Shown piece after piece: positions 1 through 55,287 of a stretch of 55,287 bases of DNA. This DNA is from an uncultured Pseudomonadota bacterium. Its GTDB lineage: Bacteria; Myxococcota_A; UBA796; SXON01. The first letter of the stretch is position 1; each line of letters opens with the position of its first letter. The notes under the pieces are model-generated. The model did not search any database, was not told where the DNA came from, and saw only the letters and a list, made by a program, of their open reading frames with translations. The translations under genes were made by a program, and so were the position numbers. The stretch covers positions 1 to 55,287 of the forward strand of contig CAIXRH010000173.1 in the NCBI GenBank assembly GCA_903921785.1, written 5' to 3'.

Positions 1-249
1 CTGCGCCCGCGGCTCGACGCCCTCCGGGCCAGCGTGTCGGCCAGCCGCCCGGACGTGGCGAGGATCCGCGCCGAGGAAGCACGGATCCTCGAAGCATGGG
101 TCGGCCCGACCGAGGACGGCGTGGCCCGGGAGGAGGCATCCGCTTGGCCCGCAACGGCCAACGGTGCCTACCCTTTGGGCAGCACGGAGTCCGCGTGCTC
201 GGAACCCTCACCGCCGACCAGGTCGACCACCTCCTCCACGAGCAGGTGA
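1..249 (+). CDS. possible 3' end of an upstream gene (partial)
   Basis: Frame 1 is open from the window edge to a TGA at 247-249. The first 35 or so residues look like a charged amphipathic helix, rich in Ala, Arg and Glu. The last 30 residues are Ser/Thr/Pro-rich and look like out-of-frame translation. It overlaps the better supported flavoprotein gene by 55 bp. If real, it is the tail of a gene that begins outside the window. I recognise no family, and it could equally be non-coding. Confidence 0.2.
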   Translation: MRPRLDALRASVSASRPDVARIRAEEARILEAWVGPTEDGVAREEASAWPATANGAYPLGSTESACSEPSPPTRSTTSSTSR

Positions 250-653
250 TCGGACGGATCGGCTGCCACGCCGACGGAAAAACCTATGTCGTCCCTATCA
301 CCTTCGCCTACGCCGATGGCTGCGTGTACGGGCACTCCGGCGTCGGCCGCAAGATCGAGATGATGCGTGCGAACCCGGAGGTCTGCTTCGAGGTCGAGCA
401 GGTGGACACCCTGGCGAACTGGAAGAGCGTCGTCGCCGACGGCACGTTCGAGGAGCTCCACGGCGCCGAGGCTGGCCGGGGCATGAAGGTTTTGGTGGAC
501 CGCCTGCTCCCGCTCATGGGCAATCAGGCCAACGTGCCGACCCACGGCGGCCCGGGGGCAACGGAAGGCCACCGCGCCGACACCCACGGCTTCGAGGCCG
601 TGATCTACCGCATCCGCCTCCGGGAGCCGGCCGGTCGGTTCGAAGCGCGCTGA
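195..653 (+). CDS. pyridoxamine 5'-phosphate oxidase-like FMN-binding split-barrel protein
   Basis: This 152-residue protein matches the small PPOX-like flavoproteins related to NimA (Pyridox_ox_2 type). The family signature runs from a LLHEQVIGRIGCHADGKTYV-like first strand through VYGHSGVGRKI and RANPEVCFEV to LANWKSVV and GTFEEL. Known relatives bind FMN or a related cofactor in the cytoplasm; the substrate here cannot be told. I chose the GTG at 195 because GGAG lies at 186-189 with a 5-nt spacer and the family homology starts directly after it. An in-frame ATG at 96 would add a low-quality N-terminus. The gene converges on the EXPERA gene, with a REP-like element between them. Confidence 0.85.
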   Translation: MLGTLTADQVDHLLHEQVIGRIGCHADGKTYVVPITFAYADGCVYGHSGVGRKIEMMRANPEVCFEVEQVDTLANWKSVVADGTFEELHGAEAGRGMKVLVDRLLPLMGNQANVPTHGGPGATEGHRADTHGFEAVIYRIRLREPAGRFEAR

Positions 654-665
654 CGCTTACCCTCG

Positions 666-735
666 CCATTTTCACCCCGGCGGCTCCTCGACCGCCGACG
701 GGTCGGGGAGGAAGGTCGGTCCACGCCCACCAGCC
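666..735 (+). repeat. REP-like intergenic element, copy A
   Basis: This is one of six intergenic sequences sharing the invariant 13-mer CTCGACCGCCGAC (here 687-699). A CCATT-type left part precedes the core and a G-rich right part follows it. It lies between two convergent genes, just past the stop of the flavoprotein gene. Confidence 0.65.
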
Positions 736-765
736 CGCGAGCACGCCCTCGACCGGGTGCGTGGG

Positions 766-1212
766 TCAGAAGCGCCGGGTGAACGGCATTGGTTTGCGCA
801 TCCGGGCGAGGAGCAGGAGCGGAATCACCACGTAGGGAGTGTTGAACGAGAGGAACTTCACGGGGTTCGGCGTCTGGAATTGCGGCTCGCCGAAGAACTC
901 CACCCCGAAGACGACGATGCCGGTGAGGCTGCTGATCATCGTGGCGTAGATCACGGCGGGGAGCTGGATCCAGTTCTTGCCCTTGACCAGTGCCCAGGCA
1001 AGCACCAGGTAGAACGGACCATATACGAAGGCCGAGAGCCCGGTGACCAGCCGCATCCACACCGGCGGGTGCATGAAGAGCGGGTCGGCGTCCACGGCGT
1101 ACCAGTAGTTCGCGCGGGCGAGCGGGTTCGCGGAGTCGGGCGTCATCTCGATGCCGAGGGTGGGGATGGCGTCGCTGATGCCCGAGGTGATGGCGAAGAT
1201 CACGAAGACCAC
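766..1212 (-). CDS. EXPERA-domain (TMEM97/emopamil-binding-protein-like) membrane protein
   Basis: The 148 residues carry four predicted membrane helices in the EXPERA pattern. A HPPVW-type segment follows the first loop, then YGPFYLVLAWAL, then IQLPAVIYATMISSLTGIV, then a final NTPYVVIPLLLLARM helix. EXPERA proteins include sterol isomerases and the TMEM97/sigma-2 group, which bind sterol-like ligands; function is not known for bacterial members. The GTG at 1212 is used, but the frame stays open upstream and residues encoded to about 1233 (RRIDLFF) also look membrane-like, so the real start may lie further out. The gene follows the frameshifted flavoprotein in the same direction with a gap of about 106 bp. 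Confidence 0.75.
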   Translation of the reverse strand: MVFVIFAITSGISDAIPTLGIEMTPDSANPLARANYWYAVDADPLFMHPPVWMRLVTGLSAFVYGPFYLVLAWALVKGKNWIQLPAVIYATMISSLTGIVVFGVEFFGEPQFQTPNPVKFLSFNTPYVVIPLLLLARMRKPMPFTRRF

Positions 1213-1318
1213 GGCGAAGAACAGGTCGATTCGACGCTCCCCGAGGGGGAGGTTTGGGGGCGGGGTCGGCGCGCATCCGCCCCGCTTATGGCGCCTGTGG
1301 GCGGCGGCTACTGCGCCG

Positions 1319-2855
1319 CTACTCCGCGGTGGCGTCCGCGGCCGCGTTGGCGCCCGCGAGCCGCCCGCCGTAGTAGCAGGCGCTGGAGCTCCCCGAGAAG
1401 CCGGTACCCGAGCCGCCGCCGGGGATCATGCCGGCTACCTCTCCTGCGGCGTAGAGCCCGGGGATCACCTGCCCGTACTCGTCGAGCACGTGTGCCTGCA
1501 TGTCCGTCCACACGCCGCCGAAGTTCTTGGCGAGGCCGGGGCGCAGCCGGGCGGCCAGCCACTCTGGACCTTCGATCACATCGCCCGGACCGAGCACCCG
1601 GCCGAATTCGTCGGTGAGGCTGAGCTCGGCGTTGGCGTTGAAGGTGGTGACCTCGTCCACCAGATCGGCGGCGATGCCGCTCTGATTCTGGAGGTCCTTC
1701 AAGGAGGAGGCGTAGACGACGTCGGCCGAGCCCATGTCGATCACGTCGTGGAGACTGTAGCGCTCGGGCTCATTTTCGACGGCCCAGTTGTACCCGGGGG
1801 GGCGCGGCGGCGGCGTGTTCGATGGAGTCGCCCGCGGCCACGAGCCAAAGGTCGCCTTCGGGGGCCTCGTTGGCCGGGGTGAACGAGCCGAGGTTCACGT
1901 CCAGGGTGAAGCGGTGGCCGTCGGCGCCGACGAGGATGTAGCGGCCAAGGCCGGTGAGGATGAGCGCCTCGCCGGGGCGGGAGGGGTCTTCCAGGGAGTG
2001 GAGGTAGGCGCCGACGTTGTCGAGGTTGTACCGGCCAGCGCCCGCCACGTCGAGGAAGGGGAGGGTGCTGCCGACGGAGTTGGGGTTGGTCTCGAAGACC
2101 GGGTCGTGGTCCACGAGGTCGGGCCGCAGCGGCGCGACGGCCTCCAGGTCGCGGAGGAAGCCGCCGGAGGCGAGGACGACCGCGCTCGCGCCGGTGGCGC
2201 CTTCTTCGCCGGTGACCTGGTCCCGCCAGCGAACGCCCACCACCGCGCCGTCCCGCATCAGCGGCTCGGTGACCTCCACCTCCGTACGCAGCTCCCCCGG
2301 CCACTCGGCCATCACCACCGAGTAGGGCTCGGCGCCGTCGGGCCACGTGAAGATGTGCGATCGGGGCACCGTGCCCTCGCTGGCCGCCGCGAGCTTCTCT
2401 CCGATGGTGAAGTGGTGCTGGTCCACCAGCCACTCCAGCGTCTCGCTGCTGTGCTCGATGTAGGCCGCCACCGCGGGGGTCTCCCCGGCGACGCCCGTGG
2501 TCATCTCCCACTCGGATTCGGCGAGCTCCAGCGAGTCTTCCAGCCCCATCGCGGACTGCCACCGGGTGCCGACGCCGTAGGCCATCCCGGCGAGGCGCAT
2601 GCCCGTGCCCGGGGTGTCGTCGCGTTCAAAGAGGATCACCGACGCCCCCGCCTCCACTGCGGCCCACGCGGCCGCGACGCCCGCGGGCCCGGAGCCGACC
2701 ACGATCACGTCCGTGGTGGTGTCCACGACGACGGGCTCGCCGGAGTCGGCGCTGTCCACCGTGTCGTCTACGGTGACGGAGACACTTCCGCCGGTGTCCG
2801 GCGTCTCGACGCGGACCGTGGGCGCGGGGCTACAAGCGAGCAGAAGGGCGAGCAC
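1319..2855 (-). pseudogene. FAD-dependent fumarate-reductase/KsdD-like lipoprotein, frameshifted at a C7 tract
   Basis: Two frames together encode one FAD_binding_2 enzyme of about 511 residues. The first part has a lipoprotein signal (VLALLLAC), an Asp/Thr/Ser-rich linker and a GSGPAG dinucleotide-binding motif followed by LFERDD. The second part has GLYAAGEVAG and GGGSGTGFSG, the C-terminal FAD motif. They are out of register by one base at a run of seven G on the plus strand (1796-1802), equal to C7 in the coding strand; C6 would restore a continuous protein. As written, the product stops soon after the tract. The cause may be a real frameshift, slippage-based switching or a sequencing error. 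Family members oxidise or reduce steroid- or fumarate-like substrates. The GTG start has a TAGACT box 6 nt upstream and no Shine-Dalgarno. Confidence 0.8.
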
Positions 2856-2861
2856 TGCGCC

Positions 2862-2867
2862 AGTCTA
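2862..2867 (-). promoter_or_regulatory. candidate leaderless -10 box (TAGACT)
   Basis: On the minus strand TAGACT ends 6 nt before the GTG of the FAD lipoprotein gene. With +1 about 7 nt after the -10, the mRNA would begin at the start codon. The same hexamer recurs at 5624-5629, 5653-5658 and 46108-46113. No good -35 is visible. Confidence 0.4.
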
Positions 2868-2918
2868 CAACATCTTGACAAGGGCGAAAAGGGCGGCACG
2901 TCCGTTCTGAGCGCCGGA

Positions 2919-3371
2919 CTACATCCCGCCGCGGTAGGCGCCCACCAACGCGATCTGCTCCACGCCCGCCGCCTGCGCCGTGGCGAGCACCCGCGACAGC
3001 TGTCGCCAGGGCACCGTTCCATCGGCGTGCACCTCGGCGCGGAGCTTGGGGCGCGCCTGGAGCAGGCGGCTGTAGAGCGGGTCGATCACCCCCTCCCCCT
3101 CGACGTGATCCCAGGAGGCGACGCGCTGCCCGTCCACGTAGATCGCCTCGCCGGAGACGATGAGCTCGATGCCGCCCTTTCGTGCGTCCTCCGAGCCGGT
3201 CGCCGCGAGGGCGAACGGACCCTCGGGGGGCGACGGCGCGAGATCCGTGGAGTAGGTCCGGAGCAGGAAGACCAACAACAAGGTCATCATGTCGACCATG
3301 GGCGCGAGCGCGCCGACGTCGAGGCCCGAGGTGCCTTCCGAGGGCGCGGAGCGGAAGAGGCGCCGCTTCAT
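2919..3371 (-). CDS. ExbD/TolR-family proton-channel subunit (canonical Asp present)
   Basis: This 150-residue protein has the ExbD/TolR plan: a short basic cytoplasmic start, one membrane helix near residues 19-37 and a periplasmic domain. The helix begins LAPMVDMM, so Asp27 sits at the position of the proton-carrying aspartate of ExbD/TolR. The C-terminal part has the family's VHADGTVPW and QIALVG strands. ExbD subunits work with ExbB/TolQ pentamers to convert proton flux into force on a periplasmic partner. The ATG overlaps the stop of the preceding exbD-like gene by 4 bp (ATGA), so the two are probably translationally coupled. Confidence 0.88.
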   Translation of the reverse strand: MKRRLFRSAPSEGTSGLDVGALAPMVDMMTLLLVFLLRTYSTDLAPSPPEGPFALAATGSEDARKGGIELIVSGEAIYVDGQRVASWDHVEGEGVIDPLYSRLLQARPKLRAEVHADGTVPWRQLSRVLATAQAAGVEQIALVGAYRGGM

Positions 3372-3862
3372 CGCAGGCTCACCTTGGGGAACCGAGGCGA
3401 GGCCGCCGCGCCGCGCACCACGTCGAGCGCGGCGAGCAGGGTGGTGGTGGACACCTCGGGCCCGGGGACGACCTCCGCCTCCGCTTGCGAAGGGTCGATC
3501 CCGTGAACCTGGTCGACCGCGGCGAGGAGCGCGACAAGATCGAGCTTTCCTTCCTTCGGGGGGACCTCGATGCGCCGCAGCTCCCGCGTCGTGGACGACG
3601 CCGCGGCGTCGGTGGACGCGACCTCGAACTCCAGCGCCGCGCTGTCCTCCGCCAGGGCCACCCGCACCGCCTTCACCAGCCCGCTGTGGGGCAGCGGCGG
3701 TGCTTCGCCCGGGGCGGCCAACCGCAAGTCCACCACGCCCAGCCGTTGCCCCGACGTCGTGGACATCAGGAAGAACAGCAACAGGAAGAGCAGCGTGACC
3801 ACCCCGAGGAGCGTCGGGCGGACGTCGGCCTCTTCAGCGGCGTTCGGGCGGAACAGGCGCAT
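3368..3862 (-). CDS. ExbD/TolR-like subunit lacking the membrane Asp
   Basis: The 164 residues follow the ExbD layout, with a cytoplasmic start, a membrane helix at about residues 17-33 and a periplasmic domain. In canonical ExbD the helix starts with Pro followed three residues later by Asp. Here Pro16 is followed by Thr17, Leu18 and Leu19, so the proton-carrying Asp is replaced by Leu. The periplasmic part is also divergent. It lies between an ExbB homologue and a canonical ExbD with 4-6 bp junctions, so a mixed ExbD dimer with one active and one inactive protonation site is an attractive inference. It may instead be a structural subunit only. Confidence 0.75.
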   Translation of the reverse strand: MRLFRPNAAEEADVRPTLLGVVTLLFLLLFFLMSTTSGQRLGVVDLRLAAPGEAPPLPHSGLVKAVRVALAEDSAALEFEVASTDAAASSTTRELRRIEVPPKEGKLDLVALLAAVDQVHGIDPSQAEAEVVPGPEVSTTTLLAALDVVRGAAASPRFPKVSLR

Positions 3863-3868
3863 CCGGCC

Positions 3869-4471
3869 TCAGCTCCGGGCGGCGCGGCGGAAGACGTGGA
3901 GGCGCCCGGCGGCCACCTCGATCTGGGCCAGGAGCGCGCGCGCCTGGCTGTCGAGGAAGGAATGGGCCGCCAAGCTGGGGATCGCCACGAAGAGCCCGAA
4001 GGCCGTGCTCGCCATCGCGGTGCTGCTGCCGGAAGAGAGCGCGGCAGCGCGCTGGGCGGCCGCGACATCCCCCATCGCGCCGAACGCCTGGATGAGCCCG
4101 TAGACCGTGCCGAAGAGCCCGACCATCGTCGAGATCGACGCGACGGCGGCGAGGTAGGGGATCCGCTGGCGGATGCGCTGTTCGGCCTCCACCGCGGCGG
4201 ACTGCATGGCGTCCCAGCCCAGCTCGGGGTCGGCCTGGGCGAGGCCGGCTTGGAGCACCCGCTCCAGGGGGGTGTCCCCACCCGGCGGCTTCTCCCCGGA
4301 AGCAGCTGCCTTTTCCGCAGCCCCGAGCACCGTGGGCGCGTCCACCCGGCAGCGCCAGAGCGTGAGCGTACGCTCGATGAACACCGCGATCGCGAACGCG
4401 AGGATGCCGAGCAGCGCGTACATGAACACGGCGGCGGGGCCAGAGAAGGCGTCGAGCAGGTAGCGGATCAT
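3869..4471 (-). CDS. MotA/TolQ/ExbB proton-channel family protein
   Basis: This 200-residue inner-membrane protein has three predicted helices. The first is at about residues 13-35. The second and third hold the family signatures STMVGLFGTVYGLIQAF and STAFGLFVAIPSLAAHSF. The TolQ/ExbB family forms the pentameric stator around an ExbD/TolR dimer and uses the proton motive force. It is the third gene of a minus-strand run (61-aa anchor, Cys-repeat protein, ExbB, ExbD, ExbD) with gaps of 4-11 bp. No TolA, TolB, Pal or TonB is nearby, so the partner may be the Cys-repeat protein. Confidence 0.9.
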   Translation of the reverse strand: MIRYLLDAFSGPAAVFMYALLGILAFAIAVFIERTLTLWRCRVDAPTVLGAAEKAAASGEKPPGGDTPLERVLQAGLAQADPELGWDAMQSAAVEAEQRIRQRIPYLAAVASISTMVGLFGTVYGLIQAFGAMGDVAAAQRAAALSSGSSTAMASTAFGLFVAIPSLAAHSFLDSQARALLAQIEVAAGRLHVFRRAARS

Positions 4472-4477
4472 CGGGCT

Positions 4478-5419
4478 CTACTGGGTGACGAACGCCAGGC
4501 ACTTGGCCTTGGCTTCGGGGTTCGTGAGGCTCTCACAGATCGCGGTCTCGCGCTGCGGATCGGAACGTTTGAGCTCGTTGGCCACGCCGTGACGGCAGTT
4601 GTCGGCGAACTCGCCGAAGGCGGCGCAGCCGGCGAGGGCGGCGTCGGGGTCCCGCTCGGCGGCGCCCCAGCCGAGCCCGTGGAAGCACAGGCCCTGCCAT
4701 TGCGGATCGGCCTGCCGGCAGAAGGCGGCGGCTTCGCCCATGTCCCGCCGGGCGAGGTACTTCCCGGGGCCGTGCCAGCAGGTCTTCCGGGTGAGGGTGT
4801 CCCCCTCGTTGCGAGCGCAGATCGTCACGGCGGCCGTGACGTTCACCAGCGAGATCTCTCCGACCACGTCGTGCCGGCAGAAGGTCTTGAACGCCTCCGC
4901 GTCCTCACAGCGGGCGACGGCCCACTCCGGGTCGGTCTCCGCGAGGGCGAGGCCGACGCCGAAGTTGCACTGCCCCCGCCACTTCACCGAGTCGATCTCC
5001 TTGCAGAGCGCGACGGCCTCGTCGCGGTGGGCGGGCGCGAGGGTCTCCGACACGTCGGCCCGGCATTCGTAGCGCAGCTCCTCGCCACTGATCTTCTGGC
5101 ATTGCCGCAGGGCCTCCTGGGGATCGGCCGCGGCGGTCTGCCGGGCGAGGGCTTGCCAGCAGGTGTCCTGGAGGTCGGCGATCATCGTGGCGCACATCGC
5201 CGGGGTGAGCATCGTGCTCTGCCCCTCTCCGGAGCCGGCGCCGGGCGCAGCGGCGAGGCCCTCGGGCTTCGGCGGCACCACCATCACCGAGCCGGCTTCT
5301 TTCGACGGAGCTTCGCTCTCCGCTTCGGCCGTGGGCACCCACGCCTCCAGGCCGAAACGCAGCCCCAGGAGCGCCGCAAGACAGGCGAAGACCAGCGCAG
5401 AGAAGGGGAACGTGCCCAT
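4478..5419 (-). CDS. membrane-anchored periplasmic protein of eight paired-cysteine repeats
   Basis: I do not recognise this 313-residue protein. An N-terminal hydrophobic segment (residues 6-22) would anchor it in the inner membrane, followed by a Pro/Glu/Ala-rich linker to about residue 70. The rest is eight repeats of about 31 residues. Cysteines come in pairs at 76/87, 107/119, 139/151, 171/181, 201/214, 234/245, 265/275 and 295/307, always 9-12 residues apart inside the pair. The repeats look helical, like Sel1 or TPR hairpins, and the pairs are well placed for one disulfide per repeat in the periplasm. The ATG at 5419 is chosen because the signal anchor follows at once; longer in-frame extensions are not plausible. 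Its position before ExbB/ExbD suggests it is the motor's partner. Confidence 0.7.
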   Translation of the reverse strand: MGTFPFSALVFACLAALLGLRFGLEAWVPTAEAESEAPSKEAGSVMVVPPKPEGLAAAPGAGSGEGQSTMLTPAMCATMIADLQDTCWQALARQTAAADPQEALRQCQKISGEELRYECRADVSETLAPAHRDEAVALCKEIDSVKWRGQCNFGVGLALAETDPEWAVARCEDAEAFKTFCRHDVVGEISLVNVTAAVTICARNEGDTLTRKTCWHGPGKYLARRDMGEAAAFCRQADPQWQGLCFHGLGWGAAERDPDAALAGCAAFGEFADNCRHGVANELKRSDPQRETAICESLTNPEAKAKCLAFVTQ

Positions 5420-5430
5420 GCCGCCGACGC

Positions 5431-5616
5431 CTAGTCGACGTAGCCGAGCTTCCGCATCCAGTCCTCTCGCTCCTTGTCCGTCGTTTCGCCGTACGCCCGC
5501 TGATCCAGGGGCTTCTCGGCAGGGGACGGCGGAGGCGGGTGCAGCGCACGCCACGCGGCCACGCCCCCTCCAGCGAGGAGCGCCACGGCGGCGGCGGCGA
5601 GGGCGGCCCGTTGCAT
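5431..5616 (-). CDS. small membrane-anchored protein (61 aa)
   Basis: This 61-residue protein has a single hydrophobic helix at residues 3-23 (Ala/Val/Leu-rich), a proline stretch, and a charged tail ending DKEREDWMRKLGYVD. No family is recognised. It is the first gene of the motor operon, 11 bp ahead of the Cys-repeat gene, so it may be a small accessory subunit. The ATG at 5616 has no Shine-Dalgarno but a TAGACT box 7 nt upstream, which suggests a leaderless mRNA. An in-frame extension to 5784 would cross the divergent promoter region and is rejected. Confidence 0.6.
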   Translation of the reverse strand: MQRAALAAAAVALLAGGGVAAWRALHPPPPSPAEKPLDQRAYGETTDKEREDWMRKLGYVD

Positions 5617-5623
5617 CTCGTCG

Positions 5624-5629
5624 AGTCTA
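5624..5629 (-). promoter_or_regulatory. candidate leaderless -10 box (TAGACT) of the motor operon
   Basis: TAGACT on the minus strand ends 7 nt before the ATG of the 61-aa gene. With the plus-strand TAGACT at 5653-5658 it forms an inverted repeat, best read as two divergent -10 elements. Confidence 0.45.
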
Positions 5630-5652
5630 TACCGGACCGGCCGATTTCGCGA

Positions 5653-5658
5653 TAGACT
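5653..5658 (+). promoter_or_regulatory. candidate -10 box (TAGACT) of the M16 peptidase gene
   Basis: The same hexamer as on the opposite strand, 28 nt before the ATG at 5687. Unlike the leaderless cases, this gene has a weak Shine-Dalgarno (GTGAGG, 5673-5678) in its leader. Confidence 0.4.
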
Positions 5659-5686
5659 GCGGGGTCCCCGTTTGTGAGGTCCTGTC

Positions 5687-8680
5687 ATGCGCTTCCTCCG
5701 CCCGGTCCTGGCCGCCTCTCTCCTCGTCGGCGGCGTGGCCCTCGCCACCCAGGCTGTCGCGGATTCCCCCCCGCGTGCCAGCATGCGCGCGAACCCGAAG
5801 CCGCTCTCGATCGAGATGCGCGACTACGTCTTCCCGAGCGGCCTGCGCATCATCTTCTCCGAGGATCACAGCCAGCCGGTCGTGTCCCTCACCATGATGG
5901 TGGATCACGGCAGCCAGGACGATCCCCAGGGGCGGGAGGGCATCGCCCACCTCATCGAGCACCTCTGGTTCCGCTCGGTGCAGCCGGGTCCCGATGGGAA
6001 GGACGCCCCGAAGATCATGGACTTCATCAAGCAGATGGGGGCCCAGTTCAACGCGACCACGAGTGAGGACCGCACCAACTACCTCACGGTGGCCCGCGCC
6101 CCGCTGCTCCCCACGCTCATGCGCCTGGAGTCGCTGCGACTGGAGGATGCGGTCCGGAAGGTCACCAACGAGAACGTGCTCGTCGAGCGCGAGGTCGTCC
6201 GCAACGAGCTCCGCCTCCGCTACGAGAACGGCGGCTCGGCGTTCTTCGGCCTGCTCGCGGAGAAGCTCTGGCCCCAGGGCCACCCCTACCACCGCGGCAC
6301 GATCGGCACGCACGACTCGCTCAACGCGATCACCCTGGCCGACATCCAGGAGTACGTCCGCAAGTACTACCACGCGAGCGAGGCCACGCTGGTGGTCGCC
6401 GGCGATCTCGATCTGAACGGCTCCGGCCAGCTCATCACCGACGCCTTCGAGATCGACAAGCTCGCCGCCGCGGGGGACACCACGGGCGCGAGCCTCGCCA
6501 AGCCCGCCGAGCCGAAGATCCGCGTGGGCGACGTCCCCAAGGACCCGCCCGAGCCCGCGAACCCCATCGAGGTCAAGGGCGAGGTCACCAACCTCCAGTC
6601 GTTCACCGTCGCGGTGGAGAAGCCCGCCGTCGTCATCGGCTGGTCCCTGCCCTCCGCATACACGGAGCAGGACGCCGTGGCCGCCGCCGCCAGCACCCAG
6701 CTCGACATCGCGATCCGCAGCGAGCTGTACCCGGACTCCGATCTCAGCAAAGAAGACAGCACCGCCCTCGATAATCTCCGGGCCACCGGCTGCGGCTCGC
6801 AGCCCGGCCGCTACGGCACGACCGCCATCTGCTGGATCCAGCTCAGCGCCGAGGACGACCCCGCGAAGATGGTCGAGCGCGCGCTCAACGGCGTGTACCG
6901 GGTGTACGACCGGGGCGACAACTACGCCACCTTCCAGAAGACGGTGTTCAACACCTCCAAGCTGGCGAACATCGCGGGCATCTTCCAGTCTGTCGACGAG
7001 GTGACCGACCTGTTCGGCGGGCGCTCCGCCGCGATCTCCGACTTCGTCCACTTCACGGGGAACCCCCAGTACTACACCACCCAGATGAACTGGAACGGCA
7101 ACATCACGATCGATGAGGTGCGTGACTTCGCCGGCAAGTGGTTCAGGCGCGACCGCGCGGTGGCCATCTCGGTGAAGCCCTACGAAGACGGCGACCTCAC
7201 GATGGACGGCAGCGACTCCGCCTACCGCGGCCAGAGCCGCGACGAGGCCACCCTCACGCTGTTCAAGCCCGAGGACATCGGCCCCAAGCAGATCCGCGAC
7301 ACGATCGTGGTGCCGGACACGAAGAAGATCGTGGAAGAAGAGTTGCCCAACGGCATGAAGCTGGTGATCATGCCCCACACCAACGGCCCGCTCGTGCAGG
7401 TGGGCGTGTTGTTCCATGGCGGCACCAGCAGCCTCGACAACGACCCGTACCAGGCGATGTTCGGCTCCCAGATGTGGAGCATCCCCCACGCCAACACGGT
7501 GGATCCGCTGGCGATCGCGGGCTCGGTCGGTGGTGGTTTCGGCACGCTGAACAGCAGCTTCCGCACCAGCGCCGCTTCCGGCAACGTGAAGGACGCCGCC
7601 TACGTGGTGCGCTGGCGTCTGGACAACCTCACGGTCGACACCAACGGGCGCCTCGACTGGGTGAAGGACGAGAAGGGCGCGGTGCTCAAGTGGATGAAGA
7701 AGGCGGAGGATGCGGCGCCGGAAATCCAGCGGTCGCGTCTGTTCCCCGGTCACCGCTATGGCTCGTGGTTCAACCACAAGGACTGGGAAGCGATCAACAA
7801 GCTCGGCAGCAGCGATGCGCAGGCGTTCATCGCCAAGGAGCTGCGCCCGAAGAACGCCGCCATCTTCGTCGTCGGCAACATCACGGTGGAAGAGGCGCGC
7901 GAAGCGGCGAAGACCTACTTCGGCGGCTGGAGCGGCTGGGGGAAGGAGCCCGCGGGGTGGACGCCCCCGAAGGCCGAGTACGCGGCCCCGCCCGCGCCCC
8001 CGGCTCGGCAGATCGTCCTCTTCAACAAGGACAACGCCACCCAGGCCGACGTGTCCTACCAGTGCCAGCTCGCGCCGATCACCCCCGAGAACGAGTGGTC
8101 CGCCCAGGTCATGGCCGACGTCATCGGCGACGGCCTCTGGCTCGCGCTTCGTGAGCAGACCGGCGCCTCTTACGGCGCCTACCCCTACGTCATGTACCAG
8201 CCGGGCGGCCTCGGCATCTTCGGCCAGGGCGTGCAGGTGCAGAACGACACCACCGGCTTCGCCGTGAAGGTGTTCCTCGAGCAGGGCGAGAAGGCGAAGG
8301 CCGGCAAGCTCGACGATCGCATCGTCGCCACCCAGAAGTTCAACAACGCCCAGGCCTACGTGCTCCAGCAGGTCAGCACCTCGGCGATGTTCGGCCGGCT
8401 CACCGGCATCTACAACCGCGGCTGGGGCATGGGGTACTTCGATCAGGTGGCCGACCGCATCGGCAACGTGCAGCAGAAGGACTTCGCTCCGCTGCTCGAT
8501 CGCTGCGTGGGCCACGAAGTGATCACGGTGGTCGGCCCGGTCGCGGTGATCAAGCCGCAGTTCGACAAGCTGAACATGCCGGTTGAGGTCTTCGACGTCG
8601 ATGCCTACCGCAAGCAGTACCGCGCCGACATGGGCCTGAAGGAAGAGAAAGAAGAGAAGAAGGACGAGAAGAAGAAGTAG
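5687..8680 (+). CDS. M16-family (pitrilysin/insulinase) zinc metallopeptidase, full length
   Basis: This 997-residue protein starts with a cleavable signal peptide (about residues 1-26, ending AVADS), so it should act in the periplasm or outside. The N-terminal half has the inverted zinc motif HLIEH (His88, Glu91, His92), with the third ligand expected at Glu169 in the EREVVRNE stretch. The C-terminal half repeats the fold without a zinc site (GVLFHGGTSSLDND), as in two-domain M16 enzymes. The chain ends in a Lys/Glu tail. M16 enzymes close around and cut short peptides, or process outer-membrane or secreted proteins. Two GC-rich hairpins follow the stop. Confidence 0.93.
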   Translation: MRFLRPVLAASLLVGGVALATQAVADSPPRASMRANPKPLSIEMRDYVFPSGLRIIFSEDHSQPVVSLTMMVDHGSQDDPQGREGIAHLIEHLWFRSVQPGPDGKDAPKIMDFIKQMGAQFNATTSEDRTNYLTVARAPLLPTLMRLESLRLEDAVRKVTNENVLVEREVVRNELRLRYENGGSAFFGLLAEKLWPQGHPYHRGTIGTHDSLNAITLADIQEYVRKYYHASEATLVVAGDLDLNGSGQLITDAFEIDKLAAAGDTTGASLAKPAEPKIRVGDVPKDPPEPANPIEVKGEVTNLQSFTVAVEKPAVVIGWSLPSAYTEQDAVAAAASTQLDIAIRSELYPDSDLSKEDSTALDNLRATGCGSQPGRYGTTAICWIQLSAEDDPAKMVERALNGVYRVYDRGDNYATFQKTVFNTSKLANIAGIFQSVDEVTDLFGGRSAAISDFVHFTGNPQYYTTQMNWNGNITIDEVRDFAGKWFRRDRAVAISVKPYEDGDLTMDGSDSAYRGQSRDEATLTLFKPEDIGPKQIRDTIVVPDTKKIVEEELPNGMKLVIMPHTNGPLVQVGVLFHGGTSSLDNDPYQAMFGSQMWSIPHANTVDPLAIAGSVGGGFGTLNSSFRTSAASGNVKDAAYVVRWRLDNLTVDTNGRLDWVKDEKGAVLKWMKKAEDAAPEIQRSRLFPGHRYGSWFNHKDWEAINKLGSSDAQAFIAKELRPKNAAIFVVGNITVEEAREAAKTYFGGWSGWGKEPAGWTPPKAEYAAPPAPPARQIVLFNKDNATQADVSYQCQLAPITPENEWSAQVMADVIGDGLWLALREQTGASYGAYPYVMYQPGGLGIFGQGVQVQNDTTGFAVKVFLEQGEKAKAGKLDDRIVATQKFNNAQAYVLQQVSTSAMFGRLTGIYNRGWGMGYFDQVADRIGNVQQKDFAPLLDRCVGHEVITVVGPVAVIKPQFDKLNMPVEVFDVDAYRKQYRADMGLKEEKEEKKDEKKK

Positions 8681-8684
8681 GGCG

Positions 8685-8733
8685 GCCGCCGCCTGCGGCG
8701 GCGCCGGGTGCTCCCTCCGGCGGCGGAGCCGCC
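8685..8733 (+). terminator. two GC-rich hairpins after the M16 gene
   Basis: The first stem is GCCGCC/GGCGGC (8685-8690 with 8697-8702, loop 6 nt). The second is GGCGGC/GCCGCC (8719-8724 with 8728-8733, loop 3 nt). No U-tract follows, so intrinsic termination is uncertain; they may instead protect the 3' end. Confidence 0.35.
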
Positions 8734-8801
8734 TCCGTCCGCCCCCTGCCGCGGCGCGACGGGGGCTATCGCCGGAGCCGGGAAGTTCCGATCAGGAGGG
8801 C

Positions 8802-9104
8802 ATGGTATCGCTCCTCCAACGCTCTCCCGACCGCGCGCTGAGGTCCCTCCAGGGCCTCCCGGGCATCGGGGCTTCCCTCGCGGCCGACCTCGCTCGGCTG
8901 GGGTACCGCGAGCCGGAAGACCTCGCGGGAGAGGACCCGGAGCGCCTGTTCCGTCAGCTCGAGGCTTGCACCGGCCTTCGGCAGGACCCCATGGTCCTCG
9001 ACGCGTTCCGGTGCGCCTGCAACTCAGCGTCGTCGCTGGAGAACGACCCGGAGCTGATCAAACCCTGGGCGTGGAGCCGTCACCGGCCTGCGCCCTGCCA
9101 CTAG
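8802..9104 (+). CDS. helix-hairpin-helix protein of the Cdd1/pathogenicity-locus type
   Basis: The 100 residues contain LQGLPGIGASLAADLARLGY, a typical helix-hairpin-helix, followed by PEDLAGEDPERLFRQL and TGLRQDPMVLDAFRCA, which match the small Cdd1-like family. That family usually ends near a DPELLKWW-type segment; here it reads DPELIKPW. Helix-hairpin-helix modules bind DNA backbone without sequence preference, but no pathway is known for this family. A strong AGGAGG (8794-8799) precedes the ATG. The last dozen residues (SRHRPAPCH) look unlike the family. Confidence 0.8.
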   Translation: MVSLLQRSPDRALRSLQGLPGIGASLAADLARLGYREPEDLAGEDPERLFRQLEACTGLRQDPMVLDAFRCACNSASSLENDPELIKPWAWSRHRPAPCH

Positions 9105-9153
9105 GCCCCCCACCCGCGGAGGCGTCGCCCTGCCTCCCCCAGATCGACGCCCC

Positions 9154-9469
9154 CGCGGGTGGGCTTCCTCTCTTCGCCGCTCGCCCGGCGAGGACGCGGC
9201 GCCCGGGGGGCGGGATTCACGACGTCGCGAATCCAGCTCTTGCGCCCTCGGCAGCAGGGCTCGTCGGCGCTGGGTCCTGCCGCCACCATCGACGGGCGGT
9301 CGCTGCGCTCCGCCCGCCGCTGGCGACGTCACCCGCCCGGTCATCTCACCCTGAACCGTCGGCGAACAAGGACAAGGATGCCCCCGACGTCGGGAAGCCC
9401 GCCTGGGCTTGCTGCACGGTCTCGCTTTGGGTCGCTGCGACTCGCGGGTGGGCTTCCCCTCTTCGCCGC
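9154..9469 (-). repeat. dispersed element R, copy 1, with flanking direct repeats
   Basis: The 367-bp gap between genes here is mostly one repeat. Read on the minus strand it matches 35572-35826. Exact shared blocks are 9349-9377 (29 bp, equals 35625-35653), 9267-9286 (20 bp, equals 35717-35736) and 9177-9201 (25 bp, equals 35801-35825), with nearly equal spacing (62 and 65 bp against 63 and 64 bp). The copy is bracketed by a 27-bp direct repeat, 9154-9180 and 9443-9469, with one mismatch. The last shared block folds into CTCGC/GCGAG. I see no credible open frame common to both copies. Confidence 0.75.
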
Positions 9470-9471
9470 GC

Positions 9472-10491
9472 TCAACCTTCCCAGCGTTTCCACCGGTCGT
9501 CTGGCGCGTAGTCCGTGAAGAACGGGTGGTCGTCCACCGCGGCGCGCTCGCGACAGTGCGTGAGCCAGATCCCGTAGTGGGACGGGTGGGCTTGGAGCCA
9601 CGGCTCGATGGCTTCCGTGAGCACCCGCGCGCGGAGCGCCTCGGCGTCGCCGCCGACGATGGGCGGGCCGAAGCGGCAGCGGTTCGGTTCGCCCTCCGGG
9701 CACTCGCAGAACACCGGGACGAGCGCCGCGCCGGTGCTGGCCGCGAGCCGGAACGGCCCGGGGTTCAACAGCGCCGTGCGCCCCAGGTACGGCACCTTCG
9801 CCCACCGCTGGCCGATCCGCCCGTCGAACGCGATGCCCACCAGCTCGTTGCGGGCGAGGCAGCGGTAGAGCTCGCGGACGGACGTGTCGAGCGAGATGAA
9901 GGTGATCGGCAGGCGGTCCTCGTTCGCTTCGCGGGCGGCGCGCGCTTCGCGGCGCCACTTGTTGTTGGCGAAGACGTCGGCGTGGGCGCGGGCGACCTCG
10001 GGCGGCGCCATCCCGCGGGCGGCGTACTGCGTGTAGCGGTACCCCATGAGCCCCATCACCGCGTGCATCAACATGAAGTTGCCGGCGTGGGGGAAGACCA
10101 GGATCGCCCCCTTTTTCCGGGCGAGCGCCGCGTCGAGGTGGTCCTGGCGCTCCACCGTCATCCAGCGCTGCCAGTTCGTGGGCGTGAGCTTGCCGAGGAG
10201 GAGCTCTTCGAGGTGTACGCGGAACGCGATGCGGTACGCATCGGCGACCACCGCCTCGTCCACGGGGCCCAGCCAACGCCGATACTCGTCCATCATCAGC
10301 GCGCGCTGGTGGCCGGCGAGGGCGTATTGCGCGCGCCAGAGCGGGTAGAGACGAGCGAGGCGCTCGGGCTGCTCCGGCTCCATCGCGTCGCGGAGCTTCA
10401 CCCAGAACAGCCACCGCGCCATGTCCTTCGGCGAACCCCGCAGATCGCGGAGGCCGACGGACTCGGGCAGGGCCTCGTTGGGGGGCGCCAT
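9472..10491 (-). CDS. LpxL/HtrB-like acyltransferase with altered catalytic motif
   Basis: The 339 residues resemble lipid A lauroyl/myristoyl acyltransferases: an amphipathic N-terminal half, the block ILVFPHAGNF, and later LVGIAFDGRIG, PYLGR and LAASTGAALVPVF. LpxL enzymes transfer an acyl chain from ACP to Kdo2-lipid IVA at the inner membrane. Their motif is HX4(D/E), as in HFGNWE. Here His135 is followed by AGNFM, so the acidic residue is Met140. Either this is a divergent enzyme using another acid, or it acts on another acceptor. There is no obvious membrane anchor at the N-terminus. Substrate is an inference. Confidence 0.75.
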   Translation of the reverse strand: MAPPNEALPESVGLRDLRGSPKDMARWLFWVKLRDAMEPEQPERLARLYPLWRAQYALAGHQRALMMDEYRRWLGPVDEAVVADAYRIAFRVHLEELLLGKLTPTNWQRWMTVERQDHLDAALARKKGAILVFPHAGNFMLMHAVMGLMGYRYTQYAARGMAPPEVARAHADVFANNKWRREARAAREANEDRLPITFISLDTSVRELYRCLARNELVGIAFDGRIGQRWAKVPYLGRTALLNPGPFRLAASTGAALVPVFCECPEGEPNRCRFGPPIVGGDAEALRARVLTEAIEPWLQAHPSHYGIWLTHCRERAAVDDHPFFTDYAPDDRWKRWEG

Positions 10492-10778
10492 CGGGTCCGG
10501 GACTAACCCGCCGCGAGCGTCCGGCGTGCCGGGTCCGCCCCGCGACGAAGCGGGGCGAGGCGGACGAACGCCGCCGGGCTGGCGTACCGCCTCGGACGGC
10601 GGCCTTCGTTCGAAGCGCGACGGTTCACGGCCGGGCCCCGCCCGGCCGGCGCCTGACCCCGGTCCTCCGGAGCGCCGACGCCGATCTGGCGCCCCTGCTC
10701 ATTAGAGAACGTCCAAGCGGCACATGGTTCGCCGTGACGCTTCGTGACGGTTATGCGACGGTCACTACGGAGTCCATC

Positions 10779-11228
10779 ATGCTCGTCTTCCTGCTCGCTT
10801 CCTGTGGTGTGTTCCAGCCGCTCGACGGCACCTGGCTCTTCCAGATCGACCCGAACGGCACCTCCGCCGGCGACTGCTCGGGCGATGATTCGGGTGGGGG
10901 AACCTACCTCGGCACCGAGTCCATGTGGGTCGATGCCTACACGCTCACCGGCAACCAGGTCGCGTTCGTCCTCAGCGGCGATGTGCTTACCGGCACGCTC
11001 GCCGGCGACAAGGTCACCGCCGAGTACTCCACCGGGTACAAGGACAACAACTCCTCGAGCACCCAGACGGTCACGCTCGAAGCGACCCTCGCGGGCGGCT
11101 CGCTCGAGGGCACGCTGGTGTCGGTGCAGGTCTCCAAGTTCGGCAAGAACGACTACACCTGCACGCAGACCCTCAACTTCACGGCAGACAAGGCCACATC
11201 GTCCCCGGATATGTACGCCACCCACTGA
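10779..11228 (+). CDS. small secreted lipoprotein, beta-rich
   Basis: This 149-residue protein has a lipoprotein signal (MLVFLLASC, modified Cys at residue 9). The mature part is rich in short beta strands with repeated LTG/VLTGTLAGDKV turns, as in small beta-barrel or lipocalin-like folds. No family is recognised. GGAG at 10772-10774 and nearby supports the ATG at 10779 rather than a GTG at 10734. It lies 15 bp before the metzincin-like lipoprotein gene, so the two may be cotranscribed. Confidence 0.7.
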   Translation: MLVFLLASCGVFQPLDGTWLFQIDPNGTSAGDCSGDDSGGGTYLGTESMWVDAYTLTGNQVAFVLSGDVLTGTLAGDKVTAEYSTGYKDNNSSSTQTVTLEATLAGGSLEGTLVSVQVSKFGKNDYTCTQTLNFTADKATSSPDMYATH

Positions 11229-11243
11229 GGGCGCGGCTCCCGG

Positions 11244-12023
11244 ATGATCCTCCTGCTCACCGCGTGCGGCGTGCCGAGCTACGCGACCGCGCGCGAAGCG
11301 TGCACCGTGGCTGAAGGCGAATTCGTGGCGGTGCCCGCCGCCCCGCTCTCGCCGGACTGCGCGTCCACCCTCGGCCGGCTCGTCGGCCTCCAGTGGGAGG
11401 CGTTCGGCGAGTCGCCCCATGAGGTGCCGGTGGATCCGGTCACCACGACGGATCGGGTCATCGGCGGGCTCTACACGCTCATCGCGGCGGACGTCGGCGA
11501 CGTGGACACCCTCGACCGCTCGGTTTTCGCCGAGGAGCAACTCGGGCAGGAGTACCCGGACGGCCTCGCGAGCGGCCCGGTCAACACGATCGATCCCGCC
11601 TCCAACTTCTGGACGGACTACCTCTCGGATCGCATCACCCGGCTGGAGCCCGACCCGGCGGACGGCTGCTACTTCACCTACGAAGGGGACGGCGCCGCCA
11701 CCCTGTGTTTCGACGCCGACGAGCTCGACGTGGCCGCCGGCTCCCCGCCCGCCATCGCCGCCGGGCTCATTCACGAAGCGGCACACGTCTTCGGGCCCAA
11801 CCACGAGTCCGACGGGGAGTTCGACTGGGACGACGGCCTGGGCGGCGAGTACGGCGTGCAAGCTCGCTACCTCGAGGGTTGGCTCTCGGTGAACGCCGGG
11901 ATCGACGGCAACACCTGCGCGGCCGTCGCCTACCAGCTCACCCAGGTCTGCGCGCGGATCCAGCCGAACTACGGCTTCTCCCCCTGCGCCGAGGTCACCT
12001 GGTGTGACCACTCCGGCGGTTGA
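11244..12023 (+). CDS. lipoprotein with metzincin-type zinc motif HExxHxxGxxH
   Basis: This 259-residue protein starts with a short lipoprotein signal (MILLLTAC). Residues 177-187 read HEAAHVFGPNH, a full HExxHxxGxxH metzincin zinc site, inside LIHEAAHVFGPNHESDG. A conserved-looking GGEYGVQARYLEGWL helix follows. I see no clear Met-turn, so it may instead belong to a zincin group with its third ligand elsewhere. Five or more other cysteines could form disulfides. The likely role is an outer-membrane-anchored peptidase of unknown substrate. It is followed at once by the GT-C gene. Confidence 0.72.
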   Translation: MILLLTACGVPSYATAREACTVAEGEFVAVPAAPLSPDCASTLGRLVGLQWEAFGESPHEVPVDPVTTTDRVIGGLYTLIAADVGDVDTLDRSVFAEEQLGQEYPDGLASGPVNTIDPASNFWTDYLSDRITRLEPDPADGCYFTYEGDGAATLCFDADELDVAAGSPPAIAAGLIHEAAHVFGPNHESDGEFDWDDGLGGEYGVQARYLEGWLSVNAGIDGNTCAAVAYQLTQVCARIQPNYGFSPCAEVTWCDHSGG

Positions 12024-12040
12024 GGCGGATAGCAGCAAGA

Positions 12041-14353
12041 ATGCGCACCGCGCCGCTCCCCCGCGCCTGGCCGATCCTCTTGGTGGCCGTCGCCCTGTGG
12101 TTCTGGCCCGTGCCGTGGTCGTTGTGGACGGACGAGTTCTTCTCCGCCGGGTTCGCGGGGCAGCCCCTGGGCGACGTGATCGCCGGGGTGTCCAAGGATC
12201 GCCACCCGCCCCTGTACTTCCTCCTCCTCTCGCTGCTCGGCCGCCTCACCGACGCCGACAACGGTCTGCGCGCCCTCTCCGGCCTCGCCATGCTCGGCGC
12301 CCTCGCCGTCACCGTCGACGCCGCCCGGCGCCACCTCTCCAGCCGCGCGAGCCTCGCGGTCGGCGCGTGGTTCGCCGCCTCCGCCGTCCCCGCCCTCTTC
12401 GCGCACACCCTCCGCATGTACGCCCTCGCCTGCCTCGCCGGCGCGGTGATGACCTGGGGCGCCCTGGAGGTCCTCGCGGTGGACGACGCCCGCGCCCGCC
12501 GCGGCCGCTACGCCCTGGCGATCGGCGGGATCGCCGCGTTCTGGACCCACTACGCGGCGACCCTGGTTGGCGTCGCGGCCTTCGCCGTCGCCTTCGCCGG
12601 GACCGTGCTCCCGGGCGCCCAGGCGCCGCGGGCCCGCCGGCTCGGCCCGCTCGTCGGCGCGGCCGCGGCGGTGGTGATCGGCTGCCTCCCCTGGTTGCTC
12701 GGACCCTTCCGTGAACAGTTCGCCGAGCGCGACCCCGTCGGGGCGATGGTCTGGGAGGTCTGGGCCTACCTGTTCTGGGCGCCGAGCGAACACCTCCCGC
12801 CGCTGAGCTTCGTGGCGTTGGGGGCCGCGATCGCGGGAGCCGTGGTCCTCGCGCGCCGGGGCGGTCCGCTCGCCCGCTTCGCGATCGGCTTCGCCGCGGC
12901 GATGGTGCTGCTGCCGTTCGTCGCTTCCGCGAACGTGCCTGCGCGGCTGGTCCGCAACTACATCGGGTTCTTTCCCGCCGCGGCCCTCTTCGCCGGCGCC
13001 GCGATCGACGCCCTCGTCGCCCGGCTGAAGCGCCCGGAGGGCGGCGCGGAGGACTGGATCGGGGCGGCCCTCGCGGCCTCGCTCACCGCCCCGGTCACGC
13101 TGGGAATGCTCGCCGAGCCGGTGCACCCGCAGGACATCAACGTCGGGCACGACTACCGCATCGAGGCCCAGGTGCTCGACGCGGTGATCCCGGCCGACGC
13201 CGCGATCCGCTTCCAGCCGACCTACGTCGTCCACCAGTTCTCCCGCTACGCACCGAAGCTCAAGGAGCGGGCCGATCGCGGGAATCCCACCTGGGAGCTG
13301 CTCACTTCGGGGACGCGGAAGGGCGGCTGCATGGTGCTCTACGCCTTCCGCGTGCGCGTCGTCCCCCCGGAGGGGACCTGCGACGCCCTGCTCGCCTCCC
13401 TCTCGACGGCCGCGGACCGTACCGGCTACCAGGGCCTGCTCCTGGAGCGGGCGTTCCACCGCATGAACGAGGGCGATCTGCCCGGCACCCAGGCCGACCT
13501 CGACCGGGTGCTCGCCCGCCCCCAGCGGTGGCCGGCCGCGTGGATGCTCCAGGGCCAGGTCTTCGACACCCAGGGAGACAAGGCGGCCGCCCTCTCGGCG
13601 TACGAGGAGGCGCTCCGGGTCGCGCGCGCGTACGAGCCGAAAGGAAAGGTGACGGCGGGGATCTGGCGGAAGGTCGGCCGGCTGAAGGAGAAGGCGGGGG
13701 ACGCGGCGGGCGCGGCCGCGGCCACCGAGGCGGCCACATGCGCCGACAGCCGAGAGCCGGCCTGGGCTTGCGGAGGCCTCCTCGCCTGGGCCACCCGCCC
13801 CGCCGAGGTCCTCGCCGCGGACGACGACGACAAGGCGCAGGGCGGTGCGAAAGCCGCGACCGCGCCGGAGGGCGCGAAGCCGGCCCGGGCCGCCGGGAAG
13901 GCCCGCGGCGGCGCGGTGACCGCGCCGGTCGCTGCGGCGTCCGCGACGTTCGCGGGCGCGGTGCCCGAGGGCTGGTCCGTGGAAGGGGTCGTGACGCTAT
14001 CGGCCGACGCCGTCGTCATCGGCGATGGCGTGGGCACCGTGAGTGCGGTCTGTTCGCCTGCGTGGACCGTCAGCGGCGCCGTCTCGGGGACCGTGACGCG
14101 CGCTGCGGAGCTCCCGGTCGGCGATCCCCCGAGCTGGACGCGAATCGAAGCCCGCGCGCTCGACGCCTCCGGTCGCGCGCTCCCTGGGGTCAAGCCGGCG
14201 AACCTGGTGTTCAAGAAGGGGAGCCAGCCGTTGGAGACGGTGCCCTATTCGTGGACGCCCCCGGCGGAGGCCGGAGCCTGGCGCCTGTGCGTACGAACCG
14301 GCGGCGGCGCAAACGGGACCACCACCCTCCAGGCGGTCACCGTGGGCGGTTAG
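12041..14353 (+). CDS. GT-C family glycosyltransferase-like membrane protein fused to TPR and beta domains
   Basis: This 770-residue protein combines three parts. Residues 1 to about 350 are polytopic, with the ArnT/GT39-like opening WTDEFF and KDRHPPLYFLLL, which holds the acidic residue and HPP motif of polyprenyl-phosphate-sugar transferases. Residues 440-560 form TPR-like helices (AFHRMNEGDLPGTQADLDRVL, AAWMLQGQVFDTQGDKAAAL). After an Ala/Lys-rich linker, about 620-770 is a beta-sandwich-like domain. GT-C enzymes move sugars on the periplasmic side. The ATG at 12041 is preferred; a TTG at 12020 overlaps the previous stop. The kdsD gene follows by 9 bp, so LPS or a surface glycan is the likely context. 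Confidence 0.75.
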   Translation: MRTAPLPRAWPILLVAVALWFWPVPWSLWTDEFFSAGFAGQPLGDVIAGVSKDRHPPLYFLLLSLLGRLTDADNGLRALSGLAMLGALAVTVDAARRHLSSRASLAVGAWFAASAVPALFAHTLRMYALACLAGAVMTWGALEVLAVDDARARRGRYALAIGGIAAFWTHYAATLVGVAAFAVAFAGTVLPGAQAPRARRLGPLVGAAAAVVIGCLPWLLGPFREQFAERDPVGAMVWEVWAYLFWAPSEHLPPLSFVALGAAIAGAVVLARRGGPLARFAIGFAAAMVLLPFVASANVPARLVRNYIGFFPAAALFAGAAIDALVARLKRPEGGAEDWIGAALAASLTAPVTLGMLAEPVHPQDINVGHDYRIEAQVLDAVIPADAAIRFQPTYVVHQFSRYAPKLKERADRGNPTWELLTSGTRKGGCMVLYAFRVRVVPPEGTCDALLASLSTAADRTGYQGLLLERAFHRMNEGDLPGTQADLDRVLARPQRWPAAWMLQGQVFDTQGDKAAALSAYEEALRVARAYEPKGKVTAGIWRKVGRLKEKAGDAAGAAAATEAATCADSREPAWACGGLLAWATRPAEVLAADDDDKAQGGAKAATAPEGAKPARAAGKARGGAVTAPVAAASATFAGAVPEGWSVEGVVTLSADAVVIGDGVGTVSAVCSPAWTVSGAVSGTVTRAAELPVGDPPSWTRIEARALDASGRALPGVKPANLVFKKGSQPLETVPYSWTPPAEAGAWRLCVRTGGGANGTTTLQAVTVGG

Positions 14354-14362
14354 GCGGATCGG

Positions 14363-15250
14363 ATGCCGACTCCCCCCGACGAAGTCCTCGCGCTCGCGGC
14401 CCAGGCGATCCGGCACGCGAGCGAGCGCAACACCACGCGCTGGGAGGCCGCGGTCCACGCGCTCGCCCCCGCGTCCGCCATCTGGTGCACCGGCATCGGC
14501 AAAAGCGGGCTCGTGGCGCAGAAGCTGGCCGCCACCCTCCGCAGCTTCGGTCGCCCGGCCCACTTCCTCCACCCCGTCGAGGCCCTCCACGGCGACGCCG
14601 GCGGCCTCACGGAAGACGACGCGCTGGTCGCCATCTCGGCCAGCGGGCGCACGGGTGAGCTCCTGCGCCTGCTCCGGGACACCCCGCTGCCGCTGGTCGC
14701 GATCACCATCCCCACGTCGCCGCTGGCGCACCTCGCCCGCGCCACGCTCGACGCGTCGGTGGAGCAGGAGGCCGGCGGCCTCGCGCCGATCACCAGCTTC
14801 CTCGTGGCCACCGCCCTGGCAGACACCCTGGCGCTCCAGCTCCGCGTCGGCGACGCGTTGGTGCACCGCGGCGGCTACCTCGGCCTCGCCGGCCGCGCCG
14901 TGCGCTCGCTCATGCAGCCGCCGCCCCTGGTGGCGGACACCACCCTGGTCTCCGAGGTGATCCCCCGCCTCGGCCACGGCGCCGTCCTCCTCGAAGGCGG
15001 CGGAATCTTCACCGATGGCGACCTCCGCCGCGCCGTCGGCGCCGAACCCGGCGCGCTGCATCGCCCGGTGCGCGACTTCGCCACGAAGGACCCGGTCTTC
15101 GTTCGGGCGGACGAGCGGGCCAGCGTCGCCCTGGAGCTGATGGAGCGGCGTACGTCGCAGCTCTCGGTGCTGCCGGTCGTGGACGGCGCCGGGCACTACG
15201 TGGGCCTGCTCCGCCTCCACGATCTCGTGCGCGCCGGGCTCGGCGAATGA
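14363..15250 (+). CDS. kdsD: D-arabinose 5-phosphate isomerase
   Basis: The 295-residue protein has a SIS domain with [21 protein letters not shown] and [13 protein letters not shown], followed by a CBS-like pair ([34 protein letters not shown]). This is the KdsD/KpsF layout, slightly short at the second CBS unit's start. KdsD converts ribulose 5-phosphate to arabinose 5-phosphate, the first step to Kdo of LPS. HGDAGGL in residues 75-81 matches the family's ligand segment. Its stop overlaps the kdsA start by 4 bp (ATGA), supporting one operon. Confidence 0.92.
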
Positions 15251-16053
15251 CGCCGTTCGGCCTCGGCTCCTGGACCGCCGGGCGGGAGTTCTTCTTCATC
15301 CTCGGCCCCTGCGTGCTCGAAGCCGAAGAGACCACGAAGCGCGTGGCCGACGGCATCGCCGAGGTGTGCAGCCGCGTCGGCGTACGGTGGGTGTTCAAGG
15401 CCAGCTTCGACAAGGCCAACCGCAGCGCGGTGAGCGGCGGGCGCGGTCCGGGGATCGCCGAGGGCCTCGCCCAGCTCGACCGCCTTCGCAGCCGCCTCGG
15501 CGTGCCCATCACCACGGACGTGCACCTCCCGGAGCAGGCGGCCGAGGTCGCCGAGGTCGTGGACCTCCTCCAGGTGCCCGCCTTCCTCTGCCGCCAGACC
15601 GACCTGCTGCTCGCCTGCGCCGCCACCGGCCGCCCGGTGAACGTGAAGAAGGGGCAGTTCATGGCGCCGGATCAGATGCGCGGCGCGGTGGGCAAGCTCG
15701 CCGGCGCGGGCGGGGTGATGCTCACCGAGCGCGGCACGACCTTCGGCTACCACGACCTCGTGGTCGACATGCGCGGGCTCCTCCAGATGCGCCAGTACGC
15801 CCCCGTCTGCTTCGACGCGACGCACAGCGTGCAGGCCCCGGGCGCGCTCGGCGAGGCCACCGGCGGCGATCGGCGCTACGTGCTCCCGCTGGCCCGCGCG
15901 GCCGCCGCCATCGGAATCGACGCGTTGTTCGCCGAGGTCCATGACCAGCCCGAGACCTCCCCGAGCGACGCCGCCAACATGGTGCGGCTGCCGGACCTCG
16001 AGCGGCTGCTCCGCGACGTGCTCGCGGTGCGGCTGGCAGCCGGCGCGCCGTAG
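15247..16053 (+). CDS. kdsA: 3-deoxy-8-phosphooctulonate (Kdo-8-P) synthase, metal-dependent type
   Basis: This 268-residue enzyme condenses phosphoenolpyruvate with arabinose 5-phosphate. The KdsA hallmarks are [38 protein letters not shown] and [12 protein letters not shown]. The opening FILGPCVLE places Cys22 where Aquifex-type metallo-KdsA has its metal cysteine, while the E. coli type has Asn. The other expected ligands are present: His in DATHSVQ, Glu in FAEVHD and Asp in SPSDAANM. It forms a coupled pair with kdsD; kdsB and kdsC are not in the window. Confidence 0.95.
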
Positions 16054-16055
16054 GT

Positions 16056-16136
16056 CGTGTCGAGGGGCTGGGGGCGCGAGACCGGCTTGCCGCCCTGGCG
16101 GGGTCGGCGGTCGAGGAGCCGCTGCGGGGAGAATGG
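16056..16136 (-). repeat. REP-like intergenic element, copy E
   Basis: The 13-mer core is at 16103-16115, read on the minus strand. The minus strand matches copy C along most of its length, from CCATTCTCC through the core to CCAGCCCCTCGACAC. It lies between kdsA and the next gene. Confidence 0.65.
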
Positions 16137-16237
16137 CTCGGCGGGCGGCGCCCTCGGGAGCGCCCGCGGCGCCGCGCGCAGGCAGTCGCGGCGGCGCCGG
16201 CGGGCCGGTGCTACGTTCGGCCACCCCGCCGAGGCCC

Positions 16238-17668
16238 ATGTCCGCGCCGTCTGAACCGTCCCGCCAGCTCGCCGAAGCCGTGGCCGCCGGGCTCTCCGGA
16301 GCACGTGCCGCCGGGGCCGTGGTCGACCTCGGGTACGGCGGTGCCAGCGTCGAGTGTGCGGTGCGCGGCTTCCGCCCCGGACCGGGCCACGTGGCGGCGC
16401 AGTGCGCCTACGTTCTCCGGGCGGACGCGCTGGGCGCCGACCCCGTCTTCACCTCGGCGAGCGGCTACGGCGACGACGAAGCGGCGGCGGTGATCGGCGG
16501 CGGGCGCACCTGGGCGCAGGCGTTCGGGCCCGTGCTCCAGGCGGCGCTCGGTGGCGCCCCGGTGAGCGCGGGCGCGGAGGTCCTGTCCGTGAAGGTGGAC
16601 GGGCAGGCGCGGCGCCTCGTCGTCAACGGGCTCACCCGCGGCTTCGGCGACCCGCCGCGGGCCACGATCGCGGCCAGCTTCGCCCGCTTCGCGGGGAAAG
16701 GCTGGCTCAGTGAGAAGCTCCTCGCCAGCGGCGCGCTGCCGCTCCTGCACCCCACCCGCCCCACGGTGCTCAGCGTCTTCGTGATCGACGGGCCCACCCG
16801 CGTCGTCGAGGTGAAGCTCGATGGAGCCGACTGGCCGGGCGCCGCCGCGGCGTTCGCGCGAGTGCCCGCGCCTCCGCATCGCGCCGTGATCATGCACCGC
16901 GAGCTGGCGATCCTCCTGCCCGCCGGGCCCGCGCTGCCGCCGAGCCGGGCGCGCCTGGAGGCCACGCTCGCGGGGCTCCGGGCGGAGCTCCCCGCCGGCC
17001 TCCGCGAGCCTGCCGCCTGGCGCGGCTGGGCCGCCCACCGCGGCGTCCTCGCCCCCCCGCTCTCCCCCCCCGCCCTCGCCGCCCTCGGCGAGCTCCCCGC
17101 GGACTACGCCCGGTTCCTCGGCGAGGTGTCCAGCGGCGGCGCAGGCCCGGGCTACGGGCTCCTCCCCCCCGCGGCCTCCGCCGCCTACGCCGCCGGAGGC
17201 TTCTCCGAGGACGGGCCGCTGCGCGGCGTGGTCGTCCTCGGCACCGGCGGCTGCGACACCGTGTGGGTCCTCGTCCGCCGCGGCCCGCGCGCCGGCGAGG
17301 TGTGGATGGACCGCGCCACCGCCGGCGAGCGCCGCCGCGTCGCCCCGTCCTTCACCGCCTGGTACGCCGACTGGCTCGCCGACGCCGTGGCCGGCCGCTT
17401 CGGCCGCGTCGACTGGGAGGCGGCCCGCTGCGTCACCCCCGATCTGCTCGGGCAGTGGGCCGCCGCTGGCCGCAAGCCTCTCCCCGCGGGTGCGATCGTG
17501 CTCAGCTCCGGCGGCAGCGCGCTCGCCGCCGATGGCGCCCCGGTGGACCCGTGCCCCGCCTGCCTCGTGGCTGCGGGGCTTCAGGAGCTGCGTGAGGAGG
17601 TGTTTGCCGCCGCAGCGCCGTTCTCCGCGCTTCAGCCGCCGCCCGAGCGGGCGTGGTGGCGCCGGTAG
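16238..17668 (+). CDS. two-domain protein: DUF6348-like region plus SMI1/KNR4 (SUKH)-like domain
   Basis: The 476 residues split in two. The first 200 or so resemble DUF6348-type proteins of unknown function, with SGYGDDEAAAVIGGGRTWAQAFGPVL. From about residue 280 there is a SUKH-like domain: ALGELPADYARFLGEVSSGG, GYGLLPP, VVVLGTGGCDTVWVLV, SFTAWYADWLADAV. SUKH domains are common in immunity proteins against secreted toxins, but also occur elsewhere. A CxxC pair (PCPACL) lies near the C-terminus. GAGG precedes the ATG at 16238. The role is not known; an immunity function is only a guess, since no toxin gene is nearby. Confidence 0.6.
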   Translation: MSAPSEPSRQLAEAVAAGLSGARAAGAVVDLGYGGASVECAVRGFRPGPGHVAAQCAYVLRADALGADPVFTSASGYGDDEAAAVIGGGRTWAQAFGPVLQAALGGAPVSAGAEVLSVKVDGQARRLVVNGLTRGFGDPPRATIAASFARFAGKGWLSEKLLASGALPLLHPTRPTVLSVFVIDGPTRVVEVKLDGADWPGAAAAFARVPAPPHRAVIMHRELAILLPAGPALPPSRARLEATLAGLRAELPAGLREPAAWRGWAAHRGVLAPPLSPPALAALGELPADYARFLGEVSSGGAGPGYGLLPPAASAAYAAGGFSEDGPLRGVVVLGTGGCDTVWVLVRRGPRAGEVWMDRATAGERRRVAPSFTAWYADWLADAVAGRFGRVDWEAARCVTPDLLGQWAAAGRKPLPAGAIVLSSGGSALAADGAPVDPCPACLVAAGLQELREEVFAAAAPFSALQPPPERAWWRR

Positions 17669-17672
17669 CCCT

Positions 17673-17990
17673 TCAGCGCTTGAAGCCGAACAGGCTCGCG
17701 AGCCCGCGCACCGCGCCGCTCTCGTCCTTCCCGGCGAGCTGCTCGAGCTCACCCGGATCGAGGAGCACGCAGCCGCACCACTCGCACACGTCGATCTCGA
17801 CGCCGCGGAAGTCCCGCGCCTTGAGCGGACCGCCGCACTTGCCGCAGAAGCCGCTGTGGGTCGCCTTGGCCGCGGCGCGGACATCCCCGGCTTTCCGCTT
17901 CTCCACCTCGACCTGGGCCGCCTCGCGGGCCTCCCGCTCCAACCTCGCGAAGTACTCCTCTTCCGAAGCGTTCTTGGTGTCGCTCGCCAT
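17673..17990 (-). CDS. TFIIB-type zinc-ribbon protein
   Basis: In this 105-residue protein, residues 12-45 form a charged helix and are followed by a zinc ribbon with Cys49, Cys52, Cys69 and Cys72. The segment CGKCGGPLK...GVEIDVCEWCG...LLDPGELEQL matches the bacterial zf-TFIIB family. Such small proteins are common in Myxococcota and have no firm role. GGAGG (17994-17998 on the minus strand) precedes the ATG. It converges with the SUKH-like gene; the stops are only 4 bp apart. Confidence 0.82.
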   Translation of the reverse strand: MASDTKNASEEEYFARLEREAREAAQVEVEKRKAGDVRAAAKATHSGFCGKCGGPLKARDFRGVEIDVCEWCGCVLLDPGELEQLAGKDESGAVRGLASLFGFKR

Positions 17991-18044
17991 GCCGTCCTCC
18001 AGAGGCGACTTAACCGGCCCGCCTGGTTTTGTGTGCGGCCGCCG

Positions 18045-19934
18045 CTACGGCCCGCAGCCCACGCCGAGGCGGCGGAGGCTGCCGGTGAGCTCGCGACTCA
18101 GATCGGTGTCGGTGCCGACGTGGTCGAGCGCGGCGCAGTAGTCGGCACGCGCGCTGACCTTGTCCCCCAGCTTCTCATTGGCGTAACCACGGCCGTAGAG
18201 CGCGTCGGCGCTGCCGCCGTTCTTCTGGAGCGCGCGGGAGAACAGCCCGTGGGCCCCCTCCACGTCGCCCTTGTCCATGGCCTTCCAGCCCTGATCGGTG
18301 AGCTGCTTGGCGTTGCCGCCCTTTCCAGGGTCGGCCGCCTTGGGCGGGGGGGGGGTCGACGCGACCCGAGGCTCGGCGGGCGGCTTCGCGGACGCCTTCT
18401 CGCGCTCGGCGGCCTTGGCGGCCGCCTTGGCTTCCGCGTCGGCCCGGGCCTGGGCTTCCTTCGCGGCCTTGGCCTCCGCCGCCCTCTCCGCTTCGGCGGC
18501 CTTTGCCTCGGCGGCCTTTTCCTCGGCGTCCTTCGCCTCGGCGTCCTTCGCCTCGGCGTCCTTCGCCTCGGCGTCCGCGGCCCCCGCGCCCGTTGGCGCC
18601 GCCACTTCGTCCAGGGGTTCCGTCACCGTCCCCTCCGCGGGCGGGGCCTCGGCCGGCGCCGGTTCCGCTGGCTCCGCCTCGGCGGGCGCCGCTTCGTGGG
18701 GCACGTTCGCGGCGGACGCCGGCGCGGCGCCGCCCTCGGCCGGACCCTTGTTCCGAAGCAGGTACCCCCCACCCGCGATCAGCACCGCGAGCACGAGGAG
18801 CGCGCCGATCGCTGCCTCCACGCCGAATCCCTGGCGCTTCGGCGCGGGCTCTTCGTAGTCGTCGTCAAGCACGGACCGTTCGCGCGCCGGCGCCGGCTTC
18901 GGGGGCACCGAGGGGGTCCGGGTGATGGGCACCTTGCTGTCGGGCAGGACCACCCGAGGCGGCGTGACGTCCGGCGCGGACGTCGGGAGCACCCCGGTGC
19001 GCATGAACGCATCTTCAAGGTCCAGGGATGGCGGCGGCGCGGGGGCGGGGAAGCTCGCGCTGGCGCGGGTCTCCTCGATCGTGGCCTCCTGGGTGTCCGG
19101 ATCGGGGCCGATCTGGAAGCCCAGGGTGAGCGCTTCGGCCCGAAACGGCGCCGCCTGGGGGGCGTTGCGCAGCTCATCGGGGTTGTCGACGAAACGGCGC
19201 GGGGGGACGAGCATCTCCGCGGGGAGCTCATCCACCGGCTCCGGGTCCCCGTGGTCCACCCGCGTGGGTGGGTCCTCCAGCTCGAGGGTGTCGTGCACCG
19301 CGAGGGTCGGCATCACGGTTCCGGGCAGGCCCAGCGCCCCGGGAACCTCCCGCAGGGTGGGGCCTTCGTCGGCGGCGAGACCCGCTTCCGGCGCCGGCGG
19401 CGTGCCGACGAACGTGGTGGGGGCGTCCTCCTCGCGGGGGACCTCCTGCACGTAGATCTCCTCGTCCTCCGCCATCATCATCCCGGCGGGGTTGGGGCGG
19501 GGCGCCTCCTGCGGAGCCAGGGTGGGGCTGCGGGCCCCGACCGCGTCGGCCGCGGAGAAGAACAGCGCGAGATCGGGTCGATCGCCGAGGGCCGTCCACC
19601 GCATGCCATGCTGGGAGACCATGTCGGCGCGGTTGGCCCGACCCTCGAGGATCCACCGCTGGAGCGTGGCGAGATCGGGGACGGAGTACACGTCCCCGCC
19701 GACGCGGAGCATCTCCACCGGCTCGCCCAGGAGCGCGCCGCGCGGCTCGGGGCTCTGCCGGGAGGGCGGCTCGATCGGCAACATGGCCGGAGGCAAGCCC
19801 ACGGACTCGCCCTGGAGCGGGAAGGTGTTCCCGCACTCCGAACAGCGGAACCGCAGCGGCCGGGTGCGGGCCCGCGCCGACGAAGGGGGATCGACCAGGT
19901 GGCGGCTACGACACCTCGGGCAGGTGATCTCCAC
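18045..19934 (-). CDS. zinc-ribbon / GYF-like / TM / coiled-coil / TPR protein (paralogue 1)
   Basis: The 629 residues read as follows. Cys5, Cys8, Cys31 and Cys34 form an MJ0042-type zinc ribbon. A GYF-like module lies at about 80-125 (DLATLQRWILEGRANRADMV, RWTALGDRPDLALFF). A long acidic, Pro-rich region follows. One membrane helix is near 375-395 (AAIGALLVLAVLIAGGGYLL). Then comes an Ala/Glu/Lys coiled coil with exact DAEAK repeats, and a C-terminal TPR pair. The topology implies a cytoplasmic zinc/GYF end and a periplasmic TPR end. This front end resembles myxobacterial GltJ, where it binds cytoplasmic regulators. It starts with GTG 1 bp after the stop of its paralogue. Confidence 0.75.
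   Translation of the reverse strand: MEITCPRCRSRHLVDPPSSARARTRPLRFRCSECGNTFPLQGESVGLPPAMLPIEPPSRQSPEPRGALLGEPVEMLRVGGDVYSVPDLATLQRWILEGRANRADMVSQHGMRWTALGDRPDLALFFSAADAVGARSPTLAPQEAPRPNPAGMMMAEDEEIYVQEVPREEDAPTTFVGTPPAPEAGLAADEGPTLREVPGALGLPGTVMPTLAVHDTLELEDPPTRVDHGDPEPVDELPAEMLVPPRRFVDNPDELRNAPQAAPFRAEALTLGFQIGPDPDTQEATIEETRASASFPAPAPPPSLDLEDAFMRTGVLPTSAPDVTPPRVVLPDSKVPITRTPSVPPKPAPARERSVLDDDYEEPAPKRQGFGVEAAIGALLVLAVLIAGGGYLLRNKGPAEGGAAPASAANVPHEAAPAEAEPAEPAPAEAPPAEGTVTEPLDEVAAPTGAGAADAEAKDAEAKDAEAKDAEEKAAEAKAAEAERAAEAKAAKEAQARADAEAKAAAKAAEREKASAKPPAEPRVASTPPPPKAADPGKGGNAKQLTDQGWKAMDKGDVEGAHGLFSRALQKNGGSADALYGRGYANEKLGDKVSARADYCAALDHVGTDTDLSRELTGSLRRLGVGCGP
18521..18565. repeat. 15-bp tandem repeat in coding sequence
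   Basis: Three exact copies of CCTCGGCGTCCTTCG plus a partial fourth to 18576. On the minus strand they encode DAEAK units of the coiled coil in the preceding ZnR-GYF protein. Copy number could vary between strains. Confidence 0.85.
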
Positions 19935-19935
19935 G

Positions 19936-21498
19936 CTACCCGCCCAACGCCTCGACGCGCGCCTTCACCGCCGCGTCCTTGGGGTTGCTCTTGAGGTAGC
20001 TGGTGTAGGCGTCCTTCGCGCCTGCCTTGTCGCCCGCTTCTTCCTTGAGCTGCCCGAGCACCTTCCAGGCCTTCGGGTTGCCGCCCGCGGCCGACATCAG
20101 CGTGCTGCCGCCGCCAGCCTGGTCTCCCGCGCGCCACTGCGCTTCGCCGAGCTTCACATTGGCGCCCGGCTTCCCTTCGGCGACCGCGCTGGAGTACGCA
20201 GTGACGGCCGAGTTGTAGTCGTGCTGGCGCATGAAGTCGTCGCCGATCTGCATGTTGTCGGTGGCCTTGCTGGTGACGGTGGGGCCGCCGCCGCCGGCGG
20301 GGGTCGCGACGCCGCCGCCGCCGCCTGCGGGCTTGGTGCTCCCACCGCCGCCCGAGCCGCCGGTGGGGCCCACCGCCCCCGTGACACACTTGCCCTGGAT
20401 GTACTTGATGCAGTTCTCGTCGAGCTGCGGGGCGGCCACCGAGCCGCCGCTCGGACGCGAACCCGCGTCGCCCACGCCAAGGTCGGGCGTCTCCACCGGG
20501 ACCAGGGTGGGGGTGGGCACCGGCGCCTTCACCGGCTTGGTGACCACCGGCTTCTCCGGAACGACCTCCGGCTTCTGGTGCCCCATCCACCACCAGCCGC
20601 CGGCCGCGAGCACGACGAGCACCATCACGGCGAGGAGGATCGTCGTGGTGTTGTTCTTCGCGGGCTTGGCCGGCTGGCCCTTCTTGCCCGGGCCGCGATC
20701 CCGCTGCCGCTGCTTCATCGCCTCGAAGGGATCGGTGTAGACCGGCCCAGTGGGCTCGGTGCGGCCGGAGCGCGTGGGCGGTGCGTCGAGCTCGGCGGCG
20801 GCCGCGGCCGCGAGCGCAGCGGCGACGTTGCCCAGGTCGGCCGGCGCGGGCCCGCTCCGCTCGGGCGGGGCCTTGCTGGCGTACTCCTTCTCGAGCACCT
20901 CGTAGCTCTCGACGAAGAACGCATCGAGATCGGGGATGTCGCCGATCGGCTTCCAGGACTTGCCGTCGTGGCTGATCACGTCGGCCGAGGTGACGCGGCC
21001 GTCCTGGATGTACTTCCGGAGGGTCTTGATGTCGGAGAAGTCGTAGACCAGACCGATGCGGACCTTGACCTTCCAGGCGGTGACGCCGACCTTTCGGAAG
21101 TCGAGCGCGGCGGCGCGGGCGGCGATCTCCTCCTTTGACGGCGGCGCGGTGTTCGCGGGCGCGGAGCGCGGTCGGATGACCTCGTGCTCGGGCGCGGTGA
21201 CGGGGGCCGTCGAAGCGGGCGCGGCCGGAGGGGCGGCCGGCGGCGCGGAGGGGGGCGCCGCGCTGATCGCGGTGGCCTCCCGACCGACGCGGGTGGGCTC
21301 GTCGTCCTCCCACTCGCTGCCGGGGGACTGGGGGAGCATCGTCGGCTTCGGGGCCTCCGCCGCCGAAGGCGGCGGGGCGAGCACGACGAAGACGTGCTTA
21401 CACTTCGGGCACGTGATCTTGGCGCCACGGCCGGTGATCTTGCTGTCGTCCAGCTTGTAGCGGGACTTGCATGACTCGCAGGAGACGATCACGCCCAC
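19936..21498 (-). CDS. zinc-ribbon / GYF-like / TM / TPR protein (paralogue 2)
   Basis: This 520-residue protein has the same plan as its neighbour. The MJ0042-type zinc ribbon uses Cys7, Cys10, Cys30 and Cys33. A Pro/Ala-rich linker leads to a GYF-like module at about 145-195 (DIKTLRKYIQDGRVTSADVISHDGKSWKPIGDIPDLDAFF), and a membrane helix lies near 288-310. The periplasmic part is Gly/Pro-rich and ends in TPR helices (DNMQIGDDFMRQHDYNSAVTAY, AWKVLGQLKEEAGDKAGA). Two more cysteines (NCIKYIQGKC) lie in the periplasmic part. It has a GTG start 5 bp after the pcrA stop. Tandem duplication is evident, with strong divergence of the linkers. Confidence 0.78.
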   Translation of the reverse strand: MGVIVSCESCKSRYKLDDSKITGRGAKITCPKCKHVFVVLAPPPSAAEAPKPTMLPQSPGSEWEDDEPTRVGREATAISAAPPSAPPAAPPAAPASTAPVTAPEHEVIRPRSAPANTAPPSKEEIAARAAALDFRKVGVTAWKVKVRIGLVYDFSDIKTLRKYIQDGRVTSADVISHDGKSWKPIGDIPDLDAFFVESYEVLEKEYASKAPPERSGPAPADLGNVAAALAAAAAAELDAPPTRSGRTEPTGPVYTDPFEAMKQRQRDRGPGKKGQPAKPAKNNTTTILLAVMVLVVLAAGGWWWMGHQKPEVVPEKPVVTKPVKAPVPTPTLVPVETPDLGVGDAGSRPSGGSVAAPQLDENCIKYIQGKCVTGAVGPTGGSGGGGSTKPAGGGGGVATPAGGGGPTVTSKATDNMQIGDDFMRQHDYNSAVTAYSSAVAEGKPGANVKLGEAQWRAGDQAGGGSTLMSAAGGNPKAWKVLGQLKEEAGDKAGAKDAYTSYLKSNPKDAAVKARVEALGG

Positions 21499-21503
21499 GG
21501 CTC

Positions 21504-23975
21504 CTAGGAACGAAGGACCAGTTCAAGCCCGGCCGCCACCGCGAGGACGGTACGCGGGCCGGCCGAATCGAAGTGTATCGTCAGTCTGGGGTTCGAGGGA
21601 GTTCCTTCACGCTTACGGATGACGCCGCAGCCGAGCTTTCCGTGGAACACCTCCACACCCTCCTGGAAACGATCCAGGTTCTCCGGCACCATCGTGCGCA
21701 GCCCGGCCGGCCGGGTCGCATTTGGACTTAGCGGAGGAGCGGTCGGTGTACCGCGCGCCCCGGGGAGCGCGCGTGGCGCGGGGCTGTCGCTGAAGCTGCT
21801 GGAGGCGGCGCGCGGAGCCACCCCGGCGCTCGTCCCGGAGGTGCGCATCGGGAGCACCGCACCGAAGCCACCCGCGCGGGGAGGCGCCGCCGGCCGGCCT
21901 GGCGCGGGCGCCGGGGCCCCACGCCCGAACAGCCCGCTGCTGAACCCGCCTCCGCCTCCGCCTCCGCCTCCGCCTCCGCCGCTCCCGCCGAAGCTCCCGC
22001 GGTACACCGCCATCGAGCCCCGTGCCCGCTCGCGTCCCGACACCGCCTCGTCGGGGATCTCGGCCACGAAGCGGGAGAGCATCGCGTCGTCCCACCAGCC
22101 CTCGGGGCCGCGGCGCCGGCGGGGCGCCGAGATGAAGAGCCGCTCGCGAGCGCGGGTGAACGCCACGTACGCGAGGCGGCGCTCCTCCTCGATCTCTGCC
22201 TGGAGCTCGGCCCGGGAGTGGGGGAAACACTTCTCCACCATGCCGACGACGAAGACCACCGGAAATTCCAGGCCCTTCGCAAGGTGAGCCGTGAGCAGGG
22301 TCACCGCTCCGGCGCCCTCGTCGGGCAGCTCGTCGGCCTGGCCGGAGAGGGTGGCGCGGTCGAGGAAGTGGCGAAGGGAGAGCGGGCCGGGAGGCGGGAG
22401 CACCCCGTCGTCGTCGGGCTCCTCCAGCGCGGCGTGGGCAGAGGTCACCAGCTCGCGGAGGTTCTCCAGCCGTCCGCGGGCTTCGTCGGTGTCTTCGGCC
22501 TTGAGCATCGCTTCGTAGCCGGACTCGGTGACGACGTACTCCACGAGCTCGGGCACCGGCATCAGCTCTGCCGCGCGCTCCAGCCGGTCCATCAGCAGGG
22601 TGAACGCCGCGAGGGAGTTCCCGGCGCGACCGCCGGCCCCGCCGAGCGTCCGCGCCGCCGACCGCAGGTTGCCGCCCCGGGCGGCGGCTTCGGCCTTGAG
22701 GTTCTCGATCGCCTTGTCGCCGAGGCCGCGCGGCGGCACGTTCACCACGCGCTGAAACGCGAGGTCGTCATCGCGGTTGAGGAGCAGCCGGAGATACCCC
22801 AGCATGTCCTTGACCTCGGCGCGGTCGTAGAACTTGCGCCCGCCCACGAGCGTGTACGGGATGCGGTTGCGGGTGAGCGCTTGCTCGACGGGCCGGCTCT
22901 GGGCGTTGGTGCGGTAGATCACCGCGTAGTCGCCCCAACGCCGCTCCATGCGGAGCATGTGGGCCACCACGGCGTCGGCCTCGGTCGCCTCGTCGTCGGA
23001 GAGCAGGAGCTGCACGGGGTCGCCGTCGTCGGCGTCGGTGCGGAGGGTCTTGTCCTTCCGCTCCTGGTTGTTGCGGACAACGCCGGTCGCCGCCTTCAGG
23101 ATGTTCCCCTTGCTGCGATAGTTCTGCTCCAGCTTGATCACCGCTGCGCCCGGGAAGTCCTGCTCGAACTCCAGGATGTTGCGGATGTCGGCGCCGCGGA
23201 AGCGGTAGATGGACTGGTCGTCGTCGCCGACCACCGCGAGGTTCCGCTCCTTGCCCGCGATGAGCTTGAGGAGCTGGTACTGGGCCGGGTTGGTGTCCTG
23301 GTACTCGTCGACGAGCACGTAGCGCCAGCGCTTCTGCCACTTCTCCAGGATCTCCGGCTGCTCCGTCCAGAGCTGCACGACCTTGTTGATGAGATCATTG
23401 AAGTCCAGCGCGTTGGCCGCCTTCATCCGCGCTTCGTAGCTCGCGAGCAGCTTCGGGAACGGGTCGGAGCGAAGCAGGGTCTCGCCTGCGCTCAAGCCGT
23501 TCTTGTGTCGGTCGATCCGGCCACGGACCGAGTTGGGCGGGAGCTCCTTCACGCTGATCTTGTGCTCTTCGAGCACCGCCTTGATCACCCGGAGCTGGTC
23601 GTCGTCGTCGTAGACCACGAAGTCGCGACGCCAACCGAGCGGCTCGATGTCCTGACGGAGAATGCGGACGCAGGTGGAGTGGAAGGTGGAGACCCACACC
23701 TGCCGCGCCGCCTCGCCGACCAACGCTTCCACGCGGTGGCGCATCTCCTCGGCGGCCTTGTTGGTGAAGGTGACCGCGAGGATGTTCCAGGGACGGAGCC
23801 ACGGCGCGTCCGGGGCGTCGCCGACGGTGCCGCGCCAGAGCAGCGCGGCGATCCGCCGGGTGAGGACCCGGGTCTTGCCCGAGCCGGCGCCGGCGAGGAT
23901 CAGCAGCGGGCCGTCGAGCGTGCTGACCGCCCGGGCCTGCTCGGGGTTGAGCCCTTCGAGGAGCGCAGGGTCCAC
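21504..23975 (-). CDS. pcrA: UvrD/PcrA-type ATP-dependent DNA helicase
   Basis: This 823-residue SF1A helicase unwinds DNA 3' to 5' in repair and replication restart. Visible motifs: Q motif LNPEQARAV; Walker A AGAGSGKT (28-35); TFTNKAAEEM; DEYQDTNPAQ (motif II); GDDDQSIYRFRGA (III); YRSKGNIL; FPVVFVVGM; VAFTRARERLF (VI). Motif V reads TAHLAKGLEF where the usual form is TxH(S/A)AKGLE. The C-terminal tail has a 12-Gly run coded by a GGCGGA microsatellite, a Pro/Ala-rich linker and a Tudor-like VFHGKLGCGVIRKREG end, as in PcrA. It starts with GTG 4 bp after glmU. Confidence 0.95.
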   Translation of the reverse strand: MDPALLEGLNPEQARAVSTLDGPLLILAGAGSGKTRVLTRRIAALLWRGTVGDAPDAPWLRPWNILAVTFTNKAAEEMRHRVEALVGEAARQVWVSTFHSTCVRILRQDIEPLGWRRDFVVYDDDDQLRVIKAVLEEHKISVKELPPNSVRGRIDRHKNGLSAGETLLRSDPFPKLLASYEARMKAANALDFNDLINKVVQLWTEQPEILEKWQKRWRYVLVDEYQDTNPAQYQLLKLIAGKERNLAVVGDDDQSIYRFRGADIRNILEFEQDFPGAAVIKLEQNYRSKGNILKAATGVVRNNQERKDKTLRTDADDGDPVQLLLSDDEATEADAVVAHMLRMERRWGDYAVIYRTNAQSRPVEQALTRNRIPYTLVGGRKFYDRAEVKDMLGYLRLLLNRDDDLAFQRVVNVPPRGLGDKAIENLKAEAAARGGNLRSAARTLGGAGGRAGNSLAAFTLLMDRLERAAELMPVPELVEYVVTESGYEAMLKAEDTDEARGRLENLRELVTSAHAALEEPDDDGVLPPPGPLSLRHFLDRATLSGQADELPDEGAGAVTLLTAHLAKGLEFPVVFVVGMVEKCFPHSRAELQAEIEEERRLAYVAFTRARERLFISAPRRRRGPEGWWDDAMLSRFVAEIPDEAVSGRERARGSMAVYRGSFGGSGGGGGGGGGGGGFSSGLFGRGAPAPAPGRPAAPPRAGGFGAVLPMRTSGTSAGVAPRAASSSFSDSPAPRALPGARGTPTAPPLSPNATRPAGLRTMVPENLDRFQEGVEVFHGKLGCGVIRKREGTPSNPRLTIHFDSAGPRTVLAVAAGLELVLRS
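21949..21978. repeat. hexanucleotide microsatellite in pcrA
   Basis: Five exact CCTCCG units (GGCGGA type on the coding strand) with degenerate copies on each side. They encode the poly-Gly stretch between the helicase core and the C-terminal Tudor-like segment. Units of 6 bp change length without breaking the frame. Confidence 0.85.
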
Positions 23976-23979
23976 GCGG

Positions 23980-25323
23980 CTACTCCCGCCCGGCGAGGGC
24001 GCGGTAGTGACGGCGGAGGCGGTCGGCGGAGCCGGGGCTCACCTTGGCGGGGGCGCGTTCGACGGCGATCGCGTCTCCCGGGACGTCCTGCGTGAGCGTG
24101 CTCCCCGCGCCGACGATCGCGCCGTCGCCGATGGTGATCGGCGCCACGAGCGCGGAGTTGCTGCCGATGAACGCGCCAGCGCCGACAGTGGTGCGGTTCT
24201 TGCGGATGCCATCGTAGTTGCAGGTGATGGTGCCGGCGCCGATGTTGGCCTTGGCGCCGATCTCCGCGTCGCCGATGTACGCGAGGTGGTTGGCCTTGGC
24301 GCCCTCGTGGAGCACCGAGTTCTTCACCTCGACGAAGTTCCCCACGTGCGCGCCGCCTTCGATCCGCGCCCCGGGACGGAGCCGCGCCATCGGCCCCACC
24401 ACCGCGCCCGGGAAGACCTCGGCACGCTCGCAGATGCTCGCCGCCGCGACCTTCGCCCCCGCGTGGACGACCGTGTCGTGGAGCACGCAGTGTGGGCCGA
24501 TCTCCCCGGCGATGTCGCAATTGCCGGTGAGCACCACGCCCGTGCCGAGCGCGGCGCCCGGGTGGAGCTTCACGGACACGTCCACCGAGATCGTGTCGAG
24601 GTCCGCGAGGTCGATCCCCTCGGCGCCCCACGCGCGGTTCACCCGACGACGGAGCACACCCCGCGCTTCGGCGAGCGCGCCACGGTCGTTGATGCCGAGG
24701 AACTCGGCTTCGACGAAGTCGGCCACCACCGTGGCGTCCGGCCCCACGAGGTCCGTCAGCCAGAGCTCGCCCTTGGGCGCGTGCGGCTGGAGGGCCGGGA
24801 GCTCGCGGCGGAGGACCGCGGCGTCCATGACATAGAGCCCGCTGTTGACCACCCGGATCTGCCGTTGTTCGGCGGTACACGCGCCGTCTTCGACAATCCC
24901 CACGCCCGGCACCATCCGGCCGTACCCCGTCGGATCCCGCGCTTCGAACGCCGCGACCGTGACACCCCCGCGATGGGCGGCCACCAGCCGGCGCACGCTC
25001 GCCGCGGTGAGCAGCGGCGTGTCCCCCGCAGTGACGATGACGGGACCCGACTGGGGCAGCTCGGCGAGCGCGGCAGCCACCGCATCGCCGGTGCCGCGCG
25101 GGGCTTCTTGACGCGCAAACCTCGGATTCCACGGTGCGAGCGCCGCCCGCACGTCCGCCTCGTGGTGATGCACGACGACCACCACGTCGGCGCCGAGCTC
25201 CTGCAACGCGCCGACGATCCAGCCGACCATCGGCCGACCGAGGAGCGGGTGGAGGACCTTCGCGAGGGGGGAGCGCATCCGCGTCCCGAGGCCCGCGGCG
25301 AGCACAACGGCGGTCAACGACAT
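23980..25323 (-). CDS. glmU: bifunctional UDP-N-acetylglucosamine pyrophosphorylase / glucosamine-1-phosphate N-acetyltransferase
   Basis: This 447-residue enzyme makes UDP-GlcNAc for peptidoglycan and LPS. The N-terminal uridyltransferase domain has VVLAAGLGTRM, PRGTGDAV and VTAGDTPLL. The C-terminal left-handed beta-helix has NFVEVKNSVL, ANHLAYIGDAEIG and GAGTITCNYDG with the acetyltransferase active-site residues. The length is typical. The ATG at 25323 is preferred because homology starts with MSLTAVVLAAG; upstream in-frame codons look non-coding. pcrA follows after 4 bp. An imperfect palindrome lies 68 bp upstream. Confidence 0.96.
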   Translation of the reverse strand: MSLTAVVLAAGLGTRMRSPLAKVLHPLLGRPMVGWIVGALQELGADVVVVVHHHEADVRAALAPWNPRFARQEAPRGTGDAVAAALAELPQSGPVIVTAGDTPLLTAASVRRLVAAHRGGVTVAAFEARDPTGYGRMVPGVGIVEDGACTAEQRQIRVVNSGLYVMDAAVLRRELPALQPHAPKGELWLTDLVGPDATVVADFVEAEFLGINDRGALAEARGVLRRRVNRAWGAEGIDLADLDTISVDVSVKLHPGAALGTGVVLTGNCDIAGEIGPHCVLHDTVVHAGAKVAAASICERAEVFPGAVVGPMARLRPGARIEGGAHVGNFVEVKNSVLHEGAKANHLAYIGDAEIGAKANIGAGTITCNYDGIRKNRTTVGAGAFIGSNSALVAPITIGDGAIVGAGSTLTQDVPGDAIAVERAPAKVSPGSADRLRRHYRALAGRE

Positions 25324-25390
25324 GGGTGGGGGGCTATCAAGGTGCGCGTCGGGCGGCGCGGATTGGCACGATCGGGGTCGGCCTGATCCA

Positions 25391-25418
25391 GGGAGGAGGC
25401 ACAATTGTTCCCCCTCCC
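25391..25418. promoter_or_regulatory. 28-bp imperfect palindrome upstream of glmU
   Basis: The arms GGGAGG and CCTCCC surround ACAATTGT at the centre, with only two mismatched position pairs over 28 bp. It lies 68 bp before the glmU ATG and 162 bp after the stop of the upstream gene. It could be an operator or an RNA hairpin. No T-tract follows on either strand. Confidence 0.35.
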
Positions 25419-25486
25419 GGCCCTCCCCCACCCTCGCGAGCCACGACGGGCGTCGGCGGCGCCACGGCGGCCGCTCCGCCCGCCCC

Positions 25487-25540
25487 GCCCTTCTCGCCGA
25501 CCGTGGCTCCTCGACCGCCGACGGCTCCGGGGGGCACCTC
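25487..25540 (+). repeat. REP-like intergenic element, copy F
   Basis: The core 13-mer is at 25510-25522. The left part (CTTCTCGCCG) and the CTCCGGGGGG right part resemble copies A and D. It lies in the 256-bp gap between glmU and the upstream membrane-protein gene. Confidence 0.55.
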
Positions 25541-25579
25541 CGGGCACCCGCGCCGCTCCTTCACCACCGGCGTGCTCGA

Positions 25580-27289
25580 TCAGAACTCGCCTTCTCGCGG
25601 GATCGCGTAGATCCGGGAGCCCGCCGCCGTGGCGACGGGGGTGAGGCGCGTCTCCACCCACGCTTCGAAGTGGGCCCGGCGTTCGGGGCGCTGCTCCGCG
25701 GTGAGCCCGTCGGTGACCACCAGGGGAATGTCCCCGGTCCCCGGGCATTCTTCGCGGAGGACCTTCACGCAGTGGTGGTAGCCGGCTTCGTCGTCCGAGA
25801 AGGGGCAGACGGTGTTCGGGCAGTAACGTAGTCCCGCGTAGGGGAGGACCTCGCGCAGGCAGCTCGCCGCGCCGATCCCGGGCGGAAAGTGTTGGGCCAA
25901 GACCTTGCCGACCGCCAGGGCGTTTCGTTCGTAGTCGGGCGCGAGCACCGCGGCCCGTTGGTGGGGCTCCTGCCACTCCCCGAGCGTCCACGCCCCAGAG
26001 ACCAGCACGCCCAAAACGAGCAGCGCGTGACCGCGCCATTCCGAGAAGCGCCCGAGCCTCGCCGCGAGCTCGGTGAGCGCGGTGAGCAGGGTCGCGGCGC
26101 CGCGCACCACCATGAACGCGGCGACCGGGAGCAGGTTGTCGCTGTACCGCTCAGGAGAATGTGCCGCGGCGAAGGCGAGGAGCGGCGCACAGGCCGAGCC
26201 CAGCGCCACCCCCTCCGCGAGCGAACGCCCGATGCGCCCGAGCCGCGTGGACCCGCGGACCACCGCGGAGGCGCCGAAGACCGCTTCCGCGGCCCCCGGC
26301 CCGACGAACCCCAGCCACGCGAGCACCACGCCGAACATCCAGGGCATATACGGAGGGCGGAACGCCGAGACGATGAAGCGGAGGGCGCCGTCGAGCGCCT
26401 CCGGAGCGTTCTGCTGGAGCGTCGCCAGCGCGGAGGTGCGCGCGGCGGCCCGGCCCGCCACCGAGAGGTCCTCGCCGGTCGGGGCGATTCCCTCCGCCAG
26501 GGAGTCCTTGAAGAACTCGCTGGGCAACATCGGAAAGACCGAGAACGTGGCGTGAAAGACCCACCAGGTGGTGAGCGCGAAGAGCGTGGCGCCGAGGAGC
26601 GTCGGGAGCAGGCGTTTCCCCGAGGCGAGCAGGACCAGGAGGCCGCAGATCGGGAAGGCCAACGTGGTGAGATGGCTGACCATCGTGAGCCCCGCCACCG
26701 CGCCCGCCACCGGCGCGAACCACCACCGTTTCCCGGCCAGCCGGCCGGTGAGCAGCGTGAGCGGCACGAAGAAGGTGACCGTGGGGTCCACGCCGAAGCG
26801 GCACGACGAAGCGAGCAGCAGCGGCTGGATCGCGGCGACGGCACCGGCGACGAAGGAGAGAGCACCGAGCCCCGTGCTCCGCCCCAGCAGGTACAGGACC
26901 GGACCCAGCAGCACCAGCTCCAGGCGGTTGATGAGGTGCCCCGAGAGCGCCACGTCCCAGCCGCCGAGGTGCATGAACGCCGAGGTGAGGATCGTCCAGG
27001 TGGGGAGGCGATGCGGGTCGAGGTCGCTCAGCCGGCCCTGGTGCAACGCCAGCGCGTTCTGGGCCCACGCCGCCGCGTCGGGACCGAAGAGGTACTGGTC
27101 GGAGTCGAGGACGAACCAGGGGCCGCCGGGAGCCTTGGCCACGCCCTCCCGGGCCCAGGCCAGGAGCGGGAGCGCCCCGAGGAGGAGCACGGCGAGCACG
27201 TCCAAGACCAGGATCCGCTTGTCGATCGGGCGGGGGGCCTCGGGCTGCCCGAACCCCCAGGAGCGGAGCCGGCGCCGGAGCCAGCTCAC
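25580..27289 (-). CDS. polytopic membrane protein, GT-C-like
   Basis: This 569-residue protein has about ten predicted membrane helices. It opens with a basic cytoplasmic tail and first helix (LDVLAVLLLGALPLLAWA), followed by a large loop with DSDQYLFGPDAAAW, an acidic first loop as in GT-C sugar transferases. The C-terminal soluble part has four cysteines (SCLREVLPYAGLRYCPNTVCPF, HHCVKV). No close family is recognised. It may glycosylate a surface polymer. It has a GTG start 43 bp after the response-regulator gene in the same direction, so it may belong to that operon. A REP-like copy follows its stop. Confidence 0.6.
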   Translation of the reverse strand: MSWLRRRLRSWGFGQPEAPRPIDKRILVLDVLAVLLLGALPLLAWAREGVAKAPGGPWFVLDSDQYLFGPDAAAWAQNALALHQGRLSDLDPHRLPTWTILTSAFMHLGGWDVALSGHLINRLELVLLGPVLYLLGRSTGLGALSFVAGAVAAIQPLLLASSCRFGVDPTVTFFVPLTLLTGRLAGKRWWFAPVAGAVAGLTMVSHLTTLAFPICGLLVLLASGKRLLPTLLGATLFALTTWWVFHATFSVFPMLPSEFFKDSLAEGIAPTGEDLSVAGRAAARTSALATLQQNAPEALDGALRFIVSAFRPPYMPWMFGVVLAWLGFVGPGAAEAVFGASAVVRGSTRLGRIGRSLAEGVALGSACAPLLAFAAAHSPERYSDNLLPVAAFMVVRGAATLLTALTELAARLGRFSEWRGHALLVLGVLVSGAWTLGEWQEPHQRAAVLAPDYERNALAVGKVLAQHFPPGIGAASCLREVLPYAGLRYCPNTVCPFSDDEAGYHHCVKVLREECPGTGDIPLVVTDGLTAEQRPERRAHFEAWVETRLTPVATAAGSRIYAIPREGEF

Positions 27290-27332
27290 CTGGGCGCCTG
27301 AGCGGCTGCGCCGCTGCCAGCGCCCGGCGCGC

Positions 27333-27722
27333 TCATGCCGACGGGATCCGCTCCCAGATCGCCTGGAGGCGCGGGGCGAGCGAGACCGGATCGAAGGGCT
27401 TGGCGATCACGGAGTGGACGCCGGCCGGGGGGTGGGCCTGCTCGTGGAGCTGCACCCGGGCGGTCATCAAGACCACCGGCGTCGTGGCGGTGGCGGGGTT
27501 CTCGCGGATGGCGGCCAGGGTCTGCATGCCGTCCATCCCGGGCATCATCACGTCGAGCAGCACAAGGTCCACCGGCTCTCGGCGTAGCACCTGGAGCGCC
27601 TCCGCGCCGGACCCGGCCACGTGCACCGTGAGGCCACCAAGGGTGCGCAGCGACAGGGACACGACGGCGAGGATGTCGGCGTCGTCGTCTACACAAAGCA
27701 CTCGACGCAACGGCGGTTTCAT
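27333..27722 (-). CDS. single-domain response regulator (CheY-like receiver)
   Basis: The 129 residues are one receiver domain. The acidic pocket is VDDD (11-14), the phosphoacceptor is Asp57 in LLDVMMPGMDG, Thr/Ser is in LMTAR, and Lys is in IAKPFDP. There is no output domain, so it must signal by protein contact. Its ATG overlaps the histidine-kinase stop by 3-4 bp, so the two are a cognate pair. It is the third gene of the AKR-kinase-regulator run. Confidence 0.93.
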   Translation of the reverse strand: MKPPLRRVLCVDDDADILAVVSLSLRTLGGLTVHVAGSGAEALQVLRREPVDLVLLDVMMPGMDGMQTLAAIRENPATATTPVVLMTARVQLHEQAHPPAGVHSVIAKPFDPVSLAPRLQAIWERIPSA

Positions 27723-29824
27723 TCGTCCTCCCGGCGCACGGCCAACCAGAACACCGAGCCACCCCCGCGCGCTGGGTGGTAACCTACCTCGCCGTCAAGG
27801 GCGGTGGCCAGCGCCCGGCAGATGGAAAGTCCGAGTCCGGCGCCGCCGCGGGTGGTTCCCGGCCGGGCCTGTGCGAAACGAGTGAACAGCCGCGGTCGAA
27901 ACTCCTCCGGCACCCCGGATCCCTGATCCTTCACCTCGATCTTGACGAGTTGTTCGTCCTCGGTGGCGTGCACCACCACCTCGGCCCCCTCCGGGGAGAA
28001 CTGTATGGCGTTCGCCAAGAGATTCGCGAGGATCTGGCTCACCCGGTCGGGGTCGACGCGCACCCGGGCCGTGGCTTCGGCGTGGAGCGTGAGGCGCACC
28101 GCGTGCTGAGCGGCGAAGGGCGCGGCCACCTGCACCGCGTGCTCGAGCAGGGGAAGCAGGGCGTGCGTCCCGAGTCGGAGGCTGGCCCCCCCCGCGGCGA
28201 TCCGCTCGAGGTCGAGCACGTCGTTGACCAGCCGGACGAGGCGAGCGGAGCTGCGGCGCGCCAGCGTCACGAGGGAGGCTGCATCGGCGGGGAGCGGCCC
28301 GGTCGCGCCCGCTTCCAGGACGGCGAGGGCGCCGTCCAGCGAGGTGAGCGGGGTGCGGAGCTCGTGGCTCAGCGTGCTCACGAACTCGTCTTTTCGGCGT
28401 TCGGCTTCGGCGCGGGCCTCGCGGTTGTCGGTGAAGTCCAAAAGCGAGAGGAGCACGCGGCCGCCGGGCAGCGGCACCGCCGTGTTCACATACCAGCGGA
28501 TGCCGAGCGGCGTGACCATCCCGGCGATCACCCCGGTGACCGGCTGCCCGGTGCGTCGGCACCGTTCACTCGGTCGTTCCGTCGGTGAGGGGGCGGGGCC
28601 GTCGTGGACGACCTCCACGCGAGGCATCGGGAGCGGCGCCTCGGCGAGGGCGACCAGGTCGATCCCGAGGATCGCGGCGGCGGCCCGGTTCGCGTCCTCG
28701 ATGCGGCCATCCGGCCCGAAGAGGATCACCGCCTCGTGGAGGTTGTCCATGAGTGCCCGCCAGCGGGCCGAAGCGGCCTCGGCGCTCGCTCGGGCGGTCT
28801 GCAGGACGGTGACGTCCGCGAAGGACACCACCACCCGGCGATGCCCCGTGACCGGCTCGGCGCTCATCAACAGCCACCGTCGCTCCCCGTCGGGGCGCTC
28901 GTAGTCGAGGAGCTCTCCGCGCACCGACTCGCCATGGTGGAGCGCGCGCCACCCGGGCCACTGCTCCACGGCCAGGGGGGAGCCATCGGCACGCCGGATC
29001 GCGGGGCGGGCCTGCGCGTCCACCGCAGTGAGGGACTCGCGGGTGTGGCCGAGCATGGCGCACGCGGCCGGGTTCGCGTCCACGACCTGCAGGCGCTCGT
29101 TGAGCACCAGGACCCCTTCCCGGAGGGTGGCGAGCGTGGATCGCTGGAGGGCTCCGTCCGCCTGCGCTTCATCCTGGAGGCGCTTGTACTCCGTGATGTC
29201 AGTGAAGCTGATCAGGTACAAGTTCGGATTCCCGGGCAGCGGTGCCACGTGGTTCGCCAGCCAGAGCAGCCGGCCGGCCGCGTCGGGGACGCCGAGCACC
29301 CCCGCGTGGGCCTGGCCCGTGCGAAGCGTTTGGAGCACGGGGGAGCTCTCCGGACCGACGGACTCCCCCGCCTCGGTGACGCGCGAATCCATGTCGGTGC
29401 GGATGTTCCGCCCCACCACGTCCCGCCGGCCGAGCACCCGCTCGGCCACCGGGTTCGCGAAGACGATGGTCCCGTCCGAGCCGATGAGGACGATCCCCTC
29501 CGACTGGGCCGCGACGACCGCGGCCCAGGGCAGTTCGTCGGCCCCGGAGGGGGGCGGACCGTCGTCGTGGGGGAGCAGGAGGTCGGCGGCCCAATCCGCA
29601 GCGTCGGCCAACGTGGTCTCGTCCAGCGGGCCGTCTCCGAGCCCCACGCGGAGCGCGAAGCCCGGACGGGGCGTCAAGCAGCGTTCGTGCATCGCCGGAG
29701 ACGCCTCGCCTTCCAGGCGCAGGACCGGCTTCCCCGCCACCTCCGCGCTCACCCACGCCACCGCCGGCGCCGCCGCCAGGCGCCCCAACGCGCGCTCCAG
29801 CCGCGCCCGGAGCGCGGGCTTCAC
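27719..29824 (-). CDS. soluble PAS-PAS-PAS sensor histidine kinase
   Basis: This 701-residue kinase has no membrane helix, so it senses a cytoplasmic signal. Three PAS domains are at about 100-215 (SEGIVLIGSDGTIVFANPVA), 230-340 (LREGVLVLNERLQVVDANPA) and 355-465 (NLHEAVILFGPDGRIEDANRA). HisKA follows with His487 in FVSTLSHELRTPLTS. The ATPase domain has the N box (ILANLLANAIQFSPEG), DQGSGVPEE and GGAGLGLSICRAL. The start is GTG at 29824, overlapping the aldo/keto reductase stop as GTGA. The ligand is not evident. Confidence 0.93.
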   Translation of the reverse strand: MKPALRARLERALGRLAAAPAVAWVSAEVAGKPVLRLEGEASPAMHERCLTPRPGFALRVGLGDGPLDETTLADAADWAADLLLPHDDGPPPSGADELPWAAVVAAQSEGIVLIGSDGTIVFANPVAERVLGRRDVVGRNIRTDMDSRVTEAGESVGPESSPVLQTLRTGQAHAGVLGVPDAAGRLLWLANHVAPLPGNPNLYLISFTDITEYKRLQDEAQADGALQRSTLATLREGVLVLNERLQVVDANPAACAMLGHTRESLTAVDAQARPAIRRADGSPLAVEQWPGWRALHHGESVRGELLDYERPDGERRWLLMSAEPVTGHRRVVVSFADVTVLQTARASAEAASARWRALMDNLHEAVILFGPDGRIEDANRAAAAILGIDLVALAEAPLPMPRVEVVHDGPAPSPTERPSERCRRTGQPVTGVIAGMVTPLGIRWYVNTAVPLPGGRVLLSLLDFTDNREARAEAERRKDEFVSTLSHELRTPLTSLDGALAVLEAGATGPLPADAASLVTLARRSSARLVRLVNDVLDLERIAAGGASLRLGTHALLPLLEHAVQVAAPFAAQHAVRLTLHAEATARVRVDPDRVSQILANLLANAIQFSPEGAEVVVHATEDEQLVKIEVKDQGSGVPEEFRPRLFTRFAQARPGTTRGGAGLGLSICRALATALDGEVGYHPARGGGSVFWLAVRREDE

Positions 29825-30678
29825 GGCCGCCCTGGGAGGCCGAACGCGGCGTCCAGTCGGGTCGTCCACTCCGCGGACAGCGTGAGCGCCTCGGCGGCGA
29901 CGCTCGCCCGAAGGCTCGCTTCGCGTCGCGCGCCGGGGATGACGAACATCCTTGGGGAGAGGCTGAGGATCCACGCGAGGGCCACGGTGCCCGGGCCGAC
30001 GCCATGGGCCTGCCCGGCGGCGAGGAGCTCGGGGTGGGTGAGGACGTCCTCAAGCTGCTCCGAGCCGCCGACCGGAGAGTACGCGAAGAACGCGATGCCC
30101 CTGCCTTCGCAAGCCCGGAGCACGTCGATCGAGGAGAGGTCCAGCGGGTTGAGCCGGTTCTGCACGCTGACCACCGGGCCGATGGCGCAGGCCTCGCCGA
30201 GCTCCTCCACGCTCACGTTGGAGAGGCCGACCTCGGCGATCTTCCCCTCGGTCCGAAGCCGGAAGAGCTCGCCGACCGAGTCCGCGAAGGGGACGCCGGA
30301 GTCCGGCGCGTGGAGCTGGTACAGGGCGATCTGCTCCACGCCCAAGGCGAGGAGGCTCGCTTCGCAGGCGCGGCGGAGCGCGGCGGGACGGCCGTCTTCC
30401 ACCCAGTCCCCGCCGGGGCGACGCAGCCCGCCCTTGGTGGCCACGAGCACCTCGGACCGCGCCGGGTGATCGCGCAGCGCGGCGGCGAGGAGCCGCTCGT
30501 TGTGGCCGAGGTCGTCGTCATTGCGGCAGTACACGTCCGCGGTGTCGATCAGCCGCACGCCAAGGTCCAGCGCGAGGTGCAGCAGGCGCTCCGGATGCGC
30601 GGGTCGGGGGGGGAGCGAGAGCGGCATACCGCCGAGGCCGACGGCGGGGAACGAGCGGGTGCCAAGGAGGAGGCGCAT
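29821..30678 (-). CDS. aldo/keto reductase
   Basis: This 285-residue (alpha/beta)8 NADPH-dependent oxidoreductase has the full catalytic tetrad: Asp45 and Tyr50 in LIDTADVY, Lys82 in VATKGG and His123 in LYQLHAPD. GLSNVS and VVSVQNRLNPLD match the family's substrate and cofactor strands, and PGARREASLRA near the end binds the cofactor phosphate. It resembles general stress or sugar AKRs; the substrate is unknown. It is the first gene of the minus-strand operon with the kinase and regulator, and its promoter region is shared with the divergent radical SAM gene. Confidence 0.92.
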   Translation of the reverse strand: MRLLLGTRSFPAVGLGGMPLSLPPRPAHPERLLHLALDLGVRLIDTADVYCRNDDDLGHNERLLAAALRDHPARSEVLVATKGGLRRPGGDWVEDGRPAALRRACEASLLALGVEQIALYQLHAPDSGVPFADSVGELFRLRTEGKIAEVGLSNVSVEELGEACAIGPVVSVQNRLNPLDLSSIDVLRACEGRGIAFFAYSPVGGSEQLEDVLTHPELLAAGQAHGVGPGTVALAWILSLSPRMFVIPGARREASLRASVAAEALTLSAEWTTRLDAAFGLPGRP

Positions 30679-30725
30679 GGGGATCGCGCTTATCGCTTCG
30701 TCTCGCCGAACGCGGACCGGAGCGC

Positions 30726-30754
30726 TTGCGGGAACCGGATTGTGAACATATGTT
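30726..30754 (+). promoter_or_regulatory. candidate promoter of the SPL-like gene, leaderless
   Basis: A -35-like TTGCGG (30726-30731) and a -10 TATGTT (30749-30754) are 17 nt apart. The -10 ends 6 nt before the GTG at 30761, so transcription would begin at or next to the start codon. No Shine-Dalgarno is present. The -10 lies within the SOS-type palindrome. Confidence 0.5.
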
Positions 30755-30756
30755 CA
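30743..30756. promoter_or_regulatory. perfect 14-bp palindrome TGAACATATGTTCA, LexA-box-like
   Basis: The core GAAC-N4-GTTC (30744-30755) is the classic Gram-positive LexA (SOS) box form, and the right half GTTCAG also matches the box described for Myxococcus xanthus LexA. It covers the proposed -10 of a DNA-repair-type radical SAM gene. LexA control is an inference from the motif and its position; the divergent AKR operon might share it. Confidence 0.6.
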
Positions 30757-30760
30757 GTCG

Positions 30761-31801
30761 GTGAAGCGTCCGGTGGCCAACCCGCCGTCCCCCTGGACGG
30801 GCTGGACCGAGTGGGAGGTGCCCCCGCCATCGGCTCGGCTCGAGGTCTTCCTCGATGCGTCCAAGACCATTCTCAGCCGAAACGACAGCCCCGACCTGCC
30901 GTTTCGTTACAGCGTGAACCCGTACCGGGGCTGCTTCCACGGTTGTGCCTACTGCTACGCCCGCCCGTCCCACGAGCACCTGGGCCTGGGTGCGGGCACC
31001 GACTTCGACTGGAAGCTCCTGGTGAAGCCGGAGGCGCCCACGCTCCTCCGCGCGGCGCTCCGCGCGCCGAAGTGGGTGCCGGAGGTGATCCTGTTTTCGG
31101 GCAACACCGACTGCTACCAGCCGATCGAGCTGCAATACCGGCTCACCCGAGCCTGCCTGGAGGTGTGCCTGGAGGAGGAGAACCCGGTCTCGGTGATCAC
31201 CAAGTCGGCGCTCCCCGAGCGGGATGTCGAGGTGCTGGCGGCGCTGGCCCGTGGCCCCGGCGTCACCGTCACCTTCTCCATCCCGTTCTTCGATCCGGTG
31301 GCCGCGCGCGCCGTGGAGCCCGGCGCACCGCCTCCCGCCCGTCGTTTCGCCGCGATGCGCACGCTCGCCGCCGCGGGGGTGCCCGTCGGCCTCAACATCG
31401 CCCCCTGCGTTCCTGGGCTCTCCGACCGTGATGTGCCGGCGCTCCTGCGCGCCGGGCGGGAGGCCGGCGCCACCTGGGCGATGCTCATGCCGGTGCGCCT
31501 CCCCGGCGCCGTAGAGCCCGTGTTCCGCGAGCGCATAACCGCCGCGTTCCCCGACCGGGCGGAGGGCATCCTCGCGAAAATCCGGCGGATGCGCGGCGGC
31601 GAGCTCAACGAGGGGCGGTTCGGGGAACGATTCAAGGGAGAAGGGGTAGAGTGGGAGGCCACCCGCGCGTTGTTCCACCTCTGGAAGGCGCGCCTTGGAT
31701 ACACGGATCCCCCGATGGCTGCCGCATCGCCGCCTCGGCAAAGGCGCGGCCCCGTACCGTCCGCGCAGCTCGCCCTCTTCACCCCCCGAGCACGCGGCTG
31801 A
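30761..31801 (+). CDS. spore photoproduct lyase-like radical SAM protein (PA0069-type)
   Basis: The 346-residue protein has the SPL/DNA-repair-photolyase-like signature: NPYRGCFHGCAYCYARPSHE, with the [4Fe-4S] cysteines at 58, 62 and 65 (CX3CX2C). This is followed by LLVKPEAPTLL, ILFSGNTDCYQPIE and VSVITKSAL. Members of this family resemble spore photoproduct lyase, which reverses a UV thymine lesion, but are common in non-sporulating bacteria and mostly uncharacterised. The start is GTG at 30761 or 30773. An SOS-type palindrome sits directly upstream. Its 3' end overlaps the convergent receiver-like gene by 23 bp. Confidence 0.9.
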   Translation: MKRPVANPPSPWTGWTEWEVPPPSARLEVFLDASKTILSRNDSPDLPFRYSVNPYRGCFHGCAYCYARPSHEHLGLGAGTDFDWKLLVKPEAPTLLRAALRAPKWVPEVILFSGNTDCYQPIELQYRLTRACLEVCLEEENPVSVITKSALPERDVEVLAALARGPGVTVTFSIPFFDPVAARAVEPGAPPPARRFAAMRTLAAAGVPVGLNIAPCVPGLSDRDVPALLRAGREAGATWAMLMPVRLPGAVEPVFRERITAAFPDRAEGILAKIRRMRGGELNEGRFGERFKGEGVEWEATRALFHLWKARLGYTDPPMAAASPPRQRRGPVPSAQLALFTPRARG

Positions 31802-32225
31802 CCAGCCGGCGGAGCGGTCCGCTCGGCCGCCCGGGCCAGGGCTGTGGCAACGGACGCTCCCCGCGGGCGAGCGCCTCGGCGAAGGCCAGCAGCGGAGGGC
31901 CGGTGGACACCTCGAAGAGCATCCCGTCGGCCTGGGCGGCGCGGACCGCGGCCTCTGTGGGGGGCTCTTCCCCCGGGTGGGTGTAGAGCCCCATCCCGGG
32001 GACCACTCGCACGTCGGTCTTCAGCACGCGGGTGAGCCGGATCGCCTCCACGCGGGCGCGGCCCCCCGCAGCCAGGAGGGCCACGTCGGGGCGGAGGGCC
32101 CGCGCGAGGCGGATCACGTCGTCCCCGGGCTGCGCGGCAGTGACCTCGAACTCCTCGCGGAGCGCCCCGATCGCGCGGAGGCGGAACGCGGCGTCGGGAT
32201 CGTGGAGGAGCAGGCGGGGGCGCAC
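31779..32225 (-). CDS. degenerate receiver-domain (pseudo-receiver) protein
   Basis: The 148 residues resemble a receiver domain: LLLHDPDAAFRLRAIGAL for strand one and the acidic pocket, then a helix, then RPDVALLAAGG where the phospho-Asp is expected. The aspartate is replaced by Ala, so phosphorylation is unlikely. The C-terminal half lacks a clear Thr/Lys switch. A GTG start is used. It overlaps the end of the SPL-like gene by 23 bp on the opposite strand. The assignment rests on weak similarity, and it may be another alpha/beta fold. Confidence 0.5.
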   Translation of the reverse strand: MRPRLLLHDPDAAFRLRAIGALREEFEVTAAQPGDDVIRLARALRPDVALLAAGGRARVEAIRLTRVLKTDVRVVPGMGLYTHPGEEPPTEAAVRAAQADGMLFEVSTGPPLLAFAEALARGERPLPQPWPGRPSGPLRRLVSRVLGG

Positions 32226-32349
32226 CGGGAGGGCGTATTCCGGAGCGGGCCTGCCCGTAGTCCGCCGGGGGCACCCCGCGGTGCAACCCGGCGGCGGGTT
32301 GGCGCCCGGCCCCCCCTGGCGTTACCGATCGGCGTCACCCGGAAAGACG

Positions 32350-32856
32350 ATGTCGAACGACGCTGCGCGGATTGGTGAGATCACGAAGGAGCTCAACGGT
32401 ATTCTCGAGGCCCGCCTCGCCGAGCTCGGTGCCGCCATGAAGGGGGCGGAATCCGCCACGCGCCAGATCCTCTCGGCCGAGCTGGAGATCTCCCGGCATA
32501 AGCAGCTGGTGGAGTCGCTCACCGGCGAAGCGGGCGAGCTCAAGCGCGAGATGACCGCGATGCGCGCCCGTGCCGATGAGGTTCGTTCCGCGCATGGTGG
32601 CCTCCTCGCCGAGCGCGAAAAGCTCCGCGCCGACGTGATCCGCCTGGAAGTGGAAGCGCGCGAGGGCACCGGGGAGACCGACCGCCTGCGCGCCCGCGCC
32701 CGCACCCTCGAAGCCGAGGTCGATGGGGCCAAGAAGGAGAACGACGGCCTCAAGGGGCGCATCAAGACCCTCGAGGACAACGTCGCCAAGCTGCAGAAGC
32801 TCCGCGAGGAGCTCAAGGCCCAGATGGCGGTGCTCAGCGCCGGCGCGAAGGAATAA
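32350..32856 (+). CDS. coiled-coil protein
   Basis: This 168-residue protein is almost entirely helical, with heptad-like runs (residues 15-160) such as LRADVIRLEVEAREGTG and LKGRIKTLEDNVAKLQKLREELKAQ. It has no signal peptide, membrane helix or cysteine. No family is recognised. GGAAAG precedes the ATG at 32350. The TPR protein gene follows after 6 bp, so the two products may form a scaffold together. Confidence 0.75.
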   Translation: MSNDAARIGEITKELNGILEARLAELGAAMKGAESATRQILSAELEISRHKQLVESLTGEAGELKREMTAMRARADEVRSAHGGLLAEREKLRADVIRLEVEAREGTGETDRLRARARTLEAEVDGAKKENDGLKGRIKTLEDNVAKLQKLREELKAQMAVLSAGAKE

Positions 32857-32862
32857 GCCGCC

Positions 32863-34626
32863 ATGCCCAGCACGCTGGAGGCGGCCCAGGACCTCCTGGC
32901 CACGCTCGCGGCGGGGCGCTTCGCCGTGCAGAAGCTCGCGGCGGATCACCTGTCGTTTTCGCAGCTCCGCGCCGTCACGGCGGCGAGCGGGGATGAATCG
33001 GCCCTGGTCACCGAGGTCCACCGGAGCCTCGATCGGCGCTTGGAGGTGCTCCGCGGGCGGCTCACCCATTCGCCGGTGGAGCGCACGGAGGACGATCGTA
33101 CGCCCCGGGAAGCCGCCACGGTGCCCACCGAGGAGGCGCGCACCCCGGCGCCTCCCAGCCGCGTCCAGCGCGCCATGAACCGCGCCGAGTCGCTCGGCCC
33201 CAAGCCCGAGGCCGCGCCCCGTCCCCAGCCCGAGCGGCGGGGGCTCGCCAACGCCCGCACGCTGGCCCCGGTGGAAGAAGAGTTCGCGGCGCCCGTCGCC
33301 GAGGCCCCCGCGGTCCAGGAAGCTCCGGCCAGCGTCGCGCCCCCAACGCCGTTCGTGGAAGAGTTCGATGAACCGCGGCTGCTCTCGCCCGCGGAGGCGG
33401 TCGCTCCGTCTCCCGAGCCGGAGGAGATTCCCACGATGCAGGTGGAGTCTGCGTCCGCCCTGGCGCCGGTGGAGGAGGCGTTCACAGCCCCGGTTGAGAC
33501 GAGCCCGCTCATCGTCGCGACCGAAGCCGCGCCGGAGATCAACCCTGTCGCGACACTCGCGACGCCCGACGCGGTCGACGCGCCCGTCATCCAGCTCGCG
33601 CTCCCCGAGCCGGTCGTCGAGCCGACGGTCACGGAGGCCCCGCAGGCCGCCTCCGCCCCGGAGGTTTCGGCTCCCGAGGTGGCGCCCGTCCCGCCCCAGC
33701 CCGAGGCCGTGCTCGCTTCCGAGCCCATCCCCGAGCCGGAATTCACCCCCCCGCCCGTGGCGTTCTCCGCCCCCGTCGGCGGTCCTTCGCCGCGCGTGGT
33801 GGCGGCGGTCGCGGCCGCGGCTGGCGCGGCGGACGACGAAGACGAAGACCTCGATCCCGAGGAGCCCGAGAGCGGCGTCGCCGCGATCAATCTGCGCGCG
33901 GTGGCTCCGGCCGCCGTGCGTGTCGGCGGGCCTCCGGCGGCAGACGACACGCTCGCGGGCACCGACGACGACGCCGAAGTCGAGACCATGGGCGTGGGCG
34001 TGGCAGCGCTCGGCGGCGGCATCAAGCTCCGTGGGCCGGCAGCCGCGAAGCGTCGCGAGGCCGAGACGGGCGGCGGTCCGCGGCTCACCGAGGATGAACC
34101 TTCCGAGGTCACCCAGGCGCCCGCCGCTCCGTCCATCCGCCCGGCGGGAGACGACGGTCGCATCGCCCAGCTGCTCGACGACGCGCTGGTCGCCGCCGGC
34201 AAGGGCGACCTGCACCGGGCCATCCAGTCGTTCACCGACGTGCTCGACCTCCGCCACGACCGGCAGGACGCCTACATCGGCCGCGGCCGCTGCTACCTCG
34301 AGCTCGGCGACTACAGCTCCGCGATGAGCGACTTCCAACGCGCCGAAGACCTCCAGCCCGACCGGCCGGAGGCCCACGTCGCGATGGGCGACCTGTACTT
34401 CGCCCGCAAGGAGTACCGGCGCGCGATCGAGTTCTACGACCAGGCCGTCGAGCTCGACGGCAGCCACGCCATGGCCCGCTGTCGTCGCGGAATCAGCCAC
34501 TACTACCGCAAGAATTACCGGCAGGCGTTCCAGGACCTCCAGCGTGCCTACTCGCTGGACCCCGAGATCCCCAACATCCGCAAGTACGTGCAGATGGCGG
34601 TGAAGAAGATGGAGCGCGGGGACTGA
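32863..34626 (+). CDS. TPR protein with long Pro/Ala/Glu-rich region
   Basis: The 587 residues begin with a helical domain of about 70 residues (TLEAAQDLLATLAAGRFAVQKL, HLSFSQLRAV). A disordered Pro/Ala/Glu/Val-rich stretch of over 300 residues follows. Four TPR units end the chain, from about 440: LHRAIQSFTDVLDL, AYIGRGRCYLELGDYSSAM, AHVAMGDLYFARKEYRRAIEFYDQAVEL and ARCRRGISHYYRKNYRQAF. There is no signal peptide, so it is probably cytoplasmic. It is the second gene of a pair with the coiled-coil protein. The function is unknown. Confidence 0.8.
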   Translation: MPSTLEAAQDLLATLAAGRFAVQKLAADHLSFSQLRAVTAASGDESALVTEVHRSLDRRLEVLRGRLTHSPVERTEDDRTPREAATVPTEEARTPAPPSRVQRAMNRAESLGPKPEAAPRPQPERRGLANARTLAPVEEEFAAPVAEAPAVQEAPASVAPPTPFVEEFDEPRLLSPAEAVAPSPEPEEIPTMQVESASALAPVEEAFTAPVETSPLIVATEAAPEINPVATLATPDAVDAPVIQLALPEPVVEPTVTEAPQAASAPEVSAPEVAPVPPQPEAVLASEPIPEPEFTPPPVAFSAPVGGPSPRVVAAVAAAAGAADDEDEDLDPEEPESGVAAINLRAVAPAAVRVGGPPAADDTLAGTDDDAEVETMGVGVAALGGGIKLRGPAAAKRREAETGGGPRLTEDEPSEVTQAPAAPSIRPAGDDGRIAQLLDDALVAAGKGDLHRAIQSFTDVLDLRHDRQDAYIGRGRCYLELGDYSSAMSDFQRAEDLQPDRPEAHVAMGDLYFARKEYRRAIEFYDQAVELDGSHAMARCRRGISHYYRKNYRQAFQDLQRAYSLDPEIPNIRKYVQMAVKKMERGD

Positions 34627-34686
34627 GCTTCGCGGGGTTCTGCCCGGCGAAGGCTCTGAATCCAATGGCAAAGGGGTGGTGCGGGT

Positions 34687-34740
34687 GCACCGCCCTGCCC
34701 CCGACCGGCGTCGGCGGTCGAGGGGCCCTCGTCACGAGCC
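34687..34740 (-). repeat. REP-like intergenic element, copy G
   Basis: The 13-mer core is at 34710-34722 on the minus strand, followed there by a GCCGGTCGGGGGCAGGGCGG-like right part as in copy C. It lies between the TPR gene and the MYXO-CTERM gene. Confidence 0.55.
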
Positions 34741-34782
34741 GGGCGGGGCGGGCGCTCGACGCCCCGGAGCGTCGCGATAACG

Positions 34783-35544
34783 GTGTCAGGCCACGAGGTG
34801 GCCGTGCTCCTGGCGATCGCCGCCGCCCTCGCTGTCCCCGATCCGGTCTTCTGCTCGCCGAAGCTCGCGGTCTTGCCCGCGTTCACCCTGAGCGAGATCC
34901 CGATCGGCGTGGTCTTCGCGGCCGCGGAGACGCTCCCCGCCCCCGACTGCCGCCCGGGCGACACCCTCTCCCTCCGCGTTCACGTGGCGGACGGCGCCGC
35001 CGACCGGGTGCTCGTCACGACCCGGTTCGACGGGCGCGGCGCGCTGCTTCAGGGCGCCCCGAACCCGGCCCTCGAGCGGTTCGACACGATCACCGTTTCC
35101 GTCGCGAGCGACGGCAGCACCGAGCCGCCACCCGACCACACCTTCGTGGTCAGCGGCGAGCTCGTCGCGGCACCCGAGGGCGCCCCCGTCCTCGAATTCC
35201 TCGACGCAACCGGCGCCTTCGGCGGACCCGTCACCCTCTCCGGCCGCCTTCAGCCCGTCGAGTACCCCGCGGGGCTCTCCCTCGTCGGGCTGGAGTCCGA
35301 CGACGGGCGGCTCCTCCTCCTCGGCGACGACGCGGACTTCGAGGTGATCGACGTGGACTACGCGGACACCTGCTACGCCGCGCTCCAGGTCTTCGCGGAC
35401 GGGTCGTCCGCCCGGGGCGACGTGGTCTGCCCCGAGGTCGGGCTTCCGGCGGAGTGCGGGTGCGCGGCGGCGGGCGCGCCCGGGTCGGCCGGATTGCTGG
35501 CCGTGGCCGCGCTGCTGTCCCGGCGGCGCGTCAGCCCCCGGTGA
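34783..35544 (+). CDS. secreted protein with MYXO-CTERM-like sorting tail
   Basis: The 253-residue protein has an N-terminal hydrophobic signal (VAVLLAIAAALAV) and a beta-rich body with no known family. Its tail reads ECGCAAAGAPGSAGLLAVAALLSRRRV: a CGC-type cysteine motif, a hydrophobic helix and an Arg cluster. This is the layout of MYXO-CTERM sorting domains, which anchor proteins on the surface of Myxococcota after cleavage near the Cys. The start is GTG at 34783 or 34798. The stop codon lies inside a 33-bp direct repeat that flanks element R copy 2, so the last residues may have changed when that segment was copied. Confidence 0.68.
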   Translation: MSGHEVAVLLAIAAALAVPDPVFCSPKLAVLPAFTLSEIPIGVVFAAAETLPAPDCRPGDTLSLRVHVADGAADRVLVTTRFDGRGALLQGAPNPALERFDTITVSVASDGSTEPPPDHTFVVSGELVAAPEGAPVLEFLDATGAFGGPVTLSGRLQPVEYPAGLSLVGLESDDGRLLLLGDDADFEVIDVDYADTCYAALQVFADGSSARGDVVCPEVGLPAECGCAAAGAPGSAGLLAVAALLSRRRVSPR

Positions 35545-35874
35545 GCTCCGCGTACAACCAGGGTAACCACGCCAAGCGAGCCCGTGCAGCCAGCCAAGGC
35601 GGGCTTCCCGGCGTCGCGTGCAGACCTTGTCCTTGTTCGCCGACGGTTCAGGGCGAGGTGACGGGACGGGTGACGTCACGGGCGAACCGGCCGAGCGCAG
35701 CGAGGGCCGGGCGCTCGTGGCGGCAGGACCCAGCGCGGACGGTGGCCGTTGCCGCGGCCCCAGGGGCACGAATCGCGACGCCGGGAATCCTGCCCCCCGG
35801 CGCCGCGTCCTCGCCGGGCGAGCGGTGATCGCCGCCGTTCAGCGTCAGCCCCCGGTGAGCTCCGCGTACAACCA
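35528..35874 (+). repeat. dispersed element R, copy 2, with flanking direct repeats
   Basis: The 300-bp gap 35545-35844 holds the second copy of the element at 9154-9469, in opposite orientation; the core is about 35572-35826. An exact 33-bp direct repeat, 35528-35560 and 35842-35874, brackets it and continues imperfectly for about 13 bp. The left repeat contains the stop of the MYXO-CTERM gene and the right one the 3' end of the esterase gene. The repeats here are unrelated to those at copy 1, as expected if each was made at insertion. Confidence 0.75.
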
Positions 35875-36852
35875 CGGCAACGACCGGTCCATGCGGTAGT
35901 CGATGTCCGAGTGGTCGTCGTCGAACTCTTCGTAGGTGTGGCGCACCCCGTAGCGTTCGAGGCGTTCGCGCAGCATCCTCGCCCCGTAGAGCAGCATGTA
36001 CTGGTCCCGGGTGCCGCAATCGACGAACAGCCCGCCGGAGGGGAGGTTGTCGCTGCGGTCGTCGAGCATGCGCACCGGGTCGTGGCGGAGCCAGGCGGCC
36101 CAGCGCACGGGGTCGATCTCCCCGGTCTGCGGGTGGAACGGCAGGTGGAACCTCCCGGGTTGCTCGGGGTCGGGGTCATAGCTCGCGGCCATCCCGAGCA
36201 TCATGATCCCCATCACCTCGTCGTGAGAGAGCTTCTCCTTGGCGTGGAGGGCCTCGAGGTACCGGTTCACGTCCCCGCCGTGGGGGGCGAGCTGGCGGAG
36301 CAGGATCGGGAAGTCTCGCTGGTACACATACTCAAAGTACGCATCGCCGGAGTGGCAGACGGCAGCGGACCACACGTCCGGCCGGAGCATCCAGTGCACG
36401 ACGGAGCCGTAGCCGCCGCTGGACTTGCCGAAGAGGCCGCGGCGGCCAGTGCTCGGGAAGCGGCGCTCCACCAGGGGCACCAGCTCGTCGCAGAGCATGT
36501 CCATGTAGCGACCGATGGCCGCGGAGTTGATGTACTGGTTTCCCCCGTAGCGGGTGAAGCAGTCGGGGAGCACGACCATCACGTCGCCGACGCGCCCGCG
36601 GCTGTGCAGCCAGGCGAGCCGATCGGGGATGTTGAGCCCGAACGGCTTCCAATTCACGTGGCTGTGGCCCGAGCCGGTGTAGCCGACGAGGTCGCACATC
36701 AGCGGCAGCGGAGTGCGCCCGTCCCACCCGGGCGGGGTCCACACCAGCACCTCGCGCGAGGATGGGTCCCCCGCCGGGTTTCCCTGGAGGGTCTCGAAGT
36801 CGTGCTGGAGCCGGTGAAGGGTGCCGGCCGGCACATCCGCGGGTTTGCGCAT
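35845..36852 (-). CDS. alpha/beta-hydrolase, esterase D/enterochelin-esterase-like
   Basis: The 335 residues match the putative esterase family: WTPPGWDGRTPLPLMCDLVG at the start, VVLPDCFTRYGGNQY, and the nucleophile elbow GKSSGG with Ser144. A likely acid is in GGLFVDCGTRDQYM and the catalytic His is in EEFDDDHSD. No signal peptide is seen. The substrate is unknown; related proteins cleave siderophore esters or S-formylglutathione. The ATG at 36852 overlaps the stop of the upstream LURP-one-like gene by 1 bp (TAATG). Its last codons lie in the direct repeat that flanks element R. Confidence 0.85.
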   Translation of the reverse strand: MRKPADVPAGTLHRLQHDFETLQGNPAGDPSSREVLVWTPPGWDGRTPLPLMCDLVGYTGSGHSHVNWKPFGLNIPDRLAWLHSRGRVGDVMVVLPDCFTRYGGNQYINSAAIGRYMDMLCDELVPLVERRFPSTGRRGLFGKSSGGYGSVVHWMLRPDVWSAAVCHSGDAYFEYVYQRDFPILLRQLAPHGGDVNRYLEALHAKEKLSHDEVMGIMMLGMAASYDPDPEQPGRFHLPFHPQTGEIDPVRWAAWLRHDPVRMLDDRSDNLPSGGLFVDCGTRDQYMLLYGARMLRERLERYGVRHTYEEFDDDHSDIDYRMDRSLPWLYAELTGG

Positions 36853-37436
36853 TACTGCTGACGGCCTTCGATCGCGAGGAGCAGCACCACGAGCGCGATG
36901 CCGAGGCGGGGGTCGAGCGAGGCGTTGTTCTGCCCGTCGAAGCTCACGTCGTAGGCGAGCTGGAACGGGTTGAAGCGCTGGCGGATGGTGCCGAGGGCGT
37001 TGCCCGCCGGGTCGGCCACGGTGAAGCGCTCCGGGAGCCACTGCTTGAAGATGAAGCGGCGGAGGAGCGCCATGAACATGGAGTCCTCCTTGCAGGTGCC
37101 GAGGAGGCCGCCCGAGGCGTCCACCACCTCCCAGCTGTCCCGGAGGATGGACTTGAGGCCCTGCCGCCGGCAGGCGCCGACCGACTCCCCCGTGACGACG
37201 TCGGTCACGTCGTAGGTGGCGGACACGTCGAAGACCTGGCGGGCCTTGATGGTGAGCCGCTTCTGGGTCTGGCCTTCATCGGCGAAGACGTTGAGCTCTT
37301 CCTTGAGCTTGAACGCCTTCTGCTTGATGAAGTACTGGAGCGAGCCGTCGGTGCCGAAGATCCGGAAGGAAGCACCGAGGAAGCTGAACATTGCCTTCTT
37401 GGCAACGAAGTGGCGGGCGACGGGGAGCGTGGTCAT
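36852..37436 (-). CDS. LURP-one-related (LOR)/scramblase-like protein
   Basis: This 194-residue protein shows the Tubby-like barrel of the LOR/phospholipid-scramblase superfamily: FRIFGTDGSLQYFIKQKAFKLKEELNVF, VFDVSATYDVTD, LKSILRDSWEVVD, GTIRQRFNPFQLAYDV, and a final hydrophobic helix (RLGIALVVLLLAIE). Members bind membranes or lipids. The ATG has no Shine-Dalgarno, but TACCTT lies 6 nt upstream. It is cotranscribed with the esterase. Its true function in bacteria is not known. Confidence 0.82.
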   Translation of the reverse strand: MTTLPVARHFVAKKAMFSFLGASFRIFGTDGSLQYFIKQKAFKLKEELNVFADEGQTQKRLTIKARQVFDVSATYDVTDVVTGESVGACRRQGLKSILRDSWEVVDASGGLLGTCKEDSMFMALLRRFIFKQWLPERFTVADPAGNALGTIRQRFNPFQLAYDVSFDGQNNASLDPRLGIALVVLLLAIEGRQQ

Positions 37437-37442
37437 CCGCGG

Positions 37443-37448
37443 AAGGTA
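37443..37448 (-). promoter_or_regulatory. candidate leaderless -10 box (TACCTT)
   Basis: On the minus strand TACCTT ends 6 nt before the ATG of the LOR gene and fits TANNNT. The match to TATAAT is only moderate; the spacing to the start codon is the main support. Confidence 0.35.
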
Positions 37449-37472
37449 GCACGGCGGGCGCCGCGTTCCCCC

Positions 37473-38762
<1,290 letters not shown>

Positions 38763-38799
38763 CTAACCGAATCGGCGAGCTTGTCGGTTACGTCGTCGT

Positions 38800-39801
38800 A
38801 TGGACACCTGGTCGCCCGCTCCCACCTCGCCGCCGCCCGGAACGCCAGACGCCAACGAGCCCTTCTCCGCGAGCTTCGACCTCGGGCGGGGCCTCTACCA
38901 CGGACTCAACGCGCTCAAGCGCAGCTTCCCGGTGCTCTTCGTCGGGGCGTTCCTCCGATTCTGCTCCGCCGGGGGCGGGAGCTCGGGCAACTCGTGGAGC
39001 AGCGACGACACGGAGATGCTCAAGTCGCTCAAGTCGCTGAAGCAGCATTCCTCGACGTTCGTCCCCGGCGACCATTCTTGGGCGGGCGCGCCGCAGGTGG
39101 GCTCGGGCCTCCCGTCCATCCCGGGGTTGGACGACGGCGCGCTCGCCGCGTTGGGCGTCGGGGTGCTCGTCGCCATCGGCGCGTTCGTCTTGGTGCTCCT
39201 GCTCCTGAAGCTGGCGCTCCACTCCTGGATCACCCCGGGCTGGATTCGGAACTACGCCGAGCTCATCCGCACCGGCAACGCGGAGTGGTCCACGCTGTTT
39301 GGCGCGAAGGACGTCTTCTGGCGCTCGCTCGGGTGGACGTGCCTCTACGGCGCGATCTCCATCGCCGGCACCGTCTTCGCGATGCTCGGGTTCTTGCCGG
39401 CCATGCTCATGGACGGCGAGGAGATCGTCCAAGGCGTGCTCGTCCTCGGCGGCGGGCTCTGGGCGCTCGCGGTCCTGGTCGCCTTCGCGTACGTCTTCCT
39501 CGGTCTCGTGTTCGTCGACCACGCCATCGCCCTCGACGAGCTTCCGGTGATGGAGGCGATCGGCCGGTCGTGGTCGCTCGCCTCCGGAAACCGGCTGTGG
39601 ATCTTCCTTTATTCGCTGGTTTACGGGCTGATCTTCCTGGTGGTCGCCGTGCCCGGCTACTGCTTCTGCCTCGTCGGGGTCTTCCTGAGCTTCCCCATCG
39701 CCTACGTGATGATGGACTTCGGGTTCGTCGAGGGGTACCTCCGGCGCACCCGCCCCGATGAGATCGGCTCCTGGAGCATCGAGCAGTGGGGCGGAAACTA
39801 G
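38800..39801 (+). CDS. polytopic membrane protein, unknown family
   Basis: The 333 residues have a Pro-rich cytoplasmic start and about five to six membrane helices (residues 125-320): LVAIGAFVLVLLLLKLAL, GAISIAGTVFAMLGFLPAML, LAVLVAFAYVFLGLVFVDHAIAL and LVYGLIFLVVAVPGYCFCLVGVFL. The segment DELPVMEAIGRSWSLASGNRLW resembles the amphipathic helix of DUF975/GDPD-membrane-type proteins. No function can be given. It diverges from purA and converges with the next gene, with stops overlapping by 4 bp. Confidence 0.7.
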   Translation: MDTWSPAPTSPPPGTPDANEPFSASFDLGRGLYHGLNALKRSFPVLFVGAFLRFCSAGGGSSGNSWSSDDTEMLKSLKSLKQHSSTFVPGDHSWAGAPQVGSGLPSIPGLDDGALAALGVGVLVAIGAFVLVLLLLKLALHSWITPGWIRNYAELIRTGNAEWSTLFGAKDVFWRSLGWTCLYGAISIAGTVFAMLGFLPAMLMDGEEIVQGVLVLGGGLWALAVLVAFAYVFLGLVFVDHAIALDELPVMEAIGRSWSLASGNRLWIFLYSLVYGLIFLVVAVPGYCFCLVGVFLSFPIAYVMMDFGFVEGYLRRTRPDEIGSWSIEQWGGN

Positions 39802-40655
39802 AAGTCGCCCTTCTTTTTCCCTTCGCCGGCGGGCGGCGCGTGCTTCACCAGGGCCACGGAGAGCCCGGTCACGTCCTTGTCCGCCGCCGTGACCGGGTAC
39901 CGCTCGGCGGTGCCCATCGGGTCCTGGGGGCCGGGGCGCCCGTCGCCGTCTTCATCCACCACGGCCTCCACGTAGACCTTGCCCGCGCCCTGCGGCACCG
40001 CGACGGTGAACGGCCCCGGCCGATCGAGCTTCGTGCTCGCGACCACGCCCGGGTGCGTCCCGTGGACGGTGTGGTCGCCGTCGAAGACGTCCACCCGGAC
40101 CGAACCGCGCGTCCACGCCGGGTACACCACGACGCCGCTGAGCTTCACGGTGGGGCCGGTCGGGGGGGGCGGAGCCCCGGGGTCCCCGGGTTTGCCGCCA
40201 CTTGGACCTCCAGGCGTGCCCCCGCCGGGCGCTCCTGGAGGCGCCGCCTTCGGCTCCACGGGCACGCCCTTCGGCGGGTCGGGCGCGTGCACCCGGTCGG
40301 GCGCGCCGGCGGCGACCGGTGCGCTTCCCGCCCCGCCGGGAACGCCGCCGACCGTCCCGCCCGGGGGCGGAACCGAGGGGTCTCCCCGAGGTGGGTCGGG
40401 CGCAACCCCCGGGCCCGGGTCGCCCGCGTCTCCGCCCGGAGCGCCGCCCCCTCCTCCCGCGGGCGCCGGCGTACCCGCTTCACCGCTCGCGCCAGCGCCC
40501 CCGCCCGCTGCTGGATCCGCCGCGGACTCGGCGGCGCCGGAAACGGCCGCACCGGCCCGCGCCTCCTCCGCTTCCCGCGCCCTTTTGAGGATCGGGTCCT
40601 CCCCGCAGCCGAGGAGCGTCAGGACCGTGGCGGTCACTACAAACGTTGCGCGCAT
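39798..40655 (-). CDS. lipoprotein with Pro/Gly-rich linker and beta domain
   Basis: This 285-residue protein has a lipoprotein signal (MRATFVVTATVLTLLGC). A long Pro/Gly/Ala linker spans residues 35-180, and a C-terminal beta domain of about 100 residues starts at VKLSGVVVYP. It includes VVDEDGDGRPGPQDP, a Ca-binding-like acidic loop. The domain resembles small Ig- or carboxypeptidase-regulatory-like folds. The low-complexity linker suggests it spans the cell wall or surface layer. The ATG is 8 nt after TATACT and has no Shine-Dalgarno. Confidence 0.72.
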   Translation of the reverse strand: MRATFVVTATVLTLLGCGEDPILKRAREAEEARAGAAVSGAAESAADPAAGGGAGASGEAGTPAPAGGGGGAPGGDAGDPGPGVAPDPPRGDPSVPPPGGTVGGVPGGAGSAPVAAGAPDRVHAPDPPKGVPVEPKAAPPGAPGGGTPGGPSGGKPGDPGAPPPPTGPTVKLSGVVVYPAWTRGSVRVDVFDGDHTVHGTHPGVVASTKLDRPGPFTVAVPQGAGKVYVEAVVDEDGDGRPGPQDPMGTAERYPVTAADKDVTGLSVALVKHAPPAGEGKKKGDF

Positions 40656-40662
40656 CGGCCGG

Positions 40663-40668
40663 TAGTAT
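40663..40668 (+). promoter_or_regulatory. candidate -10 box (TAGTAT) of the methyltransferase gene
   Basis: It fits TANNNT and ends 10 nt before the ATG at 40679. It overlaps the oppositely oriented TATACT, so two promoters would share the 23-bp gap. Confidence 0.35.
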
Positions 40669-40669
40669 A
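40664..40669 (-). promoter_or_regulatory. candidate leaderless -10 box (TATACT)
   Basis: Five of six bases match TATAAT. It ends 8 nt before the lipoprotein ATG at 40655, in a gene with no Shine-Dalgarno. Confidence 0.45.
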
Positions 40670-40678
40670 GCGGCTGGT

Positions 40679-41257
40679 ATGGCGAGACTCGATCAGATGG
40701 CGACCGGCGCAGTCCGCGTGGTGTTCACCCCGCAGATTCTGCTCATGGTCACGAAGGTGTACATCCCCTTCCTCTTCCCGCTCACGTTCCTCATCTCCAT
40801 GCTGGCGTTGTGGCTGGACGGAGTCATGGGATTCGGCTCGGGCTTCCTGCCTAATCCGATCAACTACTACGTGGCCGGGTTCCTCATGGTCGCCGGGCTG
40901 GCGTTCGTGGGCGTCACGTACGCGGAGCTGGTCTTCGAGGGCAAGGGGAGCCCGTCGCCCACGGCCGGGCGCACGATCCACCTCGTCCGAAGCGGGATCT
41001 ACGCGTACAGCCGCAACCCCTCGGTCATCGGGAAGCTGCTCGGCTTCCTCTCCGTCGGCGTCGCGCTCAACTCGATCACCTTCGTGGCGATCCTCGCGCC
41101 CCTGCTCCTCGCCGGCTCGCTCGTGGAGAAGGTGGTGCGGCAGGAGCCGCAGCTCATCGAGATCTTCGGGGAAGAGTACGAAGCATACCGCCGCGAAGTT
41201 CCCCTTTTCTTCCCTTGGCGCCTCTTCGGCATCAAGCCGCCCTTCCGCTCGCTATAA
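40679..41257 (+). CDS. ICMT/PEMT-family membrane methyltransferase-like protein
   Basis: The 192 residues have four to five membrane helices and the isoprenylcysteine-carboxyl/phospholipid methyltransferase signature: HLVRSGIYAYSRNPSVIGKLLGFLSVGVALNS and, further on, EPQLIEIFGEEYEAYRREVPLFFP. These enzymes use S-adenosylmethionine at the membrane. The start is uncertain: ATG at 40679 (no Shine-Dalgarno, TAGTAT 10 nt before) or 40697. Its stop overlaps a perfect TATAAT that may drive the next gene. A link with the radical SAM enzyme is possible but unproven. Confidence 0.82.
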   Translation: MARLDQMATGAVRVVFTPQILLMVTKVYIPFLFPLTFLISMLALWLDGVMGFGSGFLPNPINYYVAGFLMVAGLAFVGVTYAELVFEGKGSPSPTAGRTIHLVRSGIYAYSRNPSVIGKLLGFLSVGVALNSITFVAILAPLLLAGSLVEKVVRQEPQLIEIFGEEYEAYRREVPLFFPWRLFGIKPPFRSL

Positions 41258-41258
41258 T
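41253..41258 (+). promoter_or_regulatory. candidate -10 box (perfect TATAAT)
   Basis: A consensus TATAAT, rare in a 70% GC background, overlaps the stop codon of the methyltransferase gene and lies 39 nt before the GTG of the radical SAM gene, which has AGGAGG at 41286-41291. No good -35 is visible. Confidence 0.4.
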
Positions 41259-41297
41259 CGCCGTTCGCGCGCCCCCCGGCGCGCCAGGAGGACCCTC

Positions 41298-42749
41298 GTG
41301 GACATCACCCTTCTCAATCCGCCCGAGCAGCTGCGTGTCTGGGCCGGCATCCCCAAGGCCATGGCCTACGGCGTGTACTGCTTCCCGCCGCTGGGCTTGA
41401 TGTACATCCAGGCCGCCGTGGAGAAGCGCTCCAAGTACACCGCGGAGATCTTCGATCCGGTCGTCGACGACCTCGACTACCCCGAGTTTGAGGCCCAGCT
41501 CAAGCGTTACCCGCTCGACCTGGTGGGCATCTCCACGTACACGCACTCGCTGCCCGACGTGCAGATGACCATCAACACGGTGCGCAAGCTCAACCCGAAC
41601 GCGAAGATCGTGCTCGGCGGCCCGCACTGCTCGATGTTCCCCGACTACGCCATCCAGCTCAAGGACGCCGACGCGATCCTCACCGGCGATGGCGAGGATG
41701 CCTTCCTCGAGATGGTCCAGGCGTACGACGCCGGGAAGTCCTGGGAAGGGATCGACGGGGTGTGGTTCCGGGACTCCGACGGCTCGGTGATCAAGAACAA
41801 GGAGCGCAAGAGCACCAAGTCGCTCGATGCCTACCCCTGGCCCGATCGCAGCCGCACCCGCTTCCGCGACTACTACCTCCCCGGCTGCAAGCAGCCGCTG
41901 AACACCACGGCCATCACCAGCCGCGGCTGCCCGCACTCCTGCCCGTTCTGCCTCACCTACAAGAAGCAGTACCGCATGCGGGACATCGACAACATCCTCG
42001 ACGAGATGGAGCACTGCGTCTCCCTCGGCATCACCGAGACCCACTTCATCGACGACCTGTTCACCCCGAACAGCCAGTGGGCGATGAAGTTCTGCGACGG
42101 CATCGAGCGCCGCGGCATCAAGTTCAACTGGGGCTACAAGACCACCATCGCCGGCACCACCCGCGAGCAGATCCGCCGCTGCGCCGAGACCGGCTGCACC
42201 AAGATCCACTTCGGCGTGGAGTCCACGAACAACGAAGGGTTGGACGTGTGGGGCAAACACTGCGACACCGACGACGTGCACCGCGTCTTCAAGTGGTGCC
42301 GTGAGGAGGGCGTGCGCTCCGTGGCCTACATCATGCTCGGCGGCCCGCACGAGCGCACGATGGCCGACGCCGAGAAGAACATCGACGAGATGATCAAGCT
42401 CGACGCCGACTATGCCGTCTTCGCCGTCTTCTCGCCGTACCCGGGCACCGAGTCCTTCGAGGAGGGCGCCAAGAAGGGCCTCTTCGCGGCGGACTGCTGG
42501 GATCGCCTGATGAAGGACCCGCTCTGCGGCGTGGAGGTGCCCGCCTGCTGGGAGGAGCACCTCTCCAAGGAGCAGATCCTCGATCTCCTCAAGATCGCCC
42601 ACCGCAAGTTCTACCTGCGGCCGCGCTTTGTGGCGCGCACCGCGGCGAGCATCGCGAGCGTGAGCGAGGCCAAGCGCCTGCTGGCCGGCGGGCTCTCGAT
42701 CTTCAAGCTCGAGCTGCTCAACGGCAAGAGCCGCACCGCCCCGGTGTAG
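41298..42749 (+). CDS. B12-binding-domain radical SAM enzyme
   Basis: This 483-residue enzyme is of the HpnJ/BchE-like group. The N-terminal cobalamin-binding-like domain (1-190) has LDLVGISTYTHS, KIVLGGPHCSMFPDYAI and ILTGDGEDAFLEMV. The radical SAM core starts TSRGCPHSCPFC, with [4Fe-4S] cysteines 211, 215 and 218, and has HFIDDLFTPN and HFGVESTNNEGL. Such enzymes methylate or rearrange unactivated carbons in lipids, cofactors or antibiotics. The substrate is unknown; the neighbouring membrane methyltransferase hints at a lipid. The start is GTG with AGGAGG 6 nt upstream. Confidence 0.9.
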   Translation: MDITLLNPPEQLRVWAGIPKAMAYGVYCFPPLGLMYIQAAVEKRSKYTAEIFDPVVDDLDYPEFEAQLKRYPLDLVGISTYTHSLPDVQMTINTVRKLNPNAKIVLGGPHCSMFPDYAIQLKDADAILTGDGEDAFLEMVQAYDAGKSWEGIDGVWFRDSDGSVIKNKERKSTKSLDAYPWPDRSRTRFRDYYLPGCKQPLNTTAITSRGCPHSCPFCLTYKKQYRMRDIDNILDEMEHCVSLGITETHFIDDLFTPNSQWAMKFCDGIERRGIKFNWGYKTTIAGTTREQIRRCAETGCTKIHFGVESTNNEGLDVWGKHCDTDDVHRVFKWCREEGVRSVAYIMLGGPHERTMADAEKNIDEMIKLDADYAVFAVFSPYPGTESFEEGAKKGLFAADCWDRLMKDPLCGVEVPACWEEHLSKEQILDLLKIAHRKFYLRPRFVARTAASIASVSEAKRLLAGGLSIFKLELLNGKSRTAPV

Positions 42750-42764
42750 CTCCGGCCCGAGGCC

Positions 42765-42845
42765 CCATTCTCCCCCCGGCGGCGCCTCGACCGCCGACGC
42801 TGGCCGGGGGGAAGGGCGGGCCTCGCGGCTCCAGCCCTTCGACAC
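42765..42845 (+). repeat. REP-like intergenic element, copy C, with hairpin
   Basis: The core is at 42786-42798. Perfect 9-bp arms CCCCCCGGC (42772-42780) and GCCGGGGGG (42803-42811) flank it, so the copy folds into a strong stem-loop. It lies between two convergent genes, where a bidirectional terminator would be useful. Confidence 0.7.
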
Positions 42846-42867
42846 CCGCCGCGTCGTGGTTTTCGGC

Positions 42868-43566
42868 CTAGATCACCGAGAAGGACGTCGTGGCGGTGGC
42901 GGCGGGGATGTCCGCGGTCACATCCAGCACGTAGGTGTCCACGGCGAGGCGGCCCCAGGCCTGGCCTTCTTCGAGCGTTCCGCCCGCCGGGACGGTCCAG
43001 GTGGTCACGACGCCGGCGCAGGCCACCGCCATGCCACTGCCCATGCCGCTGCTCGAGGTCACGCTCCAGCCGGTGAACAGGCAGGTCGACGGCGTGGTGA
43101 ACGTCACGTCCATCGGGCAGAGGTTGGTGACGATCGCCACCATGGTGAGCGCGTCTTTCGGCCCGAAAGAGGTGCCCACGGCGCCCGCGGAGCGGACCTC
43201 GCCGCTGAGGATCAGATCGGCCTCGGTGCAACCGGTGGACGTGCCGGTGTCCCCGGTGTCGGGCGGGACGCTGGTGTCCCCGGTGTCGGGCGGGACGCTG
43301 GTGTCCCCGGTGTCGGGCGGGACGCTGGTGTCCCCGGTGTCGGTGCCGGTGTCGGCGGTGTCTTTGCCCGTGTCGGACCCGGTGTCCGCGGTGTCCTTGC
43401 CGGTGTCGGCGGTGTCGTTGGCCGTGTCTGCGGTGTCCTTGCCGGTGTCGGCGGTGTCGCCGGTGCCGGTGTCGTCGGCGCTGGTGTCGCCCGAGCCGGT
43501 GTCGGTGGAGCTGGTGTCGGTGGCGGTGCCGCAGGCGGTCAGAAGGAGCAGGACGGTCAAGCGCAT
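42868..43566 (-). CDS. lipoprotein with Asp/Thr tandem repeats and C-terminal beta domain
   Basis: This 232-residue protein has a lipoprotein signal (MRLTVLLLLTAC). Residues 17-110 are almost only Asp, Thr, Gly, Ser and Ala, with repeated DTADTGK units and then three SVPPDTGDT units. A beta-rich globular domain of about 115 residues with four cysteines follows (CTEADLILSG, NLCPMDV, STCLFTGW, VACAGVV). The linker would be extended and may bind Ca. The function is unknown. It has AGG-containing upstream sequence and a TAGCGT box 24 nt before the ATG. Confidence 0.75.
   Translation of the reverse strand: MRLTVLLLLTACGTATDTSSTDTGSGDTSADDTGTGDTADTGKDTADTANDTADTGKDTADTGSDTGKDTADTGTDTGDTSVPPDTGDTSVPPDTGDTSVPPDTGDTGTSTGCTEADLILSGEVRSAGAVGTSFGPKDALTMVAIVTNLCPMDVTFTTPSTCLFTGWSVTSSSGMGSGMAVACAGVVTTWTVPAGGTLEEGQAWGRLAVDTYVLDVTADIPAATATTSFSVI
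43251..43331. repeat. 27-bp tandem repeat, three exact copies
   Basis: The unit begins CCCCGGTGTCGGGCGGG and encodes SVPPDTGDT in the lipoprotein linker on the minus strand. A partial fourth unit reaches about 43343. It is coding, not CRISPR. Confidence 0.9.
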
Positions 43567-43795
43567 GAGGAGACCTCGATCTCGGGCTGTACGCTACGTC
43601 CGACGGTGCGGCGGATCAAGCGGTATTTGGCGTGCCGGCTCCCGGTGGTCGCCGTCGGGCTCGCTCCGCGTTCGCGCTGCGCGCTCAGTCCCGCCGCTGC
43701 GCGCGTCGGGACCGGCCGCGGCGATGGGGGTGCGTGCCCGCGCCGGCGTCGGCGAGCCGCGCCCGCGCTGCGTTCCCCCTCACGCGGCGCCACCG

Positions 43796-44458
43796 CTACA
43801 CCCCGCGCTGCTCCGGCGGCCAGATGACCTTGTGCATCTGCACCTGGAACCGGGCCGGGACCTTGTCCGCGAGCATCCACTCCACCACGTCCGCCGCGGC
43901 GACGTGGCCGAACGCCACCGAGAAGAGCACGGTGCACCGCGCGGCGAGGCCCTCGCGCGCCACGACGTCGCGGGCCCACTCGTAGTCGCGACGTGAAGCG
44001 AGTACGAACTTCACCTCGTCGATCGGCTTGAGCTTGGGGATGTTCGCCCAGAGGTTGGCGCGCTCCTCCCCGGAGTCGGGCGGCTTCAGATCGAGGATGA
44101 CATGCACTCCCGACGGCACCGGACCGATGTCGCGACTGCCCGACGTCTCCAGCAAAACCGTATGGCCGGCGGCGAGCAGCCGCTCCATCAGCGGGATGGC
44201 CTGACGATGCACCAGCGGCTCGCCCCCGGTCACCTCCACCAGGCCGATGCCGAACCCGGCGACCTCGGCCACCACGTCGTCGATCGAGCGGGGTTCGCCG
44301 CCCTTGAAGGTCCAGGTGCTGTCGCACCAGGTGCAGCGGAGGTTGCAGCCGGCGAGGCGCACGAAGACGCAGGGCAGCCCGGCGAAGGTGCTCTCGCCCT
44401 GGATGCTGGCGTACACCTCGATGACCCGGAGGCGCTCGGCGGAGGGAATGTCGGCCAT
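43796..44458 (-). CDS. queE: 7-carboxy-7-deazaguanine synthase
   Basis: This 220-residue radical SAM enzyme makes 7-carboxy-7-deazaguanine from 6-carboxy-tetrahydropterin, a step to queuosine and other deazaguanines. ASIQGEST and the cluster motif AGCNLRCTWCDS (Cys38, Cys42, Cys45; CX3CX2C) are diagnostic, with EVTGGEPL and DLKPPDSGEE. No queC, queD or queF is in the window. The ATG at 44458 has TAGCGT 7 nt upstream and no Shine-Dalgarno. The 229 bp between its stop and the lipoprotein gene hold no recognised feature. Confidence 0.94.
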   Translation of the reverse strand: MADIPSAERLRVIEVYASIQGESTFAGLPCVFVRLAGCNLRCTWCDSTWTFKGGEPRSIDDVVAEVAGFGIGLVEVTGGEPLVHRQAIPLMERLLAAGHTVLLETSGSRDIGPVPSGVHVILDLKPPDSGEERANLWANIPKLKPIDEVKFVLASRRDYEWARDVVAREGLAARCTVLFSVAFGHVAAADVVEWMLADKVPARFQVQMHKVIWPPEQRGV

Positions 44459-44465
44459 CGCCCGG

Positions 44466-44471
44466 ACGCTA
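44466..44471 (-). promoter_or_regulatory. candidate leaderless -10 box (TAGCGT)
   Basis: On the minus strand TAGCGT ends 7 nt before the queE ATG; it fits TANNNT. The same hexamer precedes the lipoprotein start at 43566 at a longer distance. Confidence 0.35.
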
Positions 44472-44535
44472 TCCGCGCCGGCGCGCACGCGGCAGCGGCC
44501 GCGTCACGAAGTTATCGTCCCCTCGGAGGCGTCCC

Positions 44536-45153
44536 ATGCTCCTCGCCCTCGCCCTGGCGCTCGCCGCCGATCCGAATTCTCCGCATCCGCACCACGGGAT
44601 CATCACGCCGTACACCGGCGCGCCGCCTGTCTTGAGCTTCACGGCGGCGGAGCAGGCGCAGCTCGACGCGGGCAAGGTCGTCCTCCAGCAGCAGCAGGTG
44701 GCCTCGGGCGGCCGTGGCATCGCGGTGATGAACATCCACGCGCTGCCGACCACGATCTGGTCGAAGATCACCGACTACAAGGACTACCCGAAGATGGTGG
44801 GCCAGGTGTCGGAGTGCGGGAACTATCGGGTCGTAGGGAACGAGCTCTACACCCGCTTCGTTCTCGAGGTCGCAGGGATGGACGTGGAGTATTTCATCCA
44901 CCACACCTGGCACCCCGAGGCCAACTACCTCACCTGGACGCTCGACTACGCCCGGAAGTCCGACCTCGACGACTCGGTGGGCTACTGGCGGGTCGCGCCG
45001 ATCTCGTCCACCCCGCCGCTCTCGCGGCTGGAGTATTCGGTGGACATCCGCGTGAGCGGGTTCGTGCCGGGCTTCGTGCAGGACATGATCGCCAAGAAGG
45101 GCCTCACCGATGCCACTTCGTGGGTGAAGCGGGAGTCGGAAAAAGCGGGGTGA
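44536..45153 (+). CDS. secreted START/SRPBCC-like protein
   Basis: This 205-residue protein has a short signal (MLLALALALAA). The body matches the START/polyketide-cyclase-like helix-grip fold: VMNIHALPTTIWSKITDYKDYPKMVGQVSEC, ELYTRFVLEVAGMDVEYFIHH, WTLDYARKSDLDDSVGYWRV, and a long C-terminal helix. Such proteins hold a hydrophobic ligand; here it would be periplasmic. The two cysteines may not pair. GGAGG (44523-44527) precedes the ATG. A weak intrinsic-terminator-like hairpin follows the stop. Confidence 0.78.
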   Translation: MLLALALALAADPNSPHPHHGIITPYTGAPPVLSFTAAEQAQLDAGKVVLQQQQVASGGRGIAVMNIHALPTTIWSKITDYKDYPKMVGQVSECGNYRVVGNELYTRFVLEVAGMDVEYFIHHTWHPEANYLTWTLDYARKSDLDDSVGYWRVAPISSTPPLSRLEYSVDIRVSGFVPGFVQDMIAKKGLTDATSWVKRESEKAG

Positions 45154-45164
45154 GGGGCGGATGA

Positions 45165-45190
45165 CGGTCGTCTGACCGACCCCCCTTTTT
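45165..45190 (+). terminator. weak intrinsic-terminator-like hairpin
   Basis: The stem is CGGTC (45165-45169) and GACCG (45174-45178) with a 4-nt loop, then seven nt and T5 (45186-45190). The distance from stem to T-run is longer than usual. Confidence 0.3.
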
Positions 45191-45226
45191 ACAGGGTTTT
45201 CGGATATGCTGGGAGCGGAGGCTTCC

Positions 45227-46009
45227 ATGCACCTTTTCCTGTTCGTTGCCCTCGTCCTCGCCGGCTGCGCCGACCCCTACGAAGACGCGAAGAAGGCCGA
45301 CACCGTCGACGCCTACGAGACCTTCCTCGCCACCAACCCCGGCGGCGCCGACCAGCTCATGGCCGAGACCCGCCTGGAGACGCTGCTCGTCGAGAAGGCG
45401 ACCGAGTCCAAGCTGGTGGCCGACTACGACAAGATCCTGACCCGCTTCCCGCACACCAAGAAGCTGGAGGAGGTCCAGAAGGGCCGCGCGGCCGCCGCGT
45501 ACGCCGTCGCGGAGGCCGACGGTTCGGCCGACGCCTGGAAGAAGTTCATGGACGAGGACCCGTTCGCCGACAGCGCGCTCAAGAAGCGGGCCACCACGAT
45601 GATCGACGTGGCGAAGTACACCCCGACCATCGCCTTCGGCGACGTGGCGGTGGCGGAGGTGAACCTCGCGAACGATCCCGCCGGCCCGAAGGACGGCTGG
45701 GGCTTCACCGCCGATGTCACCAACAACGGCACCGAGGCGCTGGAATACGCCAACGTGGAGCTCCAGTTCCTCGGCGCGGACGGCAAGAAGCTCGGCAAGT
45801 CCCCGTCCTACCCGATCGCCGCCCCCACGGGCCCGGGCGGCATGCCGATCGAGGAAGCGCTCATCAAGCCGCTCGCCCCCGCCGAGAAGCGCACCTGGAG
45901 CTACACCACCGGCGAAGTCCCGGATGGCTGGGCGGAAGGCAAGAAGGTGAAGTTGGTGCTCATCGGCGCGCGTCCCGCGCCTCCGGCGGACCCGGCGGCG
46001 CCCAAGTAG
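45227..46009 (+). CDS. lipoprotein with N-terminal TPR/BamD-like helices
   Basis: This 260-residue protein has a lipoprotein signal (MHLFLFVALVLAGC). Residues 20-125 are helical repeats like the TPR of BamD-type proteins: DAYETFLATNPGGADQLMAETRLETLL and YDKILTRFPHTKKLEEVQKG. The C-terminal part is a beta domain (VAEVNLANDPAGPKDGW, ALEYANVELQFLG), perhaps FxLYD-like. AGCGGAGG precedes the ATG at 45227. A TANNNT box (TATGCT, 45205-45210) fits a promoter. The function is unknown; an outer-membrane assembly role is only suggested by the fold. Confidence 0.75.
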   Translation: MHLFLFVALVLAGCADPYEDAKKADTVDAYETFLATNPGGADQLMAETRLETLLVEKATESKLVADYDKILTRFPHTKKLEEVQKGRAAAAYAVAEADGSADAWKKFMDEDPFADSALKKRATTMIDVAKYTPTIAFGDVAVAEVNLANDPAGPKDGWGFTADVTNNGTEALEYANVELQFLGADGKKLGKSPSYPIAAPTGPGGMPIEEALIKPLAPAEKRTWSYTTGEVPDGWAEGKKVKLVLIGARPAPPADPAAPK

Positions 46010-46026
46010 CGGCAACGCCGTCCGCG

Positions 46027-46044
46027 CCGTAGCGGCCGCTACGG
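46027..46044. terminator. perfect 18-bp palindrome after the lipoprotein gene
   Basis: CCGTAGCGGCCGCTACGG is fully self-complementary and lies 18 bp past the stop at 46009. As RNA it would form a hairpin with a tight loop, but no T-tract follows. It could be a 3' hairpin or a protein-binding site. Confidence 0.3.
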
Positions 46045-46064
46045 TGTCGTCGTCACCGCGGTCG

Positions 46065-46090
46065 GGATTGTTGACCGATGGCAACAATCC
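46065..46090. promoter_or_regulatory. inverted repeat upstream of the CDGSH gene
   Basis: Perfect 9-bp arms GGATTGTTG (46065-46073) and CAACAATCC (46082-46090) with an 8-bp spacer. The right arm ends where a -35 would lie for the TAGACT box at 46108-46113 (17-nt spacing), a natural operator position. Confidence 0.45.
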
Positions 46091-46107
46091 TGGCGGCCGC
46101 GTCGCGG

Positions 46108-46113
46108 TAGACT
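46108..46113 (+). promoter_or_regulatory. candidate -10 box (TAGACT) of the CDGSH gene
   Basis: Same hexamer as at 2862, 5624 and 5653. It lies 23 nt before the ATG, with GGAG (46126-46129) as Shine-Dalgarno. Confidence 0.4.
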
Positions 46114-46136
46114 CGCGCTCCAACCGGAGTACGTCC

Positions 46137-46373
46137 ATGTCTACCCCCACCGTCGCCGCCAAGGTCCCCGTCGCCAAGGAGCTCGAAGCCGGCTCCTACT
46201 ACTGGTGCGCCTGCGGCAAGGCCGAGCCCCAGCCCTTCTGCAACGGCGCCCACAAGGGCTCCGGGCTGGCCCCCCAGAAGTTCGACATCGCCGAGAAGAA
46301 GACGGTGTACCTCTGCCAGTGCAAGGCCACCAAGAACCCGCCCTTCTGCGACGGGTCGCACAAGGCGCTCTGA
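46137..46373 (+). CDS. dual-CDGSH iron-sulfur protein
   Basis: This 78-residue protein has two CDGSH-type motifs, each with three Cys and one His: Cys24, Cys26, Cys35, His39 (CACGKAEPQPFCNGAH) and Cys60, Cys62, Cys71, His75 (CQCKATKNPPFCDGSH). Each should hold a redox-active, labile [2Fe-2S] cluster. Tandem-CDGSH proteins are common in bacteria and lack a firm role. The ATG at 46137 follows GGAG; an upstream extension to 46044 crosses the regulatory region and is rejected. An inverted repeat lies upstream. Its 3' end is 4 bp from the convergent next gene. Confidence 0.92.
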   Translation: MSTPTVAAKVPVAKELEAGSYYWCACGKAEPQPFCNGAHKGSGLAPQKFDIAEKKTVYLCQCKATKNPPFCDGSHKAL

Positions 46374-46377
46374 ACGT

Positions 46378-48159
46378 TCAGGGCGCCGGCAGCCGAACGC
46401 CGGCGGGCGGCGCTGCGTGCCCTGACGGGGCGCTGTTGGGCAGGTCCCACAGCGCCCCGTCCGCGTTTTGGAAGCGGGGGGCACCGAGGGCGGCGGTGAG
46501 CGCGGTCAGGGCGCCCGGATCAGCCCGGTGGCGCCACTGTTGCCAGGCGCCGGCGTCGTAGAGCACCTGGGTGAAGCCGGCGGAGCGGAGGTCGTCCACG
46601 TCGCCCTGGCGGACGTCGAGCGCGGCGAGCTTGCCGTCGCCGAGGGCGAGGAGCTGGAGGAGGAGCGGGTTGCCCTCGAACCAGGTGCGGAAGGCGGGCG
46701 GCCACGCCCAGGGGAGACCCTCCGCCATGCCGCCGATCACCGGACGGCGGTGGATCGGCGTGAATCGGATCGTGTCCGGGGCGTGCATCACCGGCAGCAC
46801 GATCAGCGCGCCGGGGGTGGCCGCGGCGGCTTCGTACAGCGGGGCGGCGGGCGGCGAGTACGTGGGGAGCGGCGCGGTTCCTTGCAGGAACAACTGCGCG
46901 AAGAGCGCCGCCGGCACCAGCGGCGCCAACCACCGGCCGGACCGCGTCCAGGCGAGGCCCCCGAAGCTCCCGACCACCAGGAAGATCATCCCGAAGTCCG
47001 CCCAACGCGAGGGGTGCGTGAGCCGCCCCAGCGAGGGCACGAGCTTCCACACCGGCCAGTACGGGAGCAGCCACACCCGCCCGCCGAGGACCTGACCCGG
47101 CCCCAACGCGAAGAGCAAGGCCAAGGCGGCGAGGACGAACCAGCGGAGCGCCGGAACCGCGGCGCCCTGTGCCGGGCCGCCCCCCGCGGACCCCGCCGGA
47201 GCCCCCGCGCCACCCCGCCGCCGGAGCCCCCGGACCGCCAGCCCGAGGCCCAGGACGAGCCCCGGCGCCAGCGCCCACGGGAACCACCCCTGGAGCTGGG
47301 CCGGCTGCGCCCGCGCGAGCTGAAGTGCGTTGTCGAAAACCGGGGAGAGGCCGCCCGGCGGCGCGGGCACCTGCGGGCTCACCCCGAGGCTCACCGAGCT
47401 GTAGGCGATGCCGAGGAGCGCCGGCGACACCAGGACGGCGGCGCCCCCGCCGATCCACAGCAGCTCCCGGAGCGTCGCCCGGCCTCGCCCCGCCCACGCG
47501 CCCGCCACCAGGAAGACCGGCGCGAGGAGGCCAAGAAACACCGCGTAGAACCAGTACCCGAGCCCGACCAGCGCCACGCCCACGGCGCCGAGGACCCGCC
47601 CCCGCCGATCGAGGTCTGCTTCGGTGGCGGCGTGGAGCTGCGCGAGCGCGAGCGGGAGCCCGAGGAGCACCACCTGCGTGAGGCGCCCGGCGACGATCTC
47701 CCCGAGGAATACCGGGCTGAGCGCCCAGGTGAGCCCGGCGGCGACGCGCAGCGCCGCCGCGGCCACGTCGTCGCCCGGCCAGAGGCGGCGCCCCAGCGGG
47801 AGGAACGCCACCGCGAGCAGCGGCACCCACACGAGGTGGGCGAGGTTGAACCAGAGGGGCCACGGAGCGCCGAGGCGGAGGAGCCCGGACACCAACATCT
47901 CCAGCACGTTGTCGCCGTTCATCGCCGCGAGCGGCGCGCCGACCGGCCAGAGTTGCTCCGCGTCGATGAGCGGGAAGCGCCCGGCAGCGAGGGCCCGATG
48001 GAGCGCATCGTGGAGGTAGATGGCGCCGAACTTGTCGGCCTGGGCGGTGCCGAGGACGGGCGCGCCGGCCCCCGAGACGGCGCCTTGCCCGAGGAAGAAC
48101 GCCGCGACCGCCCCCGCGGCGGCGGCGATCGGCGCATCGAGGGCGGGCAGGCGACGCAT
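46378..48159 (-). CDS. polytopic membrane protein, GT-C/YfhO-like
   Basis: This 593-residue protein has about ten helices. It has the acidic first loop and later LSPVFLGEIVAGRLTQVVLLGLPLALAQLHA, HPSRWADFGMIF and a soluble C-terminal part with PALIVLP-like and GMAEGLPWAWPP segments. This resembles mannosyltransferase-type GT-C or YfhO proteins, which move sugars across or on membranes; the identity is not certain. The ATG at 48159 has TACCGT 7 nt upstream and no Shine-Dalgarno. A long open frame continues upstream antisense-like across ileS but is not coding. Confidence 0.68.
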   Translation of the reverse strand: MRRLPALDAPIAAAAGAVAAFFLGQGAVSGAGAPVLGTAQADKFGAIYLHDALHRALAAGRFPLIDAEQLWPVGAPLAAMNGDNVLEMLVSGLLRLGAPWPLWFNLAHLVWVPLLAVAFLPLGRRLWPGDDVAAAALRVAAGLTWALSPVFLGEIVAGRLTQVVLLGLPLALAQLHAATEADLDRRGRVLGAVGVALVGLGYWFYAVFLGLLAPVFLVAGAWAGRGRATLRELLWIGGGAAVLVSPALLGIAYSSVSLGVSPQVPAPPGGLSPVFDNALQLARAQPAQLQGWFPWALAPGLVLGLGLAVRGLRRRGGAGAPAGSAGGGPAQGAAVPALRWFVLAALALLFALGPGQVLGGRVWLLPYWPVWKLVPSLGRLTHPSRWADFGMIFLVVGSFGGLAWTRSGRWLAPLVPAALFAQLFLQGTAPLPTYSPPAAPLYEAAAATPGALIVLPVMHAPDTIRFTPIHRRPVIGGMAEGLPWAWPPAFRTWFEGNPLLLQLLALGDGKLAALDVRQGDVDDLRSAGFTQVLYDAGAWQQWRHRADPGALTALTAALGAPRFQNADGALWDLPNSAPSGHAAPPAGVRLPAP

Positions 48160-48166
48160 CGGCGGG

Positions 48167-48172
48167 ACGGTA
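48167..48172 (-). promoter_or_regulatory. candidate leaderless -10 box (TACCGT)
   Basis: It ends 7 nt before the ATG at 48159 on the minus strand and fits TANNNT; the ATG has no Shine-Dalgarno. Confidence 0.35.
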
Positions 48173-48200
48173 GCATGTCCGCGGGCGCGCGCCCGCCCCG

Positions 48201-48275
48201 CCATTCTCGCCGCCGGCGGCCGCTCGACCGCCGACGCTGGCCGGGGGGAAGGCCGGTCCTCGGCCTCCACCCCCT
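48201..48275 (+). repeat. REP-like intergenic element, copy D
   Basis: The core is at 48223-48235, in the sequence CCATTCTCGC to GGCCGGTCCTCGG, close to copy C. A 16-bp perfect palindrome (48181-48196) precedes it. It lies between ileS and the next gene. Confidence 0.65.
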
Positions 48276-48290
48276 TGCCGTGCTTTCTCC

Positions 48291-51200
48291 TTAGACCTTC
48301 GCCATCCGCACCTTGAGCGGGCGACCGGCGATGTCCAGCGGCTCCGCGGCGAGGCCGGGCTCGCGCTCGAAGCGGTCGGCCTGGAGCTCGGTCTGGAGGG
48401 TGGCGGACCAGGCGGCGAAGACGTCGACGAGGTCGGCGTGCTCGCTGTCCCAGGCGAGGGTGACCCGATCGGCAAGTTCGAGGCCCTGCTCCTTGCGGAG
48501 CGCCATGAGGCGGCGCTGCACGTCGCGCATGAGGCCCTCGACCTCCAGCTCGCGACTGATGGTGGTGGTCACGGCCGCCCACGCGCCCTTGTCCTCCGCC
48601 ACGGCGAGGCCAGCCGGCTGGAGGATCTGGAGCATGAAGTCGGCGCGGACGAGCTCGAACATCGCGCCGTCCACCATCAGCGTCACCGTCTCCGCGCCCT
48701 TGCGGAGCTCGGCGGCGATGCGGGGCGTCTCCGCCGCGATCGCCTTGGTGACGAGGCCCATCTTGTCGCCGACCTTGGGGCCGAGCGCCTTGAAGTCGGG
48801 CTTCACCACCAGGCCCACCGGGCTCGGCGTGCCCGGGGCGAGGAGCTCCAGCTCCTTCACGTTGAGCTCGTCGCGGAGCATCCCCTGGAACTGTTCGAGC
48901 GCCGCGCGATCCGCCTCGGTGGAGGCGGAGATCGTGAGCTTCTGGAGCGGCTGCCGGAGCTTGAGCTTCGCCACGTCGCGGGCGGCGGTGGAGAGCGTCG
49001 TGAACCGCACGAGCGTGCGCATCGCGGCGGTCAGCGGCACGTCGCGGTCGCCAGTGGGGTGCGGGAAGGCGCAGAGGTGCACGGACGGGGGCGAGTCCGC
49101 GCGGGCGGAGACCTCGAGATTCCGGTAGAGCTTCTCGGCCGTGAACGGGAGGAACGGCGCGAGCAGGCGCACCACGGTGCGCAGGCAGGTCTCGAGCGTC
49201 TGGAACGCGGAGAGGCCGTCGGCCGCCTCGGCGCGGAACCGCCGACGGTTGTTGCGGAGGTACCAGTTGGAGAGCTGCTCGACGAACGCCTCGATCTGAT
49301 GGGCCGCGTCGTCGTGGGCGTAGGTCTCGATGGACTCGCGGCAGGCCGCCACGACGTCCTGGAGCTCGGTGAGGATCCACCGGTCGAAGTCGGGGCGCTC
49401 GGCGAACGGCACCGCGGGCTTCGTGGGATCGTAGCCCTCCATCCGGGCGTAGTTCACGAAGTAGGCGTGGGTGTTCCAGAGCTGGTTGAGGAACCCGCCG
49501 CGGACCTCCCGGAGCACGTTCGGCCCGAAGTTGAGGTTCTGCACCGGGTCCTGCTTCGAGTACAACCACCGCATCGTGTCGGCGCCGAACTGCTCGGCCG
49601 CCTCGTCGAACCAGATGGCGTTGCCCTTGGACTTGTGCATCTCCTCGCCCTTCTCGTCGCGCACGAGGCCGTGGCCGAGGAGGGTCTTGAAGGGCGCGCG
49701 GTCCTCCATCATCGCGCTCATCGCGAGCAGCGCGTAGAACCAGTTGCGGAACTGTCCGGGGAAACACTCCAGCACCAGCTCGGCGGGGAACCACTTCTCC
49801 CAGTAGGCGGGGTCGCTGGTGTAGCGCACGGTGGAGTAGGGGACGATACCGGCGTCCAACCAGGGGTTGCCGACGTCGGGCACCCGGTCCATCGTGCCGC
49901 CGCAGGTGCAGCGGAGCTGGATCGCGTCCACCCAGGGGCGGTGGGGGGCGTGGCCGGCGAAGGTCTCCCAGCCGGCGACGGCGCGGGTCTGGAGCTCGGC
50001 TTCGTTGCCCACCACGTCGAAGGCCTTGCAGTCGCGGCAGACCCAGATGGGCAGGGCGAGGCCCCAGAAGCGCTTCTTGGAGATCATCCAGTCGCCCATG
50101 TTGCGCAACCAGTCCATCTCGCGCGCTTCGCCGTCTCCCGGGATCCAGCGGATCTTCGGCACGTTGGCCTGGATGCGGCCGCGCCAGCCCATGTCGATGA
50201 ACCACTCGTCGACCAGGCGGAAGACCAGCTCCTCCTTGCACCGCCAGCAGTGCGGGTACACGTGCGGGTAGCGCTCCTTGGTGACGAGGATGCCGCGCGC
50301 CTTGAGGTCCGCGCACACGTCGTCCGTGACGGTGAGCACGTGGCGGCCCGAGAGCTCGCCGAAGCCGTCGAGGTACTCGCCGGTCTCGGCGAGCGGGGCG
50401 ATGGCGACGAGGCCCTCGTGACGGCCGAGCTCGGCGTCCTCCGCGCCACATCCGGGGGCGATGTGCACGATGCCGGTGCCCTCGGTCTCGCTGACCATGT
50501 CCCAGGCGAGGACGCGGTGGCCCTCGGCGGAGCTCACGGCGCTGCCGTTGCCGCCCGCGGGGGTGAGCCCGCCCGGGCGCTGCTGGGCCGGGAGGTGGTC
50601 GTACGGCCCGTCGTACGCGAGGCCCACGAGCTCGGCGCCCTTGAGCGTGCCGAGGACCTCGACTTCGCCGATGCCCTTGAGGAGCTGGCTCAGCTTGGGG
50701 AGCTTGAAGGTCTTCTTCTGGCCGGCGGCCTCCAGGCTCTTGTCGCGGGCGTTCTCGAACGCGCCCTTGCCGACGTACAGCACCCAGTCCAGGTGCTTGA
50801 TCTTGAGGTAGTCGAGCTCGGGGTTCACCGCCGCCGCGACGTTGCTGGAGAGCGTCCATGGCGTGGTCGTCCACACCAGGAGCGCCTCCTTCTCGCGCCC
50901 GCGCAGCGGGAAGCGCACGTAGGTGCTGGTGTGCTCGACGATCTTGCGGCCCTCGGCCACCTCCATCTGGGAGAGGCCGGTGCCGCAGCGGCAACACCAG
51001 GGCATCACGTCGGTGCCGCGCTGGAGGTGCCCCTGGGTGTGGCACTTCTTCAGGAACGTCCAGATCGTGTAGTTGTTCTCGGTGGAGAACGTGAAGTAGC
51101 TCCCGCCCATCTCGGGGGTGCCGAGCTTCCCGACGATCGCCTCGGGCGTGCCGGTGAGGGTGCGGCCGTTGGTGGCGGTGACGGTGACCTCGGGGGCCTC

Positions 51201-51686
51201 GGCCTTCATCGCGTCGCGAAGCTGCAGGAGCATCGCCGGATCGTCCCAGTCCATCCAATAGCCGAGGCGCACGCTCTGGGCGGTCTGCCGGGCGGCGTAG
51301 GTGAGCACCCGCTCCTTGCAGGCGCGCACGAACTTGTCGAGGCCGAACGCGGCGATGTCGCGCTTGGTCTTGAACCCGAGCTCTTTTTCGACCTCCACCT
51401 CCACCCACAGCCCCTGGCAGTCGAACCCGTTCTGGTAGCGGAGCTGCCGTCCGTTCATCGCCCAGTACCGGCAGTACATGTCCTTGAGCGTGCGGCCCCA
51501 GGCGTGATGCACGCCCATGGGGTTGTTGGCGGTGATCGGGCCGTCGAGGAACGACCACGGCTCGCCGTCGGCGTTCTGGGCGATCAGGCGCTTGAAGATG
51601 CCCTCCCGGGACCAGAAGTCGAGCATCTCGTGCTCGAGCGTGACCTGGTCGACCCAGGACTCGATTCGGGGGTAGCCGGAGGGCAT
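48291..51686 (-). CDS. ileS: isoleucyl-tRNA synthetase with swapped HIGH motif (GVHH)
   Basis: This 1131-residue class I synthetase attaches isoleucine to tRNA-Ile. FLDGPITANNPMGVHHAWGRTLKD aligns with the usual GPPTANG-(H/L)PHxGH region, but HxGH is replaced by GVHH (residues 58-61, coded at 51504-51515). The second motif is EEMHKSKGN, a KMSKS variant. The editing domain and anticodon-binding region are present, and paired cysteines (CWRCKEEL, CRDCKAF, CTCGGTMD) are visible. A GxHH version of HIGH is known in some IleRS2 enzymes and gives very high mupirocin resistance; the rest of the sequence fits the IleRS2 type. It is the only ileS in the window. Confidence 0.95.
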   Translation of the reverse strand: MPSGYPRIESWVDQVTLEHEMLDFWSREGIFKRLIAQNADGEPWSFLDGPITANNPMGVHHAWGRTLKDMYCRYWAMNGRQLRYQNGFDCQGLWVEVEVEKELGFKTKRDIAAFGLDKFVRACKERVLTYAARQTAQSVRLGYWMDWDDPAMLLQLRDAMKAEAPEVTVTATNGRTLTGTPEAIVGKLGTPEMGGSYFTFSTENNYTIWTFLKKCHTQGHLQRGTDVMPWCCRCGTGLSQMEVAEGRKIVEHTSTYVRFPLRGREKEALLVWTTTPWTLSSNVAAAVNPELDYLKIKHLDWVLYVGKGAFENARDKSLEAAGQKKTFKLPKLSQLLKGIGEVEVLGTLKGAELVGLAYDGPYDHLPAQQRPGGLTPAGGNGSAVSSAEGHRVLAWDMVSETEGTGIVHIAPGCGAEDAELGRHEGLVAIAPLAETGEYLDGFGELSGRHVLTVTDDVCADLKARGILVTKERYPHVYPHCWRCKEELVFRLVDEWFIDMGWRGRIQANVPKIRWIPGDGEAREMDWLRNMGDWMISKKRFWGLALPIWVCRDCKAFDVVGNEAELQTRAVAGWETFAGHAPHRPWVDAIQLRCTCGGTMDRVPDVGNPWLDAGIVPYSTVRYTSDPAYWEKWFPAELVLECFPGQFRNWFYALLAMSAMMEDRAPFKTLLGHGLVRDEKGEEMHKSKGNAIWFDEAAEQFGADTMRWLYSKQDPVQNLNFGPNVLREVRGGFLNQLWNTHAYFVNYARMEGYDPTKPAVPFAERPDFDRWILTELQDVVAACRESIETYAHDDAAHQIEAFVEQLSNWYLRNNRRRFRAEAADGLSAFQTLETCLRTVVRLLAPFLPFTAEKLYRNLEVSARADSPPSVHLCAFPHPTGDRDVPLTAAMRTLVRFTTLSTAARDVAKLKLRQPLQKLTISASTEADRAALEQFQGMLRDELNVKELELLAPGTPSPVGLVVKPDFKALGPKVGDKMGLVTKAIAAETPRIAAELRKGAETVTLMVDGAMFELVRADFMLQILQPAGLAVAEDKGAWAAVTTTISRELEVEGLMRDVQRRLMALRKEQGLELADRVTLAWDSEHADLVDVFAAWSATLQTELQADRFEREPGLAAEPLDIAGRPLKVRMAKV

Positions 51687-51820
51687 GCGTCAGCTCGGGT
51701 GCGCGCGGGAGCTAACCCGCCGCCGCCGCGGTCGACCGCCGAGCCGGCGCCGGCTGGCGATGGCCAAGGGGTTGACCTCCCGACGCGGTTGCGGTACCCC
51801 CGAGGGAATCTGGGGACCCG

Positions 51821-52429
51821 ATGCTCCTTGCCCTCCTCCTCGCGTGCGGCACCTCCGCCGACGCCCCCGCCGACGACACCGGCGTCAGCGGGGCCGACAC
51901 CGCGGACACGGCGGGCAGCGGCGCGGACACCGCCGATTCGATGGACAGCGGCGGAGACAGCGGCGACTCCGAAGACAGCGCGTCTGACACCGGCACCCTG
52001 GTGACCCCTGCCTTCGCCGCCGCGGGCACCTTCCGGGGTGCGGCCTTCGCGCTGACCTGCGCCGAGACGACCGAAGGCGAATACTCCCGCTCCGACGGGG
52101 TGACCGTGCTCAGCGCCCGCTGCATGGACGCCGCCCAGCCCGGGTCTCCGTTCGTACAGGTGACGATCAGCAACGATCGCGCCGGGGTCTACGTGACCTG
52201 CGCCTACACGGCCGGGGGCGGCAACGTGCAGGTGGGGACCGCCGATCCGATGGACGCCGACCTCTGCACCACCACCGGCAGCTCCGCCTTCCGTGTGCAG
52301 GCCGCCACCGTGGACAAGGTCGGGGACCAGCTCGTCTTCGTGGGCGACTTCCACTACGCCGATCCCACCGGGGCGACCGACGTGACCGGCAGCTTCGCGA
52401 CGAACGCGACCTGCATGAACGGTTGCTGA
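51821..52429 (+). CDS. lipoprotein with Asp/Ser/Thr linker
   Basis: This 202-residue protein has a lipoprotein signal (MLLALLLAC). Residues 15-60 are Asp/Ser/Gly/Thr-rich (DTADTAGSGADTADSMDSGG). The mature domain of about 140 residues is beta-rich with six cysteines, ending NATCMNGC. No family is recognised; it resembles the other short lipoproteins in this window in plan, not in domain sequence. rarD starts 1 bp after its stop, so the two may be cotranscribed. Confidence 0.72.
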   Translation: MLLALLLACGTSADAPADDTGVSGADTADTAGSGADTADSMDSGGDSGDSEDSASDTGTLVTPAFAAAGTFRGAAFALTCAETTEGEYSRSDGVTVLSARCMDAAQPGSPFVQVTISNDRAGVYVTCAYTAGGGNVQVGTADPMDADLCTTTGSSAFRVQAATVDKVGDQLVFVGDFHYADPTGATDVTGSFATNATCMNGC

Positions 52430-52430
52430 G

Positions 52431-53348
52431 GTGACCGCGCCGGGGCCTGCTCCGGTGCCCCCGGACGCCGATGTCGCGACACGTCGCGACGGCCTCCTGT
52501 GGGGCCTCGCGGCGTACGGTGCCTGGGGCCTGTTTCCCTTCTACTTCCGGCCACTCCGCGGGGTGGACCCGCTGGAGGTCCTCGCGCACCGGATCCTCTG
52601 GTCGTTCGTGCTGCTCGCCGCGGTCGTGCTTTTCTCGGCGCCGCGCCGCGCGGCCCTCGTCGCGACGCTCGCGCAGCCGAGGATGCGCCTCGGCCTGCTC
52701 GCCTCCGCGGTGTTCATCGCCACCAACTGGTTCACGTACACCGTGGCCGTCACCACCGGGCGCGTGCTCGAAGCGAGCTTCGGGTACTTCCTCAACCCGC
52801 TGTTCAGCGTGGCGCTGGGGGTGATGGTGCTCGGGGAGCGGCTCTCCGTCGGGCTCCGCGTGGGCGTCGGGCTGGCGCTGGTGGGCTGCCTGGTCGCGGG
52901 AACCGGCCAGCAGCTCTCGATGGCCATCCCGCTCACCCTCGCGTTCTCGTTCGGGCTCTACGGGCTCCTCCGGAATCGGCTCGCCGTCGATCCGCTCACC
53001 GGCCTCTTCGTCGAGACCGGCGTGACGGTGCTCCCGGCGGTCGGGGTGATCGCGTGGCACGCGCACCTCGGCCAGGGGGCGCTCACCGTCGCCACGCCAG
53101 GGCGGGACCTGCTCCTGGTGCTCGCCGGCCCAGTGACCACCGCCCCGTTGTTGGCCTTCGCCGCGGCCGCGCGCCGCCTCCCGCTCTCCACGATCGGCCT
53201 GCTCCAGTACCTCACCCCGTCGATGTTGTTCGTGCTCGCCACGGTCGCCTTCGGGGAGCCGCTGGACCTGCGCCGGCTGGCGTCGTTCGCGTGCATCTGG
53301 GCGGGGCTCGCGGTGGCGCTATTGCTGCGGCGCCGCGCGGCGGTATGA
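52431..53348 (+). CDS. rarD: EamA-family transporter RarD
   Basis: This 305-residue protein has ten helices in the two-repeat EamA/DMT plan. The RarD features are GLLWGLAAYGAWGLFPFYFRPL, VLAHRILWSFVLL, ATNWFTYTVAV, ASFGYFLNPLFSVALGVMVLGERL, LAFSFGLYGLLRN and GLLQYLTPSMLFVLATVAFGE. RarD proteins are inner-membrane exporters of unproven substrate. A GTG start is used. The beta-helix lipoprotein gene follows, overlapping at ATGA if its start is at 53345. Confidence 0.9.
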   Translation: MTAPGPAPVPPDADVATRRDGLLWGLAAYGAWGLFPFYFRPLRGVDPLEVLAHRILWSFVLLAAVVLFSAPRRAALVATLAQPRMRLGLLASAVFIATNWFTYTVAVTTGRVLEASFGYFLNPLFSVALGVMVLGERLSVGLRVGVGLALVGCLVAGTGQQLSMAIPLTLAFSFGLYGLLRNRLAVDPLTGLFVETGVTVLPAVGVIAWHAHLGQGALTVATPGRDLLLVLAGPVTTAPLLAFAAAARRLPLSTIGLLQYLTPSMLFVLATVAFGEPLDLRRLASFACIWAGLAVALLLRRRAAV

Positions 53349-53365
53349 TCGCGGCGGAGCCCCAA

Positions 53366-55189
53366 ATGCCCTTGCGCCACCCGTCGGCCGGTCTGGTCGA
53401 TCCTCCGGCCCGACACCTGCTCGTGCTGCTGGTGTCGGTCGGATGCGCCACCGCGCACGAGCCCGCGGAGGGTCGTGAGCCCGGCGACTGCACCAACCGG
53501 GCGGACGACGACGGCGACGGCGCCTTCGACTGCGCGGACGACGGGTGCGCAGGCTCTCCGGACTGCGTCGGCGGCGACACGGGGGCCGACACGGGGGCCG
53601 ACACGGGGGCCGACACGAGCTTTGGCCCCTACCGGTGCGAGGCCACAGAGACCGCGCCCGTGTCCGGCGGACGGACACTCTTCGTGAGCCCGGGCGGCGA
53701 TGACGGAAACGATGGGCTCACCGCCGCGAAGGCGGTTCGGACCATCGCCGCGGCGCAGGCTCGGGCGGGGGCGGGGGACGTCATCTGGCTCGAGCCCGGC
53801 GCGACGTTCTCGGAGTCCGTCTACGTCGGGCCGGGGTGGGGGGACGTCGGCCGCAAGGGGGCGCCCATCGTGTTCAGCTCCTCTGCGGCGGATCCTGCCA
53901 CCCTTCAGGTAGCTCCTGGGGAATATGGATTCTATATCTACAACGTGGGCTACGTGACCGTCGAGAACCTCGTGGTGGAGGGTCCCGGCATGTCGCGGAC
54001 CCACGTGCAAGGCGTGGCCGCGATGACGGACGACGGCCGCCACGCCGGGCTCACCTTCCGAAACCTCGAGGTGTCGGGCTTCTCGGAGGGCCTCGTCGTG
54101 TGGAGCTGGGAGGAGGACGGGGACGGGTTCGACGACGTGCTCCTCGAGCAGCTCTTCCTCCACCACAACCTCCAAGGCGGGGGCAGCTTCTTCGGCGCGG
54201 GGACGACCTCCCACCGCAACGTGGTGGTCCGCTGCAGCGAGTTCGCCAGCAACCCGGGGGACCCCTCGGTGAAGCGACCCTCGGGCGACGGCTTCGTGCT
54301 CGGCTCCGTCACCCACGGCCTCATCGACGGCTGCATCGCCCACGACAACGGCGGGGACGGGACCAACGACGCCGGACCCGTCGGGTTGTGGGCCTACAAC
54401 GCCTCGGACGTGACCATCCAGTTCTCCGAGTCCTACGGCAACCTCGCGCAGAATCAGGATGGCGACGGGTTCGACCTCGATGTGGGGACCACCGACTCCG
54501 TCATCCAGTACTGCTACTCGCACGACAATTACGGGGCGGGCTACCTGCTCTCGCAGCAGGGCACCGAGCCCTGGAGTCACAACACGGTCCGGTACAACAT
54601 CAGCGAGAACGACGGGTGGGGGGGCAAGCTCGGGGCCATCACCTACTACTCCGAGGCGTCGCAGCTCGGGCTCCGGGACTCCTGGGTGTACGGCAACACC
54701 GTCTACTCCTCGGTCGGGCCCGTGGTGAACCTCACCAGCGCGGCGAACGCATCGAACAACCTCCTGTTCAACAACCTGTTGATCTCCGACGCCGGGCAGC
54801 CGTTGGTGTGGGACTGGTCGGACGGGCCTTCGCCCGAGGCCGTCCGGGCGCAGGGGAACCTCTACTGGTCCAGCGGCCACGCCCCGGACTTCCAGGGGTA
54901 CGCCTCGCTGGAGCAGTGGCGGGACCAGACCGGGCAGGAGACCCGGGCCGGCTCCGCGGTCGGCTGGTTCGCCGATCCGCTCCTCGCCGCCGCTGGCGCG
55001 GGCGGCACGCTGGGAGACGTCGGCCTCCTCTCCACGCTCACGGCGTACCAGTTTCCGGAGGGCTCGCCGGCGATCGACGCGGGCGTCGACCCGGTGGAGT
55101 TGGGGGCGGCCGCCCCGGAGGTCGACTTCTACGGCACGCCCCTCCCGCAACGGGCAGGGTACGACCTCGGCGCGTTCGAGCGGCCCTGA
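53366..55189 (+). CDS. secreted parallel beta-helix protein with Ca-binding motif
   Basis: This 607-residue protein has an N-terminal lipoprotein-like signal (HLLVLLVSVGC). Next is a MopE-type metal-binding stretch (CTNRADDDGDGAFDCADDGC) and a DTGA linker of 12-bp tandem repeats. The body starts LFVSPGGDDGNDGLTAAKAVRTI, a DUF1565-like start, and is a right-handed beta-helix like pectate lyases or surface proteins (VENLVVEGPG, FRNLEVSGFSEGL, NTVYSSVGPVVN, NLLFNNLLI). It ends AIDAG...YDLGAFERP. No catalytic motif is evident. The ATG at 53366 follows GGAG (53355-53358); an ATG at 53345 is possible. Confidence 0.8.
   Translation: MPLRHPSAGLVDPPARHLLVLLVSVGCATAHEPAEGREPGDCTNRADDDGDGAFDCADDGCAGSPDCVGGDTGADTGADTGADTSFGPYRCEATETAPVSGGRTLFVSPGGDDGNDGLTAAKAVRTIAAAQARAGAGDVIWLEPGATFSESVYVGPGWGDVGRKGAPIVFSSSAADPATLQVAPGEYGFYIYNVGYVTVENLVVEGPGMSRTHVQGVAAMTDDGRHAGLTFRNLEVSGFSEGLVVWSWEEDGDGFDDVLLEQLFLHHNLQGGGSFFGAGTTSHRNVVVRCSEFASNPGDPSVKRPSGDGFVLGSVTHGLIDGCIAHDNGGDGTNDAGPVGLWAYNASDVTIQFSESYGNLAQNQDGDGFDLDVGTTDSVIQYCYSHDNYGAGYLLSQQGTEPWSHNTVRYNISENDGWGGKLGAITYYSEASQLGLRDSWVYGNTVYSSVGPVVNLTSAANASNNLLFNNLLISDAGQPLVWDWSDGPSPEAVRAQGNLYWSSGHAPDFQGYASLEQWRDQTGQETRAGSAVGWFADPLLAAAGAGGTLGDVGLLSTLTAYQFPEGSPAIDAGVDPVELGAAAPEVDFYGTPLPQRAGYDLGAFERP
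53576..53611. repeat. 12-bp tandem repeat, three exact copies
   Basis: The unit GACACGGGGGCC encodes the DTGA linker of the beta-helix lipoprotein; a partial unit follows. Confidence 0.9.
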
Positions 55190-55287
55190 GCGCGCCCGGC
55201 CCCCGCGCGGGCACCGCCGAGGCCGCCCTGGCCGCCTGCCCTCGGCGTCACCGCACCCGCGGCGTGACCAGCGCCGCCGCCGCCGCC
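55190..55287. other. window end, no feature recognised
   Basis: The last 98 bp after the beta-helix gene are GC-rich and hold no gene or signal that I can support. A gene entering from the right edge on the minus strand is possible. Confidence 0.3.

Follow-up and report, generated by a model that had tools for sequence, protein, structure and literature searches.

Two copies of a unit of roughly 250 bp lie in the window, the whole 55,287-nucleotide stretch of DNA analysed here, and each is bracketed by a direct repeat of its own. A first, sequence-only reading took this arrangement as what an inserting element with unusually long target duplications would leave. The locus thus raises the question of what this element is, and whether long duplications are its way of inserting. 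We conclude that the two copies probably belong to a genus-restricted, MITE-like family of non-autonomous DNA transposons, which mostly inserts in stop codons, carries a conserved RNA-like hairpin and displays long direct repeats as a rare secondary feature.

Two repeat-bracketed copies in the window

The two copies share three exact blocks of 29, 20 and 27 bp (Table 1), the last of which had been given as 25 bp in the sequence-only reading, and their cores are 82% identical. Copy 1 is flanked by a direct repeat of 27 nt with one mismatch, and copy 2 by an exact repeat of 33 nt, which extends to 43 nt at 93%. As had been stated, the flanking repeats of the two copies have no relation to one another, and each copy is situated at the 3' end of a gene. 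The neighbour of copy 1 is a lipid A acyltransferase-like gene (PF03279, positions 9472-10491, minus strand), whose stop codon is the TGA beside the copy. Copy 2 adjoins a putative esterase gene (PF00756, positions 35845-37041, minus strand), the stop codon of which is the TCA at the 3' end of the copy.

A terminator scan of copy 1 returned one weak site only. The inverted repeat that is overlapped by the copy-1 direct repeat lies downstream of a Cdd1-like gene and is strong, its arms being 88% complementary.

Table 1. Positions of the two copies, their flanking repeats and associated features in the window
Feature	Position	Strand	Remarks
Shared block, 29 bp	9349-9377 / 35625-35653	opposite orientations	exact
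Shared block, 20 bp	9267-9286 / 35717-35736	opposite orientations	exact
Shared block, 27 bp	9177-9203 / 35799-35825	opposite orientations	exact
Terminator-like inverted repeat, 24-nt arms	9109-9163	+	overlapped by copy-1 direct repeat
Element-3' copy of 27-bp direct repeat	9154-9180	-	native flank, tail of terminator-like hairpin
Copy 1 core	9174-9427	-	both terminal inverted repeats gone; identity to copy 2, alignment A1
Structured motif, copy 1	9264-9368	-	covariance model R1, 120.9 bits, E 1.5e-23
Motif part CGGCAGGACCC, copy 1	9282-9272	-	
Motif part GGGTGACG, copy 1	9334-9327	-	
Element-5' copy of 27-bp direct repeat	9443-9469	-	in place of 5' terminal inverted repeat
TGA stop of acyltransferase gene	9472-9474	-	at expected 5' TNA target position
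Element-5' copy of 33-bp direct repeat	35528-35560	+	replaces 5' terminal inverted repeat
TCA, 5' copy of 3-bp TNA target duplication (copy 2)	35531-35533	+	
Copy 2 element	35561-35844	+	5' terminal repeat replaced
Copy 2 core	35569-35837	+	diverged 3' terminal repeat reaches 35844
Structured motif, copy 2	35634-35739	+	covariance model R1, 112.8 bits, E 1.1e-21
Motif part GGGTGACG, copy 2	35668-35675	+	
Motif part CGGCAGGACCC, copy 2	35721-35731	+	
Element-3' copy of 33-bp direct repeat	35842-35874	+	native esterase gene 3' end
TCA, 3' target-duplication copy (copy 2)	35845-35847	+	esterase stop (TGA on minus)

Copies, ends and insertion sites in the genome

The genome to which the window belongs is a draft of 7.48 Mb in 362 contigs. 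BLAST with copy 2 gave 75 matches in it, which after merging corresponded to about 42 near-complete copies plus fragments, and a covariance model of the core gave 61 matches. With some 42 to 61 copies genome-wide, the presence of two within 55 kb is unremarkable. The description as a two-copy element holds inside the window and fails for the genome, and the outcome that had been named beforehand as speaking against an inserting element, just two copies genome-wide, did not occur. That the element is dispersed and inserting was borne out by these copy numbers and by two congeners in which the orthologous site of copy 1 is without it.

Intact copies are in most cases 323-341 bp long and have imperfect terminal inverted repeats (TIRs), TACGGTYYGACCCTGAT being found at both ends in inverted orientation. 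The longest copies reach about 454 bp and contain internal hairpin units; all these sizes are below the room needed for a transposase gene. Intact copies are bounded by a 3-bp duplication of the form TNA, which is either TGA or TCA. A pattern combining TNA and TIR matched 43 times in the own genome and not once in a reversed control, and in 21 relatives it gave at most 2 matches per genome, every one with one mismatch. Identical TNA triplets were present in 18 of the 24 copies with both ends readable, a list compiled by eye, and in most copies 41 nt separated the triplet from the core. An internally deleted copy of 121 bp also had TGA on both sides. When 14 further regions were scanned for facing TIRs, no larger element was found, only short derivatives.

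The hairpin unit, GGCCCGGAAGTGGGCC(A), is an insert at a constant position within the element, present once or in a short tandem array, and there are copies with 66-130 bp additional at this position. It is carried by L007, L015, L017, L018, L020, L026 and L029 (columns ~100-131 of alignment A1), by L021:36-90 and by L042. Tandem or nested copies meet at a TNA triplet (L043:1193-1852, L014 and L013), which suggests repeated insertion beside or into the element's own duplication.

At about 23 of 27 readable sites the triplet ends an open frame of 100 codons or more, compared with 20% of the TGA triplets in the window (enrichment p about 5e-13); the sites were curated by eye and open-frame length was used instead of annotation, an open frame in GC-rich DNA being no proof of a gene. 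A TGA target reads TCA when the gene is on the opposite strand. The elements nearly always land in gene stop codons, a pattern that is compatible with selection or with targeting. The target duplication restores the stop codon, so that the protein is left unharmed by the insertion. Relative to the gene hit, about 18 elements are in the same sense and 8 in antisense (p 0.08), with no firm bias. G009 and G006, two congeners, have a convergent Cdd1-like gene close behind the acyltransferase gene and no element in this orthologous gene pair, so that copy 1 is an insertion relative to both; as these congeners are about 26% diverged (protein level, copy-1 gene), the sequence of the empty site is not readable base by base.

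The family has the short size, terminal inverted repeats and target duplication of a MITE, together with many dispersed copies and an orthologous gene pair free of the element in relatives. The 3-bp TNA/TWA duplication of IS5/PIF-derived MITEs is likewise present. Four families of IS5- or Harbinger-type transposases (PF01609, NF033580, PF13340 and PF13359) had no match in the own draft genome, an incomplete assembly whose 362 contigs may lose multi-copy IS, and because this search found no such transposase we do not file the element as an IS5/PIF-derived MITE. In our model an element of about 320-340 bp would be moved in trans by a putative IS5/PIF-like, TNA-duplicating transposase; it would enter a TGA stop codon, and the TNA duplication would restore the stop.

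The hairpin core and its distribution in the genus

The core of the element forms a long hairpin, whose asymmetric internal loop (GGGUGACG ... CGGCAGGACCC) is invariant. In an alignment of 31 copies from the own genome, 97% of the cells of the predicted structure were paired, and two-sided changes were present in 49 cells, against 17.1 ± 2.9 in shuffles. The covariance model, built on the central 105 positions, detected the motif in each of the genus's 11 genomes; the 47 searched outside the genus had none. Matches per genus genome numbered 61, 32, 26, 13, 5 and 3, and then 1 in each of five genomes. Among 55 distinct sequences of the genus, two-sided changes affected 18 of 24 pairs, and the genus-wide covariation was 0.55, compared with 0.16 after shuffling and no more than 0.09 when partners were slid. 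On either side of the variable stem the sequence hardly varies (GGGU, GA and CG on one side, CG, GCAGG and ACCC on the other), which gives the asymmetric internal loop. No match to Rfam was obtained in the window, nor, with E values up to 1 allowed, in eight loci from relatives. The core hairpin is apparently an undescribed structured motif with strong covariation.

Within these helices, the genus-wide alignment contains 70 G-U versus 4 A-C cells, an excess that is somewhat inflated because fitting this alignment to the model favours G-U. In a MAFFT alignment of the own-genome copies, the pairs with a Watson-Crick majority gave 56 G-U versus 34 A-C over both folds, in the same direction and weaker, and the consensus fold was -59.9 on this strand versus -43.2 on the other. 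As the complement strand would reverse the excess of G-U over A-C, it points to selection on one strand, most naturally with the core acting as RNA. Judging from the alignments, the core would most likely function as RNA, within transcripts of 3' untranslated or intergenic regions, the hairpin being read on one strand and kept by compensatory mutation.

The families of G005, G002 and G003 were aligned as well. Those of G005 and G003 have ends that are related yet different (TACCGACTGAGCC... and TACCAACTGATCG...), and some of their copies have matched TCA or TGA triplets; TNA ends occur in several copies, which are too decayed for statistics. The architecture seems to be common to different species, with diverging termini. 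In G006 and G009 the sole detected copies (L105 and L106) sit at orthologous positions next to a TolC-like outer-membrane efflux gene; some insertions are thus older than the species split. A wide distribution beyond the genus was considered and found no support: in genome_contigs the 20-bp core block occurred in one contig of an unrelated organism, where the covariance model gave an E of about 1, the plasmids searched had no match to the family, and viral_contigs, searched with the TIR or the pattern of the motif, gave matches at chance level only.

Origin of the long direct repeats and relation to known systems

Among the 42 copies of the own genome, to which these counts apply, long unique direct repeats were found at copy 2, copy 1, L020 (17 bp) and perhaps L007 (12 bp); the remaining high flank scorers are tandem element copies. 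As a cross-locus control, the left flank of copy i was scored against the right flank of copy j. The mean of these scores was 7.8 and the 95th percentile 11, compared with 24 and 34 for window copies 1 and 2. Scores at least as high as those of copy 1 and copy 2 were reached by 1.2% and 0.3% of the cross-pairs, respectively, the upper tail being partly made of tandem copies that match one another. The control rules out a chance origin for copies 1, 2 and L020, and the 12-nt repeat of L007 is near chance in it and distinctive in register only.

In register, directly after the TNA, identity to the 3' flank runs over 27 nt in copy 2, where the triplet is TCA, over 14 nt in L020 and over 12 nt in L007, compared with matches at 1-6 of 12 positions in 21 other copies. 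These three copies retain the 3' terminal repeat, and their long repeat starts at the usual TNA boundary. Their triplet-to-core distances are 35, 40 and 19 nt, respectively, the canonical value being 41. Copy 1 has also lost the 3' inverted repeat, and its TGA-to-core segment measures 39 nt.

Long target duplications as the signature of insertion did not survive this comparison, given the identical 3-bp TNA in 18 of 24 readable copies and long repeats in only 3-4 of 42, where they replace the 5' terminal inverted repeat. As a rule for the family they were rejected on the flank analysis of the 42 copies. The most economical explanation has 3' flank sequence, copied in direct orientation, taking the place of the 5' inverted repeat, with template switching across the hairpin as the favoured route. 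This reading also fits copy 1 at its 5' end; a truncated element inserted with a 27-bp duplication would be an equally simple account of that single copy. From the junctions we infer that replication crossing the hairpin would involve slippage of the nascent strand from the left to the right TNA copy, copying of 12-30 nt of the 3' flank and then a return into the 5' arm, whereby the 5' inverted repeat would be overwritten. We favour the long direct repeats of the window copies being a rare secondary alteration and not the normal mode of insertion.

In L003, L029 and L033 the element's own 3' arm, copied in direct orientation, has taken the place of the 5' end, with a junction at GCGAGC or a variant of it, which resembles the flank overwriting in the window copies.

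The 27- and 33-bp repeats might instead be true target duplications, produced by widely staggered cuts around end-truncated elements as for IS1549 and IS1634, for which long duplications varying over 8-514 bp have been reported (PMC2266710). This would account in one step for copy 1, which is without both inverted repeats, but we consider it unlikely. It sits poorly with the prevalence of identical 3-bp duplications and with the normal TNA boundary and preserved 3' terminal repeat of copy 2, L020 and L007, and truncation predicts something other than the nearly canonical 5' segments of copies 1, 2 and L020.

Other explanations concern the hairpin. It could be a structured non-coding RNA of the host, or a 3'-end processing or terminator hairpin, duplicated many times with mobility being incidental. 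A core that covaries in all 11 genomes of the genus although termini vary among species, and five genomes with only one detected copy, would suit this proposal, which nevertheless seems to us improbable in view of the TNA duplications and inverted repeats in the own genome (less complete in G005 and G003) and of the examined single-copy loci, which vary among species, G006/G009 excepted. We give even less credence to a DNA structure, that is, a folded single strand recognised by a transposase in the style of IS200/IS605 or REP/RAYT. Strand-specific folding would favour one strand too, and REP-like elements consist of hairpins situated close to gene ends; against this stand the clear target duplications of the family, which IS200/IS605-type elements are not known to make, and the preponderance of G-U over A-C, which is natural for RNA.

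Returning to the MITE-like transposon family, we tentatively propose, with appreciable doubt, that its conserved functional part is a structured RNA, in which GA lies opposite GCAGG between the GGGU:ACCC and CG:CG helices, on a covarying stem, and which is brought to mRNA 3' ends through stop-codon insertion. If so, the element would spread a new RNA motif through host 3' untranslated regions genus-wide, and this motif might bind a protein, have a stabilising effect or serve the element's own transposition. The locus is of interest as a mobile element that enters stop codons without damage to proteins and as a structured motif that is dispersed throughout one genus, in all genomes sampled. The long-target-duplication reading was a tempting misreading, which is now corrected, and the overwritten inverted repeats offer natural junctions for studying how templates are switched at hairpins, which may be one way in which mobile elements become immobilised.

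The IS5 superfamily (IS1031 and ISL2 groups) and PIF/Harbinger elements generate a 3-bp target duplication of the TNA type. The present element has this duplication in common with them, and no known IS was matched to its terminal sequence. REP/BIME, ERIC, Correia/NEMIS, RUP and BOX sequences are dispersed intergenic hairpins near gene 3' ends; their placement is similar, and what may separate the family from them is the lack of an Rfam match. The prokaryotic MITEs QMITE2, Chunjie and MITEAba12 are small and non-coding, with TIRs, a short target duplication and a stable hairpin, and occur also as internally deleted derivatives and as truncated copies without DR and TIR (PMC10969869). The overall anatomy, the deleted derivatives and the truncated copies are the same here. 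Unlike them, the present family is GC-rich, prefers stop codons and occasionally has one inverted repeat overwritten by flank, and its core shows genus-wide conservation, an invariant internal loop and strong covariation. The likeness to IS1634 and IS1549 lies in the long, variable direct repeats at some copies; unlike in those elements, such repeats are a minority in this family and stand at the position of the 5' inverted repeat, the rule of the family being 3 bp.
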